Shown: piece after piece, positions 1-64,000 of the stretch | Numbering within the stretch: the first letter of the stretch is position 1 | Layout: every line of letters starts with the position of its first letter | Assembly (NCBI RefSeq): GCF_036345155.1 | Contig: NZ_CP107772.1 | Coordinates: 9,610,001-9,674,000, forward strand | Origin: Streptomyces sp. NBC_00582 | GTDB lineage: Bacteria > Actinomycetota > Actinomycetes > Streptomycetales > Streptomycetaceae | Direction: 5' to 3' | Length of the DNA stretch: 64,000 nucleotides | Made by a program: the position numbers and the translations under genes | Notes under the pieces: model-generated | What the model saw: the letters and a program-made list of their open reading frames with translations, nothing else | The model's database searches: none | What the model was told of the DNA's origin: nothing

Positions 1-1
1 C

Positions 2-418
2 GCGACCCGCCCCGCCGCACCGGGCGACGACACGGGCGGACCGGGCCCGGTGCTCCTCGCCTGCGTGCCCGGTGAGCAGCACACCCTGCCGCTGGAGGCG
101 CTCAACGCCGGACTCAGCCGACTCGACGTGCCCACGCGGATGTTCGGAGCCGCCGTCCCCTCGGAGGCGCTGTCCGCGGCCGTCCAGCGGCTGGGCCCGG
201 TGGCCGTCGTCCTGTGGGCCCAGGCCCGCTCCACCGCGAGCCTGGCCCTCGCCCGCCATCTCGCGGCGACCCGCTGGGGGGTACGCGGGGCCCGCCGCAC
301 CCCGTCCGTGGTGCTCGGCGGCCCCGGCTGGGCCGGCCGCCCCGGCCCGGGCCTGCCCCGGCCGACGTCCCTGGGCGACGCACTGGAGACGCTGGCGGCG
401 GTGTACGACGCCGGGTGA
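2..418 (+). CDS. B12-binding domain of a MerR/LitR-like regulator (5' truncated by window edge)
   Basis: The reading frame is open from the left edge, so only the C-terminal part of a longer protein is visible. It looks like the cobalamin-binding half of MerR-family light-responsive regulators (LitR/CarH type). The segment VLLACVPGEQHTLPLEAL places an E-Q-H-T-L-P motif where such domains carry the axial histidine of DxHxxG, followed by an alternating beta/alpha Rossmann pattern (VAVVLWAQ, VVLGGPGW). The N-terminal winged helix would lie upstream of the window. In these families adenosylcobalamin binding represses DNA binding in the dark, and light releases it. A photolyase 0.8 kb downstream fits a light/UV-response neighbourhood. 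Family assignment rests on motif and context; light control is inferred. Confidence 0.6.
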   Translation, partial: ATRPAAPGDDTGGPGPVLLACVPGEQHTLPLEALNAGLSRLDVPTRMFGAAVPSEALSAAVQRLGPVAVVLWAQARSTASLALARHLAATRWGVRGARRTPSVVLGGPGWAGRPGPGLPRPTSLGDALETLAAVYDAG

Positions 419-479
419 GCCGCCCGAGGCGCCTCGGCCCCGCCGAGGGGAGCCGTGCCCTGCGGCGCGCTCGCCCCAC

Positions 480-719
480 CGCTTCAGCAGGTCGGTCGCG
501 AGCGGGGCCGACGAGGCCGGGTTCGGCCCGTGACCAGGTTGCGGTCGACCACCACGTGGGGCGCCCAGGGCCGTCCGGGAGGTCGGGCAGGGCCGGGCCA
601 CGCCACACCCGCACGTCCACGCCCGCCTCGGTGAGCCGGTCCTGCGGCAGCCACTTCCCCGTCTCGCCGAGGCCGGCCCGGGCCCGCGCCCTGCCGCTCT
701 CGCCCCGCTGGTCGCCGAG
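480..719 (-). pseudogene. Remnant of a DJ-1/PfpI (type 1 glutamine amidotransferase-like) gene
   Basis: On the minus strand the sequence reads KWLPQDRLTEAGVDVRVWRG, then after a frame change HVVVDRNLVTG, then after another change NPASSAPLATDLLKRW. Joined, these resemble the C-terminal third of DJ-1/PfpI proteins, where a V-x-D-x-N-L-(V/I)-T-G-x-N-P block is typical. No frame stays open through it, and the N-terminal half with the nucleophile cysteine is missing. It ends head-to-head against the LysR remnant that starts at about 722. I see this as a truncated and frameshifted relic. The family call is by motif memory only. Confidence 0.5.
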
Positions 720-721
720 GG

Positions 722-1198
722 GTGCGGCCGCGGATCGCGACCGGGCCGACCGACCCCCTCCTGGAGGAGTTCGGAGCGGGCCGCCACGAGGAGTTCGTCC
801 TGATCGCGGCCCGGGTCCGGGCCGAGCGGCTCGGGGGACGGCTCGCCGAGGTAGGGTCCGCGGCACCGCACTTCGTGCCGCTCGTGACGTACGCCGAGGA
901 CCCGCCCATCGCCCGCCGCCACCGGCGGCACGCCTACGGCCGTCGGCCGTCCTGCCCCGCCGCCCGGACCGGGCCCGGCGGGCGTGGGGTGCCGGCCGGC
1001 GGTCGTGGCGGGCGCCGGCCTCCCCGTGCTGCCGCGCTACCTCTGCCTCGGCGCACTCGCCTCCGGCGCCCTCGTCGCGCTCCCCACCCCGGACGACCCG
1101 CCCCTCGACACCGGCTACCTCGCCCAGCGCCCGGCGCCCCGGAGAACCCGGACGTACGGCGCGTCCGTGACCGGCTGCCGAGCGCCGGGCCGACCTGA
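722..1198 (+). pseudogene. Remnant of a LysR-family regulator (effector-binding domain)
   Basis: Fragments typical of the LysR substrate-binding domain appear in two alternating frames: EEFVLIAARVRAERLGGRL and VPLVTYAEDPPIARR (about 790-930), VVAGAGLPVLPRYLC and ASGALVALPTPDDPPLDTGY (about 1000-1130), then ENPDVRRVRDRLPSA (about 1143-1190). At least two frameshifts are needed to join them. The N-terminal helix-turn-helix is absent: the frame opens in the middle of the first lobe. The remnant lies divergent to the DJ-1/PfpI relic, as if one deletion had removed the shared promoter and both 5' halves. Confidence 0.65.
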
Positions 1199-1206
1199 TG
1201 AGCCGT

Positions 1207-2580
1207 TCACACGTGGTCGCGCGCCCGCTTGAAGCGGGCCAGACCGTCGGCGAGGTCGACGACCGGGTCCGGGTAGTCGAGCGCCGCCCGGTCCAGGCCC
1301 CGCAGCTTCCACGGTTCGTGCGCCGCCGGCCCCTCCAGCTCCGCCAGCTCGGGCACCCAGCGCCGCACGTACGCCCCGTCGGGGTCGTAGCGCTTCGCCT
1401 GGGTGACCGGGTTGAGGACCCGGTTGGGCCGGGAGTCGGTGCCCGTCCCGGCCATCCACTGCCAGTTGAGCTGGTTGTTCGCCACGTCCCCGTCGACCAG
1501 GAGATCCAGGAAGTGCCGGGCGCCGATGCGCCAGTCGACGTACAGCGTCTTGGTGAGGAAACTCGCCGTGAGCAGGCGTCCCCGGTTGTGCATCCAGCCC
1601 TCGTGCCGTAGCTGCCGCATCGCCGCGTCCACCACGGGGTAGCCGGTACGGCCCTCCCGCCAGGCCTCGACGTCCGCGCCGGCCGTGCGCTCCGTACGCC
1701 ACCGGTCGTGCTTGGTGCGGTAGTCCGCGACCGCCGCCTGCGGCCGCGCGGCCAGCACCTGGCGGTGGAAGTCACGCCAGGCGACCTGCCGTACGAACGC
1801 CTCGGCGCCCGGCCCGCCCACGGCCCGCGCCCGGTGCACGAGCTCGACGGGGGAGAGGGTGCCGAAGTGCAGATGCGGCGAGAGTCGCGAGGTCGCGTCG
1901 CCGGCCAGGTCGTCGTGGCGGTCCTCGTACGAGGCGACGCCCGAGCGCAGCCAGGCGGCGAGCCGGGCGCGGCCCTCCGTCTCACCGCCCTCGGCGAGCG
2001 CCGGCGCCAGGCCGGAGAGGGCCTTGCGGTCCGGCAGTTCCTCCGAGCCGACGCCCTCCGGCACCCGTACCGCCCGCGGCGCGGCGCGGACCTCCCGCAG
2101 CCGCTGGCGCGACCAGTGCCCGAAGTACGGCGTGAAGACCGCGAAGTGGTCGGAGGAGCCCGGGGCCAGCACCCCGGGGTCCACCACGGTCGTCACCGTG
2201 CCGTGCACATGCAGACGGACGCCCTCGGCCTCCAGGGCGCGCCGCAGCCGTTCCTCGCGTCGCTGGGCGTACGCGCTCGCGTCCGCCGCCAGATGGACCT
2301 CGTCGGCCTCCGCCTCGGTGGCCACCCGGCACACCTCCTCCACGAGGTCCCCGGACCGCAGCACCAGCCGGCCGCCGCGCTGCCGCAGGCCCGCGTCGAG
2401 ATCGCGCAGACAGTCGGCGAGGAAGGCCAGCCGGTTGGGCGCGGCGAACCCCGAGCCGTCCACCGCCCGGTCGCGCACGAACAGCGGAACCACCTCCCGC
2501 GACCCGTCGAGGGCCGCGCGCAGCGGAGGGTGGTCGTGCAGCCGCAGGTCGGAGGTGAACAGGACGACCGAGACGTTCAT
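1207..2580 (-). CDS. phr: Deoxyribodipyrimidine photolyase (class I CPD type)
   Basis: A 457-residue FAD enzyme that uses blue light to split cyclobutane pyrimidine dimers. The N-terminal photolyase domain starts VVLFTSDLRLHDHPPLRAAL (antenna-binding alpha/beta fold). The C-terminal FAD domain has SRLSPHLHFGTLSP, WRDFHRQVL, GYPVVDAAMRQL, the NRGRLLTASFLTK signature and NQLNWQWMAGTGTDSRPNR. Length and motif order match intact actinobacterial photolyases. ATG 2580 was chosen because it begins the canonical first strand; the frame happens to stay open far upstream, but that stretch is low-complexity Pro/Arg translation of a repeat region. GGAG about 10 nt upstream can serve as RBS. It follows the DUF2867 gene on the same strand but is separated by 413 bp of G-rich repeats. 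Confidence 0.95.
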   Translation of the reverse strand: MNVSVVLFTSDLRLHDHPPLRAALDGSREVVPLFVRDRAVDGSGFAAPNRLAFLADCLRDLDAGLRQRGGRLVLRSGDLVEEVCRVATEAEADEVHLAADASAYAQRREERLRRALEAEGVRLHVHGTVTTVVDPGVLAPGSSDHFAVFTPYFGHWSRQRLREVRAAPRAVRVPEGVGSEELPDRKALSGLAPALAEGGETEGRARLAAWLRSGVASYEDRHDDLAGDATSRLSPHLHFGTLSPVELVHRARAVGGPGAEAFVRQVAWRDFHRQVLAARPQAAVADYRTKHDRWRTERTAGADVEAWREGRTGYPVVDAAMRQLRHEGWMHNRGRLLTASFLTKTLYVDWRIGARHFLDLLVDGDVANNQLNWQWMAGTGTDSRPNRVLNPVTQAKRYDPDGAYVRRWVPELAELEGPAAHEPWKLRGLDRAALDYPDPVVDLADGLARFKRARDHV

Positions 2581-2739
2581 GGGACGGCTCCGGGGCGAGG
2601 GGGTGAGGCGGTGACGGACTACCACGCGTTTCCGCCCGACGGCGCCGGACGGATGCGCCCGCCTGCGGCGGCTCGGCCCGGCGACTGCGGGTGGGCGGGG
2701 TAGAGGTCGATCCGGTGGCTCCGGTTTCGGGGCGGGGAC

Positions 2740-2990
2740 GCCGGTGGGCGGGGCGCTGGTCGGTCGGGGGTCGGCTGCCGGGCGGGGTGTGGGTCTCGGT
2801 CGGGGCGCGGCTGCCGCTGGGCGGGGTGTGGGTCGGTCGGGGCGCGGCTGCCGCTGGGTTGGGTGTGGGTCGGTTGGGGGTCTGTGGCGGATGTGGGGTG
2901 TCGGTCGGTTGCCGGGCGGCTGCGGCTGCGGGTGTGGGCCGTGGGTCGGCGGCGGGGCGGCTGCGGTGTGGATCCTGGCGGGTCGGGCCG
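2740..2990. repeat. G-rich imperfect tandem repeat cluster (about 38-40 bp unit)
   Basis: Two near-identical units, 2781-2820 and 2820-2857, share the order GGCGGGGTGTGGGTC, GGTCGGGGCGCGGC, TGCCGCTGG. Degraded copies continue to about 2990. Guanine runs are on the plus strand, so the minus-strand transcript of this region is C-rich. The block fills most of the 413-bp gap between the photolyase start and the upstream gene's stop, where the photolyase promoter or 5' leader should lie. No gene is evident in it. Confidence 0.75.
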
Positions 2991-2993
2991 GGG

Positions 2994-4523
2994 TCAGCCG
3001 GTGGGGGTGCGGTCGGGGGTGTGGGTCGCCGCGTCCGCCAAGGCCGCGCGGGCGATGTTGCGGGCCATGCCGCCGAAGACCACCGCGTGGAACGGCGACA
3101 CGCTCCACCAGTACACGTGGCCGAGCAGCCCGCGCGGGTGGAACAGGGCGCGCTGACGGAAACGGGTGCGTCCGTCCCCGTCCGTCTCCGCGTACATCTC
3201 CAGCCACGCCAGACCCGGCAGCCGCATCTCCGCCCGGAGCCGCAGCAGATGCCCCGGCTCGATCTCCTCGACCCGCCAGAAGTCCAGCGAGTCCCCCACC
3301 CGCAACCGTGCCGCGTCCCGGCGCCCCCGGCGCAGGCCCACCCCGCCCGCCAGCCGGTCCAGCCACCCCCGTACCGCCCAGGCGAGCGGGAAGGAGTACC
3401 AGCCGTTGTCGCCGCCGATGCCCTCGATCACCCGCCACAGCGAGGCCCGCGGAGCGTCCACGCACAGCTCCCGGTGGTCGCAGTAGAGGCTTCCGCCGGC
3501 CCAGTCGGGGTCGGTGGGCAGGGGATCGCTCGGCGCCCCCGGCAGGGAGGCCGAGGACCAGCGGGTGGTGACCCGTGCCTCGCGCACCCGCCGCAGGGCG
3601 AGCCGGACCGCCTCGTCGAAGCCGACCGGATGACCGGGCGGGTCCGGAACGTACCGGGCGATGTCGTGCTCGCGGCACACCACCTCGTGCCGCAGCGACT
3701 CGGTGAGCGGCCGCGCGATGGAGGCCGGCACCGGCGTGACCAGCCCCACCCAGTGGCTCGACAGACCGGGGGAGAGCATCGGTACGGGCAGGATCAGCCG
3801 GTGCGGCAGCCCCGCGACGGCGGCGTAACGGACCATCATCTCCCGGTAGGTCAGGATGTCGGGGCCGCCGATGTCGAAGGTCCGGCTCACCCCGGGCGGC
3901 ATCCGCGCCGCGCCGACCAGCGCGCGCAGCACGTCCCGGACGGCGACCGGCTGGATCCGGGTGTGCACCCAGCTGGGGGTGACCATCACCGGCAGGCGCT
4001 CGGTCAGATAGCGCAGCATCTCGAACGAGGCCGAACCCGAGCCGATCACGACCGCCGCCCGCAGCACGGCCGTGGGCACGCCCGAGCCGAGCAGGATCCG
4101 GCCGACCTCGGCGCGCGAGCGCAGATGCGGCGACAACCGCTCCTCCGGCACCCCGTAGGGGGTGAGCCCGCCCAGGTAGACGAGCCGGCGGACGCCCGCG
4201 GCGCGTGCCGACTCCCCGAAGATCCGTGCCGCCCGCCGGTCCGTCTCCTCGAAGTCCCCTCCGGTGCCCAGGGCGTGCACCAGGTAGTACGCGACGTCGA
4301 CGCCCCGCATCGCCGCCGCCACGGACTCCGCGTCGGTCACGTCCCCGCGGACCACCTCCACCCGGCCCGCCCACGGGTGGTCGCGCAGCCGTGCGGGGGA
4401 GCGGGCGAGGCAGCGTACGCGCAGGCCCGCCGCCAGCAGCTCGGGGACGAGCCGGCCGCCGATGTATCCCGAGGCGCCGGTCACCAGACACAGGGGTCCG
4501 GTGCCGTGGTCGTGTGCCGTCAT
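2994..4523 (-). CDS. NAD(P)-binding Rossmann protein with C-terminal DUF2867 domain
   Basis: A 509-residue two-domain protein. Residues ~10-300 form an atypical extended SDR/NmrA-like Rossmann domain starting LCLVTGASGYIGGRLVPELL (TGxxGxxG dinucleotide motif), with LVYLGGLTPYG and a YREMMVRYA segment. The C-terminal ~170 residues (VIEGIGGDNGWYSFPLAWAV, YWWSVSPFHAVVFGGMARNI) are DUF2867. Members are annotated as SDR oxidoreductases of unknown substrate and often sit beside photolyases or carotenoid genes. ATG 4523 has AAGGA 10 nt upstream; ATG 4547 with GAGGGGG just upstream is the alternative and would add eight residues. Divergent from the MarR gene across 128 bp, so MarR control is plausible. 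Confidence 0.8.
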   Translation of the reverse strand: MTAHDHGTGPLCLVTGASGYIGGRLVPELLAAGLRVRCLARSPARLRDHPWAGRVEVVRGDVTDAESVAAAMRGVDVAYYLVHALGTGGDFEETDRRAARIFGESARAAGVRRLVYLGGLTPYGVPEERLSPHLRSRAEVGRILLGSGVPTAVLRAAVVIGSGSASFEMLRYLTERLPVMVTPSWVHTRIQPVAVRDVLRALVGAARMPPGVSRTFDIGGPDILTYREMMVRYAAVAGLPHRLILPVPMLSPGLSSHWVGLVTPVPASIARPLTESLRHEVVCREHDIARYVPDPPGHPVGFDEAVRLALRRVREARVTTRWSSASLPGAPSDPLPTDPDWAGGSLYCDHRELCVDAPRASLWRVIEGIGGDNGWYSFPLAWAVRGWLDRLAGGVGLRRGRRDAARLRVGDSLDFWRVEEIEPGHLLRLRAEMRLPGLAWLEMYAETDGDGRTRFRQRALFHPRGLLGHVYWWSVSPFHAVVFGGMARNIARAALADAATHTPDRTPTG

Positions 4524-4639
4524 CAGTGCTTCGTCCTTCCCGCCCATGACCCCCTCGTGGTCATCGCTTCCCTGCGTGGCGCGGTGGTGGATGCGCCGCT
4601 CCCGCCGGTGCGCCCGATCGGCGGACACCGGCGGGCGGC

Positions 4640-4645
4640 TAGGCT
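4640..4645 (+). promoter_or_regulatory. Leaderless -10 element of the MarR gene
   Basis: TAGGCT is followed by exactly six nucleotides (GATCGC) and then the GTG start. Transcription would begin at or next to the start codon, giving a leaderless mRNA. No Shine-Dalgarno sequence is present. The same spacing recurs at several other genes in the window. Confidence 0.6.
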
Positions 4646-4651
4646 GATCGC

Positions 4652-5164
4652 GTGGCCACAGCGAACGACCGGGAACGGCAGCAGGCGGAACGGGAACAGC
4701 CGTCGGACGCCCCCGGGACGGGGACCGATCTGCACGCCTTCGCCGTGGCGCTGCGCCGGATGAACGGCGAGATCAACCGCCTGGTGCACGTCTTCGCGGG
4801 CGACCACGGACTGCACGCGACGGACGTCCAGGCGCTCGGCGCGATCCTCGACTCCGACGAGCCGATGACACCGAAGCGGCTGCGGGAGCACCTCGGCCTC
4901 ACCTCCGGCGCGGTCACCGCGTGCGTGGACCGGCTGGAGCGGGCCGGGCACATCCGTCGCGTCCGGGAGAGCGCCGACCGCCGGGTGGTCCATCTGTACT
5001 ACGCCGCCGACGCCCGAGCGGCGGCCCGCACCTACTTCCGCCCCCTCGCCGAGGCGACCGACGCGGCCCGCTCCCGGTTCACCGACGACGAACTGGCCGT
5101 GGTGGTGCGGTTCCTGAGCGCGATGAACGAGGAACTCGGCACCACCGTGCCGCCCGGCCACTGA
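4652..5164 (+). CDS. MarR-family transcriptional regulator
   Basis: A 170-residue winged-helix regulator. The core (residues ~55-130) has DVQALGAILDSDEPMTPKRL, LTSGAVTACVDRLERAGHIR as recognition helix, and RVRESADRRVVHLYY as the wing with the conserved D-x-R. It begins with GTG placed six nucleotides after a TAGGCT -10 element, suggesting leaderless translation. It is followed after 73 bp by an MMPL exporter, with an inverted repeat CTCAA-CCA-TTGAG between them that resembles a MarR operator. The likely role is ligand-responsive repression of the exporter and perhaps the divergent oxidoreductase; the ligand is unknown. Confidence 0.9.
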   Translation: MATANDRERQQAEREQPSDAPGTGTDLHAFAVALRRMNGEINRLVHVFAGDHGLHATDVQALGAILDSDEPMTPKRLREHLGLTSGAVTACVDRLERAGHIRRVRESADRRVVHLYYAADARAAARTYFRPLAEATDAARSRFTDDELAVVVRFLSAMNEELGTTVPPGH

Positions 5165-5192
5165 GGCGGCTACGATCGGCGGGAGCAAATAA

Positions 5193-5205
5193 CTCAACCA
5201 TTGAG
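5193..5205. promoter_or_regulatory. Candidate MarR operator (CTCAA-N3-TTGAG)
   Basis: A perfect 5-bp inverted repeat with a 3-bp spacer sits in an AT-rich island between the marR-like gene and the exporter. A -10-like TACGAT lies at 5171-5176, so a bound repressor would cover the region just downstream of the start site. TTGA/TCAA half-sites are common in MarR operators. Assignment is by position and symmetry only. Confidence 0.5.
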
Positions 5206-5237
5206 ATTGTTTTTCATTGAGTGTTCTCTGGAGCGCC

Positions 5238-7442
5238 ATGTCCACCACCCAGCGACGAGCCCGCCGGCTCGTGCCGCTTCTCCTGATCGCCGTATGGCTG
5301 GCCGTCGGAGGGGTCCTCGGCCCCTACGCCGGGCGCCTCGGCGAGGTGGCCACCAACGACCAGGCCGCGTTCCTGCCGCGCAGCGCCGAGTCCACCGAGG
5401 TCATCGCCGCCCAGCGGGCCTTCAGCGAGGACGAGACGCTCCCGGCCGTCGTCGTGTGGACGGGCTCCGGCCTGGCGGGGCAGCGCGCGGCGGCCGACCG
5501 CGCCCTCGCCTCCCTCGACGGCACCCCGGGGGTGCGGGGCCGGATCTCCCCGGCCGTCCTCGCCAAGGACGGGGCCGCCCTGCAGGCCGTCGTCCCGCTC
5601 CGCCCCGACCTCGGTGACGGTCTCGCCCCCGCCCTCGACCGGATCCGCGCCGCGGCCGAGCGCGTCCCCGGCGGCACCGTCCACCTGGCGGGCCCCGCCG
5701 CCGCTCAGGCCGACCTCTCCGACGCCTTCGCCGGGATCGACGGACTGCTGCTCGCCGTGGCCCTGTTCACGGTCCTGGTGATCCTGCTGCTCGTCTACCG
5801 CAGCGTCCTGCTGCCGCTGGTGATCATCCTCGGCGCGGTCTTCGCGCTGGGCCTCGCCTGCGCGGTCGTGTACGTCCTCGCCGACCACGACCTGGTCCGC
5901 GTCGACGGACAGGTCCAGGGCATCCTGTCGATCCTCGTCATCGGCGCCGCCACCGACTACGCCCTGCTCCTGACCGCCCGCTACCGTGAGGAACTCGCCC
6001 TCGGCCGCGACCGGTTCACGGCGGTGCGGGCCGCGTTGCGGCAGTCCTGGGGCGCTGTCGTGGCCAGCGCCGCGACCGTCGCGCTCGGGCTGCTGGCCCT
6101 GCTGCTCAGCGACCTCACCAACAACCGCGCGCTCGGACCGGTCGGCGCCATCGGCATCGGCTGCGCCGTCCTGTCCTCACTCACCTTCCTGCCCGCCGTC
6201 CTCGTCGTCCTGGGCCGCGCGGCGTACTGGCCGGCCAAGCCCCGGGCTGCCGTCCCGGGCACGGGCACCACGGGCGCGGGAGAGGCGGGTGCCGACGGTA
6301 CCGAGGCGGCCGCAGGGGGCGCCGCCCCGGGCCTATGGGGCCGGGTCGCCGGGCTGGTCGACCGGCGGCCCCGCCGGGTCTGGGCGGTCACCCTCGCCGT
6401 CCTGCTGGCGGGCGCGGCCTTCGCACCGGCGCTCGCCTCCCGGGGCGTCCCCCTCGACGAGACCTTCGTCGACGACGCGCCCTCCGTCGCCGCGCAGCAG
6501 ACCCTGAGCGCGCACTTCCCCGGCGGCGCGGGCAACCCCGCCGTGGTCGTCGCGGACGCGGACCGCCTGGAGCGGGTGCTGACCGCGGCCCGCGCCACCG
6601 AGGGCGTCGCCTCGGCCGCGGCCAGGACCACGACCGGACGCCCCGGCGGCACCCCGCTGGTCGTCGACGGGCGGGTCCAGGTCGACGTCACCCTCGCCTC
6701 CGCCGCGGACGGCGACGCCGCCCGGCGGACCGTGGCACGTCTGCGCGCCTCCCTGCACGCCGTTCCCGGCGCCGACGCCCTCGTCGGCGGCTACACCGCC
6801 CAGCGCCACGACACCCTGCGCACCGCCGAACGCGACCGCACCCTCATCGTCCCCGTGGTCCTCGCCGTGATCTTCCTGATCCTCACGGGACTGCTGCGGT
6901 CCCTGCTGCTGCCCGCCCTGCTGGTCGCGACGGTCGCCCTGAACTTCCTGGCCACGCTGGGCGTCTCCGCCCTCGTCTTCCGGCACGTGTTCGGCTTCAC
7001 CGGCACCGACCCCTCGGTCCCGCTCTACGGGTTCGTGTTCCTGGTGGCGCTGGGCGTCGACTACAACATCTTCCTCATGTCCCGGGTCCGCGAGGAGTCC
7101 CTGCGGTACGGCGTGCGCCGGGGCGTCCTGCGCGGTCTGGTGAGCACGGGCGGGGTCATCACCTCCGCCGGCGTCGTCCTCGCCGCGACGTTCGCCGCGC
7201 TCGGTGTGATCCCCCTGGCCTTCCTCGCGCAGATCGCGTTCATCGTGGCCTTCGGCGTGCTCCTCGACACCCTCGTGGTGCGCTCGCTGCTGGTGCCCGC
7301 GCTGGTCCTCGACATCGGACCGCGCGCCTGGTGGCCGAGCCGCCTGACGGGTGATCCGACCGGGGGAGGCCGGGCCCCGGCCGACGAGACCCGTCGGTCC
7401 GCCTCGCCCGCGTCCGAGGAGAGCCGTACGCCCTCAGCGTGA
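5238..7442 (+). CDS. MMPL-family RND transporter
   Basis: A 734-residue inner-membrane exporter of the ActII-3/MmpL type. It has two halves: an N-terminal TM helix (LVPLLLIAVWLAVGGVLG), a periplasmic loop, then a TM cluster with GAATDYALLLTARYREEL; after a charged linker near residues 340-370 the second half repeats the pattern with LGVDYNIFLMSRVREE. The paired G-x-x-x-D-Y motifs carry the proton-relay aspartates. ATG 5238 was chosen: GGAG lies four nucleotides upstream, and the in-frame TTG at 5217 falls in the operator-like AT-rich segment. Probable substrates are lipids or amphiphilic metabolites, but nothing nearby makes an obvious one. Confidence 0.92.
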   Translation: MSTTQRRARRLVPLLLIAVWLAVGGVLGPYAGRLGEVATNDQAAFLPRSAESTEVIAAQRAFSEDETLPAVVVWTGSGLAGQRAAADRALASLDGTPGVRGRISPAVLAKDGAALQAVVPLRPDLGDGLAPALDRIRAAAERVPGGTVHLAGPAAAQADLSDAFAGIDGLLLAVALFTVLVILLLVYRSVLLPLVIILGAVFALGLACAVVYVLADHDLVRVDGQVQGILSILVIGAATDYALLLTARYREELALGRDRFTAVRAALRQSWGAVVASAATVALGLLALLLSDLTNNRALGPVGAIGIGCAVLSSLTFLPAVLVVLGRAAYWPAKPRAAVPGTGTTGAGEAGADGTEAAAGGAAPGLWGRVAGLVDRRPRRVWAVTLAVLLAGAAFAPALASRGVPLDETFVDDAPSVAAQQTLSAHFPGGAGNPAVVVADADRLERVLTAARATEGVASAAARTTTGRPGGTPLVVDGRVQVDVTLASAADGDAARRTVARLRASLHAVPGADALVGGYTAQRHDTLRTAERDRTLIVPVVLAVIFLILTGLLRSLLLPALLVATVALNFLATLGVSALVFRHVFGFTGTDPSVPLYGFVFLVALGVDYNIFLMSRVREESLRYGVRRGVLRGLVSTGGVITSAGVVLAATFAALGVIPLAFLAQIAFIVAFGVLLDTLVVRSLLVPALVLDIGPRAWWPSRLTGDPTGGGRAPADETRRSASPASEESRTPSA

Positions 7443-7527
7443 ACATGCTCGCGGCCATCCGGGGCAGACGCAGCGTAGTCGTCCGACACGAACCCGTAAG
7501 ACCCCGGAGGCGGAGGTGTCTGCAGCT

Positions 7528-7695
7528 ATGCGCGCGACGGTGTGGGAACGCTTCCCGGCGGGAGCGCCCCGCGGATCCTGGCCGGCGGAGGAGTGCGCGG
7601 CGAGGCTGCGCGCCGAGGGCCGGCCCGCGAGCGTCGTCATGGACCTGAAGTCCGACGCCTTCCTCGTCGTCGTCCCGGCGGAGGACGAGGAGTGA
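7528..7695 (+). CDS. Small conserved hypothetical protein, 55 aa
   Basis: A short acidic-ended protein (MRATVWERFPAGAPRGSW... ending VVVPAEDEE). I do not recognise a function. A GGAGGT lies 10 nt before ATG 7528; GTG 7516 with GGAGG six nucleotides upstream is an equally good start and adds four residues. It ends at a strong stem-loop and is convergent with the sulfur-island LysR gene. Amphipathic strand-helix-strand composition suggests a folded mini-domain. Confidence 0.6.
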   Translation: MRATVWERFPAGAPRGSWPAEECAARLRAEGRPASVVMDLKSDAFLVVVPAEDEE

Positions 7696-7730
7696 CCGCC
7701 GGAGCCGGTGTCAGGGCCCGGCTCCGGCGG
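7696..7730. terminator. Bidirectional stem-loop terminator
   Basis: CCGCCGGAGCC (7696-7706) pairs perfectly with GGCTCCGGCGG (7720-7730), 11 bp, with a 13-nt loop. It begins directly after the small gene's stop codon and overlaps the last codons of the convergent LysR gene. No U-tract follows, which is usual in Streptomyces. Confidence 0.7.
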
Positions 7731-8625
7731 CCAGTTCCCGTGCCCTGCGCACGAACACCTCGTGCAGTTCCCGCGCGGCCTGCGGCACGGACTCCGCCCT
7801 GCGCCGCTGCAGCATGAGCAGGACCCCGGTGGTGTCCCCGGCGATCGGCCGGTGGGTGAGCGCGCCCTGCCGCTCCAGGGGATCCCCGACGACACTGAAG
7901 TCCGGCAGGACCGTCGCCCCGAGCCCCTCGGCGACCATCAGCTTGCCCATCTCGGCGCCGTCCGTGGAGTAGGCGAACGCGGGATCGCGGCCCCCGAGAA
8001 GCCGGTGCACATAGCGGTGCATGACGTACCCCGACCGCATGCCGATCAGGGGGACGCCGAGCAGGTCGTCCACCGACACCTCCGGCGCCGCCGCCAGCGG
8101 ACTGTCGGGCCGCACGCACACCACCGGTCGCCCGCGCAGCAGTTCGGTGGAGTCGAACTCGGCGGGCACGTCGTCACCGTCCAGATGGTTCACCAGCCCC
8201 AGGTCGAACCCGCCCTCCAGCAGCCCCCGGTGAATGTCGGTCTGCTGGGCGCCCACCACCTCGACCTGGGTGAGGGCGTGCGCGGCACGGAACGCGCGGA
8301 GTACCGGCAGGAGCAGCGGCACGGTCGCCGCGTTCACCGTGCCGACCCGCACCATCCGCCGGATCCGGTGCTGTTCGCCCGCCGCCGCCCGCAGCCGGTC
8401 CACGGCGTCCAGCACCCCGATGATGTGCGGCAGCAGCTCCCGCCCCGAGGCGCTCATGGTGGCCCCGGACCGCTTGCGCTCCAGCAGATCGACCCCGAGT
8501 TCACGCTCCAGGTTCCGTACGGTCTCGCTCAACGCGGGCTGGGAGAGCCGCAGTTCCTCGGCGGCCCGGCGCAGCGAACCGAGCCGTGTCACCGCCGCGA
8601 TGTATTCCAACTGTTCCGTCCGCAC
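7711..8625 (-). CDS. LysR-family regulator of the organosulfur operon (SsuR-like)
   Basis: A 304-residue LysR-type regulator. The N-terminal HTH reads LEYIAAVTRLGSLRRAAEEL and LSQPALSETVRNLERELG; the C-terminal two-lobed effector domain follows from about residue 90 (MVRVGTVNAATVPLLLPVLR). It is divergent from the leader peptide and sfnG-ssuE-sfnB-ssuD, so it very probably controls them in response to a sulfur metabolite. The GTG start at 8625 abuts GGAGG with almost no spacing, so the true start may be a few codons downstream or the mRNA poorly translated. Confidence 0.85.
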   Translation of the reverse strand: MRTEQLEYIAAVTRLGSLRRAAEELRLSQPALSETVRNLERELGVDLLERKRSGATMSASGRELLPHIIGVLDAVDRLRAAAGEQHRIRRMVRVGTVNAATVPLLLPVLRAFRAAHALTQVEVVGAQQTDIHRGLLEGGFDLGLVNHLDGDDVPAEFDSTELLRGRPVVCVRPDSPLAAAPEVSVDDLLGVPLIGMRSGYVMHRYVHRLLGGRDPAFAYSTDGAEMGKLMVAEGLGATVLPDFSVVGDPLERQGALTHRPIAGDTTGVLLMLQRRRAESVPQAARELHEVFVRRARELAAGAGP

Positions 8626-8726
8626 CCTCCGAAGAATGCGGACCCATTCCTCGGCCGTTCAAGGGTTTCCCTGTCACACCTTCGTGAAATTCAATGGTCC
8701 GGGATACGAGACCGGTCGGGTTTTCC

Positions 8727-8756
8727 TTGACTGCCGTCACCGGCGGCTGTCACGAT
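8727..8756 (+). promoter_or_regulatory. Promoter of the sulfur operon (TTGACT-18-CACGAT)
   Basis: A -35 TTGACT (8727-8732), 18-nt spacer and -10 CACGAT (8751-8756) end seven nucleotides before the leader-peptide ATG. The leader peptide would be translated from an almost leaderless message. It lies in the divergent region controlled by the LysR gene. Confidence 0.6.
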
Positions 8757-8763
8757 CGACGGC

Positions 8764-8847
8764 ATGACGATGCGACTGGACCTCACGCGGCGACGCCACG
8801 TCGACCTCGCGCGCGTCTCCAGCGCCTCCTGTCGCGCCGCGGCCTGA
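8764..8847 (+). CDS. Cysteine-containing leader peptide upstream of the sulfur operon
   Basis: A 27-codon ORF. Its sequence MTMRLDLTRRRHVDLARVSS then ASCRAAA has the layout of the short leader peptides (R-x-H-V-D-L-x-R pattern, a cysteine close to the stop) found before cysteine and sulfur-assimilation genes in Streptomyces. Stalling at the near-terminal Cys codon when cysteinyl-tRNA is scarce could alter the downstream mRNA and raise sfnG operon expression. The ATG is seven nucleotides after a -10 element. 145 nt of untranslated RNA separate its stop from sfnG. Identity is by pattern; the mechanism is inferred. Confidence 0.75.
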   Translation: MTMRLDLTRRRHVDLARVSSASCRAAA

Positions 8848-8992
8848 TCCTCCCCTTCCCCGAGATCCGCCGCGCCTTTCCCCGTTTCCCCACCCGAATT
8901 CACCGCGCCCGCAGGGTCCGCGTTCCCCACGCGTGCCTTCCGTGCCGGCTGAATTCGGCGTGCCAGAAAACATTCCGCAACAGGAGTTCCGC

Positions 8993-10126
8993 ATGCCCGC
9001 CGCGCCCCTGAAATTCGCCTATTGGGTCCCCAACGTCAGCGGGGGACTGGTCACCAGCAGGATCGAACAGCGCACCGACTGGGGGTACGACTACAACCGC
9101 GAACTCGCCGTCCTCGCCGAGAACAACGGTTTCGACTACGCCCTCAGCCAGGTCCGCTACATGGCCAGTTACGGCGCCGAGTACCAGCACGAGTCGACCA
9201 GCTTCAGCCTCGCCCTGCTGCTCGCCACCGAACGCCTGAAGGTCATCGCGGCGATCCACCCCGGACTGTGGCACCCGGGAGTGCTCGCCAAGTTCGGCGC
9301 CACCGCCGACCACCTCTCGAACGGCCGCTTCGCCGTGAACGTCGTGTCCGGCTGGTTCAAGGGCGAGTTCACCGCCCTCGGCGAACCCTGGCTGGAGCAC
9401 GACGAACGGTACCGCCGTTCCGAGGAGTTCATCCGCGCCCTGCGCTCGATCTGGACCGAGGACCACGCCGAACTCGGCGGGGACTTCTACCGCCTGCGTG
9501 ACTTCACCCTCAAGCCGAAGCCCCTCAACACCCCCGAACGCCCGCACCCGGAGATCTTCCAGGGCGGCAACTCCACCGCGGCCCGCGCCATGGCCGGCCG
9601 GGTCTCCGACTGGTACTTCTCCAACGGCAAGGACTTCGACGGAGTCGTCGAGCAGATCGACGACGTCCGCAGGTCCGCCGCCGCATCGGGCCGTACGGCA
9701 CCGAAGTTCGGCCTCAACGGCTTCCTCATCGCCCGGGACACCGAGGCCGAGGCCCGCGAGACCCTCCGCGAGATCGTCGCCCGGGCCGACCGTGAGGCCG
9801 TCGAGGGCTTCGGCGCCGCCGTCAAGCAGGCGGGACGGTCCACCGCCGACGGCAGGGGCATGTGGCAGGACTCCACCTTCGAGGACCTGATCCAGTACAA
9901 CGACGGCTTCCGCACCGGACTGATCGGCACCCCCGAGCAGATCGCCGAACGCATCGTCGCCTACAAGAAGCTCGGCGTCGACCTCTTCCTCCTCGGCTTC
10001 CTCCACTACCACGAGGAGGTCGAGTACTTCGGCAAGCGCGTCCTGCCGCTCGTCCGCGAACTCGAGGCCCGGCTTCCCGATCCGGCGGCCGAGGCCGAGC
10101 CCGCGTCCCAGCCCGTCTCCGTCTGA
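8993..10126 (+). CDS. sfnG: FMNH2-dependent dimethylsulfone monooxygenase SfnG
   Basis: A 377-residue class C flavin monooxygenase of the bacterial-luciferase TIM-barrel fold. SfnG oxidises dimethylsulfone to methanesulfinate using FMNH2 supplied by a separate reductase. The start KFAYWVPNVSGGLVTSRIEQ and the segments ENNGFDYALSQVRYMASYG and VNVVSGWFKGEFTALGE closely match SfnG proteins. ATG 8993 has AGGAG six nucleotides upstream and is preferred over an in-frame upstream start at 8933. First structural gene of the operon; ssuE, 61 bp downstream, encodes its probable reductase. Confidence 0.88.
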   Translation: MPAAPLKFAYWVPNVSGGLVTSRIEQRTDWGYDYNRELAVLAENNGFDYALSQVRYMASYGAEYQHESTSFSLALLLATERLKVIAAIHPGLWHPGVLAKFGATADHLSNGRFAVNVVSGWFKGEFTALGEPWLEHDERYRRSEEFIRALRSIWTEDHAELGGDFYRLRDFTLKPKPLNTPERPHPEIFQGGNSTAARAMAGRVSDWYFSNGKDFDGVVEQIDDVRRSAAASGRTAPKFGLNGFLIARDTEAEARETLREIVARADREAVEGFGAAVKQAGRSTADGRGMWQDSTFEDLIQYNDGFRTGLIGTPEQIAERIVAYKKLGVDLFLLGFLHYHEEVEYFGKRVLPLVRELEARLPDPAAEAEPASQPVSV

Positions 10127-10187
10127 CACCCGTCCCACCGGTGCGCCCTCCGCGCGGGCGCACCGGCCTGCTCTCGAAAGAGGATCC

Positions 10188-10742
10188 ATGGCCACCGTCC
10201 TGTCCGTCTCCGGCAGTCCCTCCGCCTCCTCCCGCACCGGCCGTCTCCTGCGCCACCTCGACCAGCGGCTGACCGCCCAGGGCCACGAGGTGATCGCGCT
10301 CGACGTCCGTACGATCCCGGCCGAGGCACTGCTCGGCGCGGACTTCCGCCACCCGGCCATCGTCGAGGCCACCGAGCTGTTCGCCCGCGCCGACGGTGTG
10401 GTCGTCGGCACCCCCGTCTACAAGGCGTCGTACTCCGGGGTCCTCAAGGCGCTCCTCGACCTGCTCCCGCAGTACGCGCTCACCGGGAAGACCGTGCTGC
10501 CGCTGGCCACCGGGGGCTCCACCGCCCATGTCCTGGCCCTCGACTACGCTTTGCGGCCCGTCCTCAACTCGATGGGCGCCGCGCACATCGTGCAGGGCTG
10601 GTTCACCCTCGACAAGGACATCACCGCCCAGGAGGACGGCACGATCACCATCGCCCCGGCCTCCGCCGAGGCGCTCGCCCAGGTCGTCGACCAGTTCTCC
10701 GCCGCTCTCGGCCGCACCCCGTACCTGGCCGCGGCGAGCTGA
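10188..10742 (+). CDS. ssuE: NADPH-dependent FMN reductase SsuE
   Basis: A 184-residue flavodoxin-fold reductase that delivers FMNH2 to SfnG and SsuD. The phosphate-binding loop is SVSGSPSASSRTGRLL, followed by GVVVGTPVYKASYSGVLKAL and LPLATGGSTAHVLALDYALR, all characteristic of SsuE/MsuE. GAAAGAGGATCC lies upstream of ATG 10188. Its stop is two nucleotides before the sfnB start, indicating co-translation. Confidence 0.9.
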   Translation: MATVLSVSGSPSASSRTGRLLRHLDQRLTAQGHEVIALDVRTIPAEALLGADFRHPAIVEATELFARADGVVVGTPVYKASYSGVLKALLDLLPQYALTGKTVLPLATGGSTAHVLALDYALRPVLNSMGAAHIVQGWFTLDKDITAQEDGTITIAPASAEALAQVVDQFSAALGRTPYLAAAS

Positions 10743-10744
10743 CC

Positions 10745-11932
10745 ATGACCGCCGCGCACGTCATCGCCGACGACGCCGAGGCCCTCGCCCTCGCCGCCGC
10801 CCTGGCCGACGAGTTCCGGCCCGGAGCCTCCGCCCGGGACACCGAACGCCGCCTGCCGCACGAAGAGTTGGACCGGCTCTCGGCCTCCGGACTGCTCGCC
10901 GTCACCGTCCCCGCCGACCACGGCGGGGCGGACGTCAGCGCCGAGACCCTCGCGGAGATCCTCCGTCTCCTCGCCACCGCCGACGCCAGCCTCGCCCAGA
11001 TCCCGCAGAGCCACTTCGCCTACGTCAACGTGATTCGCCGTCAGGGAACCGAGCAGCAGCGGAAGTTCTTCTTCGCCGAGCTGCTCGCGGGCCGCCGCTT
11101 CGGCAACGCCCAGTCCGAGGCCGGAACCCGGCACGTCCAGGACATCCGCACCCGGCTGGTGGCGCGGCCCGACGGCTCGTACGTCCTGACCGGGGTCAAG
11201 CACTACTCCACCGGCGCCCTCTTCGCCGACTGGATCCCCGTCCTCGCCCGCTCCGAGGACGACAAGCTCCAGGTGGCCTACGTCCCCGCCGGCGCCCCCG
11301 GTCTGACGGTCACCGACGACTGGGACGGCCTCGGCCAGCGTACGACGGCCAGCGGCACCGTCCGGCTCGACGGGGTCCCGGTACCCGCCGACCGCGTCCT
11401 GCCCCACCACCTCACCTTCGAGGGGCCCCAACTCCACGGAGCGGTCGCCCAGTTGCTGCACGCCGCCATCGACGCCGGGATCGCCGCGGGCGCGCTCGCC
11501 GAGGCGGCGGCGTTCGTGACGACCAAGAGCCGCCCCTGGTTCGAGAGCGAGGCCGAGACGGCCGCCGAGGACCCGCTGCTGATCCAGCGCTTCGGTGAAC
11601 TCGCCCTGCAGGTGCGGGCGTCGGAGGCCCTGCTGCGGGAGTCCGCCCGCGCGGTGGACACGGCGCGCGCCCACCTCACCGACGACTCGGCCGCCGAGGC
11701 CTCCCTCGCGGTCGCCGCGGCCAAGGTGCAGTCGGCTCGCGCCGCCGTGGAGGTGTCCAGCGCCCTCTTCGAGGTCTCCGGAACCCGCTCGGCGCTCGAC
11801 TCCCTCAATCTGCACCGGCACTGGCGCGACGCCCGCACCCACACCCTGCACGACCCCATCCGCTGGAAGATCCAGCACATCGGCCGGTACGCGCTGAGCG
11901 GCACCCGGCCGCCGCGCCACGGACTCCTCTAG
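10745..11932 (+). CDS. sfnB: SfnB-family sulfur-acquisition flavoprotein (acyl-CoA dehydrogenase fold)
   Basis: A 395-residue member of the DszC/SfnB branch of acyl-CoA dehydrogenases, which act as reduced-flavin monooxygenases on organosulfur compounds rather than on acyl-CoA. Visible landmarks are LSASGLLAVTVPADHGGADV, the loop FGNAQSEAGTRHVQDIRT, the flavin-site segment TGVKHYSTGALFADWIP and C-terminal ALDSLNLHRHWRDARTHTLH. Two nucleotides separate it from ssuE. Its physiological substrate is not established here. Confidence 0.85.
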   Translation: MTAAHVIADDAEALALAAALADEFRPGASARDTERRLPHEELDRLSASGLLAVTVPADHGGADVSAETLAEILRLLATADASLAQIPQSHFAYVNVIRRQGTEQQRKFFFAELLAGRRFGNAQSEAGTRHVQDIRTRLVARPDGSYVLTGVKHYSTGALFADWIPVLARSEDDKLQVAYVPAGAPGLTVTDDWDGLGQRTTASGTVRLDGVPVPADRVLPHHLTFEGPQLHGAVAQLLHAAIDAGIAAGALAEAAAFVTTKSRPWFESEAETAAEDPLLIQRFGELALQVRASEALLRESARAVDTARAHLTDDSAAEASLAVAAAKVQSARAAVEVSSALFEVSGTRSALDSLNLHRHWRDARTHTLHDPIRWKIQHIGRYALSGTRPPRHGLL

Positions 11933-11983
11933 CGACCCCCCAGGCGCTGTCGACTCGGCGACCCTCTCGATCGGAGACCCCCC

Positions 11984-13123
11984 GTGTCCCTCACCTTCCA
12001 CTGGTTCCTGCCCACCAACGGCGACAGCCGGCACGTCGTCGGCGGCGGCCACGGCACCCCGGCCACCGCCTCCGGACGGGACCGGCCGCCGACGGTCGCC
12101 TATCTGAGCCAGATCGCCAGCGCCGCCGAGGACCTGGGCTTCGTGGGCGCGCTCACCCCCACCGGGGCATGGTGCGAGGACGCGTGGCTGACCACCGCCA
12201 TGGTCAGCCGGCACACCGAACGGCTGAAGTTCCTGGTCGCCTTCCGGCCCGGCTTCGTCTCACCGACGCTCGCCGCGCAGATGGCCGCCACCTTCCAGCG
12301 ACAGAGCGGCGGTCGGCTCCTGCTGAACGTGGTCACCGGCGGCGAGAGCCACGAACAGCGGGCCTACGGGGACTTCCTAGACAAGGACGACCGGTACCGC
12401 CGTACCGGAGAGTTCCTGGAGATCGTCCGGGGGTTGTGGGACGGCAAGACCGTCGATCTCGACGGCGAGCACCTGCGGGTCGAGGACGCCCGGCTGGCGC
12501 GGGTGCCGGACCCGGTTCCGGAGGTGTACTTCGGGGGCTCCTCGCCGCTCGCCGGGGAGATCGCCGCGCGGCACGCGGACGTGTACCTCACCTGGGGTGA
12601 GCCGCCCGCGCAGGTCGCCGAGAAGATCGCCTGGATCCGGGGGCTCGCGGCGAAGGAAGGGCGCACCCCGCGGTTCGGCATCCGGCTGCACGTCATCACC
12701 CGGGACACCGCGGAGGCCGCCTGGGCGGAGGCCGACCGGCTGCTCGACGGGTTCGACCCCGAGACCGTGAGGTCCGTCCAGGCCGGGCTGGCGCGCAGCG
12801 AGTCCGAGGGGCAGCAGCGGATGCTCGCGCTGCACGGCGGCAGCCGGGAGGGGCTGGAGATCCATCCCAACCTGTGGGCCGGGATCGGGCTGGTGCGCGG
12901 TGGTGCGGGGACCGCGCTGGTGGGGAGCCATGCGGAGGTGGCCGAACGGATCAAGGAGTACGCGGCGCTGGGGATCTCGGAGTTCGTGCTGTCGGGGTAT
13001 CCGCATCTGGAGGAGGCGTACTGGTTCGGGGAGGGGGTGCTGCCTCGGCTGGCCGAGGACGGGGTGTGGCGGCACCCCGGAGGGGAACGGCGGGCCTCGG
13101 TGCAGGTGCCGTTCGCCGGGTGA
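11984..13123 (+). CDS. ssuD: FMNH2-dependent alkanesulfonate monooxygenase SsuD
   Basis: A 379-residue luciferase-family enzyme that releases sulfite from alkanesulfonates with FMNH2 and O2. It starts LTFHWFLPTNGDSRHVVGGG and contains LGFVGALTPTGAWCEDAWL, LNVVTGGESHEQRAYGDFL and VYFGGSSPLAGEIAARHADV, all SsuD signatures. GTG 11984 is preceded by a GGAG. Last gene of the operon; no SsuABC transporter is present in the window, so uptake must be encoded elsewhere. A weak inverted repeat follows before the convergent flavoprotein gene. Confidence 0.92.
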   Translation: MSLTFHWFLPTNGDSRHVVGGGHGTPATASGRDRPPTVAYLSQIASAAEDLGFVGALTPTGAWCEDAWLTTAMVSRHTERLKFLVAFRPGFVSPTLAAQMAATFQRQSGGRLLLNVVTGGESHEQRAYGDFLDKDDRYRRTGEFLEIVRGLWDGKTVDLDGEHLRVEDARLARVPDPVPEVYFGGSSPLAGEIAARHADVYLTWGEPPAQVAEKIAWIRGLAAKEGRTPRFGIRLHVITRDTAEAAWAEADRLLDGFDPETVRSVQAGLARSESEGQQRMLALHGGSREGLEIHPNLWAGIGLVRGGAGTALVGSHAEVAERIKEYAALGISEFVLSGYPHLEEAYWFGEGVLPRLAEDGVWRHPGGERRASVQVPFAG

Positions 13124-13134
13124 GAGGGGTGTCC

Positions 13135-13183
13135 GGGGCGCTTCGGCGGGTGAGTCGTGGCCGGTCGCAGGTGCCCGCGCCCC
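13135..13183. terminator. Possible terminator between convergent ssuD and flavoprotein genes
   Basis: GGGGCGC (13135-13141) and GCGCCCC (13177-13183) form a 7-bp inverted repeat around a 35-nt loop in the 59-bp gap between converging genes. The long loop makes it a modest candidate. Confidence 0.3.
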
Positions 13184-14211
13184 TAAGCACCGAGGGCGTC
13201 GAGATGTGAGCGGCGGGACTCCTGCGTCTGGCCCTGGACCAACAGGAACAGGGCCTCCCTCGCCAGGCGTTGGGCCCTGCTCGTCAGGAGCATCGAGCGC
13301 CCTCCTCCCGTCACCACCGCCGCCGTGGTCGCCGCCTGGAGCAGTGCGTGGGAACGGGTCCTGAGGGCCAGGCGTTCCGGCAGGTGCTCATGGGGCTTCG
13401 CCTCGTCGATCAGGGCGTAGGCCTGGTCACGCACCTGCGTGAGGCGGGCGCGCAGGGGTGCGGCCGTCTCCTCGTCCACCAGGGCCAGCGCCGCCTCGGC
13501 GATGCCGAAGACCGCCGGGTTGGCGTTCACCGTCCTGAGGCGGTCGGTCGCCGACCAGCTGGTGTGCGGGGTGCGCAGGGCCACCGCGTCGTCCGGCAGC
13601 CAGAGGCCGTCCAGGTCCAGGGACACCGTGCGGGCCGCGGTGAGGGCGGCCAGGCGGAGCGGGGGCGACGCCCGCAGGCCCGGCTGGTCACGGGCCTCCG
13701 TGAAGGCGAACAGGGCCTCGTCGGTGTCCGTGACCCCGGCGAGGAGCAGCACGTCGTTCAGGCCCCAGCCCGTGTACCAGGGGACCTTTCCGTCGAAGCG
13801 CCAGCCGCCCCGCTCGCGGACGGCCCGGACCGGGATCCGGGGGTGGGCCCGCAGATGGGCGTAGGCCACCCCGGACAGCAGGTCACCGGTCGCCAGCCGG
13901 CCGAGCAGCCGCTCGCGCACCGGGCCCTCGCCCTTGGCCAGCGTCAGCACCGGGGTGTGGTGCTGGGTCTGCACGAACCAGGTCGAGCAGCACGCCCCGG
14001 CCAGGATCTCCGCCGTCTCGCGCACCACCGCGCCGGGTGCCTCGGCGCCGCCGTACGCCTTCGGCGCGTTGAGTCCCAGCAGGCCCGAGCATCTGATCTC
14101 CGTCAGATGGCCCACCGGGACCTCCCCCTGGTCGACCTCCTCGGCGTGCGGGGCGAGGAGGTCGTCGGCGAGGCGGCGGGCGCGGGTGACGAGGGGGTGC
14201 GGTGCGGTCAT
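13183..14211 (-). CDS. Acyl-CoA dehydrogenase-fold flavoprotein
   Basis: A 342-residue protein with N-terminal helices (RRLADDLLAPHAEEVDQGEV), a middle beta domain (GGWRFDGKVPWYTGWGLNDV) and a C-terminal helical bundle. It is shorter than true acyl-CoA dehydrogenases (about 380-400) and lacks a clear catalytic glutamate, resembling oxidase or monooxygenase-like members. It converges on the ssuD operon and may belong functionally to the sulfur island, but this is position-based inference. ATG 14211 begins the natural first helix; only a weak GGAAAG lies upstream. Confidence 0.75.
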   Translation of the reverse strand: MTAPHPLVTRARRLADDLLAPHAEEVDQGEVPVGHLTEIRCSGLLGLNAPKAYGGAEAPGAVVRETAEILAGACCSTWFVQTQHHTPVLTLAKGEGPVRERLLGRLATGDLLSGVAYAHLRAHPRIPVRAVRERGGWRFDGKVPWYTGWGLNDVLLLAGVTDTDEALFAFTEARDQPGLRASPPLRLAALTAARTVSLDLDGLWLPDDAVALRTPHTSWSATDRLRTVNANPAVFGIAEAALALVDEETAAPLRARLTQVRDQAYALIDEAKPHEHLPERLALRTRSHALLQAATTAAVVTGGGRSMLLTSRAQRLAREALFLLVQGQTQESRRSHLDALGA

Positions 14212-14310
14212 GGACAAGATTCTTTCCCGTGTCGGGGTGGGGGGTGTCGATCCGGGGGACTGCCGTTCGTGTAGGAGGTGAGAGAACGGCACGACGCCAA
14301 GGAGGACGTC

Positions 14311-14661
14311 ATGAAGCACTACCTGCTCAGCGTGGTCCAGCCCACCGGTGGTGAGCCGCCCGCGCCCGAGGAGCTGGCCGAGATCATGCGCCGGGTACAG
14401 GCCTACAACGACGAGCTGCGCGCCGCCGGGGCCTGGGTCTTCGCCGGCGGTCTGAACGGTCCGGAGACGGCCACCGTGCTGCGGCCGAAGGACGGAGACG
14501 TCCTCATCACGGACGGTCCGTACGCCGAGGGCAAGGAGTACCTCGGCGGACTCAGCCTGATCCGGGCCGCCGACCTCGACGAGGCCCTGGAGTGGGGCAG
14601 GAAGGCCGCCCTGGCCACGACCCTGCCCATCGAGGTGCGTCCGTTCGTCGACCAGCACTGA
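14311..14661 (+). CDS. YCII-related (DGPF) domain protein
   Basis: A 116-residue YCII-fold protein containing the hallmark DGPYAEGKEYLGGL (D-G-P-Y/F motif). A perfect AAGGAGG lies before ATG 14311. DGPF proteins are genetically linked to ECF42 sigma factors, and such a sigma gene follows 10 bp downstream in the same orientation. The biochemical role of DGPF proteins is not settled. Confidence 0.88.
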   Translation: MKHYLLSVVQPTGGEPPAPEELAEIMRRVQAYNDELRAAGAWVFAGGLNGPETATVLRPKDGDVLITDGPYAEGKEYLGGLSLIRAADLDEALEWGRKAALATTLPIEVRPFVDQH

Positions 14662-14671
14662 GGCCGTCGCC

Positions 14672-15868
14672 GTGGGTGACACCGTCGACGTCGAGGCCGT
14701 CTTCCGCGCGGAGTACGGCCGGGCCGTCGCCGTCCTGGTCCGCCGTCTCGGCGACATCGACCTCGCCGAGGAGGCGGTCCAGGACGCGTTCACCACGGCC
14801 GTGCGGCGCTGGCCCGAGACCGGACTGCCGCCCAGCCCGGCCGGGTGGATCATCACCACCGCCCGCAACCGGGCCGTCGACCGGCTGCGCCGCGAGGCCG
14901 GCCGGGACGCCCGGCACGCCGAGGCGGCCCTGCTGCACGCCCCCGACCCGCCCCCGGAGGAGGGCCCCGTGCGCGACGACCGGCTCCGTCTGATCTTCAC
15001 CTGCTGCCATCCCGCGCTCGCCCCGCAGGCGCGGGTCGCCCTCACCCTGCGGCTGCTCGGCGGTCTGACCACCGCGCAGATCGCCCGCGCCTTCCTCGTC
15101 CCCGAGCCGACGATGGCCCAGCGCCTGGTGCGGGCCAAGGCGAAGATCCGCGACGCCCGCATCCCGTACCGGGTGCCCCGCGACGCCGACCTCCCGGACC
15201 GGCTCCAGGGCGTGCTCGCCGTCGTCTACCTGATCTTCAACCAGGGCTACGAGGGTGATCCCGGCCTGTGCGCGGAGGCGCTCAGGCTCGGCCGCCTCCT
15301 CGGCGCGCTGATGCCGGACGAGCCCGAGGTCACCGGGCTGCTCGCGCTGATGCTGCTCGTCGAGTCGCGCAGGGCCGCACGCCAGGACGCCGACGGCACC
15401 CTCGTCCCGCTGCCGGAGCAGGACCGCTCCCACTGGGACCGGGCGCTGATCACCGAGGGACAGGAACTCGTCCGCCGCTGTCTGCGCCGCGACCGGCCGG
15501 GGCCGTACCAGATCCAGGCCGCCGTCCAGGCCGTCCACAGCGACGCGCCGACGGCCGCGGTCACCGACTGGGGGCAGATCCTGCGGCTGTACGACCAGCT
15601 GATGGCGCTGGCGCCGAGTCCGGTGGTGGCCCTGAACCGGGCGGTGGCGGTCGCCGAGACCGCGGGCCCGGAGCCCGCCCTCGCGCTGCTGGACACGCTC
15701 GCCCTCGACGGCTACCACGTCTTCCACGCCGTCCGGGCCGACCTGCTGCGCCGCCTGGACCGCGACGCCGAGGCGGCCCGCGCGTACGCGTCCGCCCTCG
15801 CCCTGGCCGAGAACCCGGCCGAACGCGCGTACCTGGAGAAGCGGCTGCGCACCTGCCACGGAACGTAG
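14672..15868 (+). CDS. ECF42-type RNA polymerase sigma factor with C-terminal TPR-like extension
   Basis: A 398-residue ECF sigma factor. Region 2 spans residues ~8-75 ([40 protein letters not shown]), region 4 ~110-170 ([35 protein letters not shown]), and the remaining ~220 residues form helical repeats ([40 protein letters not shown]). This extension and the adjacent DGPF gene define the ECF42 group, which lacks a classical anti-sigma factor; the extension is thought to control activity. GTG start 14672, 10 bp after the DGPF stop. Confidence 0.9.
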
Positions 15869-15889
15869 TGGTTGCCCGGGGAATGTATT

Positions 15890-15917
15890 TTGGTCCCTGA
15901 AAGGTTGGCATATACAT
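15890..15917 (+). promoter_or_regulatory. Candidate promoter/operator of the aldehyde dehydrogenase gene
   Basis: The only AT-rich patch before the aldehyde dehydrogenase gene contains -10-like TATACA (15911-15916). ATGTAT (15883-15888) and ATACAT (15912-15917) form an inverted repeat across 24 nt, so a dimeric regulator could bind around the promoter. Confidence 0.4.
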
Positions 15918-15941
15918 CGAGCTGACGCTCGCCCCGAACCA

Positions 15942-15980
15942 GGGCCGCACGGCCCGTGTGAACCCAGGGCCGAAAGGCCC
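15942..15980 (+). repeat. Two tandem GGGCC-NNNN-GGCCC hairpins in the 5' leader
   Basis: GGGCCGCACGGCCC (15942-15955) and GGGCCGAAAGGCCC (15967-15980) are each perfect 5-bp stems with 4-nt loops; the second loop is GAAA, a GNRA tetraloop. They are embedded in a 25-nt imperfect direct repeat (CCAGGGCCG...GGCCCGTG) just before the aldehyde dehydrogenase start. Confidence 0.6.
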
Positions 15981-16001
15981 GTGCACCCCCAGCGAGGCAC
16001 C

Positions 16002-17354
16002 GTGACCACCGCCATCCCCGAGCAGCCCGCAGGCCCTCTCGCCGCCCCCGAGCGGCCCGCCGACGTCGTGGCCCGGCTGCGCGCCGCCTTCCGCGCCGGC
16101 CGCACCAAGCCCGTCGCCTGGCGCACGGACCAGCTCCGCCGCCTGCGCGAGCTGCTCACCGGGAACGGCGCCGACCTCGCCGCCGCCCTCCACGCCGACC
16201 TGGGCAAGAGCACCACCGAGGCGTACCGCACCGAGATCGACTTCACGATCCGCGAGATCGACCACACCCTCGACCACCTGGATGGCTGGCTCACCCCCGA
16301 GCCCGCCCCGGTCCCGGCCCACCTCGGCGCGGACGCGCGCGCCTGGACGCAGTACGACCCGCTCGGCGTCGTCCTCGTCATCGCGCCCTGGAACTACCCC
16401 GCCCAACTGCTGCTGGCCCCGCTGGTCGGCGCCCTCGCCGCCGGCAACGCGGTCGTCGTCAAGCCCAGCGAGCTCGCCCCCGCCACCTCCGCCACCCTGG
16501 CCCGGCTGCTGCCCGCCCACCTCGACACCGAGGCGGTCGCCGTCGTCGAGGGAGGCGTCCCCGAGACCACGGCCCTGCTCAACGAGCGCTTCGACCACAT
16601 CTTCTACACCGGCAACGGCACCGTCGGCCGGATCGTGCTGCGTGCCGCCGCCGAGCACCTCATCCCCGTCACCCTCGAACTCGGCGGCAAGTCACCGGCG
16701 TTCGTCGACCGCGACGCCGATCTCGCGGTCGTCGCCGACCGGCTGGCCCGCGGCAAGTTCCTCAACGCCGGCCAGACCTGCGTCGCCCCCGACTACGTCC
16801 TCACCGACCCGGACACCGCCGCAGCCCTCGAACCCCTCCTGGCCCGCGCCGTCGAGACCCTCTACGGCGTCGACCCGCAGACCTCGCCCGAGTACGGCCG
16901 GATCGTCAACGAACGCCACTTCGACCGGCTCACCGCCCTGCTCGACTCCGGGCGGACCGTGACCGGCGGCCGTCACGACCGCACGGACAGGTACATCGCG
17001 CCGACCGTCCTCGCCGACGTCGACCCCGCCTCGCCCGTCATGGCCGAGGAGATCTTCGGCCCCGTCCTGCCCATGGTGACCGTCGGCGGCCTCGACGAGG
17101 CGATCGCCTTCATCAACGACCGCGACAAGCCCCTCGCCCTGTACGTCTTCTCCGCGTCGGACGCCACACGGAACCGCATCGCCGACGAAACCTCCTCCGG
17201 CGGCCTCGGGTTCGGCCTGCCCCTCGCCCATCTCACCGTCTCCGACCTGCCGTTCGGCGGTGTGGGGGAGAGCGGCATGGGCAGCTACCACGGCCGGTAC
17301 TCCATCGAGACGTTCAGCCACCGCAAGGCGGTGCTGGAGAAGCCGCTGGGCTGA
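16002..17354 (+). CDS. NAD(P)-dependent aldehyde dehydrogenase (class 3-like)
   Basis: A 450-residue soluble dehydrogenase oxidising an aldehyde to the acid. Short length and motif set match class 3/coniferyl-aldehyde-type enzymes: [20 protein letters not shown] (cofactor site), [17 protein letters not shown] with the general-base Glu, [13 protein letters not shown] with the catalytic Cys, EEIFGPVLP and the C-terminal [19 protein letters not shown] 16002 (GAGG four nucleotides upstream) is preferred over the in-frame GTG 15981, which lies inside the second leader hairpin. Apparently monocistronic; substrate unknown. Confidence 0.9.
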
Positions 17355-17612
17355 ACCGTGCCGACGGCAAGCAGGGCGGAAGCGGACAGTAACAGGGACA
17401 GTAACGGGATGAAGAGGTCCCGGAAGGGGCAGCAACCGCACCGGTGTAGTCCGGAATGGCACGGTCCGTAGTCCGAAGCGGCCAATGCCACCGGACTTTC
17501 GAATCCGGCATGCACGAAACGCCGGTGCCGAACGCCGTGGGGGCAGAAGGTGTAACCGTCGCCTTCCGGGGCCCCTGAGCCCCGCACCCCCAGCGGAAGG
17601 ACCGAAGGGTCC

Positions 17613-17777
17613 GTGAACGACCAGTTCGAACAGCTCGCCCGGGACGTGGCGTTGTCCCTGCTCGCCCTCCGGGTCTTCGGACCCGCCGCCGTCACGCTCG
17701 CGCGCCGGGTCGTCGCCGCGCTCGTGCGGGTCGGCGTCCGGGAGATGGACCACCGGCTGCCGGGAGGCGATCGGTGA
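17613..17777 (+). CDS. Small protein, 54 aa, translationally coupled to an ECF sigma gene
   Basis: From GTG 17613 a 54-codon frame reads VNDQFEQLARDVALSLLALR then VFGPAAVTLARRVVAALVRV and ends MDHRLPGGDR. It is preceded by GAAGG. Its TGA (17775-17777) overlaps the GTG of the sigma factor gene (17774) in a GTGA arrangement, which strongly suggests it is real and co-translated. A helical, moderately hydrophobic middle could be a membrane-associated or protein-binding helix. I do not recognise the family. The 258 bp before it show no other gene. Confidence 0.55.
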   Translation: MNDQFEQLARDVALSLLALRVFGPAAVTLARRVVAALVRVGVREMDHRLPGGDR

Positions 17778-18340
17778 CCCAGGAGGAGCTGCGACCCACC
17801 GGAAACCCCCGGGCGCCGGAGAAACTGCCCCTGGACTTCAGCGCCTTCCATCAGATGCACCGTCCGCGCTACGTCCGTGAGGCCGAGCGCTGTCTGCGCT
17901 GCCGGGCGGACGCCGAGGACGCCGTCGACGAGGCGTTCGTCCAACTGGCCCGGGAGTGGCCGCAGATACTGCGCACCCAGAACCCCGCCGCCTACGCCTG
18001 GCGGGTCATGAAGAACCGGGTCGTCGACCACGCCCGGGCCCGGGGCCGGCGCGCCACGCTCATGGACACCGCCGTCTTCGAGACGGTGACCCTGCAGGGC
18101 GCCGAGGACGCCTTCGAGGTCATCGAGCAGAACCTGCGGCTGTTCCACGCGATCGCCGCCCTGCCCGAGCGTCAGCAGGACGTCATCCGGCTGCGCTACT
18201 GCGAGGGCTACAGCACCGCCGACGTGGCCCTCCACCTCGGCATCACCGAGGCCGGGGTCCGCTCCACCGAGCGCTACGCCAAACGCCGACTGCGGGAGAT
18301 CTACACATCGTGCGCCGAGGAGGAGGCGGAGCGTCCATGA
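17774..18340 (+). CDS. ECF-family RNA polymerase sigma factor
   Basis: A 188-residue sigma-70 family ECF factor. Region 2 is around residues 25-90 (FHQMHRPRYVREAERCLRCR, AEDAVDEAFVQLAREWPQIL, YAWRVMKNRVVDHARARGRR) and region 4 around 120-180 (AIAALPERQQDVIRLRYCEG, STADVALHLGITEAGVRSTE). Both ends overlap neighbours (GTGA upstream, ATGA downstream), so the three genes form one coupled unit. The downstream gene is the likeliest partner or regulator. Confidence 0.9.
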   Translation: MTQEELRPTGNPRAPEKLPLDFSAFHQMHRPRYVREAERCLRCRADAEDAVDEAFVQLAREWPQILRTQNPAAYAWRVMKNRVVDHARARGRRATLMDTAVFETVTLQGAEDAFEVIEQNLRLFHAIAALPERQQDVIRLRYCEGYSTADVALHLGITEAGVRSTERYAKRRLREIYTSCAEEEAERP

Positions 18341-19302
18341 CCTTCGACACCGTGAGCGACATCGACACCCTGCTGGCGGGGGCGCGGCTGGTACCCACGG
18401 CCCCCTACCGCCCCGGCGACATCGAGGCCGCCGAGGCCCGCATAGCCGCCCGGGTCGCCACCCGGCCCGCCGGCGGCACCGAAGCCCGGACGAGCGGTCC
18501 CGTGGCACCGACCGACGGGGCCGGGTCGCCGGCCTGCGGGGACGGGGCATCGGCGTGCGAGGGCGGGGCGCCGTCCGGCTCGTGCCGGGTGCGGACCGGG
18601 GTGGAGCAGCCAGCGCTCCGCCGACCCCCCGTCCACCCCTCCGCGCGGGACCTGCGGGCCCTGTGCGAGGCGCTGCTGAAACGCACCGGCGCCCTGCGCG
18701 GCCTCGGCGCCTTCCTCGGCAGCGCGCTGCCCGAGCCCTCCGGCGCCCGTGTCCTCGGTGGCCTCCTCCATCTGGCCGGCTGCGAGGACAGCGCCCGCTT
18801 CTGGTGGCAGTACGGCGCCGGCGCCGGCGACACCGTCTCCTCGTACTGCCTCTACCTCCACCACCGCTCCCTCGGCGAGGACGAGGAGGCGGACTGGTGG
18901 CTCAGCCACACGGACATCACCCCCGCCACCCTCGGCCGGGAGGCCACCGAGGTGGAGCTCGCCACGGCGCTGCACGTGCTGCGCGGGCTGCGGCGCGGCC
19001 GCCGGGGGCTGCCCAAGGCGCTGCGCGCGCTCGTGGAGTACGTGCCGGCCGTGGTCGGCTTCGTCGACGACGACCTGGAACTGCCTCTCCCGGACGGGGA
19101 TCTCGCCGGCCTCGTGGAAGAGGTCGTCACCCACGGCACCCCGCCCGCCGGGGAGCGCCGTCGCGCCCGGTCCCGTCCCCTGCCCGAACGCCGGGAGTCG
19201 CCGGTGCACACCGTGTCCTCGGCCACCCCCCGCACGGCCCGGCACTGGAGCCGGGACGTCCAGGAGGCCCTGCGCAAGTGCGAGGAGACCGTGGCCTGTT
19301 GA
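18337..19302 (+). CDS. Conserved protein coupled to the ECF sigma gene (putative sigma modulator)
   Basis: A 321-residue protein of unknown function that starts inside the sigma gene's stop (ATGA). Residues ~45-105 are a Gly/Ser/Pro linker. A helical region follows, with ALLKRTGALRGLGAFLGSAL, LGGLLHLAGCEDSARFWWQY and SSYCLYLHHRSLGEDEEADW reminiscent of TPR/Sel1-type helices. No transmembrane helix or zinc anti-sigma motif is visible, so it is not a classical membrane anti-sigma factor. The coupling suggests control of the sigma factor; this is inference from context. Confidence 0.65.
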   Translation: MTFDTVSDIDTLLAGARLVPTAPYRPGDIEAAEARIAARVATRPAGGTEARTSGPVAPTDGAGSPACGDGASACEGGAPSGSCRVRTGVEQPALRRPPVHPSARDLRALCEALLKRTGALRGLGAFLGSALPEPSGARVLGGLLHLAGCEDSARFWWQYGAGAGDTVSSYCLYLHHRSLGEDEEADWWLSHTDITPATLGREATEVELATALHVLRGLRRGRRGLPKALRALVEYVPAVVGFVDDDLELPLPDGDLAGLVEEVVTHGTPPAGERRRARSRPLPERRESPVHTVSSATPRTARHWSRDVQEALRKCEETVAC

Positions 19303-19356
19303 CGGCCGTTCGGCAGGGGTGACGGCGGCGTCCGCGGTGCGTGCGAGACTGCACCG

Positions 19357-20262
19357 ATGAGCAGCGGAAGGATCACCGCGGACGCCGCGGGCACCTGGAC
19401 CATCGGCGACCTCACCGTCAACCGCGTCGGCTTCGGCGCCATGCGGCTCACCGGCAGCGCCGCCTTCCACCACGGCACCCCGAGCGACCGCGACCGCGCG
19501 ATCGCCGTCCTGCGCGAGGCCGTCGAGCTCGGCGTCGACCACATCGACACCGCCGCCTTCTACTTCTCCGCGCTCCGCTCCGCCAACGAACTCATCAACA
19601 GCGCCCTCTCGCCGTACCCGCAGAACCTGCTCATCGCCACGAAGGTCGGCCCCTTCCGGACCTGGGCGGGGGAATGGGGCACCTCGGCCCGTCCCGAGGA
19701 CCTGCGCGGCCACGTCGAGGAGAACCTGCGCCAGCTCGGCCGCGACCATCTCGACCTCGTGTATCTGCGCCGGATGCGCCAGGAATCGATCGCCGAGCAC
19801 TTCGGCGCCCTCGCCGACCTGCGGACGGCCGGCCTGATCCGGCACCTCGGCGTCTCCGACGTCGCACCGCGCCACCTCGCCGAGGCCCGGGCCATCGCCC
19901 CGGTGGTGAGCGTGCAGAACCGGCATGGGCTCGGCGCGCCCACGCCCGCCACCGAGGAGCTCCTCGCCGTCTGCCGGGACCAGGGCATCGCCTTCGTGCC
20001 GTTCTTCGCCATCGCCGGCGACGGCGGAGCCCTGGGTGCGACGACCGCTCACGACGACGCCGTCCTCGCCGTGGCCCGCGCCCACGGCAGCACCCCCGCC
20101 CAGATCCGCCTCGCCTGGAGCCTCGCGCAGGGCCCCCACGTCCTCGCCATCCCGGGCACCGGCGACCCCGACCACCTCGCCGAGAACATCGCGGCGGGCG
20201 CCCTGCGCCTCACCGCCGAGGAACTGGACCTGCTGAACAGGGTCCACCGCGCCGGTGCGTGA
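19357..20262 (+). CDS. Aldo/keto reductase
   Basis: A 301-residue TIM-barrel NADPH oxidoreductase. It begins with TVNRVGFGAMRLTGSAAFH, has VDHIDTAAFYFSALRSANEL (catalytic Asp and Tyr), LIATKVGPFRTW with the catalytic Lys, and IRHLGVSDVAPRHL plus AIPGTGDPDHLAENIAA at the cofactor site. The usual catalytic His region reads DLVYLRRMRQ, so His is replaced (LDLVYLR instead of LDLV.LH), which may narrow the substrate range. A GAGACT -10-like hexamer lies six nucleotides before the ATG, suggesting a leaderless message. Confidence 0.88.
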   Translation: MSSGRITADAAGTWTIGDLTVNRVGFGAMRLTGSAAFHHGTPSDRDRAIAVLREAVELGVDHIDTAAFYFSALRSANELINSALSPYPQNLLIATKVGPFRTWAGEWGTSARPEDLRGHVEENLRQLGRDHLDLVYLRRMRQESIAEHFGALADLRTAGLIRHLGVSDVAPRHLAEARAIAPVVSVQNRHGLGAPTPATEELLAVCRDQGIAFVPFFAIAGDGGALGATTAHDDAVLAVARAHGSTPAQIRLAWSLAQGPHVLAIPGTGDPDHLAENIAAGALRLTAEELDLLNRVHRAGA

Positions 20263-20316
20263 CTTCGCGGGACCTGTGTGACGCCCGGGCGACGGGACCG
20301 CGCGGCGCACGCGCCG

Positions 20317-20910
20317 TCACGGTGACGGGCGGTTCACCGTCTCGGTCTGCTCGCCGCGCTGGTGGCCGCGGCGGGCGTCGCGGTCGAAGATGCCGAGAAT
20401 CTCGCAGGGGCCGCCCTCGGCGCCGAGGGCGTGCGGGAGCATCGTGGGGAACTCCGCCGCCTGGTGGGTCTCGATCCTGAAGCGCCGGTTGCCCAGCAGC
20501 AGGACCGCGGTGCCGGACAGGACGACCAGCCATTCGCGGCCGGGGTGGGCACGCATCCGCGAGGGGTTCTCGGGCGGCGGGTCCGTCATCCGCTGCCGTA
20601 CGACGGTCGTCCCGGGCTCCGCCCTGATGGGCCAGCGCATCAGACCATGGGCCACGTCGACCATCGGGTGCGAGACGACATCGTCCGCGGCGGTCTCCAC
20701 CAACTGGTCGAGGGACGTGTCCAGAGCGCGCGCGAGGGTGACGAGCTGGTCCAGGGCCAGCCGGCGCCGCCCGTTCTCGATGCGGCTGAGCGTCGACGGG
20801 CTGACCTTGGCGCGCGAGGCCAGTTCCTCCAACGACCAGCCCTGAGCCACCCGCAGGGCACGGATGCGTTTGCGCACCAGGCTGTCCAGCTCGCCATTGT
20901 CCTGCGTCAT
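20317..20910 (-). CDS. XRE-family regulator with C-terminal cupin domain
   Basis: A 197-residue two-domain regulator. HTH at residues ~12-70 (RKRIRALRVAQGWSLEELAS, VSPSTLSRIENGRRRLALDQ) and cupin_2 barrel at ~105-180 (HPGREWLVVLSGTAVLLLGN, FPTMLPHALGAEGGPCEILG). It is divergent from a broken MFS transporter gene starting at 21078, so it probably regulated that exporter and is now an orphan. TACGCT lies seven nucleotides before the ATG, indicating a leaderless transcript. Confidence 0.88.
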   Translation of the reverse strand: MTQDNGELDSLVRKRIRALRVAQGWSLEELASRAKVSPSTLSRIENGRRRLALDQLVTLARALDTSLDQLVETAADDVVSHPMVDVAHGLMRWPIRAEPGTTVVRQRMTDPPPENPSRMRAHPGREWLVVLSGTAVLLLGNRRFRIETHQAAEFPTMLPHALGAEGGPCEILGIFDRDARRGHQRGEQTETVNRPSP

Positions 20911-21077
20911 GGGCAAGAGCGTATGCCGCAACCGCAAGCGGCGCCTGGCGTCGTCCCTGTCCGGCCCCGCCCCAGCCGCATGGGCGAGCGAGCGAGAGGC
21001 CGGGCCGACCCCCGTCACCCCCGGCGCCCGCGCCTTGCCGCTGCGCCGATGCCCGCATGCCCTGGGGAGAGGAAACG

Positions 21078-21340
21078 ATGAGTACCCACCAGCCCGACGG
21101 GAGGAGCGGCGCCCCCAGCGGCCTTCCGGACGAGGACCTGACGCCCGCCGACGGCGCACCATCCTGATCGCCGTCTGCACCACGCTGACGGCCGTCAGCG
21201 CCTCGGTCTCCGGACCCGGCGTCGCCCAGCCCGACCTCGCCGTGACCTTCGGCGCCTCGCAGACCACCATCCTGTGGATCACCGACATCCACACACTCGG
21301 CCTGGCCGTACTCCTGCCGGCCCGCTCGCCCGGCGTCCTG
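21078..21340 (+). pseudogene. Truncated and frameshifted MFS (DHA2-type) transporter
   Basis: ATG 21078 with GGAGAGGAAACG upstream opens MSTHQPDGRSGAPSGLPDED and stops after 29 codons. In the next frame the sequence continues RRTILIAVCTTLTAVSASVS, PDLAVTFGASQTTILWITDI and HTLGLAVLLPA, which are TM1 and TM2 of a drug:H+ antiporter (14-TM type). Everything after TM2 is missing; about 110 bp later a VOC gene starts. The gene has therefore suffered a frameshift in its N-terminus and a deletion of roughly 90% of its length. Confidence 0.8.
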
Positions 21341-21457
21341 TTGCCGCCGTACACCGGCCCCCTCCACCCGCCTTCGCGAACGCGACTGGCGTCCGTCTAG
21401 TTTTACGTATAACCTCTCCCGTCAATCGCCCTGCCGTCCGGCTCCCGAAAGGCCCCG

Positions 21458-21850
21458 ATGTCCCGTATCGCGCTGGTCACCCTCGTCGTCGACGACTACG
21501 ACGAGGCGATCCGCTTCTACACCGACGCGCTCGGCTTCCGGCTCGCCGAGGACGCGCCCCGGCCCGACGGCTCCCGCTGGGTCGTCGTGCGGCCGGGCGA
21601 GGGTCAGGACGGCACCGGGCTGCTGCTCGCCCGGGCCAAGGGCGACGCCCAGCGCGACCGGATCGGCGACCAGACCGGCGGCCGCGTGGGCTTCTTCCTG
21701 CACACCGACGACTTCGCCCGCGACCACGCCCGGATGCTCGCCGCCGGCGTGACCTTCCTGGAGGAGCCCCGTCACGAGCCGTACGGCTCCGTCGTCGTCT
21801 TCCAGGACCTGTACGGCAACCGCTGGGACCTGCTCCAGCCCGCCGGCTGA
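21458..21850 (+). CDS. VOC-superfamily (glyoxalase-like) protein
   Basis: A 130-residue single-domain vicinal-oxygen-chelate protein. It has the paired beta-alpha-beta-beta-beta modules: IALVTLVVDDYDEAIRFYTD, LGFRLAEDAPRPDG, then GFFLHTDDFARDHARMLAAG and VVVFQDLYGNRWDLLQP. Members bind metals or small hydrophobic antibiotics. An AT-rich TTTTACGTATAACC at 21400-21413 upstream is the only promoter-like sequence. The IS element lies 76 bp downstream. Confidence 0.88.
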   Translation: MSRIALVTLVVDDYDEAIRFYTDALGFRLAEDAPRPDGSRWVVVRPGEGQDGTGLLLARAKGDAQRDRIGDQTGGRVGFFLHTDDFARDHARMLAAGVTFLEEPRHEPYGSVVVFQDLYGNRWDLLQPAG

Positions 21851-21938
21851 TCCCCTCCCCGCACCTCGAACCGCCACCCCGCACCACCCCACGCCACCTC
21901 GCCCCGCCTCGCCCAAGGAAAGAATCTCAATGATCGCG

Positions 21939-23141
21939 TCAAGGCGCCTGCGTGACCGGTGGGGCGGAGGTGAACAGCCTCTTGTCACGCAGGATCGCCC
22001 AGAGCACGTCGACCCGGCGGCGGGCAAGCGAGAGGAGGGCCTGCGTGTGCAGCAGTCCCTCGGCCCGCTTCTTGAGGTAGTAGTCCCGGGAAGGTCCGGG
22101 TCGCATCATCGCCGTCTGCGCGGCCATGTAGAAGATGTGCCGCAGGCGCCGGTTGTAGCGCTTGGGCCGGTGGTAGTTGCCGGTGCGGCGGCCGGAGTCG
22201 CGGGCGACCGGGGCCAGGCCGGCGTGCGAGGCCAGACGGCCGGCGTCGCGGTAGCCGGACAGGTCCCCGACGATGGCGATGAACTCGGCCCCGAGGATGG
22301 GGCCCATGCCGGGCATGGACTCGATGATCTCGGCACGGTCGTCGGTGCGGAAGGTCTCGCGGATCTCCCGGTCGTTGTCCTTGATCCGCTCGTCCAGGGC
22401 CAGGAGCTGGTGGGCGAGGTCGCGGACCAGCTGCGCGGCCCGTTTCTCGCCGGGAAGCGCGAGCTGCTGGGACTGGGCGGCCTCGACGGCCTTGGCCGCG
22501 ACGTCGACAGCGCCGCGGACCTTGCGGCGTTCCAGCCAGGTCGTCAGCCGCTTGACGCCGATCCGACGCAGGGCGGCCGGGGTCTGGTACTCGGTCAGCA
22601 TGACGACCGGGCCTTTGGCCGCGGAGTAGTCGAAGGCCCGCTCCAGCGCGGGGCAGATGCCCACCAGCAGGTCGCGAAGCCGGTTGATCAGGCGGACGCG
22701 GTCGGCGATCAGGTCTGCCCGATGGTTCGTCAGCACCCGCAGGGTGGAGACCAGCTCCGGGGGCGTGTCCAGCGGGGCGAAGTCCCGTCGCATTCTGGCC
22801 TGGTCAGCGATGACACGTGCGTCCTTGGCATCGGTCTTGCCCTCGCCCTTGTAGGCGCCGGACATGCGGTTGACCGTCCGGCCGGGGACGTAGACGACCT
22901 GCTGCCCGTGGGCGACCAGCAGGGCCAGCAGCAGGGTGGAGGCCCGGCCGGAGATGTCCACCGCCCACCGCACCTCTTCAGCCCGCTCACGGGCCGTCTC
23001 GATGAGAGTGAGGATCTGGGCCTCGTCGTTGATCACCTTCGTCGAGAACAGCGTCTCGCCGTCGGCATCGACCGCAACCGCCCAGTGATGCCCCTTGCCG
23101 GCATCGACGCCGACCCATATCCGCCTGCCAGACGTGCTCAA
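21939..23141 (-). CDS. IS110-family transposase (DEDD recombinase)
   Basis: A 400-residue transposase with an N-terminal RuvC-like DEDD domain (VWVGVDAG-type start IWVGVDAGKGHHWAVAVDAD, KTDAKDARVIADQARM) and a C-terminal Tnp_IS110 domain carrying MPGMGPILGAEFIAIVGDLS, ASHAGLAPVARDSGRRTGN with the catalytic serine region, and HIFYMAAQTAMMRPG. Length is normal, with no frameshift. The only plausible start is TTG 23141, with GGAG nine nucleotides upstream; the rare start may keep expression low. It appears intact and potentially active. Confidence 0.93.
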   Translation of the reverse strand: MSTSGRRIWVGVDAGKGHHWAVAVDADGETLFSTKVINDEAQILTLIETARERAEEVRWAVDISGRASTLLLALLVAHGQQVVYVPGRTVNRMSGAYKGEGKTDAKDARVIADQARMRRDFAPLDTPPELVSTLRVLTNHRADLIADRVRLINRLRDLLVGICPALERAFDYSAAKGPVVMLTEYQTPAALRRIGVKRLTTWLERRKVRGAVDVAAKAVEAAQSQQLALPGEKRAAQLVRDLAHQLLALDERIKDNDREIRETFRTDDRAEIIESMPGMGPILGAEFIAIVGDLSGYRDAGRLASHAGLAPVARDSGRRTGNYHRPKRYNRRLRHIFYMAAQTAMMRPGPSRDYYLKKRAEGLLHTQALLSLARRRVDVLWAILRDKRLFTSAPPVTQAP

Positions 23142-23339
23142 AGCCGTCGCTCCATCTTCCTCATGACCGGCAGTTCACGGTCCGAAGAACACCCCGCCGA
23201 CAGGTCCCTAACCAGCGATGACCGCAGTTCTCAATCAGTGGTCGGAGCGTCCTGGAGGACCGGGCGGCCATTCCTTTCGAGTCACAAGCGACAACCCGCC
23301 ATCAGCCACACCCGGTCCTCCCGGACCGCCTCACATTCT
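23142..23339. ncRNA. Candidate bridge/seek RNA region of the IS110 element
   Basis: IS110 elements encode a structured guide RNA in the non-coding end next to the transposase. This 198-bp region has hairpins CGGTCC-N4-GGACCG (23313-23328) and GTCCT-GG-AGGAC (23249-23260). It also holds GGTCCCTAA (23203-23211), the exact reverse complement of the target flank TTAGGGACC at 23339-23347, and TTCTCAAT (23228-23235), identical to the predicted circular donor junction. Strand is left open: polarity of both matches fits a plus-strand RNA best, while known bridge RNAs are usually sense with the transposase. Confidence 0.5.
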
Positions 23340-23351
23340 TAGGGACCCGCC

Positions 23352-24422
23352 ATGACCGCTACGCGCGTAGACTCCGATCTGATCCGTCGTCTCCCCAAGG
23401 CCGTCCTGCACGACCACCTCGACGGCGGACTGCGTCCCGCCACCCTCGTCGAGCTCGCGGCCGAGGTCGGGCACACGCTCCCCACCACCGACCCCGACGA
23501 GCTGGCCGCCTGGTACTTCGAGGCCGCGAACTCGGGCGACCTGGTGCGGTACATAGGCACGTTCGAGCACACCCTGGCGGTGATGCAGACCCGCGAGGGC
23601 CTGCTGCGCGTCGCCGAGGAGTACGTCCTCGACCTCGCCGCCGACGGTGTCGTCTACGCCGAGGTGCGCTACGCGCCCGAGCTGAACGTCAACGGCGGGC
23701 TGACGCTCGCCGAGGTCGTGGAGACGGTGCAGGAGGGGCTCGCGGCCGGTATGGCCAAGGCCGCCGCGGCCGGCACCCCCGTCCGGGTCGGCACCCTGCT
23801 CTGCGGCATGCGGATGTTCGACCGCGTCCGCGAGGCCGCCGACCTGGCCGTCGCCTACCGTGACGCCGGTGTCGTGGGCTTCGACATCGCCGGTGCCGAG
23901 GACGGCTTCCCGCCCGCCGACCACCTCGACGCCTTCGAGCACCTGCGCCGTGAGAGCGTGCCCTTCACCATCCACGCCGGTGAGGCCCACGGCCTGCCCA
24001 GCATCCACCAGGCCCTCCAGGTCTGCGGCGCCCAGCGCATCGGGCACGGCGTACGCATCACCGAGGACATCGTCGACGGCAAGCTCGGCCGGCTCGCCGG
24101 ATGGGTCCGTGACCGGCGCGTCGCGCTGGAGATGTGCCCGACGTCCAATCTCCAGACCGGCGCCGCCACCTCCATCGCCGGGCACCCGATCACCGAGCTG
24201 AAGAACCTCGGCTTCCGCGTCACCCTCAACACCGACAACCGTCTGGTCTCCGGCACCACCATGACCCGCGAGATGGCGCTGCTCGTCGAGGAGGCCGGCT
24301 GGGGCGTCGAGGACCTGCGCACGGTCACGGTGAACGCCCTGAAGAGCGCGTTCATCCCGTTCGACGAGCGCAAGGCCCTCATCGAGGACGTCGTCCTGCC
24401 CGGTTACGCCGCCGCGCTCTGA
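23352..24422 (+). CDS. add: Adenosine deaminase
   Basis: A 356-residue metal-dependent hydrolase converting adenosine to inosine. Zinc and catalytic motifs are all present: [11 protein letters not shown] (HxH), [20 protein letters not shown] (catalytic Glu/His), [14 protein letters not shown] and [20 protein letters not shown] six nucleotides before ATG 23352 is intact, but the IS110 element ends only 12 bp upstream, so the native promoter has been displaced by 1.4 kb and expression probably depends on the IS end. Its last 19 bp overlap the convergent DinB gene. Confidence 0.93.
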
Positions 24423-24919
24423 AGCAGCCCGCGCACATACGCGGCCTGTCCGACGTGCTGAAGGTCGTCGGACAGGACGCTGACCAGCCGTACGCCCAGG
24501 GTGACCGGCGGATCCCAGCGCACGTCCACCACCCGCTCGAGATCCGCCGCGGTCAGCGCGCGCAGCGCCTTGTGGCTCTGCTCGTGCACGGCGTCGTGGT
24601 AGCCGGTCAGCAGTTCGGGGTCGGAGACCCGCACCTTCGCCACCTTCGCGGGACTGTGCCCGTACCCGGTGTCATGGCGCGGCAGATCCAGGCCGAAGCG
24701 TTTCTCCCAGTCCTGGCCCCACCACACCTGGTCCAGGTCGAAGGCGTCGGCCATGTGGTCGTCCTGGACCCGGGTGAGGTGCCAGACGAGCCAGGCGACG
24801 GAGTTGGTCCCGGGGGTGGGCCGGGCGTTGAGGGCGTCGGGGTCCAGGCCCTCGACGGCGGCGTGGACTTCTTCCCGGATGCGGTTGAACCCGTCGATGA
24901 GGATGTCCTTCGCATGCAT
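24404..24919 (-). CDS. DinB-family protein (DUF664-like)
   Basis: A 171-residue four-helix-bundle protein of the DinB/mycothiol-dependent isomerase superfamily. It has [20 protein letters not shown] with the first metal His, [15 protein letters not shown], and [20 protein letters not shown] with the paired C-terminal metal ligands. Such proteins often act with mycothiol in detoxification. ATG 24919 begins the first helix. It overlaps the end of add tail-to-tail by 19 bp. Confidence 0.88.
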
Positions 24920-25155
24920 GACTCCACCATCGCGCAGCCGGGGCCCGCCCGCCGCTTCTTCGGCTTTCCCGCGCCGGGGCGTCGACCGGCCGGGGCGTCG
25001 ACCGCCTCCCGGGTCGGTGGCCGCCGTTCGGATCACCCGGGACCGTCCTTGAGGTGATTGCCGTACGCGCCGCGGGCCGGGCGGCCGGCGCGGGGGTACG
25101 GCATCCACGACGTCCGGCAGGGGCCGGACTCGGAAACCCCCTGAGGAGCTCGGCG

Positions 25156-25440
25156 ATGTACGCAGCGGTGCGGCGGTACGAAGGCGTGACCGATCCGGCG
25201 GAGGCGGGGCGGCTCGTGCACGAGGGGTTCGTGCCGCTCATGCGCGAGGTCCCCGGTTTCGTGGCCTACTACTGGCTCGACGCGGGGGACGGGGTGATGG
25301 TCTCGACCAGCGTCTTCCAGGACCGGTCCGGCGCCGAGGAGTCGATCGCGCGGGCGGCGGACTTCGTACGGGAGCACCTGGCGGCGCTCCTGCCCAACCC
25401 TCCGCAGATCATGGCCGGCGAGGTGGTGGCCTTCGCCTGA
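25156..25440 (+). CDS. Small ABM-like (dimeric alpha+beta barrel) protein
   Basis: A 94-residue protein, YAAVRRYEGVTDPAEAGRLV ... VPGFVAYYWLDAGDGVMVST ... VFQDRSGAEESIARAADFVR, with the ferredoxin-like beta-alpha-beta layout of antibiotic-biosynthesis-monooxygenase/stress-responsive dimers. Catalysis is not implied. GAGGAG lies eight nucleotides before ATG 25156. The 236 bp between it and the divergent DinB gene hold no further gene that I can see. Four nucleotides separate its stop from the convergent LysR gene. Confidence 0.8.
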   Translation: MYAAVRRYEGVTDPAEAGRLVHEGFVPLMREVPGFVAYYWLDAGDGVMVSTSVFQDRSGAEESIARAADFVREHLAALLPNPPQIMAGEVVAFA

Positions 25441-25444
25441 CCGG

Positions 25445-26329
25445 TCAGGCCTCCCCGGTCTCCAGCAGCGCCATCAGCGCCCGGGCCGCCGGGCTCGTCG
25501 CGTCGGGGGGCGGCAGCAGGGCGACCGTCTCGTAGGCCGCCTCGTCGGTGCCCTTCAGGGGCAGTGCGGTCAGCGCCTCGCGCTTGTGCCGGAAGTGCCG
25601 CGGTACGACGGCCACGCCGAGGTTCTCGCCCACGAGGTCCAGCAGACTGTGCACGTCGTTGACCTCCAGCGCGACCGTACGGCGCACCCCGGCGCCCGCG
25701 AAGGCGGCGTCGGTGGCCCGGCGCGGCCCCCAGTCCGGGTGGAAGTCGACGAACACCTCGCCCGCGATGTCCTCGGGGACGAGCGCGGCGGCCGCCCGGG
25801 TGAGGGGGTGGTCGGGATGGCACAGCACGTACATCGGCTCACTGGCCAGCGGTACGCAGCGGAGCTGGTCGGAGTCCGCCTGGGTGCGGTAGGCGAAGGC
25901 GAGGTCGAGCCGGCCGGCCGCCACCTCCTCGCCCAGCGCGCCCGAGCCGGTCTGCCGCAGCCGGATCTCCACGTCCGGGTGCCGTCGCCGGAACGTGGCC
26001 AGCAGGCCCGCCACATGCACCCCCGCGATGCACTGCTCGGTGCCCACGGAGAGCGTCCCGCGCACCACGCCCTGTACCGCGGCCACCGCCTCGTGCGCGG
26101 CCCTCACCTGTGCCAGGATCCGCTCCGCCTCCGCCAGCAGCGCCCGCCCCGCCTCGGTGAGCGTCACCCGCCGGGTCGTCCGCACGAACAGCGGCGCCCG
26201 CAGCTCCCGCTCCAGCGCCCGGATCGACGCCGACAGGCCCGACTGGGACACCATCAGGCGTTCGGCGGCCCGGGTGAAGTGCTGGTCCTCGGCGACCGCG
26301 ACGAAATGCTGGAGATGGCGCAGTTCCAT
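25445..26329 (-). CDS. LysR-family regulator
   Basis: A 294-residue LysR-type regulator. HTH: LRHLQHFVAVAEDQHFTRAA, LMVSQSGLSASIRALERELR; effector domain from about residue 90 (GTLSVGTEQCIAGVHVAGLL, ENLGVAVVPRHFRHK). It is divergent from an aldo/keto reductase across 110 bp and most likely regulates it. Intact and full length. Confidence 0.9.
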   Translation of the reverse strand: MELRHLQHFVAVAEDQHFTRAAERLMVSQSGLSASIRALERELRAPLFVRTTRRVTLTEAGRALLAEAERILAQVRAAHEAVAAVQGVVRGTLSVGTEQCIAGVHVAGLLATFRRRHPDVEIRLRQTGSGALGEEVAAGRLDLAFAYRTQADSDQLRCVPLASEPMYVLCHPDHPLTRAAAALVPEDIAGEVFVDFHPDWGPRRATDAAFAGAGVRRTVALEVNDVHSLLDLVGENLGVAVVPRHFRHKREALTALPLKGTDEAAYETVALLPPPDATSPAARALMALLETGEA

Positions 26330-26439
26330 GATTGAGAAGCGTAGTCGCACAATTCCATCGGATTCTTCTGTTGGACCGCTGCACGGCACTCGGGAACAGT
26401 GGAACCGGAAGATCGTGTACCAACCCAGATGGAGTCGCG

Positions 26440-27432
26440 TTGTACACCGCACACCCCGACCGCTACGCGGACATGCCCTACCGGCGCACCGGACGCAGCG
26501 GCCTGAAGCTCCCCGCGCTGTCGCTCGGACTGTGGCACAACTTCGGCCCGGACCGCTCGGCCGAGACCCAGCGGGCCATCCTGCGCCGCGCCTTCGACCT
26601 CGGCGTCACCCACTTCGACCTGGCGAACAACTACGGTCCGCCGCCCGGCGCCGCCGAGTCCGCGCTCGGTCACTTCCTGAAGACGGACTTCGCCTCCTAC
26701 CGGGACGAACTGGTGATCTCCACCAAGGCCGGCTATCTGATGTGGCCCGGCCCGTACGGCGAGTGGGGCTCGCGCAAGTACCTGCTGTCCTCGCTCGACC
26801 AGAGCCTCACGCGGATGGGCCTGGACTACGTCGACGTCTTCTACTCGCACCGCCCCGACCCGGACACTCCGCTGGAGGAGACGATGGGCGCCCTGCACTC
26901 CGCCGTGCAGCAGGGCAAGGCGCTGTACGTCGGCGTCTCCAACTACTCGGCCGAGCAGACCCGCGAGGCCGCCCGCATCCTCGGTGAGCTGGGCACCCCG
27001 CTCCTCATCCACCAGCCCCGCTACTCGATGCTGGACCGCCGTCCGGAGAGCGAGGGGCTGCTGGACGCCCTGGACGAGCTCCAGGTCGGCTCGATCGTCT
27101 TCTCCCCGCTGGAGCAGGGTCTGCTCACCTCCCGCTACCTCGACGGCATCCCGGAGGACTCCCGCGCGGCGAGCGACAGCCCGTTCCTGAACTCCGACGC
27201 GCTCACCGAGGACCTCGTCGGCAAGCTGCGCGCCCTGGACGACATCGCCAAGTCCCGCGGGCAGTCCCTGGCCCAGCTCGCCCTGGCCTGGGTGCTGCGC
27301 GGCGGCCGGGTCACCTCCGCGCTGGTCGGCGCGAGCAGCGCCCGCCAGATCGAGGACAGCGTCGGCGCCCTGTCCCACCTGGACTTCGAGGACGCCGAAC
27401 TGGCCCGCATCGACGCGGTGATCAACGGCTGA
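26440..27432 (+). CDS. Aldo/keto reductase, YghZ/L-glyceraldehyde-3-phosphate reductase-like
   Basis: A 330-residue AKR14-type reductase. The start DRYADMPYRRTGRSGLKLPA and LSLGLWHNFGPDRSAETQRA are typical of YghZ homologues; catalytic residues lie in THFDLANNYGPPPGAAES (Asp/Tyr), ELVISTKAGYLMWPG (Lys) and YVDVFYSHRPDPDTP (His). TTG 26440 is chosen because GGAG lies five nucleotides upstream and the preceding frame is non-homologous. Such enzymes reduce L-glyceraldehyde 3-phosphate or methylglyoxal. Control by the divergent LysR gene is likely. Confidence 0.88.
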   Translation: MYTAHPDRYADMPYRRTGRSGLKLPALSLGLWHNFGPDRSAETQRAILRRAFDLGVTHFDLANNYGPPPGAAESALGHFLKTDFASYRDELVISTKAGYLMWPGPYGEWGSRKYLLSSLDQSLTRMGLDYVDVFYSHRPDPDTPLEETMGALHSAVQQGKALYVGVSNYSAEQTREAARILGELGTPLLIHQPRYSMLDRRPESEGLLDALDELQVGSIVFSPLEQGLLTSRYLDGIPEDSRAASDSPFLNSDALTEDLVGKLRALDDIAKSRGQSLAQLALAWVLRGGRVTSALVGASSARQIEDSVGALSHLDFEDAELARIDAVING

Positions 27433-27769
27433 GCCGTTGCTCCTCCCCTCGTGGCGCCTCCTCGTTCCGCAGGCCGCCGCAAGGGGAGGACCCCATCGTC
27501 GGCCAGGGCGTTATCCGGCCACCGCGGCCGCATTCGCCGTGTCATCGCCCGGTTACCAGGCGAAACGATGCGCAGGTGAGCGGAGGGTGTGGGTCCGCTG
27601 GTGTGTTTCGGCCAGGCGGGGCGGTGAATATGCCAAGAGACTGGCCGGAAAGTCATGGTGACAGTGTTTTAGAAGTGAACATACTCGAACGTCAGGGGCG
27701 CTGAACCCCACAGGAGCCGCACGGAAAGCGAGGCAGGGCCGGCATACGAGCACTCGGGGGAGTGGAGAC
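27433..27769 (+). other. Intergenic region with stem-loop and AT-rich promoter-like segment
   Basis: CAACGGC-TGA-GCCGTTG (27423-27439) folds over the reductase stop codon, and TCCTCCCCT/AGGGGAGGA (27441-27449 and 27482-27490) forms a second inverted repeat, so termination probably occurs here. About 27640-27690 is unusually AT-rich (GTGTTTTAGAAGTGAACATACT) and is the best candidate promoter for the TTA-containing gene; its -10 could be CATACT. I see no gene in the stretch. Confidence 0.5.
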
Positions 27770-28180
27770 ATGCACGACGAATTCCTGTGCCATGTCACGG
27801 CGTACGGATTCTGCGACGGCCGCCGCATCGGCGTACCGCTCGGGACGTACCGCGCGCCGACGCTGGCGCTGGCGCTGTGGTGGTTACGGGACCGCGCGTC
27901 ATGGATGGCCGAGCGCCTCGATCCGCAACCCGACAGCCCGCACGTCCCGCCCGGCGCCCTCGTCCCCGTCGCCGACACGGTCCCCGACGTACCCGCCCTG
28001 CTGCGGGCCTGGTGCGCCGACATCGACCAGCAGGAGCTGGTGGCCGACGAGTTGGCCGGCGGCCGCCTGGTGCGGGTCGCCGTCAGCGACGAGACCACCG
28101 AGTACGAACTGCTCGCCGAGTCCGTGGACGCGCTGCGCATGCAGCGGACGGTCCCGGCGCTCGTCCTTCCCGTCGGCTGA
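27770..28180 (+). CDS. Hypothetical protein with a TTA leucine codon (bldA-dependent)
   Basis: A 136-residue protein of unknown function (MHDEFLCHVTAYGFCDGRRI start, helical WWLRDRASWMAERLD, then LVRVAVSDETTEYELLAES). Codon 39 (27884-27886) is TTA, the rarest codon in Streptomyces, decoded only by the bldA tRNA. It is the only in-frame TTA I found in any gene of the window. Expression should therefore be tied to development or late growth. GGGGGAGTGGAG precedes ATG 27770. It lies 61 bp upstream of the FHA-ABC transporter gene. Confidence 0.75.
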   Translation: MHDEFLCHVTAYGFCDGRRIGVPLGTYRAPTLALALWWLRDRASWMAERLDPQPDSPHVPPGALVPVADTVPDVPALLRAWCADIDQQELVADELAGGRLVRVAVSDETTEYELLAESVDALRMQRTVPALVLPVG

Positions 28181-28229
28181 ACTCCGATCGCAGCCCGCAG
28201 CCCACTGGGCGTCCCCGGGTGCGAATCGA

Positions 28230-28235
28230 TAGAAT
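28230..28235 (+). promoter_or_regulatory. Leaderless -10 element of the FHA-ABC gene
   Basis: TAGAAT followed by six nucleotides (TCCGGC) and ATG 28242. No Shine-Dalgarno is present. This predicts that the transporter operon starts at its own leaderless promoter rather than only by read-through from the TTA gene. Confidence 0.6.
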
Positions 28236-28241
28236 TCCGGC

Positions 28242-30581
28242 ATGGTGGAGCGTCCGGTCGCCCCGACTGCGCCCGAACTCGTGCTGGAGACCGAGACGGG
28301 CTCCACGGTGATGATCCCCGGCCACGCCTACTACGTCGGCCGCGATCCCCTCAGCGACATCGTCATCGACGACCCGCGGGTCTCCTGGCACCACGCCGTC
28401 CTGCGGCCCGACGGCGACCACTGGACCCTCACCGACGAGGACAGCACCAACGGCACCTGGTCCGAGGGCCGCCGTGTGCGGGAACTCGGCATCGGTCCCG
28501 GCAGCGTGATCCGCTTCGGCAGCCCGGCCGACGGCCCCTGCGCCGTCCTGGCGAGCCGCCCGCCCCCGCCCCCCGAACGGCCCTCGGCGGTCTCCATGCC
28601 CGCCCGGACCGGCACCTTCCGCCGGCCCACCTCGGTACGGCCGCTGCCCACCCGGACCGTCCGCATCGGCCGTGCCGCCGACAACGACCTCGTCCTCGAC
28701 GACCTGGTCGTCTCCCGCCGCCACGCCGAACTGCACGCGCTGCCCGACGGCACCTACGAGATCGCCGACCTCGACAGCCACAACGGCACCTACCTCAACG
28801 GCTTCCCCGTCTCCCGCGCCCCCATCGGCCCCGGCGACATCGTCGGCATCGGCCACTCGGCGTTCTGTCTCGTCGGCGACGAACTCCAGGAGTACGTCGA
28901 CACCGGCGAGGTCTCCCTCGACGTCCAGGACCTCACCGTCGCCGTCGACCGCGGCCGCAAGACCCTGCTCGACCACGTCTCGTTCCCGGTGGGGGAGAAG
29001 TGCCTGCTCGCCGTGGTCGGGCCGAGCGGCGCCGGGAAGTCCACCCTGCTCAACGCCCTGACCGGCCAGCGCCCCGCCGACCACGGCACGGTCGTCTACG
29101 ACGGCCGCGACCTCTACCACGACTACGCCGAACTGCGCCAGCGCATCGGCCTCGTCCCCCAGGACGACATCCTGCACGCCCAGCTCACCGTCCGCTCCGC
29201 CCTCGCCTACGCCGCCGAACTGCGCTTCCCGCAGGACACCGCCAAGGCCGAGCGCCGTGAGCGGGTCACCGAGGTCATCCGCGAACTCGGCCTCGAACAA
29301 CGCGCCGGGCAACCGGTGCACAGCCTCTCCGGCGGCCAGCGCAAACGGGTCAGCGTGGCGCTGGAGTTGCTCACCAAACCCTCTCTGCTCTTCCTCGACG
29401 AGCCGACCTCCGGCCTCGACCCCGGCATGGACCGCTCGGTGATGCACATGCTGCGCGGCCTCGCCGACGACGGCCGCACCGTCATCGTCGTCACGCACAG
29501 CGTCCTCAGCCTCGACGTCTGCGACCGCCTCCTGGTCCTCGCCCCCGGCGGCCGGATCGCCTACTACGGGCCGCCCGGGGACGCCCTCGACTTCTTCGGC
29601 TTCACCCAGTGGCCCGAGGCCTTCGAGGCCTTCGAACGCGACCAGGACCGCGACTGGGCCGGACAGTACCGCGACTCCTCGTTCCACCACCGCTACGTCG
29701 TCAACTCCAGCGCCCAGCCGCGCCTGCCCCGCGAGGGCCCGGTCATCCTGCTGCCCCCGCCCCGGCCCCGCAGCCGCGTCGCCCAGCTCGGCACCCTGGT
29801 CCGCCGCTACACGGCGGCGCTCGCAGCCGACCGCACCTTCCTGGCCATCATGATCGCCCTGCCGTTCGTCATGGGCGCCATGGCCCGCGCCCTCGCCGGC
29901 GGCGAACTCACCCGCGACACCGCCATGAACGCCCTGCTGATCCTGTGCGTCGGCGGAGTCCTCACCGGCGCGGCCAACGCCGTGCGCGAACTCGTGAAGG
30001 AACGCGTCATCTACCGGCGGGAGCGGGCCGTCGGCCTGTCCAGATCGTCGTACCTGATGTCGAAGGTCGTCGTCCTCGGCGCGATCACCGTCGTCCAGGC
30101 GGTCGTCCTCACCCTCGTGGCGCTGCTCGGCGTCGATCTCAACGCCCCCGGCGGCAAGGGCGTGTTGCTGCCACCCCTGGTAGAGATCACCGTCGCCGTC
30201 GCCCTGTTGGCGTTCACCGCGATGATGCTCGGCCTGCTGGTCTCCGCGCTGGTGCGCAAGGAGGAGGTGACGATGCCGCTGCTCGTGCTGCTCGCCATCG
30301 TCCAAGTGGTCTTCTGCGGAGCCCTGCTGAAACTCGACGGGGTGCCCGGCCTTCAGGAGCTGTCCTGGCTCGTGCCCTCCCGGTGGGCGCTCGGCGCGAT
30401 GGCCGGCACCATCGGGCTGTCCCGGCTCGTGCCCGGCGACATCACCGGGGACCCGCTGTTCGAGCACCGGGCGACGGTGTGGCTGCTCGACATCGGGATG
30501 CTCGTCGTGCTCTCCGCCGTCTTCGCCTTCGTCGTCTCCCGGCTGCTGCGCCGGCACGAACCCGCCGTGATGCGGAAGTAG
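28242..30581 (+). CDS. FHA-FHA-ABC transporter fusion (Rv1747-like)
   Basis: A 779-residue fusion. FHA1 at residues ~25-100 (YYVGRDPLSDIVIDDPRVSW, DSTNGTW), a Pro/Ser/Thr-rich linker ~105-138, FHA2 ~138-210 (RIGRAADNDLVLDDLVVSRR, DSHNGTYLNG), an ABC ATPase ~225-470 (Walker A GPSGAGKST at ~260, VPQDDILH, signature LSGGQRKRVSVAL, Walker B LLFLDEPTSGLD, switch His VVTHS), then an ABC2 membrane domain with about six helices. The order matches mycobacterial Rv1747, an exporter regulated by Thr phosphorylation in the linker and read by its FHA domains. A soluble Ser/Thr kinase two genes downstream is the likely partner. Substrate unknown. Confidence 0.92.
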   Translation: MVERPVAPTAPELVLETETGSTVMIPGHAYYVGRDPLSDIVIDDPRVSWHHAVLRPDGDHWTLTDEDSTNGTWSEGRRVRELGIGPGSVIRFGSPADGPCAVLASRPPPPPERPSAVSMPARTGTFRRPTSVRPLPTRTVRIGRAADNDLVLDDLVVSRRHAELHALPDGTYEIADLDSHNGTYLNGFPVSRAPIGPGDIVGIGHSAFCLVGDELQEYVDTGEVSLDVQDLTVAVDRGRKTLLDHVSFPVGEKCLLAVVGPSGAGKSTLLNALTGQRPADHGTVVYDGRDLYHDYAELRQRIGLVPQDDILHAQLTVRSALAYAAELRFPQDTAKAERRERVTEVIRELGLEQRAGQPVHSLSGGQRKRVSVALELLTKPSLLFLDEPTSGLDPGMDRSVMHMLRGLADDGRTVIVVTHSVLSLDVCDRLLVLAPGGRIAYYGPPGDALDFFGFTQWPEAFEAFERDQDRDWAGQYRDSSFHHRYVVNSSAQPRLPREGPVILLPPPRPRSRVAQLGTLVRRYTAALAADRTFLAIMIALPFVMGAMARALAGGELTRDTAMNALLILCVGGVLTGAANAVRELVKERVIYRRERAVGLSRSSYLMSKVVVLGAITVVQAVVLTLVALLGVDLNAPGGKGVLLPPLVEITVAVALLAFTAMMLGLLVSALVRKEEVTMPLLVLLAIVQVVFCGALLKLDGVPGLQELSWLVPSRWALGAMAGTIGLSRLVPGDITGDPLFEHRATVWLLDIGMLVVLSAVFAFVVSRLLRRHEPAVMRK

Positions 30582-30590
30582 GGGCGGCCC

Positions 30591-31136
30591 ATGACGACCC
30601 CCGCCTTCCGGCCCTCGCACGTCGTCCCCCCGCGGGGCATGCCCGCCTGGGAGGCCCCCGACCCCACCCGGCCCACCGTGCCCCTGGACGCCCTGCTGCC
30701 CGTCCGGCTCCTGGAGCGCCGCGGCGACTGGGGGCATGTGCTGTGCGCCAACGGCTGGCAGGCCTGGGTCGACGGCCGCCACCTGGTCGCCGTACCCCAG
30801 GACCCGCCCGTCGCCGACGACGAGCCCACCACCGTCGCCGATCCGCGGCACCTGCTCGCACAGGCCCAGGAGTCGCTCGCGCGCTACCGGGCGGCCGTCG
30901 AGGAACTGGCCGGCGGAGCCCTGGACGGCGAGTCCTTCCTGCGCCGCACAGAGGACCTGCGGATCGGGGTGGTCGTCGACGGCGAGTCCGTCTGGCTCTA
31001 CGACCCCGCCCAGGAACGCTGGGTCTACGGCGACGGCACCCGGCTCAGCACCTACGCCACGGACCACGCGCCCGGCACGGCCCCGCGCCGGGGTGACGCC
31101 CCCACCCGTCCCGGGGCCTCCGACGGAGGGCACTGA
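30591..31136 (+). CDS. Conserved protein between FHA-ABC transporter and kinase
   Basis: A 181-residue protein. Residues ~30-65 (LLPVRLLERRGDWGHVLCAN, GWQAWVDGRHLV) look like an SH3-type beta barrel; the middle has a helix (LLAQAQESLARYRAAVEELA), and a short beta segment (IGVVVDGESVWLYDPAQERW) precedes a disordered tail. It starts nine nucleotides after the transporter stop, and its TGA overlaps the kinase ATG (TGATG). Its fixed position suggests an adaptor or substrate in the kinase/transporter module. No known function. Confidence 0.7.
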   Translation: MTTPAFRPSHVVPPRGMPAWEAPDPTRPTVPLDALLPVRLLERRGDWGHVLCANGWQAWVDGRHLVAVPQDPPVADDEPTTVADPRHLLAQAQESLARYRAAVEELAGGALDGESFLRRTEDLRIGVVVDGESVWLYDPAQERWVYGDGTRLSTYATDHAPGTAPRRGDAPTRPGASDGGH

Positions 31137-32110
31137 TGGGGACCAGCGCGTTCTCCGGGCGCCCCTCCGACCTGCTGGGCCAGCAGATCGCCGGCTACCG
31201 CGTCGAGCACGAGATCGGCCGGGGCGGCATGGCCGTCGTCTTCCGCGCCCGTGACCTGCGCCTGGAACGCACCGTCGCCCTCAAACTGCTCGCCCCCGAA
31301 CTCGCCCGCAACGACACCTTCCGCAAGCGCTTCACCCATGAGTCCCGGGTGGCCGCCGCGATCGACCACCCGCACATCGTGCCCGTCTTCGAGGCGGGGG
31401 AGACCGAGGGCGTGCTGTACATCGCCATGCGCTACGTCGAGGGCAGCGATCTGCGCAACCTTCTCGACCACCAGGGCCCGCTGCCGCTCGCGACGGCCGT
31501 ACGGATCGCCGCACAGGTGGCCTCCGCCCTGGACGCGGCCCACGAGCACGGCCTGGTCCACCGGGACGTCAAACCCGGGAACATCCTGGTCTCCCGGGGC
31601 ACCGACAGCGACCACCCCGAGCACGTCTACCTCACGGACTTCGGGCTGACCAAGAAGTCGCTCTCCCTGACCGGGTTCACGACCGTCGGCCAGTTCGTCG
31701 GCACCCTCGACTACGTCGCCCCCGAGCAGATCTCCGGCCGCCCGGTCGACGGCCGCTGCGACGTCTACAGCTTCGCCTGCGTCGTCTACGAGACCCTGGC
31801 CGGGCATCCGCCGTTCCTGCGCGACGAGGACATGGCCCTGCTGTGGGCCCACCAGGAGGACGAGCCGCCCCCGCTCACCGCGTCCCGCCCCGACCTGCCG
31901 CCGCAGGTCGACGCCGTCTTCGCGAAGGCGCTGGCCAAGAAGCCCGAGGAACGGCACGACACCTGCCGGGCCTTCGTCGCGGCCCTGCGGGCGGCCGGCC
32001 GCGGCGACCGGAACGCCGCGCACCCCTCGACGGAGCCGACCGGCCTGCCCGCCGTACCCCCGCCTCCCCCGGACTGGGCCCGGCCCGTCCTGCTCGGCCG
32101 TCAGACCTGA
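31136..32110 (+). CDS. Soluble serine/threonine protein kinase
   Basis: A 324-residue Hanks-type kinase with every catalytic element: Gly-loop IGRGGMAVVF (~27-36), Lys50 in TVALKLL, HRDVKPGNIL (~141-150), DFGL (~167-170), GTLDYVAPEQ and the DVYSFACVVYETLAG helix. After the kinase domain comes only a ~45-residue Pro-rich tail; there is no transmembrane helix and no PASTA or other sensor domain, so it is cytoplasmic and presumably recruited through FHA domains. Translationally coupled to the gene before it. Its last 10 bp overlap the convergent membrane protein gene. Confidence 0.93.
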   Translation: MGTSAFSGRPSDLLGQQIAGYRVEHEIGRGGMAVVFRARDLRLERTVALKLLAPELARNDTFRKRFTHESRVAAAIDHPHIVPVFEAGETEGVLYIAMRYVEGSDLRNLLDHQGPLPLATAVRIAAQVASALDAAHEHGLVHRDVKPGNILVSRGTDSDHPEHVYLTDFGLTKKSLSLTGFTTVGQFVGTLDYVAPEQISGRPVDGRCDVYSFACVVYETLAGHPPFLRDEDMALLWAHQEDEPPPLTASRPDLPPQVDAVFAKALAKKPEERHDTCRAFVAALRAAGRGDRNAAHPSTEPTGLPAVPPPPPDWARPVLLGRQT

Positions 32111-33402
32111 CCCGGCGGGCCCGTCGCGCCGCGCCGGTGCACGGGACGGGCCAGCAGCGCGCCCAGGAAACCGGTGGCCAGCCCCCACAGCGCGGCCAGA
32201 CCGAGCGCGGACCACACCTCGGGGTGGAGGAACAGATCCCCGGACAGACCGGCGAGATCGTTGATGCCGAGCACGGTCAGTCCGTAGTGCGCGGAGACCC
32301 GGCCCACCAGACAGATCGTCAGCACGGTGAGCACCAGTGCGACCGCCATGTGCACGGCATGCTGCCAGGCGCGCATCCGGGCCGGGGAGCGGGCCGCCAT
32401 CACGAACGCGGCCCCGAGCAGCAGCACCGCGTCCACCACGACCAGCCACCACACCCGTCCGTCGTACTCGGCCATGCTGCTCAGGTTCAGCGCGGCGGTC
32501 TCCCTTCCGCGCAGCACCTCGTCCAGCACATGCGGCATGGGCAGCCCGAACGGGCCCTCCACCCGGCCGTTCCAGGTCGCCCCCAGCCCGATGGTGAACA
32601 CCATCCACACCAGATTGGGCAGCCCCAGCAGGACCACGGCGAGGGTCTCCGGCGCGTGCCCCCGCGTCGCCGCCACGACCAGCGCCACGACCAGACCCAG
32701 GACGACACACGCGAGGAGCAGCGCGACCATCGCGTACGCGGCCGGCCGCACCGACTCCTGGAAGCGCAGCAGCCGGGCCGGCAGCGGCGCCCCGCGCGAG
32801 ACCAGCAGCGCCAGCAGCAGCACCCCGGCCAGCCACACGAGCCCCACCAGCAGCGTGATCGGCACCTCGGTGGTGAAGCCGACCTCCGGGTGGACCCCGA
32901 ACAGATCGCCCAGGTCGTTCAGCGTGTCGCTGCCGAGGTCGATGGCGAAGGTCTGGCGGGCGGCGAGCGCCAGGCCCAGCAGCCCCAGCAGCCACAGCAC
33001 GGCGATCCGGGCCGCCCACCCCGCCAGCTCCCGCGCGCCGGCGACCGCCCGGTGCCGCAGCGGCCGCAGAAACCCGGCGGCGGTCACGAGCGCCCCGACC
33101 AGGGACACGGACAGCGGAACCACCGTCAGCCCGGCCCGGGTGTCGGCGAGCCCCCCGGCGTCCCCGGACAGCTCCACGGTGCCCCCTACGGCCGTGACCA
33201 CGGTCGCCGCGACCACCCGGGGGAACGCGTCCTGCGGCAGGTCCGAGGCCCCCGCCGCCCACAGGCCCAGCGCGGCCACGACCACCATCGAGGCGAGCCC
33301 CGCCAGCGCAACGCCGAAGGCCGTCGCCCAGCCGTGCCGGCCGGCCGCCCGGTCGATGGCGGGCCGGCCGGCTGCGTGGTCGGTGCGGCTGCGCGGGCTC
33401 AC
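32101..33402 (-). CDS. Polytopic membrane protein (streptophobe family)
   Basis: A 433-residue integral membrane protein with roughly ten hydrophobic helices, for example ALAGLASMVVVAALGLWAAG, IAVLWLLGLLGLALAA, ITLLVGLVWLAGVLLLALLV, MVALLLACVVLGLVVALVVA and LGLAALWGLATGFLGALLA. The pattern matches the actinobacterial streptophobe family, whose function is unknown. TAGCGT lies exactly six nucleotides before GTG 33402, so it should be leaderless. Confidence 0.85.
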   Translation of the reverse strand: MSPRSRTDHAAGRPAIDRAAGRHGWATAFGVALAGLASMVVVAALGLWAAGASDLPQDAFPRVVAATVVTAVGGTVELSGDAGGLADTRAGLTVVPLSVSLVGALVTAAGFLRPLRHRAVAGARELAGWAARIAVLWLLGLLGLALAARQTFAIDLGSDTLNDLGDLFGVHPEVGFTTEVPITLLVGLVWLAGVLLLALLVSRGAPLPARLLRFQESVRPAAYAMVALLLACVVLGLVVALVVAATRGHAPETLAVVLLGLPNLVWMVFTIGLGATWNGRVEGPFGLPMPHVLDEVLRGRETAALNLSSMAEYDGRVWWLVVVDAVLLLGAAFVMAARSPARMRAWQHAVHMAVALVLTVLTICLVGRVSAHYGLTVLGINDLAGLSGDLFLHPEVWSALGLAALWGLATGFLGALLARPVHRRGATGPPGQV

Positions 33403-33408
33403 GCTGCC

Positions 33409-33414
33409 ACGCTA
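33409..33414 (-). promoter_or_regulatory. Leaderless -10 element of the streptophobe gene
   Basis: On the minus strand TAGCGT is followed by six nucleotides (GGCAGC) and GTG 33402. No Shine-Dalgarno is visible. Confidence 0.6.
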
Positions 33415-33571
33415 AGCAGGGCCGGGAGCGCCCGCCCGTCGAGCGGGGCCGTCCGCGTCCGGCTTGCGGGTGCCCCCCGGGACGAGCACACAATAATCAT
33501 GTTGTGGCAGAAAGCGGTGCATGTTTCCGAAAGGTGGGCATCGCCGGACGTACTCCACATCGGGAGAGCAT

Positions 33572-34981
33572 GTGAGCGTCGACCCTCCGTCCTCCGGCCG
33601 CCCCGCAGGACCACCCTCCGGCCCCCTCTCGGGCCCCTCGCAACCACCCCCTCCACCCTCCTCGGGACCCCCCACCGAGCCGGTGGAGCCGGTGTCCCCG
33701 GGCGGTTCCTCCGGCGGTTCCTCCGGTGGTTCCTCCGGCGGTTCCTCCGGCGGTGACCTCCCGGACGGCGCACCGGGCCCCGAGCCCGAGCCCGAACCGG
33801 ACCCCGGCCGGGCCTGGTGGCGGTCCGCACCCCGGCTCGCCCTGCTCGGTACGGCCCTCGTCGCCGCGGTCGCCCTCGCCGTCCTGCTCACCCTGCCCGA
33901 CAGCGGCAGCTCCGGCGGCGCGGCCGGCGCCAAGATCTTCACGCTGGCCGCGGCCAAGACCGGCCCGGACCCCTTCACCGAGTCCACGGCCACCGACAAC
34001 TCCACCGCGACCGCCTCCGCCGCCCCCGCGAACGGCACGACCGAGCCCACCGGCAACACCCTCAAGGGGGTCGACGGCGGTGCCGCAGGCGTCTACGGCG
34101 GCACCCGCAACGTGGCGAGCTGCGATGTGGAGAAGCAGATCAGCGCGCTGCACGCGGCCCCCGCCAAGAACCGGGCGTTCGCCTCCGTCGCCCGCGTCGA
34201 GCCCTCCGGGGTCCCCGCCTATCTGCGCTCGCTCACCCCCGTACAGCTGCGCATGGACACCTGGGTCACCAACCACGGCTACCGCGACGGTGCCGTCACC
34301 ACGTACCAGTCCGTCCTGCAGGCCGGCACCGCCGTCCTCGTCGACGGACACGGCGTGCCCCGGGTGCGCTGCGCCTGCGGCAACCCGCTCACCAAGCCGG
34401 TCCCGCAGCAGACCGAGCCGGAGCGCACGGGCGACGTCTGGCCGTCGTACCGGCCCTCGAACGTCGTCGTGATCACCCCCGCCAAGAAGACGGTCAAGGA
34501 GTTCGTCCTCTACGACCCCGACCACGGTCACCACTGGTTCGCCCGCCACCGGGGCGACACCGCGGGCAAGCAGGACCGGACCACGCCTCCTCCGAAGAAA
34601 CCCCTGGTCTTCGTGGTCATCACCCCGCCGCCGCCCACGTCGACGAGCCCGTCCTGCGACCCGGACCGCAAGCACTCCTGCCCGTCGCACCCGTCCTCGT
34701 CCTCGTCGAGCCCGTCCTCGTCCTCGTCCTCGAAGCCGCCGTCGTCCAAGCCGCCGAAGAACGGCTCCGGAGAGAAGACCCCGAGCTCCGAGTCGCCGTC
34801 CTCCAAGCCGCCGAAGAACGGCCTCGTGGAGGAGACCCCGAGCTCCGAGTCGCCGACGTCCAAGCCGCCGAAGAACGGCCTCGTGGAGGAGTCCCCGAGC
34901 TCGACGTCGCCCCCCGAGCAGCAGCCCGTGCAGCCCGAACCGCCGGCCCCCGAGTCCTCCTCGGTCTCACCCACGCCGTGA
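33572..34981 (+). CDS. DUF6777-domain membrane-anchored protein
   Basis: A 469-residue protein. A disordered cytoplasmic N-terminus includes a (GGSS)n run from a repeated 12-bp DNA unit (about 33704-33755); one TM helix follows (LALLGTALVAAVALAVLLTL). The extracellular DUF6777 domain runs from about FTLAAAKTGPDPFTESTATD to VLQAGTAVLVDGHGVPRVRC. The C-terminus is a long Ser/Pro tail with three 19-residue repeats. GTG 33572 is chosen for GGGAG five nucleotides upstream; ATG 33521 is possible. AT-rich CACAATAATCATGTTGTG at 33489-33506 is a likely promoter/operator. Function unknown; a wall-associated role is plausible. Confidence 0.8.
   Translation: MSVDPPSSGRPAGPPSGPLSGPSQPPPPPSSGPPTEPVEPVSPGGSSGGSSGGSSGGSSGGDLPDGAPGPEPEPEPDPGRAWWRSAPRLALLGTALVAAVALAVLLTLPDSGSSGGAAGAKIFTLAAAKTGPDPFTESTATDNSTATASAAPANGTTEPTGNTLKGVDGGAAGVYGGTRNVASCDVEKQISALHAAPAKNRAFASVARVEPSGVPAYLRSLTPVQLRMDTWVTNHGYRDGAVTTYQSVLQAGTAVLVDGHGVPRVRCACGNPLTKPVPQQTEPERTGDVWPSYRPSNVVVITPAKKTVKEFVLYDPDHGHHWFARHRGDTAGKQDRTTPPPKKPLVFVVITPPPPTSTSPSCDPDRKHSCPSHPSSSSSSPSSSSSSKPPSSKPPKNGSGEKTPSSESPSSKPPKNGLVEETPSSESPTSKPPKNGLVEESPSSTSPPEQQPVQPEPPAPESSSVSPTP
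34745..34915 (+). repeat. Three in-frame 57-bp tandem repeats
   Basis: Copies begin at 34745, 34802 and 34859. They encode SKPPKNG(SG/LV)E(K/E)(T/S)PSS(E/T)SP units of 19 residues in the secreted tail of the DUF6777 protein. Copies two and three are nearly identical, suggesting recent expansion by slippage or unequal exchange. Confidence 0.85.
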
Positions 34982-35099
34982 GGCACCCCACGCCCGCGCG
35001 GCGCACCGGGTGACCCGGACGGGGACTGCGCGGCGCGGCACGGGGTACGAGCACAGGTGCAGCAGCGTCCGGCCAGTCCGGCCTTCCAGAAAGACACGC

Positions 35100-35552
35100 A
35101 TGATCGAGCACCTGGACGGGGCAGTGATACCGACTGGTTTCGACGTACCCGTGGAACCGCTGAGGCGAGCGGCGCACTACACCGGTGAACCCGGATGCAT
35201 CGCCGAGGCCCGCAGCTTCGCCGCGCACTTCGTCGACCAGCTCAGGACCGAGTGGTGCGCGCGCATCGGCGAGCGCGCGAGCGGTGAGGTGATGCTGGTC
35301 GTCAGCGAACTCGTCACCAACGCCGACCGGCACAGCAACGGCCCGTACATCCTGGAGCTCGAAGGCACCGACTCGACCGTCACGGTGTGCGTCTACGACA
35401 GCAGTGACGCGCTGCCCCTGCGGTTCCCCAAGGACCCCCAGCGGGTCGGCCGGCACGGCCTGGAGATCGTGCACGCGGTGGCGGCCGAGGTCACCGCCGA
35501 GCGCGTCCCGGTCGGCAAGCGGGTCCGTGCCCTGCTCACCTTCCGGGACTGA
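35100..35552 (+). CDS. prsL: Anti-sigma/ATP-binding regulatory protein (RsbW-like; PrsL-like)
   Basis: A 150-residue HATPase_c_2 protein with GEVMLVVSELVTNADRHSNG (N box) and GRHGLEIVHAVAAEVTAERV (G box), the core of RsbW/SpoIIAB-type kinases. It is immediately convergent with a SigB-family sigma gene (24-bp gap). Position next to sigma factor, PopR-like regulator and two clpP genes matches the S. coelicolor prsL-sigL-popR-clpP4-clpP3 order as I remember it. It probably binds and inhibits the sigma factor unless neutralised by an anti-anti-sigma factor. Symbol by synteny. Confidence 0.75.
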   Translation: MIEHLDGAVIPTGFDVPVEPLRRAAHYTGEPGCIAEARSFAAHFVDQLRTEWCARIGERASGEVMLVVSELVTNADRHSNGPYILELEGTDSTVTVCVYDSSDALPLRFPKDPQRVGRHGLEIVHAVAAEVTAERVPVGKRVRALLTFRD

Positions 35553-35576
35553 CCGACGCGACCCCGGCCCGTGGGC

Positions 35577-36464
35577 TCAGGCGCAGCCCAGCTCGCCCAG
35601 CATGCCCTCGCGCAACCGGGTGATGATCCGCTTGATCAGCCGCGACACATGCATCTGGGAGCAGCCGAGCTGCTCACCGATCTCCGCCTGGGTGGCCTCC
35701 TCCACGAACCGCAGATGCAGGATCCGCCGATCGCGTTCGCTCAGCTCGGCCATGAGCGGGGCGAGCGACTGGAAGTCCTCGACCAGCCGCAGCCCGTCCT
35801 CCTCCACACCGATGAAGTCCGCGAGCACCGACTCGCCGTTCTCCGGGCCGTCGCCGGTGAGCGCGGCGTCCAGCGAGGAGGAGTTGTAGCCGTTGGCGGC
35901 GATCTGCGCCTCGACCACCTCGTTCTCCGGCAGGTTCATCAGTGTGGCCAGCTCCGCCACGGTGGGCTCCCGGTCGAGGCGGCTCGCCAGCTCGTCGCGC
36001 GCCTTCGCCAGCTCCACCCGCAGCTCCTGCAGCCGCCGCGGCACATGCACCGCCCAGGTGGTGTCCCGGAAGAACCGCTTGATCTCCCCGACGATGTACG
36101 GCAGGGCGAACGAGGTGAACTCCACCTCACGGGAGATCTCGAACCGGTCGATGGCCTTGATCAGACCGATCATCCCGGTCTGGACGATGTCCTCCATGTC
36201 GTCCCCGCGCCCGCGGAACCGTCCGGCCGCGAACCGCACCAGGGACATGTTCATCTCGATGAGGGTGTTGCGGGCGTACTGATACTCGTGCGTGCCCTCT
36301 TCGAGCTCGGTCAGCCGCTTGAAGAACTGGCGGGACAACGCCCGCGCGTCGCGCGGAGCCACGCTCCTCGGGTCCTCGACTCCCGGCAACGATGCTCCAC
36401 CCGTGCTGGTCCCGGCGGTGTCCTCGACGACCTGTGCCTCCGACCCGATCACGGCGGTGTGCAT
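35577..36464 (-). CDS. sigL: SigB/SigF-family RNA polymerase sigma factor (SigL-like)
   Basis: A 295-residue stress/sporulation-type sigma factor with regions 2 to 4: LIEMNMSLVRFAAGRFRGRG, DIVQTGMIGLIKAIDRFEIS (2.2), EFTSFALPYIVGEIKRFFRD (2.4), VHVPRRLQELRVELAKARDE, REPTVAELATLMNLPENEVV (3) and DRRILHLRFVEEATQAEIGE, LGCSQMHVSRLIKRI (4). GGGGAGAGG sits just before ATG 36464. It faces the RsbW-like gene, its presumed anti-sigma factor. The 281 bp to the divergent popR-like gene hold promoters but no gene. Symbol by synteny. Confidence 0.85.
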   Translation of the reverse strand: MHTAVIGSEAQVVEDTAGTSTGGASLPGVEDPRSVAPRDARALSRQFFKRLTELEEGTHEYQYARNTLIEMNMSLVRFAAGRFRGRGDDMEDIVQTGMIGLIKAIDRFEISREVEFTSFALPYIVGEIKRFFRDTTWAVHVPRRLQELRVELAKARDELASRLDREPTVAELATLMNLPENEVVEAQIAANGYNSSSLDAALTGDGPENGESVLADFIGVEEDGLRLVEDFQSLAPLMAELSERDRRILHLRFVEEATQAEIGEQLGCSQMHVSRLIKRIITRLREGMLGELGCA

Positions 36465-36733
36465 GTACCTCTCCCCACGAAAGTCACGGTTCGACGTGTT
36501 CTGTACTCGTTGTGTGAGCGGACACGGATGGGCCCGCTCACGGGGGCGGGTACCCCGTCTTCGCCGGGCCATGCGTCCCGAGGGGAATCCGACGCTCCGG
36601 CGGGACGGGTCCGGCTCGGAGCGGGCCGCTCTCGCCCGGCATCCGCCCCGAACCGTCGTCCGGACCTTGAGCGCCGGCGCCCGATTCCACCGAGGGCGGA
36701 ACGCGCATCCCTTCCCGGCGCGCCCCGGTCTCC

Positions 36734-36739
36734 TAGGCT
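36734..36739 (+). promoter_or_regulatory. Leaderless -10 element of the popR-like gene
   Basis: TAGGCT followed by six nucleotides (GGTGCG) and GTG 36746; identical hexamer and spacing to the MarR gene at 4640. No Shine-Dalgarno. Confidence 0.6.
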
Positions 36740-36745
36740 GGTGCG

Positions 36746-37135
36746 GTGACCGATCAAGCGCCGAACCGAGCCCGAGTGATCCCGCTGCGCCCGCCCGCCG
36801 GACGCCAGGCCCCCGAGCCGCCCGCGCCCCGAGAGCCCCTCTGGCGCGACCTGGTGGGGGACGTCCTGCGCCGTGAACGCCAGTCCCAGGAACGCACGTT
36901 GAAGGACGTCGCCGACGAGGCCCGGATCTCCATGCCGTATCTGTCGGAGGTGGAACGCGGCCGCAAGGAGGCCTCCTCGGAGGTCCTCGCGGCCGCCGCC
37001 CACGCCCTCGGCCTGAGCCTCGCCGACCTGCTCGCCAGGGCCCAGGGCGAACTGGTTCGGCTGGACGGCCGACCGGCCCGTCACCGCCGCACGACGACGA
37101 CCTCCTCGTACGACGGCCTCTGCCTGGTCGCCTGA
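36746..37135 (+). CDS. popR: PopR/ClgR-type XRE regulator of clpP genes
   Basis: A 129-residue DNA-binding protein. After a Pro-rich N-terminus, the HTH spans ~30-95 (LWRDLVGDVLRRERQSQERT, LKDVADEARISMPYLSEVER, GRKEASSEVLAAAAHALGLS), the ClgR/PopR signature. The protein ends CLVA, an ssrA-like hydrophobic degron; PopR in S. lividans is known to be degraded by ClpP1P2 through its C-terminal alanines, which lets clpP3-clpP4 be induced only when the main ClpP is limiting. It converges on the clpP4-like gene with a 7-bp gap, as in that system. Leaderless start. Confidence 0.8.
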   Translation: MTDQAPNRARVIPLRPPAGRQAPEPPAPREPLWRDLVGDVLRRERQSQERTLKDVADEARISMPYLSEVERGRKEASSEVLAAAAHALGLSLADLLARAQGELVRLDGRPARHRRTTTTSSYDGLCLVA

Positions 37136-37142
37136 CGACGAC

Positions 37143-37745
37143 TCACACGCCGACGAGGCGGCGGCTCAGCACCTCGTCGGCCAGGCCGTACGTCACCGCC
37201 TCCGCTGCGGTGAACACCTTGTCGCGGTCCATGTCCGCGCGCAGGGTGGCGAGATCGTGACCGGTGTGCCGGGCGAGCACCTCCTCCACCTGGGCGCGGA
37301 TCCGGACCATCTCCTTGGCCTGCAGCGCCAGATCCGTGACCGTGCCCCGGTGGCCGCCGCTGGCCGGCTGCCCGAGCAGCACGCGCGCGTGCTCCAGCAC
37401 GAACCGGCGGCCCGGATCGCCGCCCGCCAGCAGCACGGCCGCCGTCGACGCCGCCTGCCCGACGCAGAACGTGGAGATCGGCGCCCGGACGAACGTCATC
37501 GTGTCGTAGATCGCCATCAGCGAGGTGAACGAGCCGCCCGGGGAGTTGAGATAGATCGAGATCTCCTGGTCCGGGGCCGCCGACTCCAGATGGAGGAGTT
37601 GCGCGAGGACGACGTTGGCCACCCCGTCGTCGATCTCCGTGCCGAGGAAGATGATCCGCTCCGACAGCAGCCGGCTGAACACGTCGGAGGACCGCTCGCC
37701 GTGCGCGGTCCGCTCGACGACGTACGGAATCGTGTAGTTCCCCAT
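37143..37745 (-). CDS. clpP4: ClpP4-like subunit lacking the catalytic histidine
   Basis: A 200-residue ClpP-fold protein. It keeps the core [19 protein letters not shown], the Ser in [17 protein letters not shown] (S100) and an Asp in the [12 protein letters not shown] segment, but the HARVLLGQP block has Gly125 where active ClpP proteins have the triad His (MIHQP). It is thus unlikely to be an independent peptidase and may act as a structural or regulatory partner of ClpP3 in a mixed tetradecamer. ATG 37745 follows the clpP3 stop by one nucleotide, indicating coupling. Confidence 0.9.
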
Positions 37746-37746
37746 G

Positions 37747-38385
37747 TCACAGCCCCATCCGTCGCCGTGCCGGGGCGGGTCGGACGTCGGCGAGCGACTC
37801 CACCACCCGGTCCACGATGCCGTACTCCCTGGCCTGCTCCGCCGTGAACCAGCGGTCGCGGTCGCCGTCCCGCGAGATCGTCTCGGGTGTCTGCCCGGTG
37901 TGCTCGGCGGTGATCCGCTCGATGGTCCGCTTGGTGAACTCGAGGTTCTCCGCCTGGATCTCGATGTCGGCCGTGGTGCCGCCGATGCCGGCCGAAGGCT
38001 GGTGCATCATGACGCGCGCGTTCGGCAGCGCGTACCGCTTGCCGGGTGCCCCGACGCTCAGCAGGAACTGGCCCATGCTCGCCGCGAAGCCCAGGGCGAG
38101 CGTCGAGACGTCGTTGGGGATCAGCCGCATGGTGTCGTAGACGGCCAGCCCCGCGTGCACCGAACCGCCCGGACTGTTGACGAACAGGGCGATGTCGGTG
38201 TGCGGGTCCTCCGCCGAGAGGATCAGCAGCTGGGCGCAGACCCGGTTCGCCGACACCTCGTCGACCTGGGTGCCCAGCAGCACGATCCGCTGGGCGAGCA
38301 GCTGGGCGGCGAGATGGTCGTCGAACCGGGTGGGCAGGGTGTCGCCCTCCTCGGCCCGGGGCGCGAGCGTGGTCGGTGGCGTCAT
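37747..38385 (-). CDS. clpP3: ClpP3-like ATP-dependent protease proteolytic subunit
   Basis: A 212-residue ClpP with complete triad: S103 in [12 protein letters not shown]128 in VMMHQPSAG and D173 in [27 protein letters not shown] forms the oxyanion strand. ATG 38385 has GAGGAC seven nucleotides upstream; a start at 38424 would add a 13-residue Pro-rich extension. First gene of the clpP3-clpP4 operon, preceded by a palindrome matching the PopR box. The product would work with ClpX/ClpC ATPases. Confidence 0.92.
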
Positions 38386-38455
38386 CGGTTGTCCTCGTGG
38401 TCGCGGGGATGCCGTCGCCCCCACTGTCGACCGCGCGCGACGTCCTCGGCCGGTT

Positions 38456-38474
38456 TCTCTGCCCGCGGCAGATC
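38456..38474. promoter_or_regulatory. PopR-box-like palindrome upstream of clpP3
   Basis: TCTCTGCC-CGC-GGCAGATC matches the PopR operator I recall for S. lividans (TGTCTGCC-3N-GGCAGACA) at 13 of 16 positions, including the entire CTGCC/GGCAG core. It is 71 bp before the clpP3 start, in the 110-bp gap after the epoxide hydrolase gene. A half-site GGCAGAGAC follows at 38482-38490. Confidence 0.75.
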
Positions 38475-38495
38475 AGCCCTCGGCAGAGACCCCGC

Positions 38496-39701
38496 TCAGC
38501 CCTTCTCGCGCAGGTGCCGGAAGAACGCCCGTACGTCGTCCACCAGCAGATCGGGCTCCTCCATCGCGGCGAAATGGCCGCCGCGGTCGAACTCCGTCCA
38601 GCGCACCAGGTTCTCCGTGCGCTCCGCCCGGGCCCGCAGCGGGATCTGCGGCTCCGCCGGGAACAGCGCGAGCGCCGTCGGGGCGGCGGACGGCTCCTGC
38701 GGCGCGGCCGTCCGGCCGGAGACCGGGTGCTGTCGCTCGTAGTAGATCCGCGCCGACGAACCGGCCGTCCCGGTCAGCCAGTACAGCATCACGTTCGTGA
38801 GCAGCCGGTCCCGGTCGACCGCCTCCTCCGGCAGCTCCTCCGAGTCCGTCCACTCGCGGAACTTCTCGACGATCCAGGCGAGTTGCCCCACCGGCGAGTC
38901 GGTCAGGCCGTACGCCAGGGTCTGCGGACGGGTGGCCTGCTGGACGGCGTAGCCGATGCCCTCCGCCGAGAACGCCGCCCACCGGCGCCACGACTCCAGC
39001 GCCCGCTCCCGCTCCCCGGGGCCCATGGCGTCCAGCTCCCGCGGCGTGGGCTCCCGGGTGGCCTGAGCACCCGGCAGCAGGGTGAGATGCACGCCGATGA
39101 CCCGGCCGGTGTGGGCGCGGCCCAGCTCACGGGAGATCGCCGCACCCCAGTCGCCGCCCTGCGCCCCGAACCGCTCGTGACCCAGCCGGGTCATCAGCTC
39201 GGCCCACGCGTCCGCGACCCGGGCCGCCTCCCAGCCCGCGCCGGTGACCGGCCCGGAGAGCCCGAACCCCGGGATGCCCGGGACGACGACATGGAAGGCG
39301 TCGGCCGGGTCCCCGCCGTGCGCCGCCGGGTCGGCGAGCGGCCCCACCACGTCCAGGAACTCCACGATCGAGCCGGGCCAGCCATGGGTGAGGATCAGCG
39401 GGGTCGCGTCCGGCTCGGGGGAGCGCACCTGCGCGAAGTGGACGTTCGTGCCGTCGATCGTGGTCGTGAACTGCGGCCACGCGTTCAGCCGCGCCTCGGC
39501 CGCCCGCCAGTCGTACTCCTCGCGCCAGTACCGGACCAGCTCGCGCAGATAGTCGCCCGGCACGCCGTACGCCCAGCCGGTGGCGGGCAGTCCCTCGGGC
39601 CAGCGGGTGCGGTCGAGCCGGTCGTACAGGTCGTCGAGGTCGCTCTGCGGGATGTCGAGGCGGAAGGGCCGGATGCCGCTGTCTGCGGTCGATGACGTCA
39701 T
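38496..39701 (-). CDS. Epoxide hydrolase (EHN domain, alpha/beta hydrolase)
   Basis: A 401-residue hydrolase with an N-terminal EHN domain (RPFRLDIPQSDLDDLYDRLD, WAYGVPGDYLRELVRYWREE) and an alpha/beta hydrolase core: LILTHGWPGSIVEFLDVVGP (oxyanion HGWPG), FGAQGGDWGAAISRELG (nucleophile Asp), and FDRGGHFAAMEEPDLLVDDV (catalytic His). It resembles microsomal-type epoxide hydrolases and related juvenile-hormone hydrolases. TAGCAT lies eight nucleotides before ATG 39701, so the leader is at most a few bases. Substrate unknown. Confidence 0.9.
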   Translation of the reverse strand: MTSSTADSGIRPFRLDIPQSDLDDLYDRLDRTRWPEGLPATGWAYGVPGDYLRELVRYWREEYDWRAAEARLNAWPQFTTTIDGTNVHFAQVRSPEPDATPLILTHGWPGSIVEFLDVVGPLADPAAHGGDPADAFHVVVPGIPGFGLSGPVTGAGWEAARVADAWAELMTRLGHERFGAQGGDWGAAISRELGRAHTGRVIGVHLTLLPGAQATREPTPRELDAMGPGERERALESWRRWAAFSAEGIGYAVQQATRPQTLAYGLTDSPVGQLAWIVEKFREWTDSEELPEEAVDRDRLLTNVMLYWLTGTAGSSARIYYERQHPVSGRTAAPQEPSAAPTALALFPAEPQIPLRARAERTENLVRWTEFDRGGHFAAMEEPDLLVDDVRAFFRHLREKG

Positions 39702-39825
39702 GGGACCGGATGCTAGTTCGGCGCGTCGATGCGGCCATCCGGATTGTTTCCGGCCCGACCGATGAGTTCCCGGGCGCCGCCCGGTCGACACTGGTGACCG
39801 CGTTCCACGCCCCAGGAGGGACCTC

Positions 39826-40308
39826 ATGACCACCGACGGATTCACCACGTGCCTCTGGTTCGACGGCCAGGCCGAGGAGGCCGCCCACCACTACGTGTCG
39901 ATCTTCAAGAACGCCAGTGTCGGTCGCGTGGCCCGCTACACCGAGGCCGGACCCGGCCCCGCCGGCACCGTGGTGACGGTGGAGTTCACCGCCAACGGCC
40001 AGAAGTTCGTCGCGCTCAACGGTGGCCCGGAGTTCAAGTTCACCGAGGCGATCTCCTTCCAGATCGACTGCGCCGACCAGGAGGAGATCGACTACTACTG
40101 GACCAGGCTCACCGAGGACGGCGGCGAGCCCGGCCCCTGCGGCTGGCTGAAGGACAAGTACGGCGTGTCCTGGCAGGTCGTCCCGAGCGAACTCATCCCC
40201 ATGGTCACCGACACCGACCAGGAGAAGGCCGCCCGCGCCATGAAGGCCATGCTCTCCATGGGCAAGCTCGACATCGCCGCCCTGCGCAAGGCCTACGACG
40301 GGGAGTAG
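39826..40308 (+). CDS. VOC-superfamily protein, PhnB/3-demethylubiquinone-methyltransferase-like fold
   Basis: A 160-residue protein with FTTCLWFDGQAEEAAHHYVS, IDCADQEEIDYYWTRLTEDG and CGWLKDKYGVSWQVVPSELI, the signature of the PhnB-like glyoxalase fold. These are metal-binding-fold proteins without an established reaction. AGGAGGGACCTC before ATG 39826 is an optimal RBS. Divergent from the epoxide hydrolase. Confidence 0.88.
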   Translation: MTTDGFTTCLWFDGQAEEAAHHYVSIFKNASVGRVARYTEAGPGPAGTVVTVEFTANGQKFVALNGGPEFKFTEAISFQIDCADQEEIDYYWTRLTEDGGEPGPCGWLKDKYGVSWQVVPSELIPMVTDTDQEKAARAMKAMLSMGKLDIAALRKAYDGE

Positions 40309-40332
40309 TGCCGGCCGCACGGCGAGGGCGCG

Positions 40333-41238
40333 CTACCGGGCCCGGGCCTCCGTGAGGATCTCCTTGATCACATGCCGGGAGCTCTCCGCCAGCGGCGGGT
40401 TGGTCTCCCAGTAGTACGGCAACTGGATCAGCGAGATCGACAGGGCCCAGCCCCGTCCGCGCGCCCACTCGTCGTCGTCCGCGCCCACCGCCTCCCGGAA
40501 CGTGTGGCGCGCCGAGGCGGGCAGCAGGTTCCAGGCGGGGATGAGGTCCACGGCCGGATCGCCCACGCCCACACAGCCGAAGTCGATCACGGCCGTCAGT
40601 CGCCCGCCCGTGACCAGCACGTTCCCGGGTGAGAGATCACCGTGCGTCCACACCGGCGGCACCGTCCGCCCCGGCACCCGCAGCGCCTCCTCCCACAGCG
40701 CGGTGACCGCGTCGGTGTCGATCCGCCCCCGCAACTGCGCGATCGCGTCCCGGGTGTAGCCGTCCCGCTCGCTCAACGGCCCGCCCCGGTGGCTCGGCGG
40801 CCCGCCCCGGGCGTCGACCTCGCGCAGGCCCGCGACGAACGCCCCGAGGTCCGCCGCCAGCGACTGCGGCTCCTCGACGGCCCCTGCCACCGGATTACGG
40901 CCGTCCAGCCAGCCGTAGACGGACCACGGCCAGGGGAAGCCCTCGCCCGGGGCGCCCTCCGCCAGCGGCACCGGCGCCGCGACCCGCAGGCCGGGGCCCA
41001 GCCGGGCCAGCCAGTGCTGCTCGCGCGCCACGTTCTCCACCGCGCCGGGGCGCCGGGGCAGCCTGACCACCTTGTCGGTGCCCAGCCGGAACATCGCGTT
41101 CTCCGTCCCGGACGACGCCAGCCGCCGTACGGCCAGTCCCGCCCAGCGCGGGAACTGGGCGGCGATCAGCCGGCTCACCAGCGGGGCGTCGGCATCGACC
41201 TCGTCGGGGTGCATCCTGCGGGCGGTCATGCGGATCAT
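40333..41238 (-). CDS. Aminoglycoside phosphotransferase-family kinase
   Basis: About 301 residues (ATG 41238; ATG 41229 and 41217 are alternatives, none with a clear RBS). It has the APH fold: MFRLGTDKVVRLPRRPGAVE (ATP-binding Lys), WTHGDLSPGNVLVTGGRLTA (HGDxxxxN catalytic loop) and VIDFGCVGVGDPAVDLIPAW (metal-binding DFG-like). Such genes are commonly annotated as resistance kinases, but this branch mostly phosphorylates unknown metabolites. It lies upstream of, and is separated by a strong terminator from, the 2-MIB operon. Confidence 0.88.
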   Translation of the reverse strand: MIRMTARRMHPDEVDADAPLVSRLIAAQFPRWAGLAVRRLASSGTENAMFRLGTDKVVRLPRRPGAVENVAREQHWLARLGPGLRVAAPVPLAEGAPGEGFPWPWSVYGWLDGRNPVAGAVEEPQSLAADLGAFVAGLREVDARGGPPSHRGGPLSERDGYTRDAIAQLRGRIDTDAVTALWEEALRVPGRTVPPVWTHGDLSPGNVLVTGGRLTAVIDFGCVGVGDPAVDLIPAWNLLPASARHTFREAVGADDDEWARGRGWALSISLIQLPYYWETNPPLAESSRHVIKEILTEARAR

Positions 41239-41291
41239 TGCAACGGATCGACGACCGCCCTGTCCAAGGGAATTACGCCCCGGCACATACG

Positions 41292-41328
41292 GCGGCGCCC
41301 GCCCCAGGGAGGGGGAGGCGGGCGCCGC
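41292..41328 (-). terminator. Intrinsic terminator of the 2-MIB operon
   Basis: GCGGCGCCCGCC (41292-41303) pairs perfectly over 12 bp with GGCGGGCGCCGC (41317-41328) around a 13-nt loop. It starts nine bases past the methyltransferase stop codon on the minus strand, and lies before the phosphotransferase start. No U-tract. Confidence 0.8.
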
Positions 41329-41336
41329 GGGACACC

Positions 41337-42209
41337 TCAGACCCGGTCGGCCACGATCATCAGATACTGGAAACTGCCGTTCTTGTAGGCGGTCAGGAAC
41401 GTGTCCTCGATGCCGGTGACCAGATGGTCGGCCTGCCGGCGCAACTCCCAGTACGGGATGGCCGCCGCGGTGAGGTCCTCCACATGGACCGGCACCAGAC
41501 GGTTGTCCGCCATCGCCCGGAAGTACCGCGAGCGGGGGTGGATGTCGCAGATGTAGTGCGCGTTGATGAGCGACACCTCACGCGAGGCCTGCCCGTACGT
41601 GTCGTTGTAGCAGCCGGTGATGACGACGTAGCGCCCGCCGCGGCGCAGCAGCCGGGAGTGCTCGGCGAACAGCAGGTCCAGCTCGACGTACATGCTCGAC
41701 TCGTTGTTCCAGGAGGCCGCGTACGCGCCCGTCTCCAGTCCCGTGTCGAGCATGTTGCGGTGGTGGTAGCGCACCTTGTCGTCGATGCCCCGCTTGCGGG
41801 CCTGCCCGTTGGCGAACTCGGCCTGCTTGGCGGAGATCGTCACTCCGTCCGCGTGGCAGCCGTAGCGCAGATTCGCCGTGACACTGCCGCCGCCGCGCCC
41901 GCACCCGGCGTCGAAGACCCGGTCGGACGGGGTGAGCGGGCCGAGCCGGGAGGCGAGCAGCTCCGCCTGGGCGTGCTCCAGCCGGTGCAGCTCGGTGGTG
42001 ATCCGCTCCTTGCGCAGCTCGGGGTCGGGCTCGTCGAGCACCGACCAGTCGGCGTCACCGACGCCGTAGTGATGGTGGTAGAGATCGTCGATCCGGCCCA
42101 GTTCGAGGTTGACCGGGTTCTCCTCCGCGTTCCAGTAGTCCGCCACCCGGTCCTGGTAGACGGACTGGGTCGGCAGCTCGATGGACTCGGTCAGAGCCTC
42201 GGGGGTCAT
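41337..42209 (-). CDS. Geranyl diphosphate 2-C-methyltransferase
   Basis: A 290-residue SAM-dependent methyltransferase that makes 2-methyl-GPP, the precursor of 2-methylisoborneol. SAM motif I is VFDAGCGRGGGSVTANLRYG; VDGVTIS-type motif II reads ADGVTISAKQAEFANGQARK; ESSMYVELDLLFAEHSRLLR and IPYWELRRQADHLVTG are shared with characterised GPP methyltransferases. The N-terminal YWNAEENPVNLELGRIDDLY is also family-specific. AGGAG lies a little far (12 nt) upstream of ATG 42209. Last gene of the operon, 59 bp after the synthase. Confidence 0.93.
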   Translation of the reverse strand: MTPEALTESIELPTQSVYQDRVADYWNAEENPVNLELGRIDDLYHHHYGVGDADWSVLDEPDPELRKERITTELHRLEHAQAELLASRLGPLTPSDRVFDAGCGRGGGSVTANLRYGCHADGVTISAKQAEFANGQARKRGIDDKVRYHHRNMLDTGLETGAYAASWNNESSMYVELDLLFAEHSRLLRRGGRYVVITGCYNDTYGQASREVSLINAHYICDIHPRSRYFRAMADNRLVPVHVEDLTAAAIPYWELRRQADHLVTGIEDTFLTAYKNGSFQYLMIVADRV

Positions 42210-42268
42210 GGTCAACGGTGACTCCTTGCGTGGCGGTACGTGAGGAACGGTCGAGAGAAGATCGCTTG

Positions 42269-43309
42269 TCACCAGTAGTGAGGCAGCGAGTAGCGGTGGG
42301 TGTTGGTGGCATGCCACTCGTGGTTGCCGGCCACCCAGTCCGACAGACCCTTGAGGTAGCGCTCGACGAGCGGCGAGGTCGCGGCGAGGACCGCCGACTC
42401 CGACTCGAACGCGTCCATGACCTCGTTGTGGATGTCGACCGACTTCAGATAGGCGGCCTTCAGCCCGCGCCGGTCGTTGGCGGCCACGACCTGCGGCAGG
42501 TTGAGATGGGTGGGATCGGACGCCAGCTCCTTGGTGAAGGAGTACAGGTCGTTGACGATCGTGGTGGCGTTGCAGGCGAGCGCCGTGACCCGCTGGATCT
42601 CCGGGCGGGCGTAGAGCTGCTCGGGCAGTTCGTAGCCGTCGACCGCGTCCACGATCGACAGACAGGGCCGGAAGTTGTTGAACTGCCGCATCACCAGGTA
42701 CTCCCAGACCTGGGGCCGGTACCCGGTCTCCATCCAGGCCGCCTCGCCGAGGTAGCCCAGATGGAGCCGCGCCATGTCGTGCACGAACCGGTCGGTCTGG
42801 CTGGGGGTCGCCAGGGCCGCGTAGTCCTTCAGCGCCCAGAAGTACGAGCGCAGCGGACCGTCGGCCTGCATGCCCCGCGCCCACTGCTCCTGGTGCGCGG
42901 GCGGACCGTGGAAGGGGTCGAGCGCCGACTGCGCCAGGATCAGCCGGCCGGCGAGCCCGCTGCGGGAGCCGCCCCGGCCCTCGTCCTCCTCGCAGTAGCA
43001 GCTGTCCACGACGTTCTCCGCCAGCAGCAGCTTGCCCGCCGCCGTCAGCCGGTCCAGATCGGCGCCGCCCGGATGCTGCAGGACCACCGCCCGGCCGAAC
43101 TGGAACCCCGCGAAGTCGCCGTTCCACGCCGTCGGGAACAGGTCCAGGCCGCGGGCCCACTCCTCGAGCCGGCGGTCGACCTCGGCCGCCTTCTCCGGGT
43201 CGGCGGGCGCGACCTCCCGGTACCGCAGCCCGGGGATCGCCCCGCTCCTTCGGGCCGTCAGGCTCGCGGCGAGGTTCGGTGGCCCCGGCAGCCCGCTTGC
43301 CGCCGTCAC
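42269..43309 (-). CDS. 2-methylisoborneol synthase (terpene cyclase, encapsulin cargo)
   Basis: A 346-residue class I terpene cyclase turning 2-methyl-GPP into 2-methylisoborneol, the earthy-musty odorant. The NSE metal triad is intact (NDLYSFTKE, 253-261). The Asp-rich motif reads VDSCYCEED (101-109) instead of the usual DDCYCED, so its second Asp is Ser. The N-terminal disordered segment is only about 40 residues, whereas S. coelicolor's enzyme carries roughly 100; that segment is the encapsulin-targeting region in family 2B systems. GTG 43309 overlaps the encapsulin TGA by four nucleotides, so synthesis is coupled. Confidence 0.92.
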
Positions 43310-44748
43310 TCGGCCGTCCGGCCGATCTGGACGTTCTCCAGGATGCCCGCCGCGTCGGGCACCAGCAGCGCCATGGAGTAGTAGGCGGTGACCAGGTACC
43401 GGATGATCGAGTTGCCGTCGATGCCCATGAACCGCACGTTCAGCCCCGGCTGGAACTCGTCCGGGATACCCGTCTGGTACAGACCCACCGCGCCCTGGTC
43501 GGCCTCGCCCGTGCGCAGCGCGATGATGCTGCTGGTGTGCCGCTCGCTGATCGGGATCTTGTTGCAAGGGAAGATCGGCACCCCGCGCCAGGCCGGGATC
43601 TCGTGCCCCTCCACGGTCGCCGTGCCCGGCACCAGACCGCGCCGGTTGCACTGCCGGAAGAACGCGGCGATCGCCTTGGGATGGGCCAGGAACAGCTTGG
43701 TCCTGCGCCGCATCGCCAGCAGATCGTCCATGTCGTCGGGGGTCGGCGGCCCGCTGAAGGTGCTGACCCGCTGCCCGTAGTCGACGTTGTGCAGCAGCCC
43801 GAACTCCCGGTTGTTCACCAGCTCCCACTCCTGGCGCTCCCGGATCTCCTCGACCGTGAGCCGCATCTGCTGCTGGGTCTGGTCCATCGGGTGGTTGTAG
43901 AGGTCGGCGACCCGGGTGTGCACCTTCAGCACGGTCTGGGTCAGCGACAGCTCGTACTCGCGCGGCGAGAGCTCGTAGTCGATGTAGCCCGCCCCGATCG
44001 TCGGCTCGCCGGTGTGACCGGCCTGGAGCGGAAGGTCGGCCTCGCCCTTGCGGTTCATGGGCCGCCGCTGCTTCTCGGCGTACGTCCGCAGGTGCGCGGC
44101 GAGCGACGGCACCCGGCCGAGGAACTCCCGCAGCACGTCCCACGGCAGCACCAGCAGCACACCCGAGGTCTCCGCGCGCACCGAGGACAGCCACAGCGGG
44201 TCGTCCTGTCCGATGGCCTCCTCGCCGAGCTGGTCGCCGCCGGAGACGACCCCGACGATCTCCTCCCCGCCGTACTTGCCGGCCGTGTAGCGGGTGAACC
44301 GGCCGTGCACGACGAGATAGGCCTCCGTGACCGGCTGCCCGGCTTCGAAGATCACCTGCCCGGGCCGCACCTCCCGGGTCTGGAAGCGGGAGGCGAGCTC
44401 GCGCAGGGTTCCGTTGTCGGAGTAGCCGCGCAGCACGCGCAGTTCGGTCAGCGTGTCCGGGACGACCCGGACGTCGTCGGCGCCGTTGTGCTCGAACTGC
44501 ACCCGGCCCCGGCCGACGGTCAGTTGCAGTCGCCGGTTGACCCGGTAGGTGCCGCCCTTGACGTCCACCCACGGCAGCATGCGCAGCAGCCAGCGCGAGC
44601 TGATCGCCTGCATCTGCGGTTCGGACTTGTGGGTGGTGGCGAGCTGGCGGGCCGCCCAGGTGCCGAGGCTGGTGAGCTGCCCGTCGGCCGACGGCTCGGG
44701 AGCGGGTTCGTCGAGGGCGGGAGCGGTGGCGCTGTCCGGTGTGGACAC
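43306..44748 (-). CDS. Family 2B encapsulin shell protein with cNMP-binding domain (EshA-like)
   Basis: A 480-residue protein long annotated as a Crp/cyclic-nucleotide-binding protein. The cNMP domain spans ~112-225 ([40 protein letters not shown]) and is inserted into an HK97-type capsid fold: N-terminal part ~25-110, C-terminal ~240-480 ([77 protein letters not shown]). This layout is the family 2B encapsulin found upstream of 2-MIB synthases. The shell would enclose the cyclase. GGAGAG just upstream supports GTG 44748. First gene of the operon. Confidence 0.92.
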
Positions 44749-44960
44749 ATTCTCTCCAGGGAGGTGGTGCGCGGGGCGGGGCGGACGGGTCGTGACGATC
44801 GGTTTCGAAGATCCGCAGGCACCAGCCAAACACCCTCGGTGACGGAGGGGTACGGCGCGAAAGGGGCGGTTACGGTGCTACGGGTGCACAGCGGGGCGGA
44901 AGGTGAACAAGGCGCCCCAACCGCACCGGGCGGGACCTCGCGTGCTCCCACGCGCCGTGA

Positions 44961-46025
44961 TCAAGAGGGTTGGGAGAGATCGTTCACCAGAACGGCTGCC
45001 CCCTCGAACTGGCCTGCAGCGAGATCCCTCAGCGCCTGCGGGGCGCGCGAGAGCGGATACGCGTGCGTGGTCGCCCGTACGCCGAGCCGGGCCGCCAGCG
45101 TCAGGAACTCCCGGGCGTCGGAACGGGTGTTGGAGGTGACGCTGCGTACCTGCCTCTCGTAGAACAGCTCGCTCTCGTAGCGCAGCGGCGGTACGTCGCT
45201 GAGGTGGATCCCGGCGACGGCCAGCACCCCGCCCCGGTCCAGCGCCCGCAGCGCCACCGGCACCAGATCGCCGACCGGCGCGAACAGGATCGCCCCGTCC
45301 AGCGGCTCCGGCGGCATCTCGTACGCGTCCCGCGCGGAGGCCGCCCCGAGCTCCAGCGCCAGCCGCCGTGCCGCCGCCCCACGGGTCAGGACGTGCACCC
45401 GGGCGCCCTGGGCCAGCGCCACCTGCGCACACAGATGCGCGCTGCCCCCGAAGCCGTACAGCCCGAGCCGCCCGCCCGGCGGCAGCGCGGTCCGCCGCAG
45501 CGCCCGGTAGCCGATGATGCCCGCGCACAGCAGCGGCGCGAGCGCCACCTCGTCCGCATCGTCGACCTCGCCCGGCAGCGGGTGGGCGAACGCGGCCGGC
45601 ACGGTCGTGTACTCGGCATAGCCGCCGTCGGCGTCCCAGCCGGTGTACGACGACCCCGGGCACAGGTTCTCGGCGCCCCGCGCGCAGTACGCGCACACCC
45701 CGCAGGTGCGCCGCAGCCAGGCGACGCCCACTCGGTCGCCGGGCACGAACCCGCTCACCGAGGCGCCCAGGCCCGCCACCGTCCCGACCACCTCGTGCCC
45801 CGGCGTCACCCCCGGCCGCCGTACCGGCAGATCGCCCTCGGCGACATGCAGATCGGTCCGGCACACCCCGCAGGCACGCACCCGCACCAGCAGTTCGTCG
45901 TCGCCGGGCACCGGCACCGGTCGGCGCACCAGCCGCAGCGGCTCACCCGTCACGGGCCCGGGCTCGGTCACCGACCAGGCGGCCATCGCGCGTGCCGCCC
46001 CGGCGCGTGCCCTGCCGTCCGCCAT
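44961..46025 (-). CDS. Zinc-dependent alcohol dehydrogenase (MDR family)
   Basis: A 354-residue medium-chain dehydrogenase. Catalytic zinc ligands lie in [18 protein letters not shown] and [12 protein letters not shown]; structural zinc Cys in [38 protein letters not shown] is the NAD(P) site (GxGxxG-like). AdhA-type alcohol dehydrogenases of actinobacteria look like this. ATG 46025 or ATG 45986 ([10 protein letters not shown]) may be the start. It precedes the encapsulin gene by 212 bp on the same strand; that gap has no visible gene, so whether it shares the 2-MIB transcript is unclear. Confidence 0.88.
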
Positions 46026-46158
46026 GACCCGCCCCGTCCTGCCGCCGGACCGTCCCCTCCCAGTGTGGGACGGAGGGAGGCGTTCGGCGCGCGCGCCGAC
46101 GGGCGGGTGACTAGCGTGAGGTTTCGGACAGAGTCGTCTCTTCGGAAGGGCCGCCGTC

Positions 46159-46953
46159 ATGGCCGTACAACCAGAGGGAACCCCGTGCTGGGCCGACGCG
46201 ATGTTCACCGACGTGGAGGGCGCCAAGAGCTTCTACGGCGAGGTCCTCGGCTGGACGTTCGGTGAGTCGTCGTCGGAGTACGGCAACTACACGCAGGCCT
46301 ACGTCGACGGCAAGGCGGTCGCCGCCGTCGTCCCGCCGATGCCCGGCCAGGAGGGCCAGTCCCAGTGGTGCCTGTACCTCGCCTCCCCGGACGCCGCCGC
46401 CACCGCGGCGAAGATCCGCGCGCACCACGGCGAGGTGCTGATGGAACCGATGCAGGTCGGCGAGTTCGGCACGATGTGCCTGGCGAGGGAGCCCAGTGGC
46501 GCGTTCTTCGGCGTCTGGCAGGCGGGGACCCACGAGGGCTTCGAGGCCGAGGCCGTCCCCGGCGCCTACGGCTGGGCCGAGGTCTTCACCCGTGAGCCCG
46601 ACAGGGCGGACACCTTCTTCTCCTCCGTCTTCCCGTACACCGCGCAGCAGATCGAGGACGACAACGTCGACTTCCGCATGTTCAACGTCGGCGACACCAC
46701 GGTCCTCGGCCGGATGCGGATGACGGACGAATTCCCGCCCGAGGTGCCCTCGTACGTCAACGTCTACTTCATCGTCTCCGACTGCGACGACGCCGTGGCG
46801 AAGGCGACCAAGCTCGGCGGCGTCCTGCGCTTCGGCCCGATGGACAGCCCCTTCGGACGGTTCGCGGCCCTCAGCGACCCGCAGGGCGCGAACTTCTCGG
46901 TGATCGACCTCACGACCACCGAGGGCGAGCTGCCGAAGACCAGGCCGGTCTGA
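46159..46953 (+). CDS. Two-domain VOC (glyoxalase/CFP-like) protein
   Basis: A 264-residue protein with tandem VOC modules: [20 protein letters not shown] / [20 protein letters not shown] and [20 protein letters not shown] / [20 protein letters not shown], ending [18 protein letters not shown]. Homologues are called hydroxylase-like proteins without known reaction. GGAAGG before ATG 46159 is the RBS, and TAGCGT at 46114-46119 is a plausible -10 for a short leader. Confidence 0.88.
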
Positions 46954-46990
46954 GCCGGACCGCGCACACGGCCATGGCATGATCGTGTCC

Positions 46991-47689
46991 ATGCGTGAAC
47001 GTGTGGTGGCCGCGTGCGACGGGGCTTCGAAGGGGAACCCGGGACCGGCCGGCTGGGCATGGGTGGTCGCCGACGACACGGAGAGCCCGGCCCGCTGGGA
47101 GGCGGGCCCGCTCGGCAGGGCCACCAACAACGTCGCCGAACTCACCGCCCTGGAACGGCTGCTGGCGTCGACCGACCCGGGGGTGCCGCTCGAGGTCCGG
47201 ATGGACTCGCAGTACGCCATGAAGGCCGTCACCACCTGGCTGCCCGGCTGGAAGCGCAACGGCTGGAAGACCTCGGCCGGCAAGCCGGTCGCCAACCAGG
47301 ACCTGGTCGTCCGCATCGACGAACTCCTCGACGGACGCTCGGTCGAGTTCCGATACGTGCCCGCCCACCAGGTCGACGGCGACCCGCTCAACGACTTCGC
47401 CGACCGCGCCGCCAGCCAGGCGGCGAGCGTCCAGCTCGCCGCGGGCAGCGAGCAGGGCTCCCCGGAGCCGCCGCCCTCCCCGGACACCCCGAAGCCGTCC
47501 CGCTCCGGCGGGGCGAAGTCCCCGCGCCGGAGCGGCGGTTCGGCCTCCCGCGGCGGCTCGTCCGCCCGGACGATCAAGGCCAGGTTCCCCGGCCGCTGTG
47601 TGTGCGGCCGGGGCTACGCGGCCGGTGAGCAGATCGCCAAGAACGCCCAGGGCTGGGGCCACCCCGAGTGCCGTACGGCCGAGGTCTGA
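46991..47689 (+). CDS. rnhA: RNase HI with C-terminal Cys-rich extension
   Basis: A 232-residue ribonuclease H removing RNA from RNA-DNA hybrids. Catalytic acids: CDGASKGNPGPAGWAWV (Asp), NNVAELTALERLL (Glu), VRMDSQYAMKAV (Asp), NDFADRAASQAA (Asp). After a Pro/Ser linker the last ~40 residues (GRCVCGRGYAAGEQIAKNAQ, GWGHPEC) hold C-x-C...H-x-x-C, a possible zinc knuckle absent from E. coli RNase HI. ATG 46991 lies seven nucleotides after CATGAT. Its stop codon abuts the convergent tyrosinase stop with no gap. Confidence 0.92.
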   Translation: MRERVVAACDGASKGNPGPAGWAWVVADDTESPARWEAGPLGRATNNVAELTALERLLASTDPGVPLEVRMDSQYAMKAVTTWLPGWKRNGWKTSAGKPVANQDLVVRIDELLDGRSVEFRYVPAHQVDGDPLNDFADRAASQAASVQLAAGSEQGSPEPPPSPDTPKPSRSGGAKSPRRSGGSASRGGSSARTIKARFPGRCVCGRGYAAGEQIAKNAQGWGHPECRTAEV

Positions 47690-48511
47690 TCAGACGTCGA
47701 ACGTGTAGTGCGGGGTGTGGTCGAGCAGGGCCGCCGGCGTCGTGTCGTTCCAGGGCTTCATGGTCTCGTTCAGGTCCACGACGTCCGGCGTCCCGCCGCC
47801 CGGCACGTACGTCGACCCCGGGTGCCGGCGCTGCCACTCCGCCCAGAGCTTGTCGATGTAGGCGTGGTGCAGCCAGAACACCGGATCGTTGGGGGAGACG
47901 CCGGTCGCCATCTGCCCGCCGACCCACACATGGACCCGGTTGTGCAGATTGACCCCGCGCCAGCCCTCCAGATGGTTGCGGAAGCCGTCGGAGGCGCTGT
48001 TCCAGGGCGCCATGTCGTACGTCGCCATCGCCAGCACCGACTCCACCTCGGCCCGCGTCGGCAACTCGCGCACGCTCGTGCCGAGGGACCGGCGCAGATA
48101 GGTGCGGCCGTCCACCCGGACGTTGATCGGCCAGTTCCCGGCCGAGGCGGCGAACGGCCCGTCCATCACCTGCCCGTCCCGGCTGCGCCCGGTGCCGCCG
48201 AGGAAGTCCGGCGCCCACAGCGAGGAACGCGGTGAGCGGTCGGTGGACCAGTCCCAGTACGCGAGCGCCACCGACGCGTCCACCGACTGCAGCGCCCGCT
48301 CGAACTCCAGCAGGAATCTGCGGTGCCACGGCAGGAACGACGGTGAACGGTGGCCCGTGCGCTCGCCGTTGTCGGTGTCACCCATGATGAACGCGTTGTG
48401 CGTGGTGACGAAGGCGTCGTAGCGGCCGGAGCGCTTGAGGTCGAGGACGGCGGCGACGAAGCGCCGCTTCTCCTCGGCGGTCAGGGCGGACTGGTTCTTG
48501 CGGACGGTCAT
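47690..48511 (-). CDS. melC2: Tyrosinase MelC2
   Basis: A 273-residue type 3 copper enzyme that oxidises tyrosine/DOPA to melanin precursors. CuA ligands: VTTHNAFIMGD, TGHRSPSFLPWHRRFLLEFE; CuB ligands: NLHNRVHVWVGG and NDPVFWLHHAYIDKLWAEWQ. Length equals characterised Streptomyces MelC2. It has no signal peptide; export and copper loading need MelC1, encoded 32 bp upstream. ATG 48511 begins TVRKNQSALTAEEKRRFVAA. Confidence 0.97.
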   Translation of the reverse strand: MTVRKNQSALTAEEKRRFVAAVLDLKRSGRYDAFVTTHNAFIMGDTDNGERTGHRSPSFLPWHRRFLLEFERALQSVDASVALAYWDWSTDRSPRSSLWAPDFLGGTGRSRDGQVMDGPFAASAGNWPINVRVDGRTYLRRSLGTSVRELPTRAEVESVLAMATYDMAPWNSASDGFRNHLEGWRGVNLHNRVHVWVGGQMATGVSPNDPVFWLHHAYIDKLWAEWQRRHPGSTYVPGGGTPDVVDLNETMKPWNDTTPAALLDHTPHYTFDV

Positions 48512-48543
48512 CTGCGGGTGCTCCAAAGAGGCGTGCGGAAAGG

Positions 48544-48915
48544 TCAGTTGGCGGGCGACGCGGGGAAGGGCAGCAGCCGGGCGCCCTGCAGTTCGTCGAC
48601 CGCGGCACGCGCGGCGGCTCGGGGGCTGGACACCGGGTCGTAGTGGCTGACGACGCTGATCCAGGTGCCGTCGGCGTTGCGCATGACGTGCAGTTCGACG
48701 CCGTCCACGAACACGGCGTAGCCGCCGTGGTGATGGCCGCCCCCGGAGGACGGCCGGCCCTGTATCCGGCGGCCCCGGTAGACCTCGTCGAAGGCGGCGG
48801 GGGAGTCGTGGTCGTGCGCGGGGGCGCTCGCCCGGGCCGCGGGGACGGCGAGCGCCGTGGCGCCGGCGAGGGCGGTCGCGGCGGTGAGCGCGCGGCGACG
48901 GCTGAGGTCGGGCAT
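48544..48915 (-). CDS. melC1: Tyrosinase copper chaperone MelC1
   Basis: A 123-residue Tat-exported helper. The signal peptide is [20 protein letters not shown] (twin Arg) ending near ARASA; HDHDS and [20 protein letters not shown] supply copper-binding His residues. It binds apo-MelC2, delivers copper and carries it out through the Tat pathway. AGGAG lies seven nucleotides before ATG 48915. Promoter-like GATAGGCAT lies about 40 bp upstream. Confidence 0.95.
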
Positions 48916-49271
48916 GCGGAATCTCCTGGGGTGCGTTCGGTTGCCGACCCGGCATGCCTATCGAGCCCTTCGAGAGCGGGCGAAATCCCGCGCGACCGGT
49001 TGGCTGTGATCCGGACAATCGCCCCCATGTCGTGCAATGTTGAACCAAGATGATCTTGGCGTCGCAGGGGTCCGGGTGGGCGCGGAACGGGCAATTCCTT
49101 TCCGTGGAGCAGCACCTTCCGGTGATCTTTCGCGCGCCGGGCTGTCGCCCGTGGTGTGGCTCACGTGGAGAAAGTGGCGGAAACCGGGAGTCGGGGTGCC
49201 CATAAGGGCGACCCCCGCCCTGCTACCCTGCGTCGTCAACCCATCACAGCTGGTCATTCCTAGGGGTGTGC
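48916..49271. other. Divergent control region with a perfect 15-bp palindrome
   Basis: 356 bp between melC1 and the FAD monooxygenase. CCAAGAT-G-ATCTTGG (49045-49059) is a perfect palindrome, a strong operator candidate. TACCCT (49224-49229) may be the -10 of the monooxygenase gene. The plus-strand frame that stays open here translates as low-quality sequence, and I see no gene. Confidence 0.55.
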
Positions 49272-50483
49272 GTGAAGGTCGCCTGTGTCGGCGGCGGGCC
49301 CGCCGGCCTGTATCTCTCGATCCTGCTCAGACTGCAGGACCCGTCCCACGACGTCACCGTCTTCGAGCGCAACCAGGAGGGCTCGACCTACGGCTGGGGC
49401 GTCACCTACTGGCAGGGGCTCCTCGACAAGCTCCGCGCCCGAGACCCCGAGTCGGCCCGCGCGATCGAGGAGCACTCCGTCGCGTGGAACCAGGGCATCG
49501 CCCATGTACGGGACCTGTCGACCCGCCGGCCCGGCGACGAGGGCCACGGCATCGGCCGGCACAAACTCCTGGAGATCCTCGCGGAACGCGCCCGCGCCCT
49601 GGGCGTACGGCTGGAGTTCGCCTGCGAGGTCACCCCCGACGACCTGCCGCACGCCGATCTGGTCGTGGCCGGCGACGGCGTGCACAGCGCCCTGCGCACC
49701 CGGCACGCCGACCATTTCGGCGCCGAGCTCGCACCCGGCCGCAACTCCTACGTCTGGCTCGGCACCAGCAAGGTCTTCGACTCCTTCACCTTCGCCTTCG
49801 TGGAGACCGAGCACGGCTGGATCTGGTGCTACGGCTACCCCTTCAGCAGAGCGCAGAGCACCTGTGTCATCGAGTGCGCCCCGCAGACCTGCGCCGGGCT
49901 CGGCCTGGACCGGGCGAGCGAGGCCGACGGCCTGGCCCACCTGGAGAAGCTCTTCGCGCACATCCTCGACGGCCACCCGCTGATCGGGCGGGCCGCCGCC
50001 GACGGCAGCTCCCCGTGGCTCACCTTCCGCACCCTCACCAACCGCACCTGGCACCGCGACAACCTGGTCCTCCTCGGCGACGCCGCCCACACCACCCACT
50101 ACTCCATCGGCGCCGGCACCACCCTCGCCCTGGAGGACGCCCTCGCCCTGGCCGACGCGCTGAGCGCGGGCGGCGGCCTCCCGCAGGCCCTCGCCCGCTA
50201 CGAGGACGAACGCCGCACCGCCCTGCTGCCCCAGCAGAGCGCCGCCCGCCTCAGCGCGCAGTGGTACGAGAACCTCGGCCGGTACATCGACCTCCCGCCC
50301 GAGCAGATGTTCGCCCTGCTCGGCCAGCGACACTCGCCCCTGCTGCCGTACGTCCCGCCCCAGCTCTACTACCGCCTCGACCGGGCGGCCGGACAGCTGG
50401 AGGCCCTGCGCCGCTTCAAGCGATGGCTCGGCCCGAAGATCGCCCGCAGCGCCCACACCCGGGCCGTCGCAGCCCGGAAGTAG
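49272..50483 (+). CDS. FAD-dependent monooxygenase (PHBH fold)
   Basis: A 403-residue group A flavoprotein hydroxylase. FAD motif VKVACVGGGPAGLYLSILLR (GxGxxG), the DG motif VVAGDGVHSALRTRH and LLGDAAHTTHYSIGAGTTLA (GD motif) are present. The short GLYLSILLRLQDP start resembles salicylyl/anthraniloyl-CoA 5-hydroxylase-type N-terminal domains and VioD. GTG 49272 is preferred with AGGGG five nucleotides upstream; GTG 49266 is possible. Substrate unknown; an aromatic acid or CoA thioester is plausible. Confidence 0.88.
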   Translation: MKVACVGGGPAGLYLSILLRLQDPSHDVTVFERNQEGSTYGWGVTYWQGLLDKLRARDPESARAIEEHSVAWNQGIAHVRDLSTRRPGDEGHGIGRHKLLEILAERARALGVRLEFACEVTPDDLPHADLVVAGDGVHSALRTRHADHFGAELAPGRNSYVWLGTSKVFDSFTFAFVETEHGWIWCYGYPFSRAQSTCVIECAPQTCAGLGLDRASEADGLAHLEKLFAHILDGHPLIGRAAADGSSPWLTFRTLTNRTWHRDNLVLLGDAAHTTHYSIGAGTTLALEDALALADALSAGGGLPQALARYEDERRTALLPQQSAARLSAQWYENLGRYIDLPPEQMFALLGQRHSPLLPYVPPQLYYRLDRAAGQLEALRRFKRWLGPKIARSAHTRAVAARK

Positions 50484-50517
50484 TGCCCACCGGCCCCTCG
50501 GAAGGGCGAACCCACTT

Positions 50518-50560
50518 GGGTGAATGTGAATTCACTGCTACGGTGAATTCACATTCACCC
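50518..50560. promoter_or_regulatory. Large perfect inverted-repeat operator of the MFS-TetR operon
   Basis: GGGTGAATGTGAATTCAC (50518-50535) is an exact inverted copy of 50543-50560, separated by TGCTACG. Each arm contains the self-palindrome GTGAATTCAC (centres 17 bp apart), so two dimers could bind. A -10-like TACGGT (50539-50544) is buried inside. It lies 34 bp before the MFS start; the TetR gene at the operon's end is the natural ligand-responsive repressor. Confidence 0.85.
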
Positions 50561-50594
50561 ATCTTTCGCCTCTGTGTCGGCCGCTGGAGTCCCC

Positions 50595-52079
50595 ATGGCG
50601 TCGCCCGTCCCGATACCCGCCCCGACCAGGGAACACTCCGGCCCCAGGGCCAGGTTCGCGATCCCGGTCCTGGCGTACTGCGGGATTCTGATGGCGGTCA
50701 TGCAGACCGTCGTCGTCCCCCTGCTGCCCGATCTGCCCCGGCTGACCGGCGCCTCGCCCGCCGCGGTCTCCTGGATGGTCACCGCCTCCCTGCTCTCCGG
50801 CGCCGTCCTCACCCCGGTCCTCGGCCGCGCAGGCGACATGTACGGCAAGCGCCGGGTCCTGCTGCTGTCCTTCGCCCTGATGGCCGCCGGCTCGGTGATC
50901 TGCGCGCTGACCTCGGACATCACCCTGCTGATCGCGGCCCGGGCCCTGCAGGGCGCCGCCTCCTCGGTCGTACCGCTGTCCATCAGCATCCTGCGCGACG
51001 AACTGCCGCCGGAGCGCCGGGGATCCGCGATCGCGCTGATGAGCTCCACCGTCGGCATCGGCGCCGCGCTCGGACTGCCCGCGGCGGCCATGGTCATCCA
51101 GTACGCCGACTGGCACACCATGTTCTGGGTCACCGCCGCCCTCGGCACGACCGGCGTCGCGCTGATCGCCTGGGCGGTGCCGGAGTCACCCGTGCGCGAG
51201 CCCGGCCGCTTCGACGTGTCGGGCGCGCTGGGGCTGGCCGCCGGGCTGGTCTGTCTGCTGCTCGCCGTCTCCCAGGGCGGGCAGTGGGGCTGGGGCAGCG
51301 CCCGGATCGTGGGCCTCTTCCTCGGGGCCGTGGTCGTCCTCGCCCTGTGGTGGTGGCGGCAACTGCGGGCCGAGCGGCCGCTGGTGGATCTGCGGCTGGT
51401 GTCCCGGCCCCGGGTCGGCCTCTCCCATGTGGCCGCGCTGCTCACCGGCTTCGCGTTCTACGCCAACTCCCTGGTGACCGCGCAGCTCGTGCAGGCGCCC
51501 GAGGCGAGCGGCTACGGGCTGGGGCTCTCCATCGTCCAGACCGGGCTGTGCCTGCTGCCCGGGGGCATCACCATGCTGCTGTTCTCCCCGCTGTCGGCAC
51601 GGATCTCGGCGGCCCGGGGGCCGCGGGTCACCCTGGCGCTGGGCGCCGCCGTCATCGCCACCGGGTACGCCGTGCGCATCGCCGACAGCCGCGACCTGTG
51701 GATGATCATGGTGGGCGCGGCGGTGGTGGCCACCGGCACCACCCTCGCCTACTCCGCGCTGCCCGCGCTCATCCTGCACGCCGTTCCGGCCGGTCAGACC
51801 GCCTCCGCGAACGGCGTCAACGTCCTGATGCGCACCATCGGACAGGCCGTCTCCAGCGCCGCCGTCGCCGCCGTCCTCGTCCACCACACCAGCCTCGTCG
51901 GGGGCGTCCCGGTGCCCACCCTGCACGGCTATCTGCTGGCGTTCGCCCTGGCCGGCGCGATCGCCCTGGCGGCCTGTGCGGTGGCCCTGACCATCCCCGG
52001 CGACCCGAAGTCCGAGGAGACCCGGCCCACCCGCGACAGCACCCCCGCCGTCGGCGAGGAGGCGAGGGAGGGAGCATGA
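50595..52079 (+). CDS. MFS transporter, DHA2-type drug/proton antiporter
   Basis: A 494-residue exporter with about 14 TM helices. TM1 region FAIPVLAYCGILMAVMQTVV, motif A LGRAGDMYGKRRVLLLSF, motif B/C region LLIAARALQGAASSVVPLSI and GIGAALGLPAAAMVIQY are visible. GGAG five nucleotides upstream supports ATG 50595; a GTG at 50574 is in frame. Its stop overlaps the TetR start (ATGA). The operator before it and the coupled repressor indicate substrate-induced efflux. Confidence 0.92.
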   Translation: MASPVPIPAPTREHSGPRARFAIPVLAYCGILMAVMQTVVVPLLPDLPRLTGASPAAVSWMVTASLLSGAVLTPVLGRAGDMYGKRRVLLLSFALMAAGSVICALTSDITLLIAARALQGAASSVVPLSISILRDELPPERRGSAIALMSSTVGIGAALGLPAAAMVIQYADWHTMFWVTAALGTTGVALIAWAVPESPVREPGRFDVSGALGLAAGLVCLLLAVSQGGQWGWGSARIVGLFLGAVVVLALWWWRQLRAERPLVDLRLVSRPRVGLSHVAALLTGFAFYANSLVTAQLVQAPEASGYGLGLSIVQTGLCLLPGGITMLLFSPLSARISAARGPRVTLALGAAVIATGYAVRIADSRDLWMIMVGAAVVATGTTLAYSALPALILHAVPAGQTASANGVNVLMRTIGQAVSSAAVAAVLVHHTSLVGGVPVPTLHGYLLAFALAGAIALAACAVALTIPGDPKSEETRPTRDSTPAVGEEAREGA

Positions 52080-52711
52080 GTGCCGTGAACACCGCACCCG
52101 GTACTCCGCCACCCCCCTCCACCGGCTCCCCGTCCCCGGCGTCCAGCGGCGCTTCCGCCGCCCCCGCCCGCCGTGACGCGGAGGCGACGAAGACGGCCAT
52201 CCTGCGGGCCGCCCGTCACCTCCTCGCCCGGCACGCCCACGCGGACATCACCCTCAAGGCCGTCGCCGAGCGGGCCGGGGTGAGCCCGCCGCTGGTCCTG
52301 AAGTACTTCGGCAACAAGGACGCCCTCTTCGCCCGGGTGATGTCCTTCGAGGAGGACGCCGCCGCACTCCTGGACGCGCCGGTCGAGGAGCTGGGCCGGC
52401 ACATGGTCCGGCATGTCGTGGCCGGCCAGCGCGAGCGCGGCGCCGACCCCGTCCTGCGCATCGTCTTCGCGCCCCTGCACGGCGACCACGGCGACATCCT
52501 GCGCGCCAACTTCCGTACCCAGGTCGCCGAACCCCTCGCGGCCCGCCTGGGCGGCCCCGACGCGCGGCTGCGCGCCGAACTCGCCCTCGCGACCCTCATC
52601 GGCCTGGGCGTGATGTTCGGCATCGCACGGGGCGAGGAGCTGCGGGCGATGTCCGTGGAGGAGATCGTCGACCACTACGGCCCGACGGTCCAGGCCCAGC
52701 TCACGCCCTAG
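52076..52711 (+). CDS. TetR-family repressor
   Basis: A 211-residue regulator with a ~35-residue Pro/Ser/Ala-rich leader, then the TetR HTH (AILRAARHLLARHAHADITL, KAVAERAGVSPPLVLKYFGN, KDALFARVMSF) and a C-terminal ligand domain. It uses ATG 52076 inside the transporter stop codon, so levels of the two proteins are linked. It probably binds the 50518-50560 operator. Its end overlaps the convergent oxidase gene by 11 bp. Confidence 0.93.
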   Translation: MSAVNTAPGTPPPPSTGSPSPASSGASAAPARRDAEATKTAILRAARHLLARHAHADITLKAVAERAGVSPPLVLKYFGNKDALFARVMSFEEDAAALLDAPVEELGRHMVRHVVAGQRERGADPVLRIVFAPLHGDHGDILRANFRTQVAEPLAARLGGPDARLRAELALATLIGLGVMFGIARGEELRAMSVEEIVDHYGPTVQAQLTP

Positions 52712-54443
52712 CTCCGGGCGCCGGGAACAGCCGTTCGTGCAGCGGGGCGTGGAACACCCGGTGCGGGTCCAGCCGGTCCAGGGTGGCCGCGGCCTCGCCC
52801 CACGCCGCGCCGAGCGACTCCGGTACGGCCGTCCCCAGCACCTCCTCGTCGCTCCAGGCGGCCTCGTCCGTGTAGGCCCACCCCTTCGACCACTCCACCC
52901 GGGTACGGGCACGTGTCCCGTCGTACGCCGACAGCAGGAACCGCTCCACCTCACGGTTGAACGCCTCGGCGTACGGCGTCCCGGGCAGGGTCAGCACGTC
53001 CAGCCAGACGGCGGTGTCCCACTCGGGGTGCGCCGGGTCCGGCCGCAGCGCGGAGAGCGACGGGGTCCGCGCGCCCGCGAGGCCGGCCTCGGCGGGATCG
53101 TCGAGCCCGGTGACCCGGATCTCCACCGAGCCGTTCACGGGGAAGCGCCCGAGGGCCGCGTACGCCGCGAGCCGCTCCCGGTAGAAGGAGGTGAACGCCG
53201 CGACGACACCCTGCACCTGGTCCCGGGCGGTCAGTACGGCGTACCCGTTGGCGTGCACCCGCAAGGTGGTCGGCCGAATGTAGAGCAGGGTGTTCTTCGA
53301 CGGCCCCCAGACGTCCGCCGACAGCGTCGCCACCAGCCCCAGCGAGGCCGCGTCGAGCTGCGCGTTCCCGAGCACCGGCGCCAGGTACCAGGCCGCGTCC
53401 GACACCATCCGCCCGGCCAGGTCCGCGACCGGCGTCGGCACGTTGTCCGAGAAGGGATAGGGGTACGGCGAGGTCACGCGCCGCGAGGTGAGCGGTTTCG
53501 TCGGTTCGACGGACCACACCTTGAACCACGGGAACTCGGTGAACGCGAACCAGATCGCCTCCACCCGCCCCTCGGCCTCCAGGAAGCCCGCCAGTGTCCG
53601 CCCCGGCGCGGCACCGGGCGCCGCGAACAGCTCCTTCGCCGGGATGTCCGTACGGCTCACACACCGCAGATCGCTGTTCGCCCCGACCCGCAGCACCACC
53701 TCGGTCACCAGTGACCGCCCGAGGTGGGTGAGCAGCGCCGCGCAGTCCGCCTCGTCGCGGCGGAACGTCCGCAGCGCGTACGCCCCGGCGTCCGCGTCCC
53801 ACACCACGGCGGTCAGCTCCAGCACCCGGTTGCTGAGCGAGCCGTACGTCTGCCCGGGCGGACGCTCCTCGCCCCGCGCCGGCACCGCCGTGCCGTGCGC
53901 GTCGATCGCGAGCGCCCCGCCGAGGGTGAGATCCCCGGGCGCGGGCGAGGCGGTGACCCCGAGTCCGTGTCCTTCGAGGAAGGTGAGCAGCGACTCCAGG
54001 GTCACCCCGGTGCCGGCGCGCACCTCACTCGTCGAGTCCAGGGAGAGGCCGGTGAGACGGGGAGCGGTGTCCACGAGCAGGATCCGGGCGTCGGCGGCCG
54101 TGCCGGCCGGGACGGTCAGCGGCGACCAGCCGTGCGCGGAACCCCGCGCCCGGACCGTCCAGCCGTTCCGCCAGGCCCAGTTGACGGCTTCGACCACCTG
54201 GTCCGGATCCTCGGGCGCACAGGCCCACAGGCCCGTGACGGTGATCTCGCCGTCCCAGTTGCGGTACGCGGTGCGGAAGAGCGCCACGTCCGCCGGGAAG
54301 CCGGGCAGTTCCTCCGCCGCGACGGCCGGATCCGCGGCCACCAGGACGGGGACCGCGGCCAGCGCGGCGGCGGAACGCAGAAAGCCGCGCCGGGTCCAGG
54401 AGGGGTGTTCCGGTCGGAAGTTGCTCACTGAACGATCAGTCAC
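52701..54443 (-). CDS. FAD-linked oxidase of the type II cholesterol oxidase family
   Basis: A 580-residue secreted VAO-family oxidase. A Tat signal (SWTRRGFLRSAAALAAVPVL) is followed by the FAD domain (RARGSAHGWSPLTVPAGTAA, GVTLESLLTFLEGHGLGVTA, LGGALAIDAHGTAVP) and a cholesterol-oxidase-type substrate domain (EAIWFAFTEFPWFKVWSVEP, WGPSKNTLLYIRPTTLRVHA, VEIRVTGLDDP). It resembles the Brevibacterium type with covalently linked FAD; the His in DAHGT is a candidate attachment site. TAGCGT six nucleotides before GTG 54443 predicts a leaderless mRNA. Steroid specificity is inferred from family. Confidence 0.85.
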   Translation of the reverse strand: MTDRSVSNFRPEHPSWTRRGFLRSAAALAAVPVLVAADPAVAAEELPGFPADVALFRTAYRNWDGEITVTGLWACAPEDPDQVVEAVNWAWRNGWTVRARGSAHGWSPLTVPAGTAADARILLVDTAPRLTGLSLDSTSEVRAGTGVTLESLLTFLEGHGLGVTASPAPGDLTLGGALAIDAHGTAVPARGEERPPGQTYGSLSNRVLELTAVVWDADAGAYALRTFRRDEADCAALLTHLGRSLVTEVVLRVGANSDLRCVSRTDIPAKELFAAPGAAPGRTLAGFLEAEGRVEAIWFAFTEFPWFKVWSVEPTKPLTSRRVTSPYPYPFSDNVPTPVADLAGRMVSDAAWYLAPVLGNAQLDAASLGLVATLSADVWGPSKNTLLYIRPTTLRVHANGYAVLTARDQVQGVVAAFTSFYRERLAAYAALGRFPVNGSVEIRVTGLDDPAEAGLAGARTPSLSALRPDPAHPEWDTAVWLDVLTLPGTPYAEAFNREVERFLLSAYDGTRARTRVEWSKGWAYTDEAAWSDEEVLGTAVPESLGAAWGEAAATLDRLDPHRVFHAPLHERLFPAPGARA

Positions 54444-54449
54444 GGGCTC

Positions 54450-54455
54450 ACGCTA
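54450..54455 (-). promoter_or_regulatory. Leaderless -10 element of the FAD oxidase gene
   Basis: On the minus strand TAGCGT is followed by six nucleotides (GAGCCC) and GTG 54443; same hexamer and spacing as at the streptophobe gene. Confidence 0.6.
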
Positions 54456-54601
54456 GGCGTCTTTCGACACGGAGGCCTCTTCCCTCGAACACGATCACCC
54501 GTGTGAGTGAACGATTCTCCGCTCTTCGTGCGGCCGGGCAGGGCCGTGCCGCCGGACCCGCCGATTCAGCGCCGGGCAGGGACGGATGACAGACTGGCGC
54601 C

Positions 54602-55585
54602 ATGGAAGAGCGCGAATTTCGCAGGTCGGGTCAGCATGCGTCCGTCGTGGGTCTCGGCACCTGGCAACTGGGCGCCGACTGGGGAGACGTCGACGACAAG
54701 GAAGCCCTCACCGTGCTGGAGACGGCGGCCGAGTCGGGGGTGACCTTCTTCGACACCGCCGACGTCTACGGCGACGGGCGCAGCGAGCAGACCATCGCCA
54801 CCTTCCTCAGCGGCCGCCCCGATCTGCATGTGCTGGTCGCCACCAAGATGGGCCGCCGGGTCGAACAGATCCCCGAGAACTACGTCCTGGACAACTTCCG
54901 CGCCTGGAACGACCGCTCCCGCCGCAACCTCGGCGTGGACCGCCTCGACCTGGTGCAGCTGCACTGCCCGCCCACCCCCGTCTACTCCCGCGACGAGGTC
55001 TTCGACGCCCTCGACACCCTCGTCGAGGAGGAGCGCGTCGCCCACTACGGCGTCAGCGTGGAGACCGCCGCCGAGGCCCTCACCGCCATCGCCCGGCCCG
55101 GGGTGGCCAGCGTCCAGATCATCCTCAACCCGTTCCGCATGAAGCCGCTGCGCGAGGTGCTCCCGGCGGCCCGCGAGGCCGGCGTCGGCATCATCGCCCG
55201 CGTCCCGCTCGCCTCCGGTCTGCTGTCGGGCAAGTACACCGAGGACACCGTCTTCCCCGAGAACGACCACCGCACCTACAACCGGCACGGCGAGGCCTTC
55301 GACCAGGGCGAGACCTTCTCCGGCGTCGACTGGGTCACCGGCGTCGAGGCCGCCGCCGAGTTCGCCGCACTCGCCCCCGAGGGGTACACCCCGGCCCAGC
55401 TCGCCCTGCGCTGGATCGTCCAGCAGCCCGGGGTGACCACGGTGATCCCGGGGGCCCGCTCGCCCGAGCAGGCCCGGGCCAACGCGGCCGCCGCCCGGCT
55501 GCCCGAACTGTCCGAGGAGACCCTGACGGCCATCCGGGACCTCTACGACCGGCGGATCAAGGCCCAGGTCGAGACCCGCTGGTAG
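54602..55585 (+). CDS. Aldo/keto reductase
   Basis: A 327-residue TIM-barrel reductase: REFRRSGQHASVVGLGTWQL, VTFFDTADVYGDGRSEQTIA (catalytic Asp/Tyr), VLVATKMGRRVEQIP (Lys), LDLVQLHCPPTPVYS (His). All four catalytic residues are present. CAGACT lies six nucleotides before ATG 54602, a weaker version of the leaderless -10 seen elsewhere. It ends 26 bp before a long palindrome. Confidence 0.92.
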   Translation: MEEREFRRSGQHASVVGLGTWQLGADWGDVDDKEALTVLETAAESGVTFFDTADVYGDGRSEQTIATFLSGRPDLHVLVATKMGRRVEQIPENYVLDNFRAWNDRSRRNLGVDRLDLVQLHCPPTPVYSRDEVFDALDTLVEEERVAHYGVSVETAAEALTAIARPGVASVQIILNPFRMKPLREVLPAAREAGVGIIARVPLASGLLSGKYTEDTVFPENDHRTYNRHGEAFDQGETFSGVDWVTGVEAAAEFAALAPEGYTPAQLALRWIVQQPGVTTVIPGARSPEQARANAAAARLPELSEETLTAIRDLYDRRIKAQVETRW

Positions 55586-55611
55586 TGACGTCGACGTCCG
55601 TTTGAAGATCG

Positions 55612-55634
55612 GCGGCCCGGGTTACCCGGGCCGC
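55612..55634. repeat. Perfect 23-bp palindrome directly before a start codon
   Basis: GCGGCCCGGGT (55612-55622), a central T, and the exact complement 55624-55634, abutting ATG 55635. It can serve as terminator for the aldo/keto reductase or as an operator; as RNA it would lock up the ribosome-binding region of the next gene. Confidence 0.7.
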
Positions 55635-56120
55635 ATGGGGCACGCAGAGCACCGAACGGGACGCGACGAGACCGAGGACGAGCGGGCCGACCGGATGTGG
55701 GGTGACCTCATCCAGGAGGTCCGGGTGGCCCAGACGGGGGTCCAGATCCTCTTCGGATTCCTGCTGACCGTGGTGTTCACCCCGAAGTACGTCACCCTGA
55801 GCGACACCGACCAGGCCATCTACATCACGACCGTCGTGCTCGGCGCCTCCGCCACCGGCGCTCTGATCGGACCGGTGTCCCTGCACCGGGTGGTCTCCGG
55901 CCGGCGCATCAAACCGCAGGCCGTGGCCTGGGCCTCCCGGCTGACCTTCGTCGGTCTCCTGCTGCTCCTCGCCACGATGACCTGCGCCCTGCTGCTGATC
56001 CTGCGCGTGGCGACCCACGGCGACCACGCGATCTGGCTGGTCGTCGCCGTGGTCGCCTGGTATCTGCTGTGCTGGTTCGGCCTGCCGCTGTGGGCCCGCC
56101 ACCGGCACACCTCGAGCTGA
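55635..56120 (+). CDS. DUF6328 small membrane protein
   Basis: A 161-residue protein. A charged N-terminus (RTGRDETEDERADRMWGDLI) precedes four hydrophobic helices: TGVQILFGFLLTVVFTP, AIYITTVVLGASATGALIGP, LTFVGLLLLLATMTCALLLI and AIWLVVAVVAWYLLCWFGLP. This matches DUF6328, unknown function. ATG 55635 has no Shine-Dalgarno because the palindrome occupies that space; an in-frame start at 55602 adds 11 residues encoded by the palindrome. Confidence 0.8.
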   Translation: MGHAEHRTGRDETEDERADRMWGDLIQEVRVAQTGVQILFGFLLTVVFTPKYVTLSDTDQAIYITTVVLGASATGALIGPVSLHRVVSGRRIKPQAVAWASRLTFVGLLLLLATMTCALLLILRVATHGDHAIWLVVAVVAWYLLCWFGLPLWARHRHTSS

Positions 56121-56131
56121 CGCGCCGACCT

Positions 56132-57178
56132 CTACTCGGCTGCTCCCGCGCCGCCACGCGCCCCGCGCAGCGACACGATGCAGGCGACGATCGCCTGCTG
56201 GAGCTCCTCGAGCTGCTGCACCATGTCGTCCTCGACGAACTCCTCGGCGTCGTCGAAGGTCAGCTCCTCGAACACCTTCGTCGCCCTCTGGAGGCTGCTG
56301 TAGAACCTCGTGCGCCGCTCCCGCACCCGCAGCTCGGGGTCGGCCTCGACGGTCTCCACGACGAGGTGCTTCATCGTGTCGTAGGCCTCGGTCGCCCACT
56401 CGCCGGCGTCCTCGCCCTCGTCCAGCTCGTCGATCAGCGACAGATGCCGCTCGGCCTCCCGGCGCAGCTCGACCGGCGCGTCGATGGTCTGCCCGGCGGG
56501 CGTCTTGACCTGGCCGGACTCGGCGATCTGACGGACGTACCCGATGCGGTCGGCGGAGCGGCTCTCGGTCGCCACGGCCTTCTTCAGGTCGTCGGTGCGC
56601 ACGACGTCCCGGGCCAGCGCGGACTGCAGCTCGGGGTCCTCCTTGATCCGGTCCAGCAGCGCGGCGCGGGCCGCGCGGGCGGTGGAGGGGTCGGCGAGGA
56701 TCGCGGCGCGCAGGGCCGTCGGGTTCTCCGCGACCTCGAGCGCCTTGGTCGGCCGGATGCCCTCGGCCTCCGCCGCCTCCGTGATCGCGGTGCCCCGCTC
56801 GGAGGTGGCGCTGCTGCGGGAGACGTAGTACGTCAGCCACACCTCGGCGTCCGGCAGCTCCACCTCCTGGCCGGGTTCCAGCTCCTCGAAGTGCGGGACG
56901 AGACCGTCGTCGGCGGCCCGGTCCCACGCCTTGTAGTAGCGCATCACGCGCTCCGCGGAGCAGCCCGCCAGCTCGGCGAACTCCTTCGCCGACACCTTCG
57001 GCGTCTCCTCGGCGCCCTGCCCGCCGGGCCGCACACTGCGCGCCACCATCAGCCCGAACGCCCAGCCTCCGGTGCGCGCGTAGACTCCGAACTCCCGCGC
57101 GTCACGGGCCACGAGGTCGGACAGCGGCGCGGGGCCGTCCTCGGCGGACGTCTCGGGCAGGTCGATCGCCAGGGTCAC
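56132..57178 (-). CDS. Conserved actinobacterial protein with HTH-like segment
   Basis: A 348-residue soluble, acidic protein I cannot name with certainty. Residues ~60-95 (VSAKEFAELAGCSAERVMRY, YKAWDRAADDGLVP) form a helix-turn-helix like those in ParB/KorB or excisionase-type proteins; the rest is a long helical stretch (ILADPSTARAARAALLDRIK, EELTFDDAEEFVEDDMVQQL). Start GTG 57178 has GGAG 8-9 nt upstream, and TAGGCT at 57227-57232 (minus strand) is a good -10 giving a leader of about 40 nt. DNA binding is a guess from the HTH. Confidence 0.65.
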   Translation of the reverse strand: MTLAIDLPETSAEDGPAPLSDLVARDAREFGVYARTGGWAFGLMVARSVRPGGQGAEETPKVSAKEFAELAGCSAERVMRYYKAWDRAADDGLVPHFEELEPGQEVELPDAEVWLTYYVSRSSATSERGTAITEAAEAEGIRPTKALEVAENPTALRAAILADPSTARAARAALLDRIKEDPELQSALARDVVRTDDLKKAVATESRSADRIGYVRQIAESGQVKTPAGQTIDAPVELRREAERHLSLIDELDEGEDAGEWATEAYDTMKHLVVETVEADPELRVRERRTRFYSSLQRATKVFEELTFDDAEEFVEDDMVQQLEELQQAIVACIVSLRGARGGAGAAE

Positions 57179-57273
57179 GGATGGTCTCCTCGGGAGGCTG
57201 CGGGAGGGACGAACGTACAGACCGGCAGCCTATATGCACCCGTTGACGCTGGTTTGCCACCCGGCGGTGCCGC

Positions 57274-58245
57274 TCAGCCGAAGGCCTCCCGCAGCGCGGG
57301 CAGCAGCGTCTTCTCCGACCAGTCCAGATACTCCGGCTGCGTGTTCCCGCCGATCTGCACCAGGGCGATCTCGGTGAACCCGGCCTCCGCGTACGGGCGT
57401 ACGGCCTCGACGAAGTCGTCCGGGTCGTCACCGCAGGGGATCGAGGCGGCCACGTCCTGCGGGGTCACGAACTGGGTCGCCGACTCGAAGGAGTCCGGGT
57501 GCGGCAGTTCCGAGTTCACCTTCCAGCCGCCGCCGAACCAGCGGAACTGGGCATGCGCCCGCTTCACGGCCGTGTCCCGGTCCCGGTCGTGGCACACCGG
57601 AAGCTGCCCGACCCTCGGCCTGCCCTCGCCGCCGTACCGGTCGAACGCCTCCAGCAGACCCGACTTCGGCTCGGTCGCGATCACCAGATCGGCGAGCCGG
57701 CCCGCGATCCGGCACGACCGCTCGCCCGACACCGCGATGCCGATCGGCGGCGGCTCGTCGGGCAGGTCCCACAGCCGCGCCGAGTCCACGTCGAAGTGCG
57801 GGCCGTGCCGGGTGACATGCCCGCCCTCGAACAGCGCCCGGATGATCTCCACGGCCTCCTGGAGCATCTCGTGCCGGACGTCCACCGACGGCCAGCCACC
57901 GCCCACCACATGCTCGTTGAGGTTCTCCCCGGAGCCGAGGCCCAGCCGGAAGCGGCCCCCGGACAGCAGCTGCATCGTCGCGGCCTTCTGCGCCACCACC
58001 GCGGGGTGGTAGCGGAAGGTCGGACACGTCACGTACGTCATCAGCGGTATGCGCGACGTGGCCTGCGCCGCCGCGCCGAGCACGCTCCAGGCGTACGGCG
58101 CGTGGCCCTGGGTGCGCAGCCAGGGGAAGTAGTGGTCCGACGTCACCGAGAAATCGAAACCCGCCTCCTCGGCCCGCACCAGATGGCCGACCAGTTCACG
58201 CGGGCCGGCCTGCTCGGTCATCATCGTGTATCCGATTCGCACCAT
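57274..58245 (-). CDS. LLM-class F420-dependent oxidoreductase
   Basis: A 323-residue TIM-barrel enzyme of the F420-dependent glucose-6-phosphate dehydrogenase-like family: VRIGYTMMTEQAGPRELVGH, GFDFSVTSDHYFPWLRTQGH, FRLGLGSGENLNEHVVGGGW and PIGIAVSGERSCRIAGRLAD match the TIGR03557-like group. Most members act on unknown substrates using reduced or oxidised F420. ATG 58245 is the natural start. It is divergent from a serine hydrolase gene. Confidence 0.88.
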   Translation of the reverse strand: MVRIGYTMMTEQAGPRELVGHLVRAEEAGFDFSVTSDHYFPWLRTQGHAPYAWSVLGAAAQATSRIPLMTYVTCPTFRYHPAVVAQKAATMQLLSGGRFRLGLGSGENLNEHVVGGGWPSVDVRHEMLQEAVEIIRALFEGGHVTRHGPHFDVDSARLWDLPDEPPPIGIAVSGERSCRIAGRLADLVIATEPKSGLLEAFDRYGGEGRPRVGQLPVCHDRDRDTAVKRAHAQFRWFGGGWKVNSELPHPDSFESATQFVTPQDVAASIPCGDDPDDFVEAVRPYAEAGFTEIALVQIGGNTQPEYLDWSEKTLLPALREAFG

Positions 58246-58318
58246 ACGCCCCGAGTCCCCGGCCGCCCGGGCGGGAAACCGGTCGATCATCGCGCGGCCC
58301 GGGAGGGAGGATAGGGGG

Positions 58319-59767
58319 ATGACCGCCCGCCCGCTGCCGTCCAGCGCCCCGTCCGCCCAGGGGGTGGACGCGTCCGGCGTCCTCTCCTTCCTCGACGCCG
58401 TCGAGGCGTCCGGGATCATCGAGCCGCACAGCCTGATGATCCTGCGCCACGGCCGCCTGGTCGCCTCCGGCTGGTGGCGGCCGTACACCCCCGACCGGCT
58501 CCATCTGCTGTACTCGCTCAGCAAGAGCTTCACCGCGACGGCCGCCGGGTTCGCCGTCGCCGAGGGGCTGATGAGCCTCGACGACCCGGTGATCTCGTAC
58601 TTCCCGGAGCTCGACGCGGAGATCACCCACCCGCGCAGCCGGGCGATCCGGGTGCGGGACGTGGCGGCGATGGCGAGCGGGCACGAGGAGGAGACGTACG
58701 ACCGGGCGGAGGCGCTCGACCCCGACGACCTGCTGCGCGGCTTCCTGCTGCTGCCGCCCGACCGCGACCCGGGCAGGGTGTTCGCGTACAACCAGCCCTG
58801 CACCTACGCGCTGGCCGCGGTCGTGCAGCGGGTGACCGGGCTGTCGCTCACCGCGTATCTGCGCCCCCGGCTGCTCGACCCGCTCGGGGCCGGCGAGGTC
58901 GGCTGGCTGACGGACGGCACGGGACGCGAGCTCGGATTCAGCGGACTGCACGGCACCACCGACCTCGTCGCCCGGCTCGGCCTGCTGTACCTGGACGACG
59001 GGCGCTGGGACGGCGAGCCGTTGCTGCCGAAGGGATGGGCCGCCGAGGCGACCCGCGCGCACATCCCGACCTCCGGTCCGACGGCGGACGCGGACCGACT
59101 CGACTGGGACCGCGGCTACGGCCTGCAGTTCTGGCGCTCCCGGCACGGCTACCGCGGCGACGGCGCCTACGGCCAGTTCTGCCTGGTCCTGCCCGAGCAG
59201 GACGCCGTGATCGCGGCGACCTCGGCCACCCGGGACATGCAGGCCTACCTCACGCTCGTCTGGGAGCATCTGCTGCCCGCCTTCCGGTCCGCGCCGCTGA
59301 CCGGTGACCCGCGTGCGGAGAGCGCCGACGCGGCCCTCGCCGAGCGCCTGACGCGCCTCGCGCTGCCCCCGGCGCCCGGTGCGCCCGCGCCACCGGAGCG
59401 GGCGGGGGAGTGGTCGGGGGCCGTGTTCACCCCGCGCGGCGGTGTCTGCGCCGACCAGCCGGGCCTGACCGCCGCCCGGGTCACCGACGGCACGGACGGC
59501 TGGACCCTGACCCTGATCGAGGGCGAGGACCGCCTGGAACTGCCCATGGGGCCCGGTGGCCTACGGGTGAGCGAGGTGCCGCCGGCCACCGCCGTGGGCG
59601 GAGGCTGGACCGACGGCGCCACCCTGGCCGTGGACGTCGCCTTCCTGGAGACCCCGCACCGCCTCCGGGTCACCTGTTCGCTCACCGACCACGCCCTCAC
59701 CGCCCACTGGGACACCGAACCGCTGCACCCCGGCCCGCTGAGCGCCCTGCGCGCCCCGCGCGGCTGA
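58319..59767 (+). CDS. Serine hydrolase, class C beta-lactamase family
   Basis: A 482-residue penicillin-binding-like hydrolase without a signal peptide. SLSKSFTATAAGFAVAEGLM carries the S-x-x-K nucleophile, and FAYNQPCTYALAAVVQRVTG the Y-x-N-like motif. After the ~350-residue catalytic domain comes a ~110-residue beta-rich C-terminal domain. Cytoplasmic esterase or amidase activity is more likely than antibiotic hydrolysis. GGAGGGAGG precedes ATG 58319. Confidence 0.88.
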   Translation: MTARPLPSSAPSAQGVDASGVLSFLDAVEASGIIEPHSLMILRHGRLVASGWWRPYTPDRLHLLYSLSKSFTATAAGFAVAEGLMSLDDPVISYFPELDAEITHPRSRAIRVRDVAAMASGHEEETYDRAEALDPDDLLRGFLLLPPDRDPGRVFAYNQPCTYALAAVVQRVTGLSLTAYLRPRLLDPLGAGEVGWLTDGTGRELGFSGLHGTTDLVARLGLLYLDDGRWDGEPLLPKGWAAEATRAHIPTSGPTADADRLDWDRGYGLQFWRSRHGYRGDGAYGQFCLVLPEQDAVIAATSATRDMQAYLTLVWEHLLPAFRSAPLTGDPRAESADAALAERLTRLALPPAPGAPAPPERAGEWSGAVFTPRGGVCADQPGLTAARVTDGTDGWTLTLIEGEDRLELPMGPGGLRVSEVPPATAVGGGWTDGATLAVDVAFLETPHRLRVTCSLTDHALTAHWDTEPLHPGPLSALRAPRG

Positions 59768-59773
59768 GCCGGG

Positions 59774-61402
59774 TCAGGAGCCCGAGTCCGGCCGGAACGT
59801 CTTGAGGAAGGTCTCCAGGGCCTTCCGGTTCGCGGCCTTGTCCCAGTCCGCGGCCGGCGTCGTCCAGCGCAGGGAGAAACTCCGGCCCCCGCCCAGGAGG
59901 AAGCCGCGCCCGAAGGTACGCGTCCGTGTGCCGTCGACGTCGACGAGCCACTCCATGTCGGCGGCCTTGTACCCCTGGTACGTCGTTGCCTCGATGTCGC
60001 CGATCCGGCGGAAGCCGTCCTGCTTCTTCAGTGACGGCTCCACGTCCTCGCGCCAGACGGCCACCGGGTCGGGACCGGCCTGCGTGCTGTACGTCACCGC
60101 GAGGGTGCGCGGATCACCGTCCGCGCCGAACGTGACCCGGTACGCCACATCGCCCTGCCGCCGCGTGTCCAGCCGCTTCCACCCCCGCGGCAGCGCCACC
60201 GAGAAGCCCTCGGGCGCGCGGTAGACGTGGTAGCCGTCCGGGAGCGCGTCGATGGAGGCCGCGGGGGAGGACGGTGTGGCCGACGGGGTGCCGGAGGACT
60301 GCGAGGGTGCGGCGGAGACGGGCGCGCTCGGCGCCGCCGTGGCTCTGTCGCCCGCATCGGCGTCCTCCCCGGAAGGGGCGGTCGACACCGACGGCTGGGC
60401 CTGCGCACCACTGGCCGCCGTGTCCTCGGTGCCCGGCAGCTGGTGGGTCACGGCGAGCGCGGCGACCGCCACCGTCACGACGGCCAGCGCCGTCCCGGCG
60501 GCCATGGCGCGCCCGCTCCACTGCGGCCCGATGTGCCGGGCCGCCGCACAGGCCCGCCGCAGCCGGGGCGCGGGCAGCACGGCGTGCGGGTCCTCCTCCA
60601 CCACCCGGGTCAGCGACTGACGGACCGTCGTCCGCGTCAGCCGCTCCCGCGAGTCCTTGCGCAGCAGCCCCTGCACGGTCGGGGTGAGCGGGCCCGCCCG
60701 CAGCGGGGTGCGCAGCGGCAGCCGGTCCACGCCCCGCAGCGTGCTCTCGGGCCGGTCGCGGTCGCGGTACGGCGGACGCCCCTCGACCATCGTGTAGAGG
60801 ATCGCGCCCAGCGCCCACAGGTCGGCGGCCGGACCGATCCGCTCGTCACGGGCCTGCTCGGGAGAGGCGTACGACAGCGCCGCCAGCCTCGGGACGAGCG
60901 TCGTGCCCGCGAGCCCGAAGCCGGTGACGACGAGCGGGCCCTGTGCCCGGACGAACACCTGGCCCGGGCTGAGCTCGCCGTGCGTGATGCCCTCGCCGTG
61001 CGCGGCCTCCAGGACGTCGAGCAGCTGCAGGCCGATCGAGGCGGCCCGGGCCGGGCTGAACGGCCCCTTCTGGTCCATCAGTTGACCGAGCGGCAGTCCG
61101 TCGATCCACTCGGTGACCGTCCACAGGGAGCCGCCCTCCGCCGTCGCGTCGACGACCGTGGCGATCCGGCCGGGGCACACCTGGGCCATCGTCTCCGACA
61201 TGCGCACCACCCGGTCGGCCGCCTGGCAGGCCTCCTCCTCGCCGAGGCCGGGCGGCAGACCGACCCGGGTGACCAGACACGGGCGCGCCCCCTGCACATC
61301 CTCGCCGTACCAGCTGACCCGGTTGGTCTCGCGGTGCACGACGTCGAGGAGCCGGTACCTTCCGGCGACCAACTCGTGCGTGGAGACATGCGCCTTGACC
61401 AT
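59774..61402 (-). CDS. Membrane-anchored Ser/Thr pseudokinase
   Basis: A 542-residue protein with a kinase-fold cytoplasmic half, a single TM helix (~299-319, AMAAGTALAVVTVAVAALAV) and an extracellular domain (~375-540, HVYRAPEGFSVALPRGWKRL ... ADMEWLVDVDGTRTRTFGRG). The fold is recognisable (ASIGLQLLDVLEAAHGEGIT, YASPEQARDE, ADLWALGAILYTMVEGRPPY), but the HRD motif is HGELSPGQVF, DFG is GFG, and there is no Gly-rich loop and no VAIK lysine. It cannot phosphorylate in the normal way and probably signals by binding. ATG 61402 has GAAGG six nucleotides upstream. Confidence 0.88.
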   Translation of the reverse strand: MVKAHVSTHELVAGRYRLLDVVHRETNRVSWYGEDVQGARPCLVTRVGLPPGLGEEEACQAADRVVRMSETMAQVCPGRIATVVDATAEGGSLWTVTEWIDGLPLGQLMDQKGPFSPARAASIGLQLLDVLEAAHGEGITHGELSPGQVFVRAQGPLVVTGFGLAGTTLVPRLAALSYASPEQARDERIGPAADLWALGAILYTMVEGRPPYRDRDRPESTLRGVDRLPLRTPLRAGPLTPTVQGLLRKDSRERLTRTTVRQSLTRVVEEDPHAVLPAPRLRRACAAARHIGPQWSGRAMAAGTALAVVTVAVAALAVTHQLPGTEDTAASGAQAQPSVSTAPSGEDADAGDRATAAPSAPVSAAPSQSSGTPSATPSSPAASIDALPDGYHVYRAPEGFSVALPRGWKRLDTRRQGDVAYRVTFGADGDPRTLAVTYSTQAGPDPVAVWREDVEPSLKKQDGFRRIGDIEATTYQGYKAADMEWLVDVDGTRTRTFGRGFLLGGGRSFSLRWTTPAADWDKAANRKALETFLKTFRPDSGS

Positions 61403-61704
61403 GGTCATCCTTCGCTGAACCCCCGGGTGTTCTCCCTTTCCCAGAAGTACGGGGGACGCGTGGGGGTGCGTTCAAAAGGACCACGACTCCGGCGCGATTC
61501 CTGTCTTTCATTCAAGGACGCCGTTCGTATGTGCGAGGAAAGAAATTACCGGGGGCCGTCCGGCCGTGTAACCAGGGGTAAACAAGATCCGGGCAACGCG
61601 ATCGTGCTATACGCGAAAGCGCTCTCGTGGGTCACGGCGCATTTCGACCGGATACCGTCACGGGGGATTTCTCCTTTGCCGTCGCCGCGCATGCCGCCGG
61701 GGTG
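61403..61704. other. Intergenic control region with LacI-type operator-like sequence
   Basis: 302 bp between the pseudokinase start and the TerD-CAP stop, both on the minus strand. GAAAGCGCTCTC (61615-61626) is one mismatch from a perfect LacI-family palindrome, and TATACG overlaps at 61609-61614. The AT-rich segment around 61540-61610 is probably the pseudokinase promoter. No gene visible. Confidence 0.4.
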
Positions 61705-63081
61705 TCAGGCGCCGAAGAGCTGGGTCCAGTACGTGCCCGAGGGGCCGCCGCCCGCGTAGCCGACGCCGATATGGGTGAAAGCGGGCTTGAGGATGTTGGC
61801 GCGGTGCCCGGGGCTGTTCATCCAGCCCTCCACCACCTCGGCGGCCGAGCGCTGGCCGCAGGCGATGTTCTCGCCGATCGTCCGTCGCGTGGAGCCCGCC
61901 GCGGCCGCCCGGTCCCACGGCTGTGTGCCCTCCGGCGAGGTGTGCGCGTAGAAGGCGCGCGCCACCATGTCCGCGCAGTGCGCCTGTGCGGCGGTGGTGA
62001 GCGGGGGGTCGACGGCGAGGGGCCGCAGCCCCGCCCGGGAGCGCTCGCGGTTGGTGAGGCCGATGACCTCGGCGGTCGTACGGGCCAGCCCGTCCGCGGT
62101 GAGCGGGCCGGCCCACAGCGCGGTCCAGTACGTCGTGCCGCCGCGGGCGTCCGTCGCCCGGGCCAGAGCGGCGTGGCTGAACGCCCGGTCCCGCAGGGTG
62201 CGGCCCGCCCGGTCGTGGCGCAGACAGTGGTCGACGAACTCGGCGGGGGTGCGCGGACCGGAGACCAGGTGCTCGCCCACGGCGAGATACGCGTACCCGG
62301 CGGCCGTGACCCGCTGGTACAGCGAGACGCCGTCCGGTCCCTCGCTCCCGAGTCGCCCGGCCGCGGCCATGGCGGCGGCATGCGCCCGGGCCGCCGACGC
62401 CAGACGGGCATCGAGCGCGACGGGCGGTGAACCGGCCGACGCGCGGGCGGAGTTGACCAGGGCCAGGAAGCCGTCGGAGTCGGCGAAGGGGGTCGGTGAC
62501 GAGCCGGCGGGTGCCGACGGGAGGAGGTGGCCGGACGGGCGCGCTCCCGGCGAAGAGGCGCTTCCCGACGGGCCGGTCGGTCCCCCGCCCCCGGCCGGGG
62601 TGTCGTCGACGACGTCCACCCCGAAGTCCCGGGCCAGCCCCGCCAGTCCGTCCGCGTAGCCCTGGCCGAGCGCGCGCAGCTTCCAGACCGGGCCCCGCCG
62701 GTAGACCTCCGCGAGCAGCAGGACCGTCTCCCGGCGCGGGGAGGGCGGGGTGAAACGGGCGAGGAGACGGCCGTGCGGGTCGGTGACGTGGAGGGTGGCG
62801 GCGGGCAGCCGGGCGAGCGGGGTACCCGGCTCGGCGGCGCTGACGACCACCGTCACCCGGGTCGCACCGGCCCGCAGCCGGTCCGGCTCCAGGCGGAGCG
62901 TGTCGCCCCGCAGTGCCGCCCCGGGCGCCGTGGGCTGGTTGTAGAAGACGAAGTCGGCGTCACCGCCGACCTTTCCGCCGTCGTCGCTCACCAGGGCGCA
63001 CACGTCGAAGGGTCCGGGCACCCGGACGGTCAGGACGCCGCCCGGGAGGGGCAGATTGCCGCCGGGGACCAACTCGCTCAT
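61705..63081 (-). CDS. TerD-CAP-CAP fusion protein
   Basis: A 458-residue unusual fusion. Residues ~1-160 are a TerD/CABP domain (LVPGGNLPLPGGVLTVRVPG, FDVCALVSDDGGKVGGDADF, FVFYNQPTAPG, LLAEVYRRGPVWKLRALGQG), with Asp residues suited to calcium. After a Gly/Ser/Pro linker come two CAP/SCP domains: ~205-330 (FLALVNSARASAGSPPVALD, VGEHLVSGPRTPAEFV) and ~335-458 (IGLTNRERSRAGLRPLAVDP, MVARAFYAHTSPEGTQPWDR, GENIACGQRSAAEVVEGWMN). No signal peptide is visible, although CAP domains are usually secreted. Function unknown; stress or wall-related. Confidence 0.85.
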   Translation of the reverse strand: MSELVPGGNLPLPGGVLTVRVPGPFDVCALVSDDGGKVGGDADFVFYNQPTAPGAALRGDTLRLEPDRLRAGATRVTVVVSAAEPGTPLARLPAATLHVTDPHGRLLARFTPPSPRRETVLLLAEVYRRGPVWKLRALGQGYADGLAGLARDFGVDVVDDTPAGGGGPTGPSGSASSPGARPSGHLLPSAPAGSSPTPFADSDGFLALVNSARASAGSPPVALDARLASAARAHAAAMAAAGRLGSEGPDGVSLYQRVTAAGYAYLAVGEHLVSGPRTPAEFVDHCLRHDRAGRTLRDRAFSHAALARATDARGGTTYWTALWAGPLTADGLARTTAEVIGLTNRERSRAGLRPLAVDPPLTTAAQAHCADMVARAFYAHTSPEGTQPWDRAAAAGSTRRTIGENIACGQRSAAEVVEGWMNSPGHRANILKPAFTHIGVGYAGGGPSGTYWTQLFGA

Positions 63082-63140
63082 CCTGCCGCCCTGGTGTCCT
63101 CGCCCCGTCGTCGTCGAACGCACCCCGCCCGGGGGTGGTG

Positions 63141-64000
<860 letters not shown>

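Follow-up and report, generated by a model that had tools for sequence, protein, structure and literature searches.

How an insertion sequence comes to lie between the ribosome-binding sequence and the start codon of a gene, and what becomes of that gene, is the question raised by the window analysed here, 64,000 nucleotides of contig NZ_CP107772.1 of Streptomyces sp. NBC_00582 (positions 9,610,001 to 9,674,000). A complete IS110-group element sits there, separating the presumed Shine-Dalgarno sequence (SD) of a gene for adenosine deaminase from its start codon. An earlier note on this DNA had read the non-coding end of the element as the gene of a guide RNA transcribed divergently from the transposase. 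The element, its ends (LE, left; RE, right) and its host gene are laid out as follows.

21915..21921, plus strand: AAGGAAA, presumed Shine-Dalgarno sequence of the interrupted gene, now before the ATG of the element (sequence, empty site)
21922..21923, no strand: core dinucleotide, RE copy, GA on the plus strand and TC in IS sense (empty-site comparison)
21924..23345, minus strand: IS110-group element, 1422 bp with one core copy counted (four genomic copies, empty site L086)
21924..21932, minus strand: left donor half-site, RE end CATTGAGAT (four copies, empty site)
21939..23141, minus strand: DEDD transposase/recombinase, 400 aa, TTG start (Pfam matches, similarity to IS621 8wt6)
23334..23343, minus strand: right donor half-site, LE end CCTAAGAATG (four copies, empty site)
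23344..23345, no strand: core dinucleotide, LE copy (empty site, parsed loci)
23352..24422, plus strand: target host gene, adenosine deaminase (PF00962, 1.9e-99)

The transposase carries the domains PF01548 (1.5e-49) and PF02371 (2.7e-22) and matches IS621 8wt6 at 4.8e-8, with the detectable similarity almost all in the C-terminal half. A whole-genome search returned four copies of the element at 99-100% identity, which share (in IS sense) the right end ...CATTGAGATTC and the left end TCCCTAAGAATG and differ in their host flanks. The closest uninserted relative, L086, whose copy of the neighbouring gene matches at 90% identity through its first 449 bp, reads CAAGGAAAGA-CCCGCC-ATG at the insertion place. 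This empty site, CAAGGAAAGACCCGCCATG, lacks TTAGGGA and fits a 2-nt core at 21922-21923 and 23344-23345, which is why the core is placed there; on the LE side it is TC in 109 of 112 parsed loci. With the core so placed, TTAGGGA (23339-23345) is the end of the element—present in all four copies despite their differing flanks—and the stretch 23339-23347 (TTAGGGACC), which the earlier note had taken for host flank at the insertion core, loses that role. The left end, upstream of the recombinase, measures 204 bp and the right end 15 nt; joined in a circle, they are predicted to read CTTAGG-GA-ATCTCAATG. A short subterminal inverted repeat, CATT/AATG, can be made out by eye.

The words on which the guide RNA had first been proposed are all in place: GGTCCCTAA at 23203-23211, TTCTCAAT at 23228-23235 and TTAGGGACC agree with the sequence to the letter, the gap between the first two is 16 nt, and each word is beyond chance (when 23142-23340 was shuffled by mononucleotide 20,000 times, each turned up in 18 shuffles). 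Their roles are others. Read as the match to the target, GGTCCCTAA is kept beside four different host flanks, the very outcome that the earlier note had named as refuting its proposal, and this, together with the element-borne TTAGGGA, refutes the assignment of GGTCCCTAA and TTCTCAAT to target and junction. As a copy of the circular junction, TTCTCAAT matches the RE half alone (TCTCAAT), the junction point having been placed about 5-6 nt off. GAAGAA (23184-23189), offered as a weak likeness of the second target flank, sits at the foot of a conserved donor stem and is absent from the 45 strongest RNA-target column pairs of the scan given below. The two words belong to the right and left donor guide, respectively, and the target guides, which had been missed, lie elsewhere in the predicted RNA.

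21937..21942, minus strand: -35 box TTGACG, joined to the -10 box only in the circle, 17-nt spacer (TTGACN-17-TAAGNN in the loci)
23336..23341, minus strand: -10 box TAAGAA (circular-junction pattern)
23175..23328, minus strand: predicted gene of the bridge RNA, its approximate ends deduced from the promoter and the conserved fold (47-sequence alignment)
23293..23302, minus strand: left target guide ATGGCGGGTT, spelled like the left target flank ATGGCGGG-T (covariation with own flank)
23270..23279, minus strand: right target guide CGAAAGGAAT, complementary to the Shine-Dalgarno-like ATTCCTTTCG (covariation with own flank)
23227..23236, minus strand: left donor guide GATTGAGAAC, shares ATTGAGA with the RE end CATTGAGAT and contains TTCTCAAT
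23203..23213, minus strand: right donor guide GGTTAGGGACC, complementary to the LE start TCCCTAA and containing GGTCCCTAA

The assignment of the target guides comes from an alignment of the left ends of relatives, for which 112 of 134 loci could be parsed and 22 were dropped because an end or guide was unrecognised or a flank missing (two of the dropped loci, L015 and L020, have fitting guides by eye). Two stretches of the left end vary between elements in step with the host flank. The left target guide lies between GGC and TGYY and has the same letters as the left flank, and the right target guide lies before TGGCC and is complementary to the right flank. For one random representative per distinct guide pair (64 pairs from the 112 loci), the left guide agrees with its own flank at 6.28 of 8 letters in the best of three registers versus 4.0 with the flanks of other elements (n = 64, z 17.8), and none of 20,000 permutations came as high. 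The right guide fits its own flank at 4.62 of 6 letters versus 2.26 for other flanks (50 distinct guide pairs, z 13.3), and both relations hold separately in both subfamilies. A scan of RNA columns against target columns (n = 49) places the right-guide diagonal on top (RT+3 44/49, RT+1 48/49, RT+4 42/49, RT+5 38/49); there, indels blur the signal of the left guide, and z values of 3-5 occur in many off-diagonal cells, probably as a result of subfamily differences. The comparison of flanks and guides over many insertions, which the earlier note had named as a check, thereby comes out positive at 23293-23302 and 23270-23279.

On the donor side, the right donor guide tracks the LE end in 106 of 106 parsed loci (six were not parsed), with three end/guide types—CCTAA/TTAGG, CTTAA/TTAAG and CGTAA/TTACG—so that the agreement, with three types only, reflects few evolutionary events. 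The left donor guide is nearly invariant and its relation to the RE end is a match rather than covariation.

Within the genome itself, the four copies fit their targets to different degrees: the left guide at 9, 8, 7 and (fixed register) 4 of 9 letters, the right guide at 3, 4, 6 and 3 of 6, with 6/6 in copy L003 and only 3/6 in the window. These imperfect fits would indicate a tolerance of the guides for their targets. Other relatives carry guides for targets that are not start sites, together with fitting flanks (L035, L037, L082 and L138; L028, L057, L078, L141, L143 and L144; L046 and L065; L161-L164; L159 and L160; L142; L054), which may be seen as natural retargeting of the same guide RNA backbone. 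In a side group (L043, L073, L128 and L150) target and left end are unreadable, and L073, L128 and L150 carry the flank-like string AGAACYGTTGGTGTGGTTCTAAGG or a near-identical one.

The direction of the RNA is indicated by promoter and structure. Among the loci whose right end was recognised, 87 of 87 gain TTGACN-17-TAAGNN in the minus-strand direction when RE is joined to LE (25 of the 112 loci, with no recognised right end, lie outside this count); TAAG and the CATTGAGA end also served to find the ends, and the independent part of the pattern is TTGAC at exactly 17 nt. The consensus fold of 47 sequences reaches -65.6 kcal/mol on the minus strand versus -31.0 on the plus strand; on the minus strand it comprises a closing stem and two stem-loops, one for the target and one for the donor, whose internal loops contain the guides. 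Its 40 pairs comprise 1873 pair cells, 99.3% of them paired, 15 of the 40 pairs have changed on both sides, and all 500 shuffles fall short on each of five measures. Covariance folding of homologous elements, likewise suggested earlier, has thus brought out a conserved minus-strand structure with compensatory changes. On the minus strand, the column pairs 34/85, 40/81, 99/171 and 102/168 retain U-G or G-U in 44-46 of 47 sequences; on the plus strand they would be A-C. The single sequence does not favour the minus strand when compared with shuffles (minus z -1.78, plus z -3.11), and in its minimum-energy form on the minus strand the LE end pairs with the donor guide. A search of Rfam gave no match at the gathering threshold and two chance-level hits (E 1.5 and 5.9). 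Since promoter, conserved G.U pairs and consensus fold agree—pairing polarity alone fits either strand—the RNA most likely lies on the minus strand, in the sense of the transposase.

The guide RNA itself is of a known kind. Guides, their covariation, structure, promoter-like boxes and target sites can all be read from the sequences, and they make it very probable that the left end encodes an IS110-type guide RNA which would direct the element to a TC core before host start codons. The core of the earlier proposal—an IS110 guide RNA with target and donor guides in the non-coding end—has thereby most likely held, with the roles of its parts misassigned. A reading with no RNA at all, in which the words would be DNA-binding repeats of the transposase or chance, is very improbable: the target guides change with the insertion site between elements, the structure keeps its pairing by compensatory changes, and IS621 and ISEc21, in the parts of their descriptions considered here, work through such RNAs (PMC11208160, PMC11187229). 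Still more remote is the divergent plus-strand RNA with GGTCCCTAA as target guide and TTCTCAAT as donor guide, for which speak the presence of both words and the better fold of the single plus strand (z -3.11), and against which stand the element-borne TTAGGGA beside four different flanks, the opposite promoter in 87 of 87 loci, a plus-strand consensus fold half as stable, and the kept G.U pairs that would turn into A-C.

For the working of the system, we infer transcription, RNA binding, a circle and recombination from these features. The bridge RNA encoded in the 204-bp left end would run along the minus strand, as the recombinase gene does, and its promoter would arise only once excision has joined RE to LE. 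Its closing stem would enclose two stem-loops, the target loop first and the donor loop second; the 5′ side of the target loop would carry the letters of the left target and the 3′ side would be complementary to the right target, and the donor loop would read the element's own ends by the same scheme. The recombinase would use this RNA to bring the circle to a TC core and then insert it.

What the target guides are aimed at appears from the host side of the insertions. Of 93 distinct insertions, 75 are followed at a distance of 5-10 nt by an ATG that starts an ORF of 60 codons or more, compared with 2-6 of 93 in the same test shifted 30-300 nt further into the host; two further insertions lie at GTG and one at TTG. 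The 18 insertions lacking such an ATG comprise 12 with other guides (CAAAGC, AGTAGGG, CAGGCG, GTG-type and others) and six of the start type. The 54 start-type right guides share on average 4.5 consecutive letters with AAAGGAGGT; the mean is 3.4 for 10 guides of other kinds and 2.7 for random sequence rich in GC, with the fixed core GA counted in every group. In the element studied and most relatives examined, the target guides read as the antisense of a start codon and of an SD-like sequence; these predicted natural guide RNAs are programmed with a functional consensus rather than with one sequence. The 64 naturally differing guide pairs, each beside its insertion site, form a ready data set for target rules.

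An insertion between SD and ATG exchanges the translation signals. The host AAGGAAA now precedes an ATG in the right end (21930, plus strand), and the left end with the core, read on the plus strand, places the SD-like CTTAGGGA before the host ATG (23352). By this exchange the host SD would serve the right-end ATG and the SD-like sequence of the left end the host ATG. Between the two runs a long frame on the strand opposite the transposase.

21930..23342, plus strand: antisense ORF of 470 codons, its ATG behind the host SD (ORF analysis)

It ends in a TAG inside CTTAGGGA, 9 nt before the host ATG. Stops in this antisense frame correspond to the sense codons TTA, CTA and TCA of the transposase, and they were counted in intact, non-identical frames only. 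The 57 transposases with start guides hold one such stop (CTA 1/2267, TCA 0/760, TTA 0/153), with other A-ending codons at 6.1%, and 16 transposases with other guides hold 51; 56 start-guide frames are open and one is interrupted versus 0 open among the 16 (Fisher 3e-15, relatedness ignored). The use of these codons in the targeted host genes would give 26.7 stops in the start group (64 genes with GC3 >0.8, 17,768 codons). In the one start-type exception, L074, the insertion is not at a start codon. When a second lineage, about 50% diverged and including an IS900-like element, is added to give 113 elements, start guides go with 74 open and 6 interrupted frames (L074, L176, L198, L203, L215 and L227) and other guides with 0 open and 33 interrupted, a classification that was not blind: the automatic rule (left guide letters 3-4 = AT) was set after the stop counts were known, and 40 of the 113 were classed by eye with the counts visible (the whole second lineage, 32 elements, and 8 from the first set). 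Eleven intact elements were excluded as unclear, seven of them stop-free; they comprise, in the second lineage, L225 (no CAT in the guide, 0 stops) and L222, L223, L229 and L230 (left end unread, 0 stops) and, in the first set, L023 and L077 (left end unreadable, 0 stops), L043, L128 and L129 (2 stops) and L127 (1 stop). Duplicates and copies that were partial or broken were excluded as well. L225 is a possible counter-example to the link between guide and frame.

On the phylogenetic side, a tree of 92 elements shows 13 changes of guide class with six pairs on well-supported branches, which mostly split into five pointing the same way, none the opposite way and one with no difference (sign test, median p 0.06). 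With 113 elements there are 14 changes on the best tree and five independent pairs on well-supported branches, 3-5 of them pointing the same way and none the opposite (median p 0.125). The phylogenetically strict sign test alone, with its 5-6 well-supported pairs, stays above 0.05. Selection seems to keep the antisense frame stop-free mainly in those elements that aim at start sites.

Three readings of this frame have to be weighed. The one toward which we lean, held tentatively and at somewhat less than even chance, is that the frame is there to be passed through: ribosomes from the host SD would cross the open frame and terminate close to the host ATG, in front of which lies the SD-like sequence brought by the element. 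The consequence, to which we give the same somewhat less than even chance, would be that both transcription (no Rho polarity) and translation of the interrupted gene go on. Whatever effect there may be on the expression of the host gene would follow from this extrapolation. It agrees with such a passage that stops are avoided specifically—CTA and TCA nearly vanish in start-guide transposases (1/2267 and 0/760) at 6.1% for the other A-ending codons, and one antisense stop stands against the 26.7 expected from targeted host genes—and that the ORF of the window stops 9 nt before the host ATG; in 27 of 57 start-guide elements the stop is found either past the core or no deeper than 15 nt in the left end. 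Against it, the ORF ends 38-179 nt inside the left end in 28 of 57 elements and before the left end in 2 of 57; hence, a coupling to the host ATG is not general. In L016, L021 and L044 the antisense ORF continues across the left end, and its stop coincides exactly with that of the host ORF; this resembles an in-frame fusion to the gene targeted.

The second reading gives the product of the frame a function of its own: insertion at a start site would lend host promoter and SD to a functional antisense protein. This idea is reportedly the one expressed in the title of Doran et al. 1997, by which start-site insertion of IS900 lends host signals to the antisense hed and translation initiation signals are targeted. 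The ATG behind the host SD and the stop-free frames in 74 of 80 start-guide versus 0 of 33 other elements would suit such a protein. Its sequence, however, diverges fast (79% identity at 93% for the transposase, 49% at 67%), matches no Pfam family and gives no folded model in AlphaFold2 (mean pLDDT 31.6; 28 sequences, weak evidence), and fourfold sites are near saturation (0.546 observed versus 0.452 expected at 66% identity). All of this would be compatible with a protein that is disordered or evolves fast. At comparable protein identity, start-guide pairs also slightly exceed other pairs in fourfold third-base identity (the pairs not being independent), which could reflect some constraint on the antisense protein. 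Because the protein is poorly conserved and lacks both a Pfam family and a folded model, we regard a functional protein as the less probable of the two and lean to ribosome passage.

The third reading, a by-product of codon bias or shared descent, would draw on the higher mean GC3 of start-guide transposases, on the rarity of TTA, CTA and TCA in host genes as well (0.47 per 400 codons) and on the too few well-supported pairs of the tree-based test, and is improbable, since the link holds in both mixed GC3 bins (stop-free 13/13 start versus 0/4 other at 0.86-0.89, 4/5 versus 0/12 at 0.68-0.86), start-guide transposases contain 10.9 and 11.6 stops per gene in the two remaining antisense frames, and guide class changes 14 times on the best tree with no pair pointing the opposite way.

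Under the preferred reading of a frame open for passing ribosomes, guide, ends and antisense strand might form one adaptation, which we put forward with caution as a possibility short of an even chance: a guide with the consensus of start sites, ends that swap SD and ATG, and a strand that lets ribosomes pass, with the frame being lost when the guide drifts to other targets. If true, the guide RNA would serve to insert the element in such a way that the interrupted gene keeps working—a mobile element predicted to occupy the ribosome-binding region of a gene and yet to spare the gene. The link between guide class and stop-free frame looks new: in the titles, abstract beginnings and passages of journal papers covered, a tie of start-site programming to a stop-free antisense strand was not found.

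Compared with known systems, the element has the traits of IS110-group members with bridge RNAs: a PF01548 and PF02371 recombinase, a long left and short right end, two internal loops (predicted), matching of target and donor guides with bottom-5′/top-3′ polarity, and promoter boxes across the circle junction. As far as the parts of the IS621 description considered here go, IS621 has a promoter at the circle junction and a target loop before the donor loop, and the 5′ side of a loop pairs with the bottom strand and the 3′ side with the top strand (PMC11208160). The present element resembles it in an LE-encoded RNA in the sense of the recombinase with a circle-junction promoter (here putative boxes), in the order of the loops with the same 5′/3′ pairing polarity, and in a 2-nt core and short subterminal inverted repeat (PMC11208160). 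It differs in its core, TC in place of the CT of IS621 (PMC11208160), in a 400-aa recombinase similar almost only in the C-terminal half, in the closing stem of the consensus, which has no 5′ stem-loop, and in guides that aim at translation starts. Given the TC core in 109 of 112 parsed loci, the element is not counted as an IS621 orthologue, nor, given its 15-nt right end, as a member of the IS1111 group, whose RNA lies in a long right end. With the seekRNA of ISEc21, as far as its description was covered, it shares the upstream non-coding region, the circle promoter and a top-strand match 3′ of the bottom-strand match (PMC11187229). Unlike the present element, ISEc21 targets transposase codons of IS3 elements, and the passages covered describe no start-site programming (PMC11187229).

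The closest likeness in target choice is to IS900 of Mycobacterium avium subsp. paratuberculosis. Its target motif CATGNNNNNNTCTCCTT, as quoted in passages on it that mention no guide RNA (PMC8141618), has the layout of the targets here: CAT, spacer, TC and SD complement. Insertion between start codon and SD, as in IS900, is found here by the empty site and by 75 of 93 insertions at ATG, and as in IS900 an antisense ORF—hed in IS900—runs over the whole element, to the extent that the sources covered describe it. The word IS900 is absent from the main texts of the two founding bridge/seek RNA papers (PMC11208160, PMC11187229), and a search of titles and abstract beginnings of journal papers returned no link of IS900 or start sites to a bridge RNA. 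L170, an IS900-like relative at 52% identity, carries the left guide CATGTTTTT and the right guide GAAGGAGATT beside its own flanks CATGTTCTT and ATCTCCT, and its left end holds ACCTTTCTTGCAGGGTGTTCGGGG, one letter from a motif quoted there from IS900 (PMC8141618). A guide RNA may hence offer the mechanism for the IS900 target rule, for IS900 itself by analogy with this 52% identical relative. For the IS900 observation of 1997 a guide-RNA mechanism would then be at hand, and the status of the antisense ORF becomes testable.
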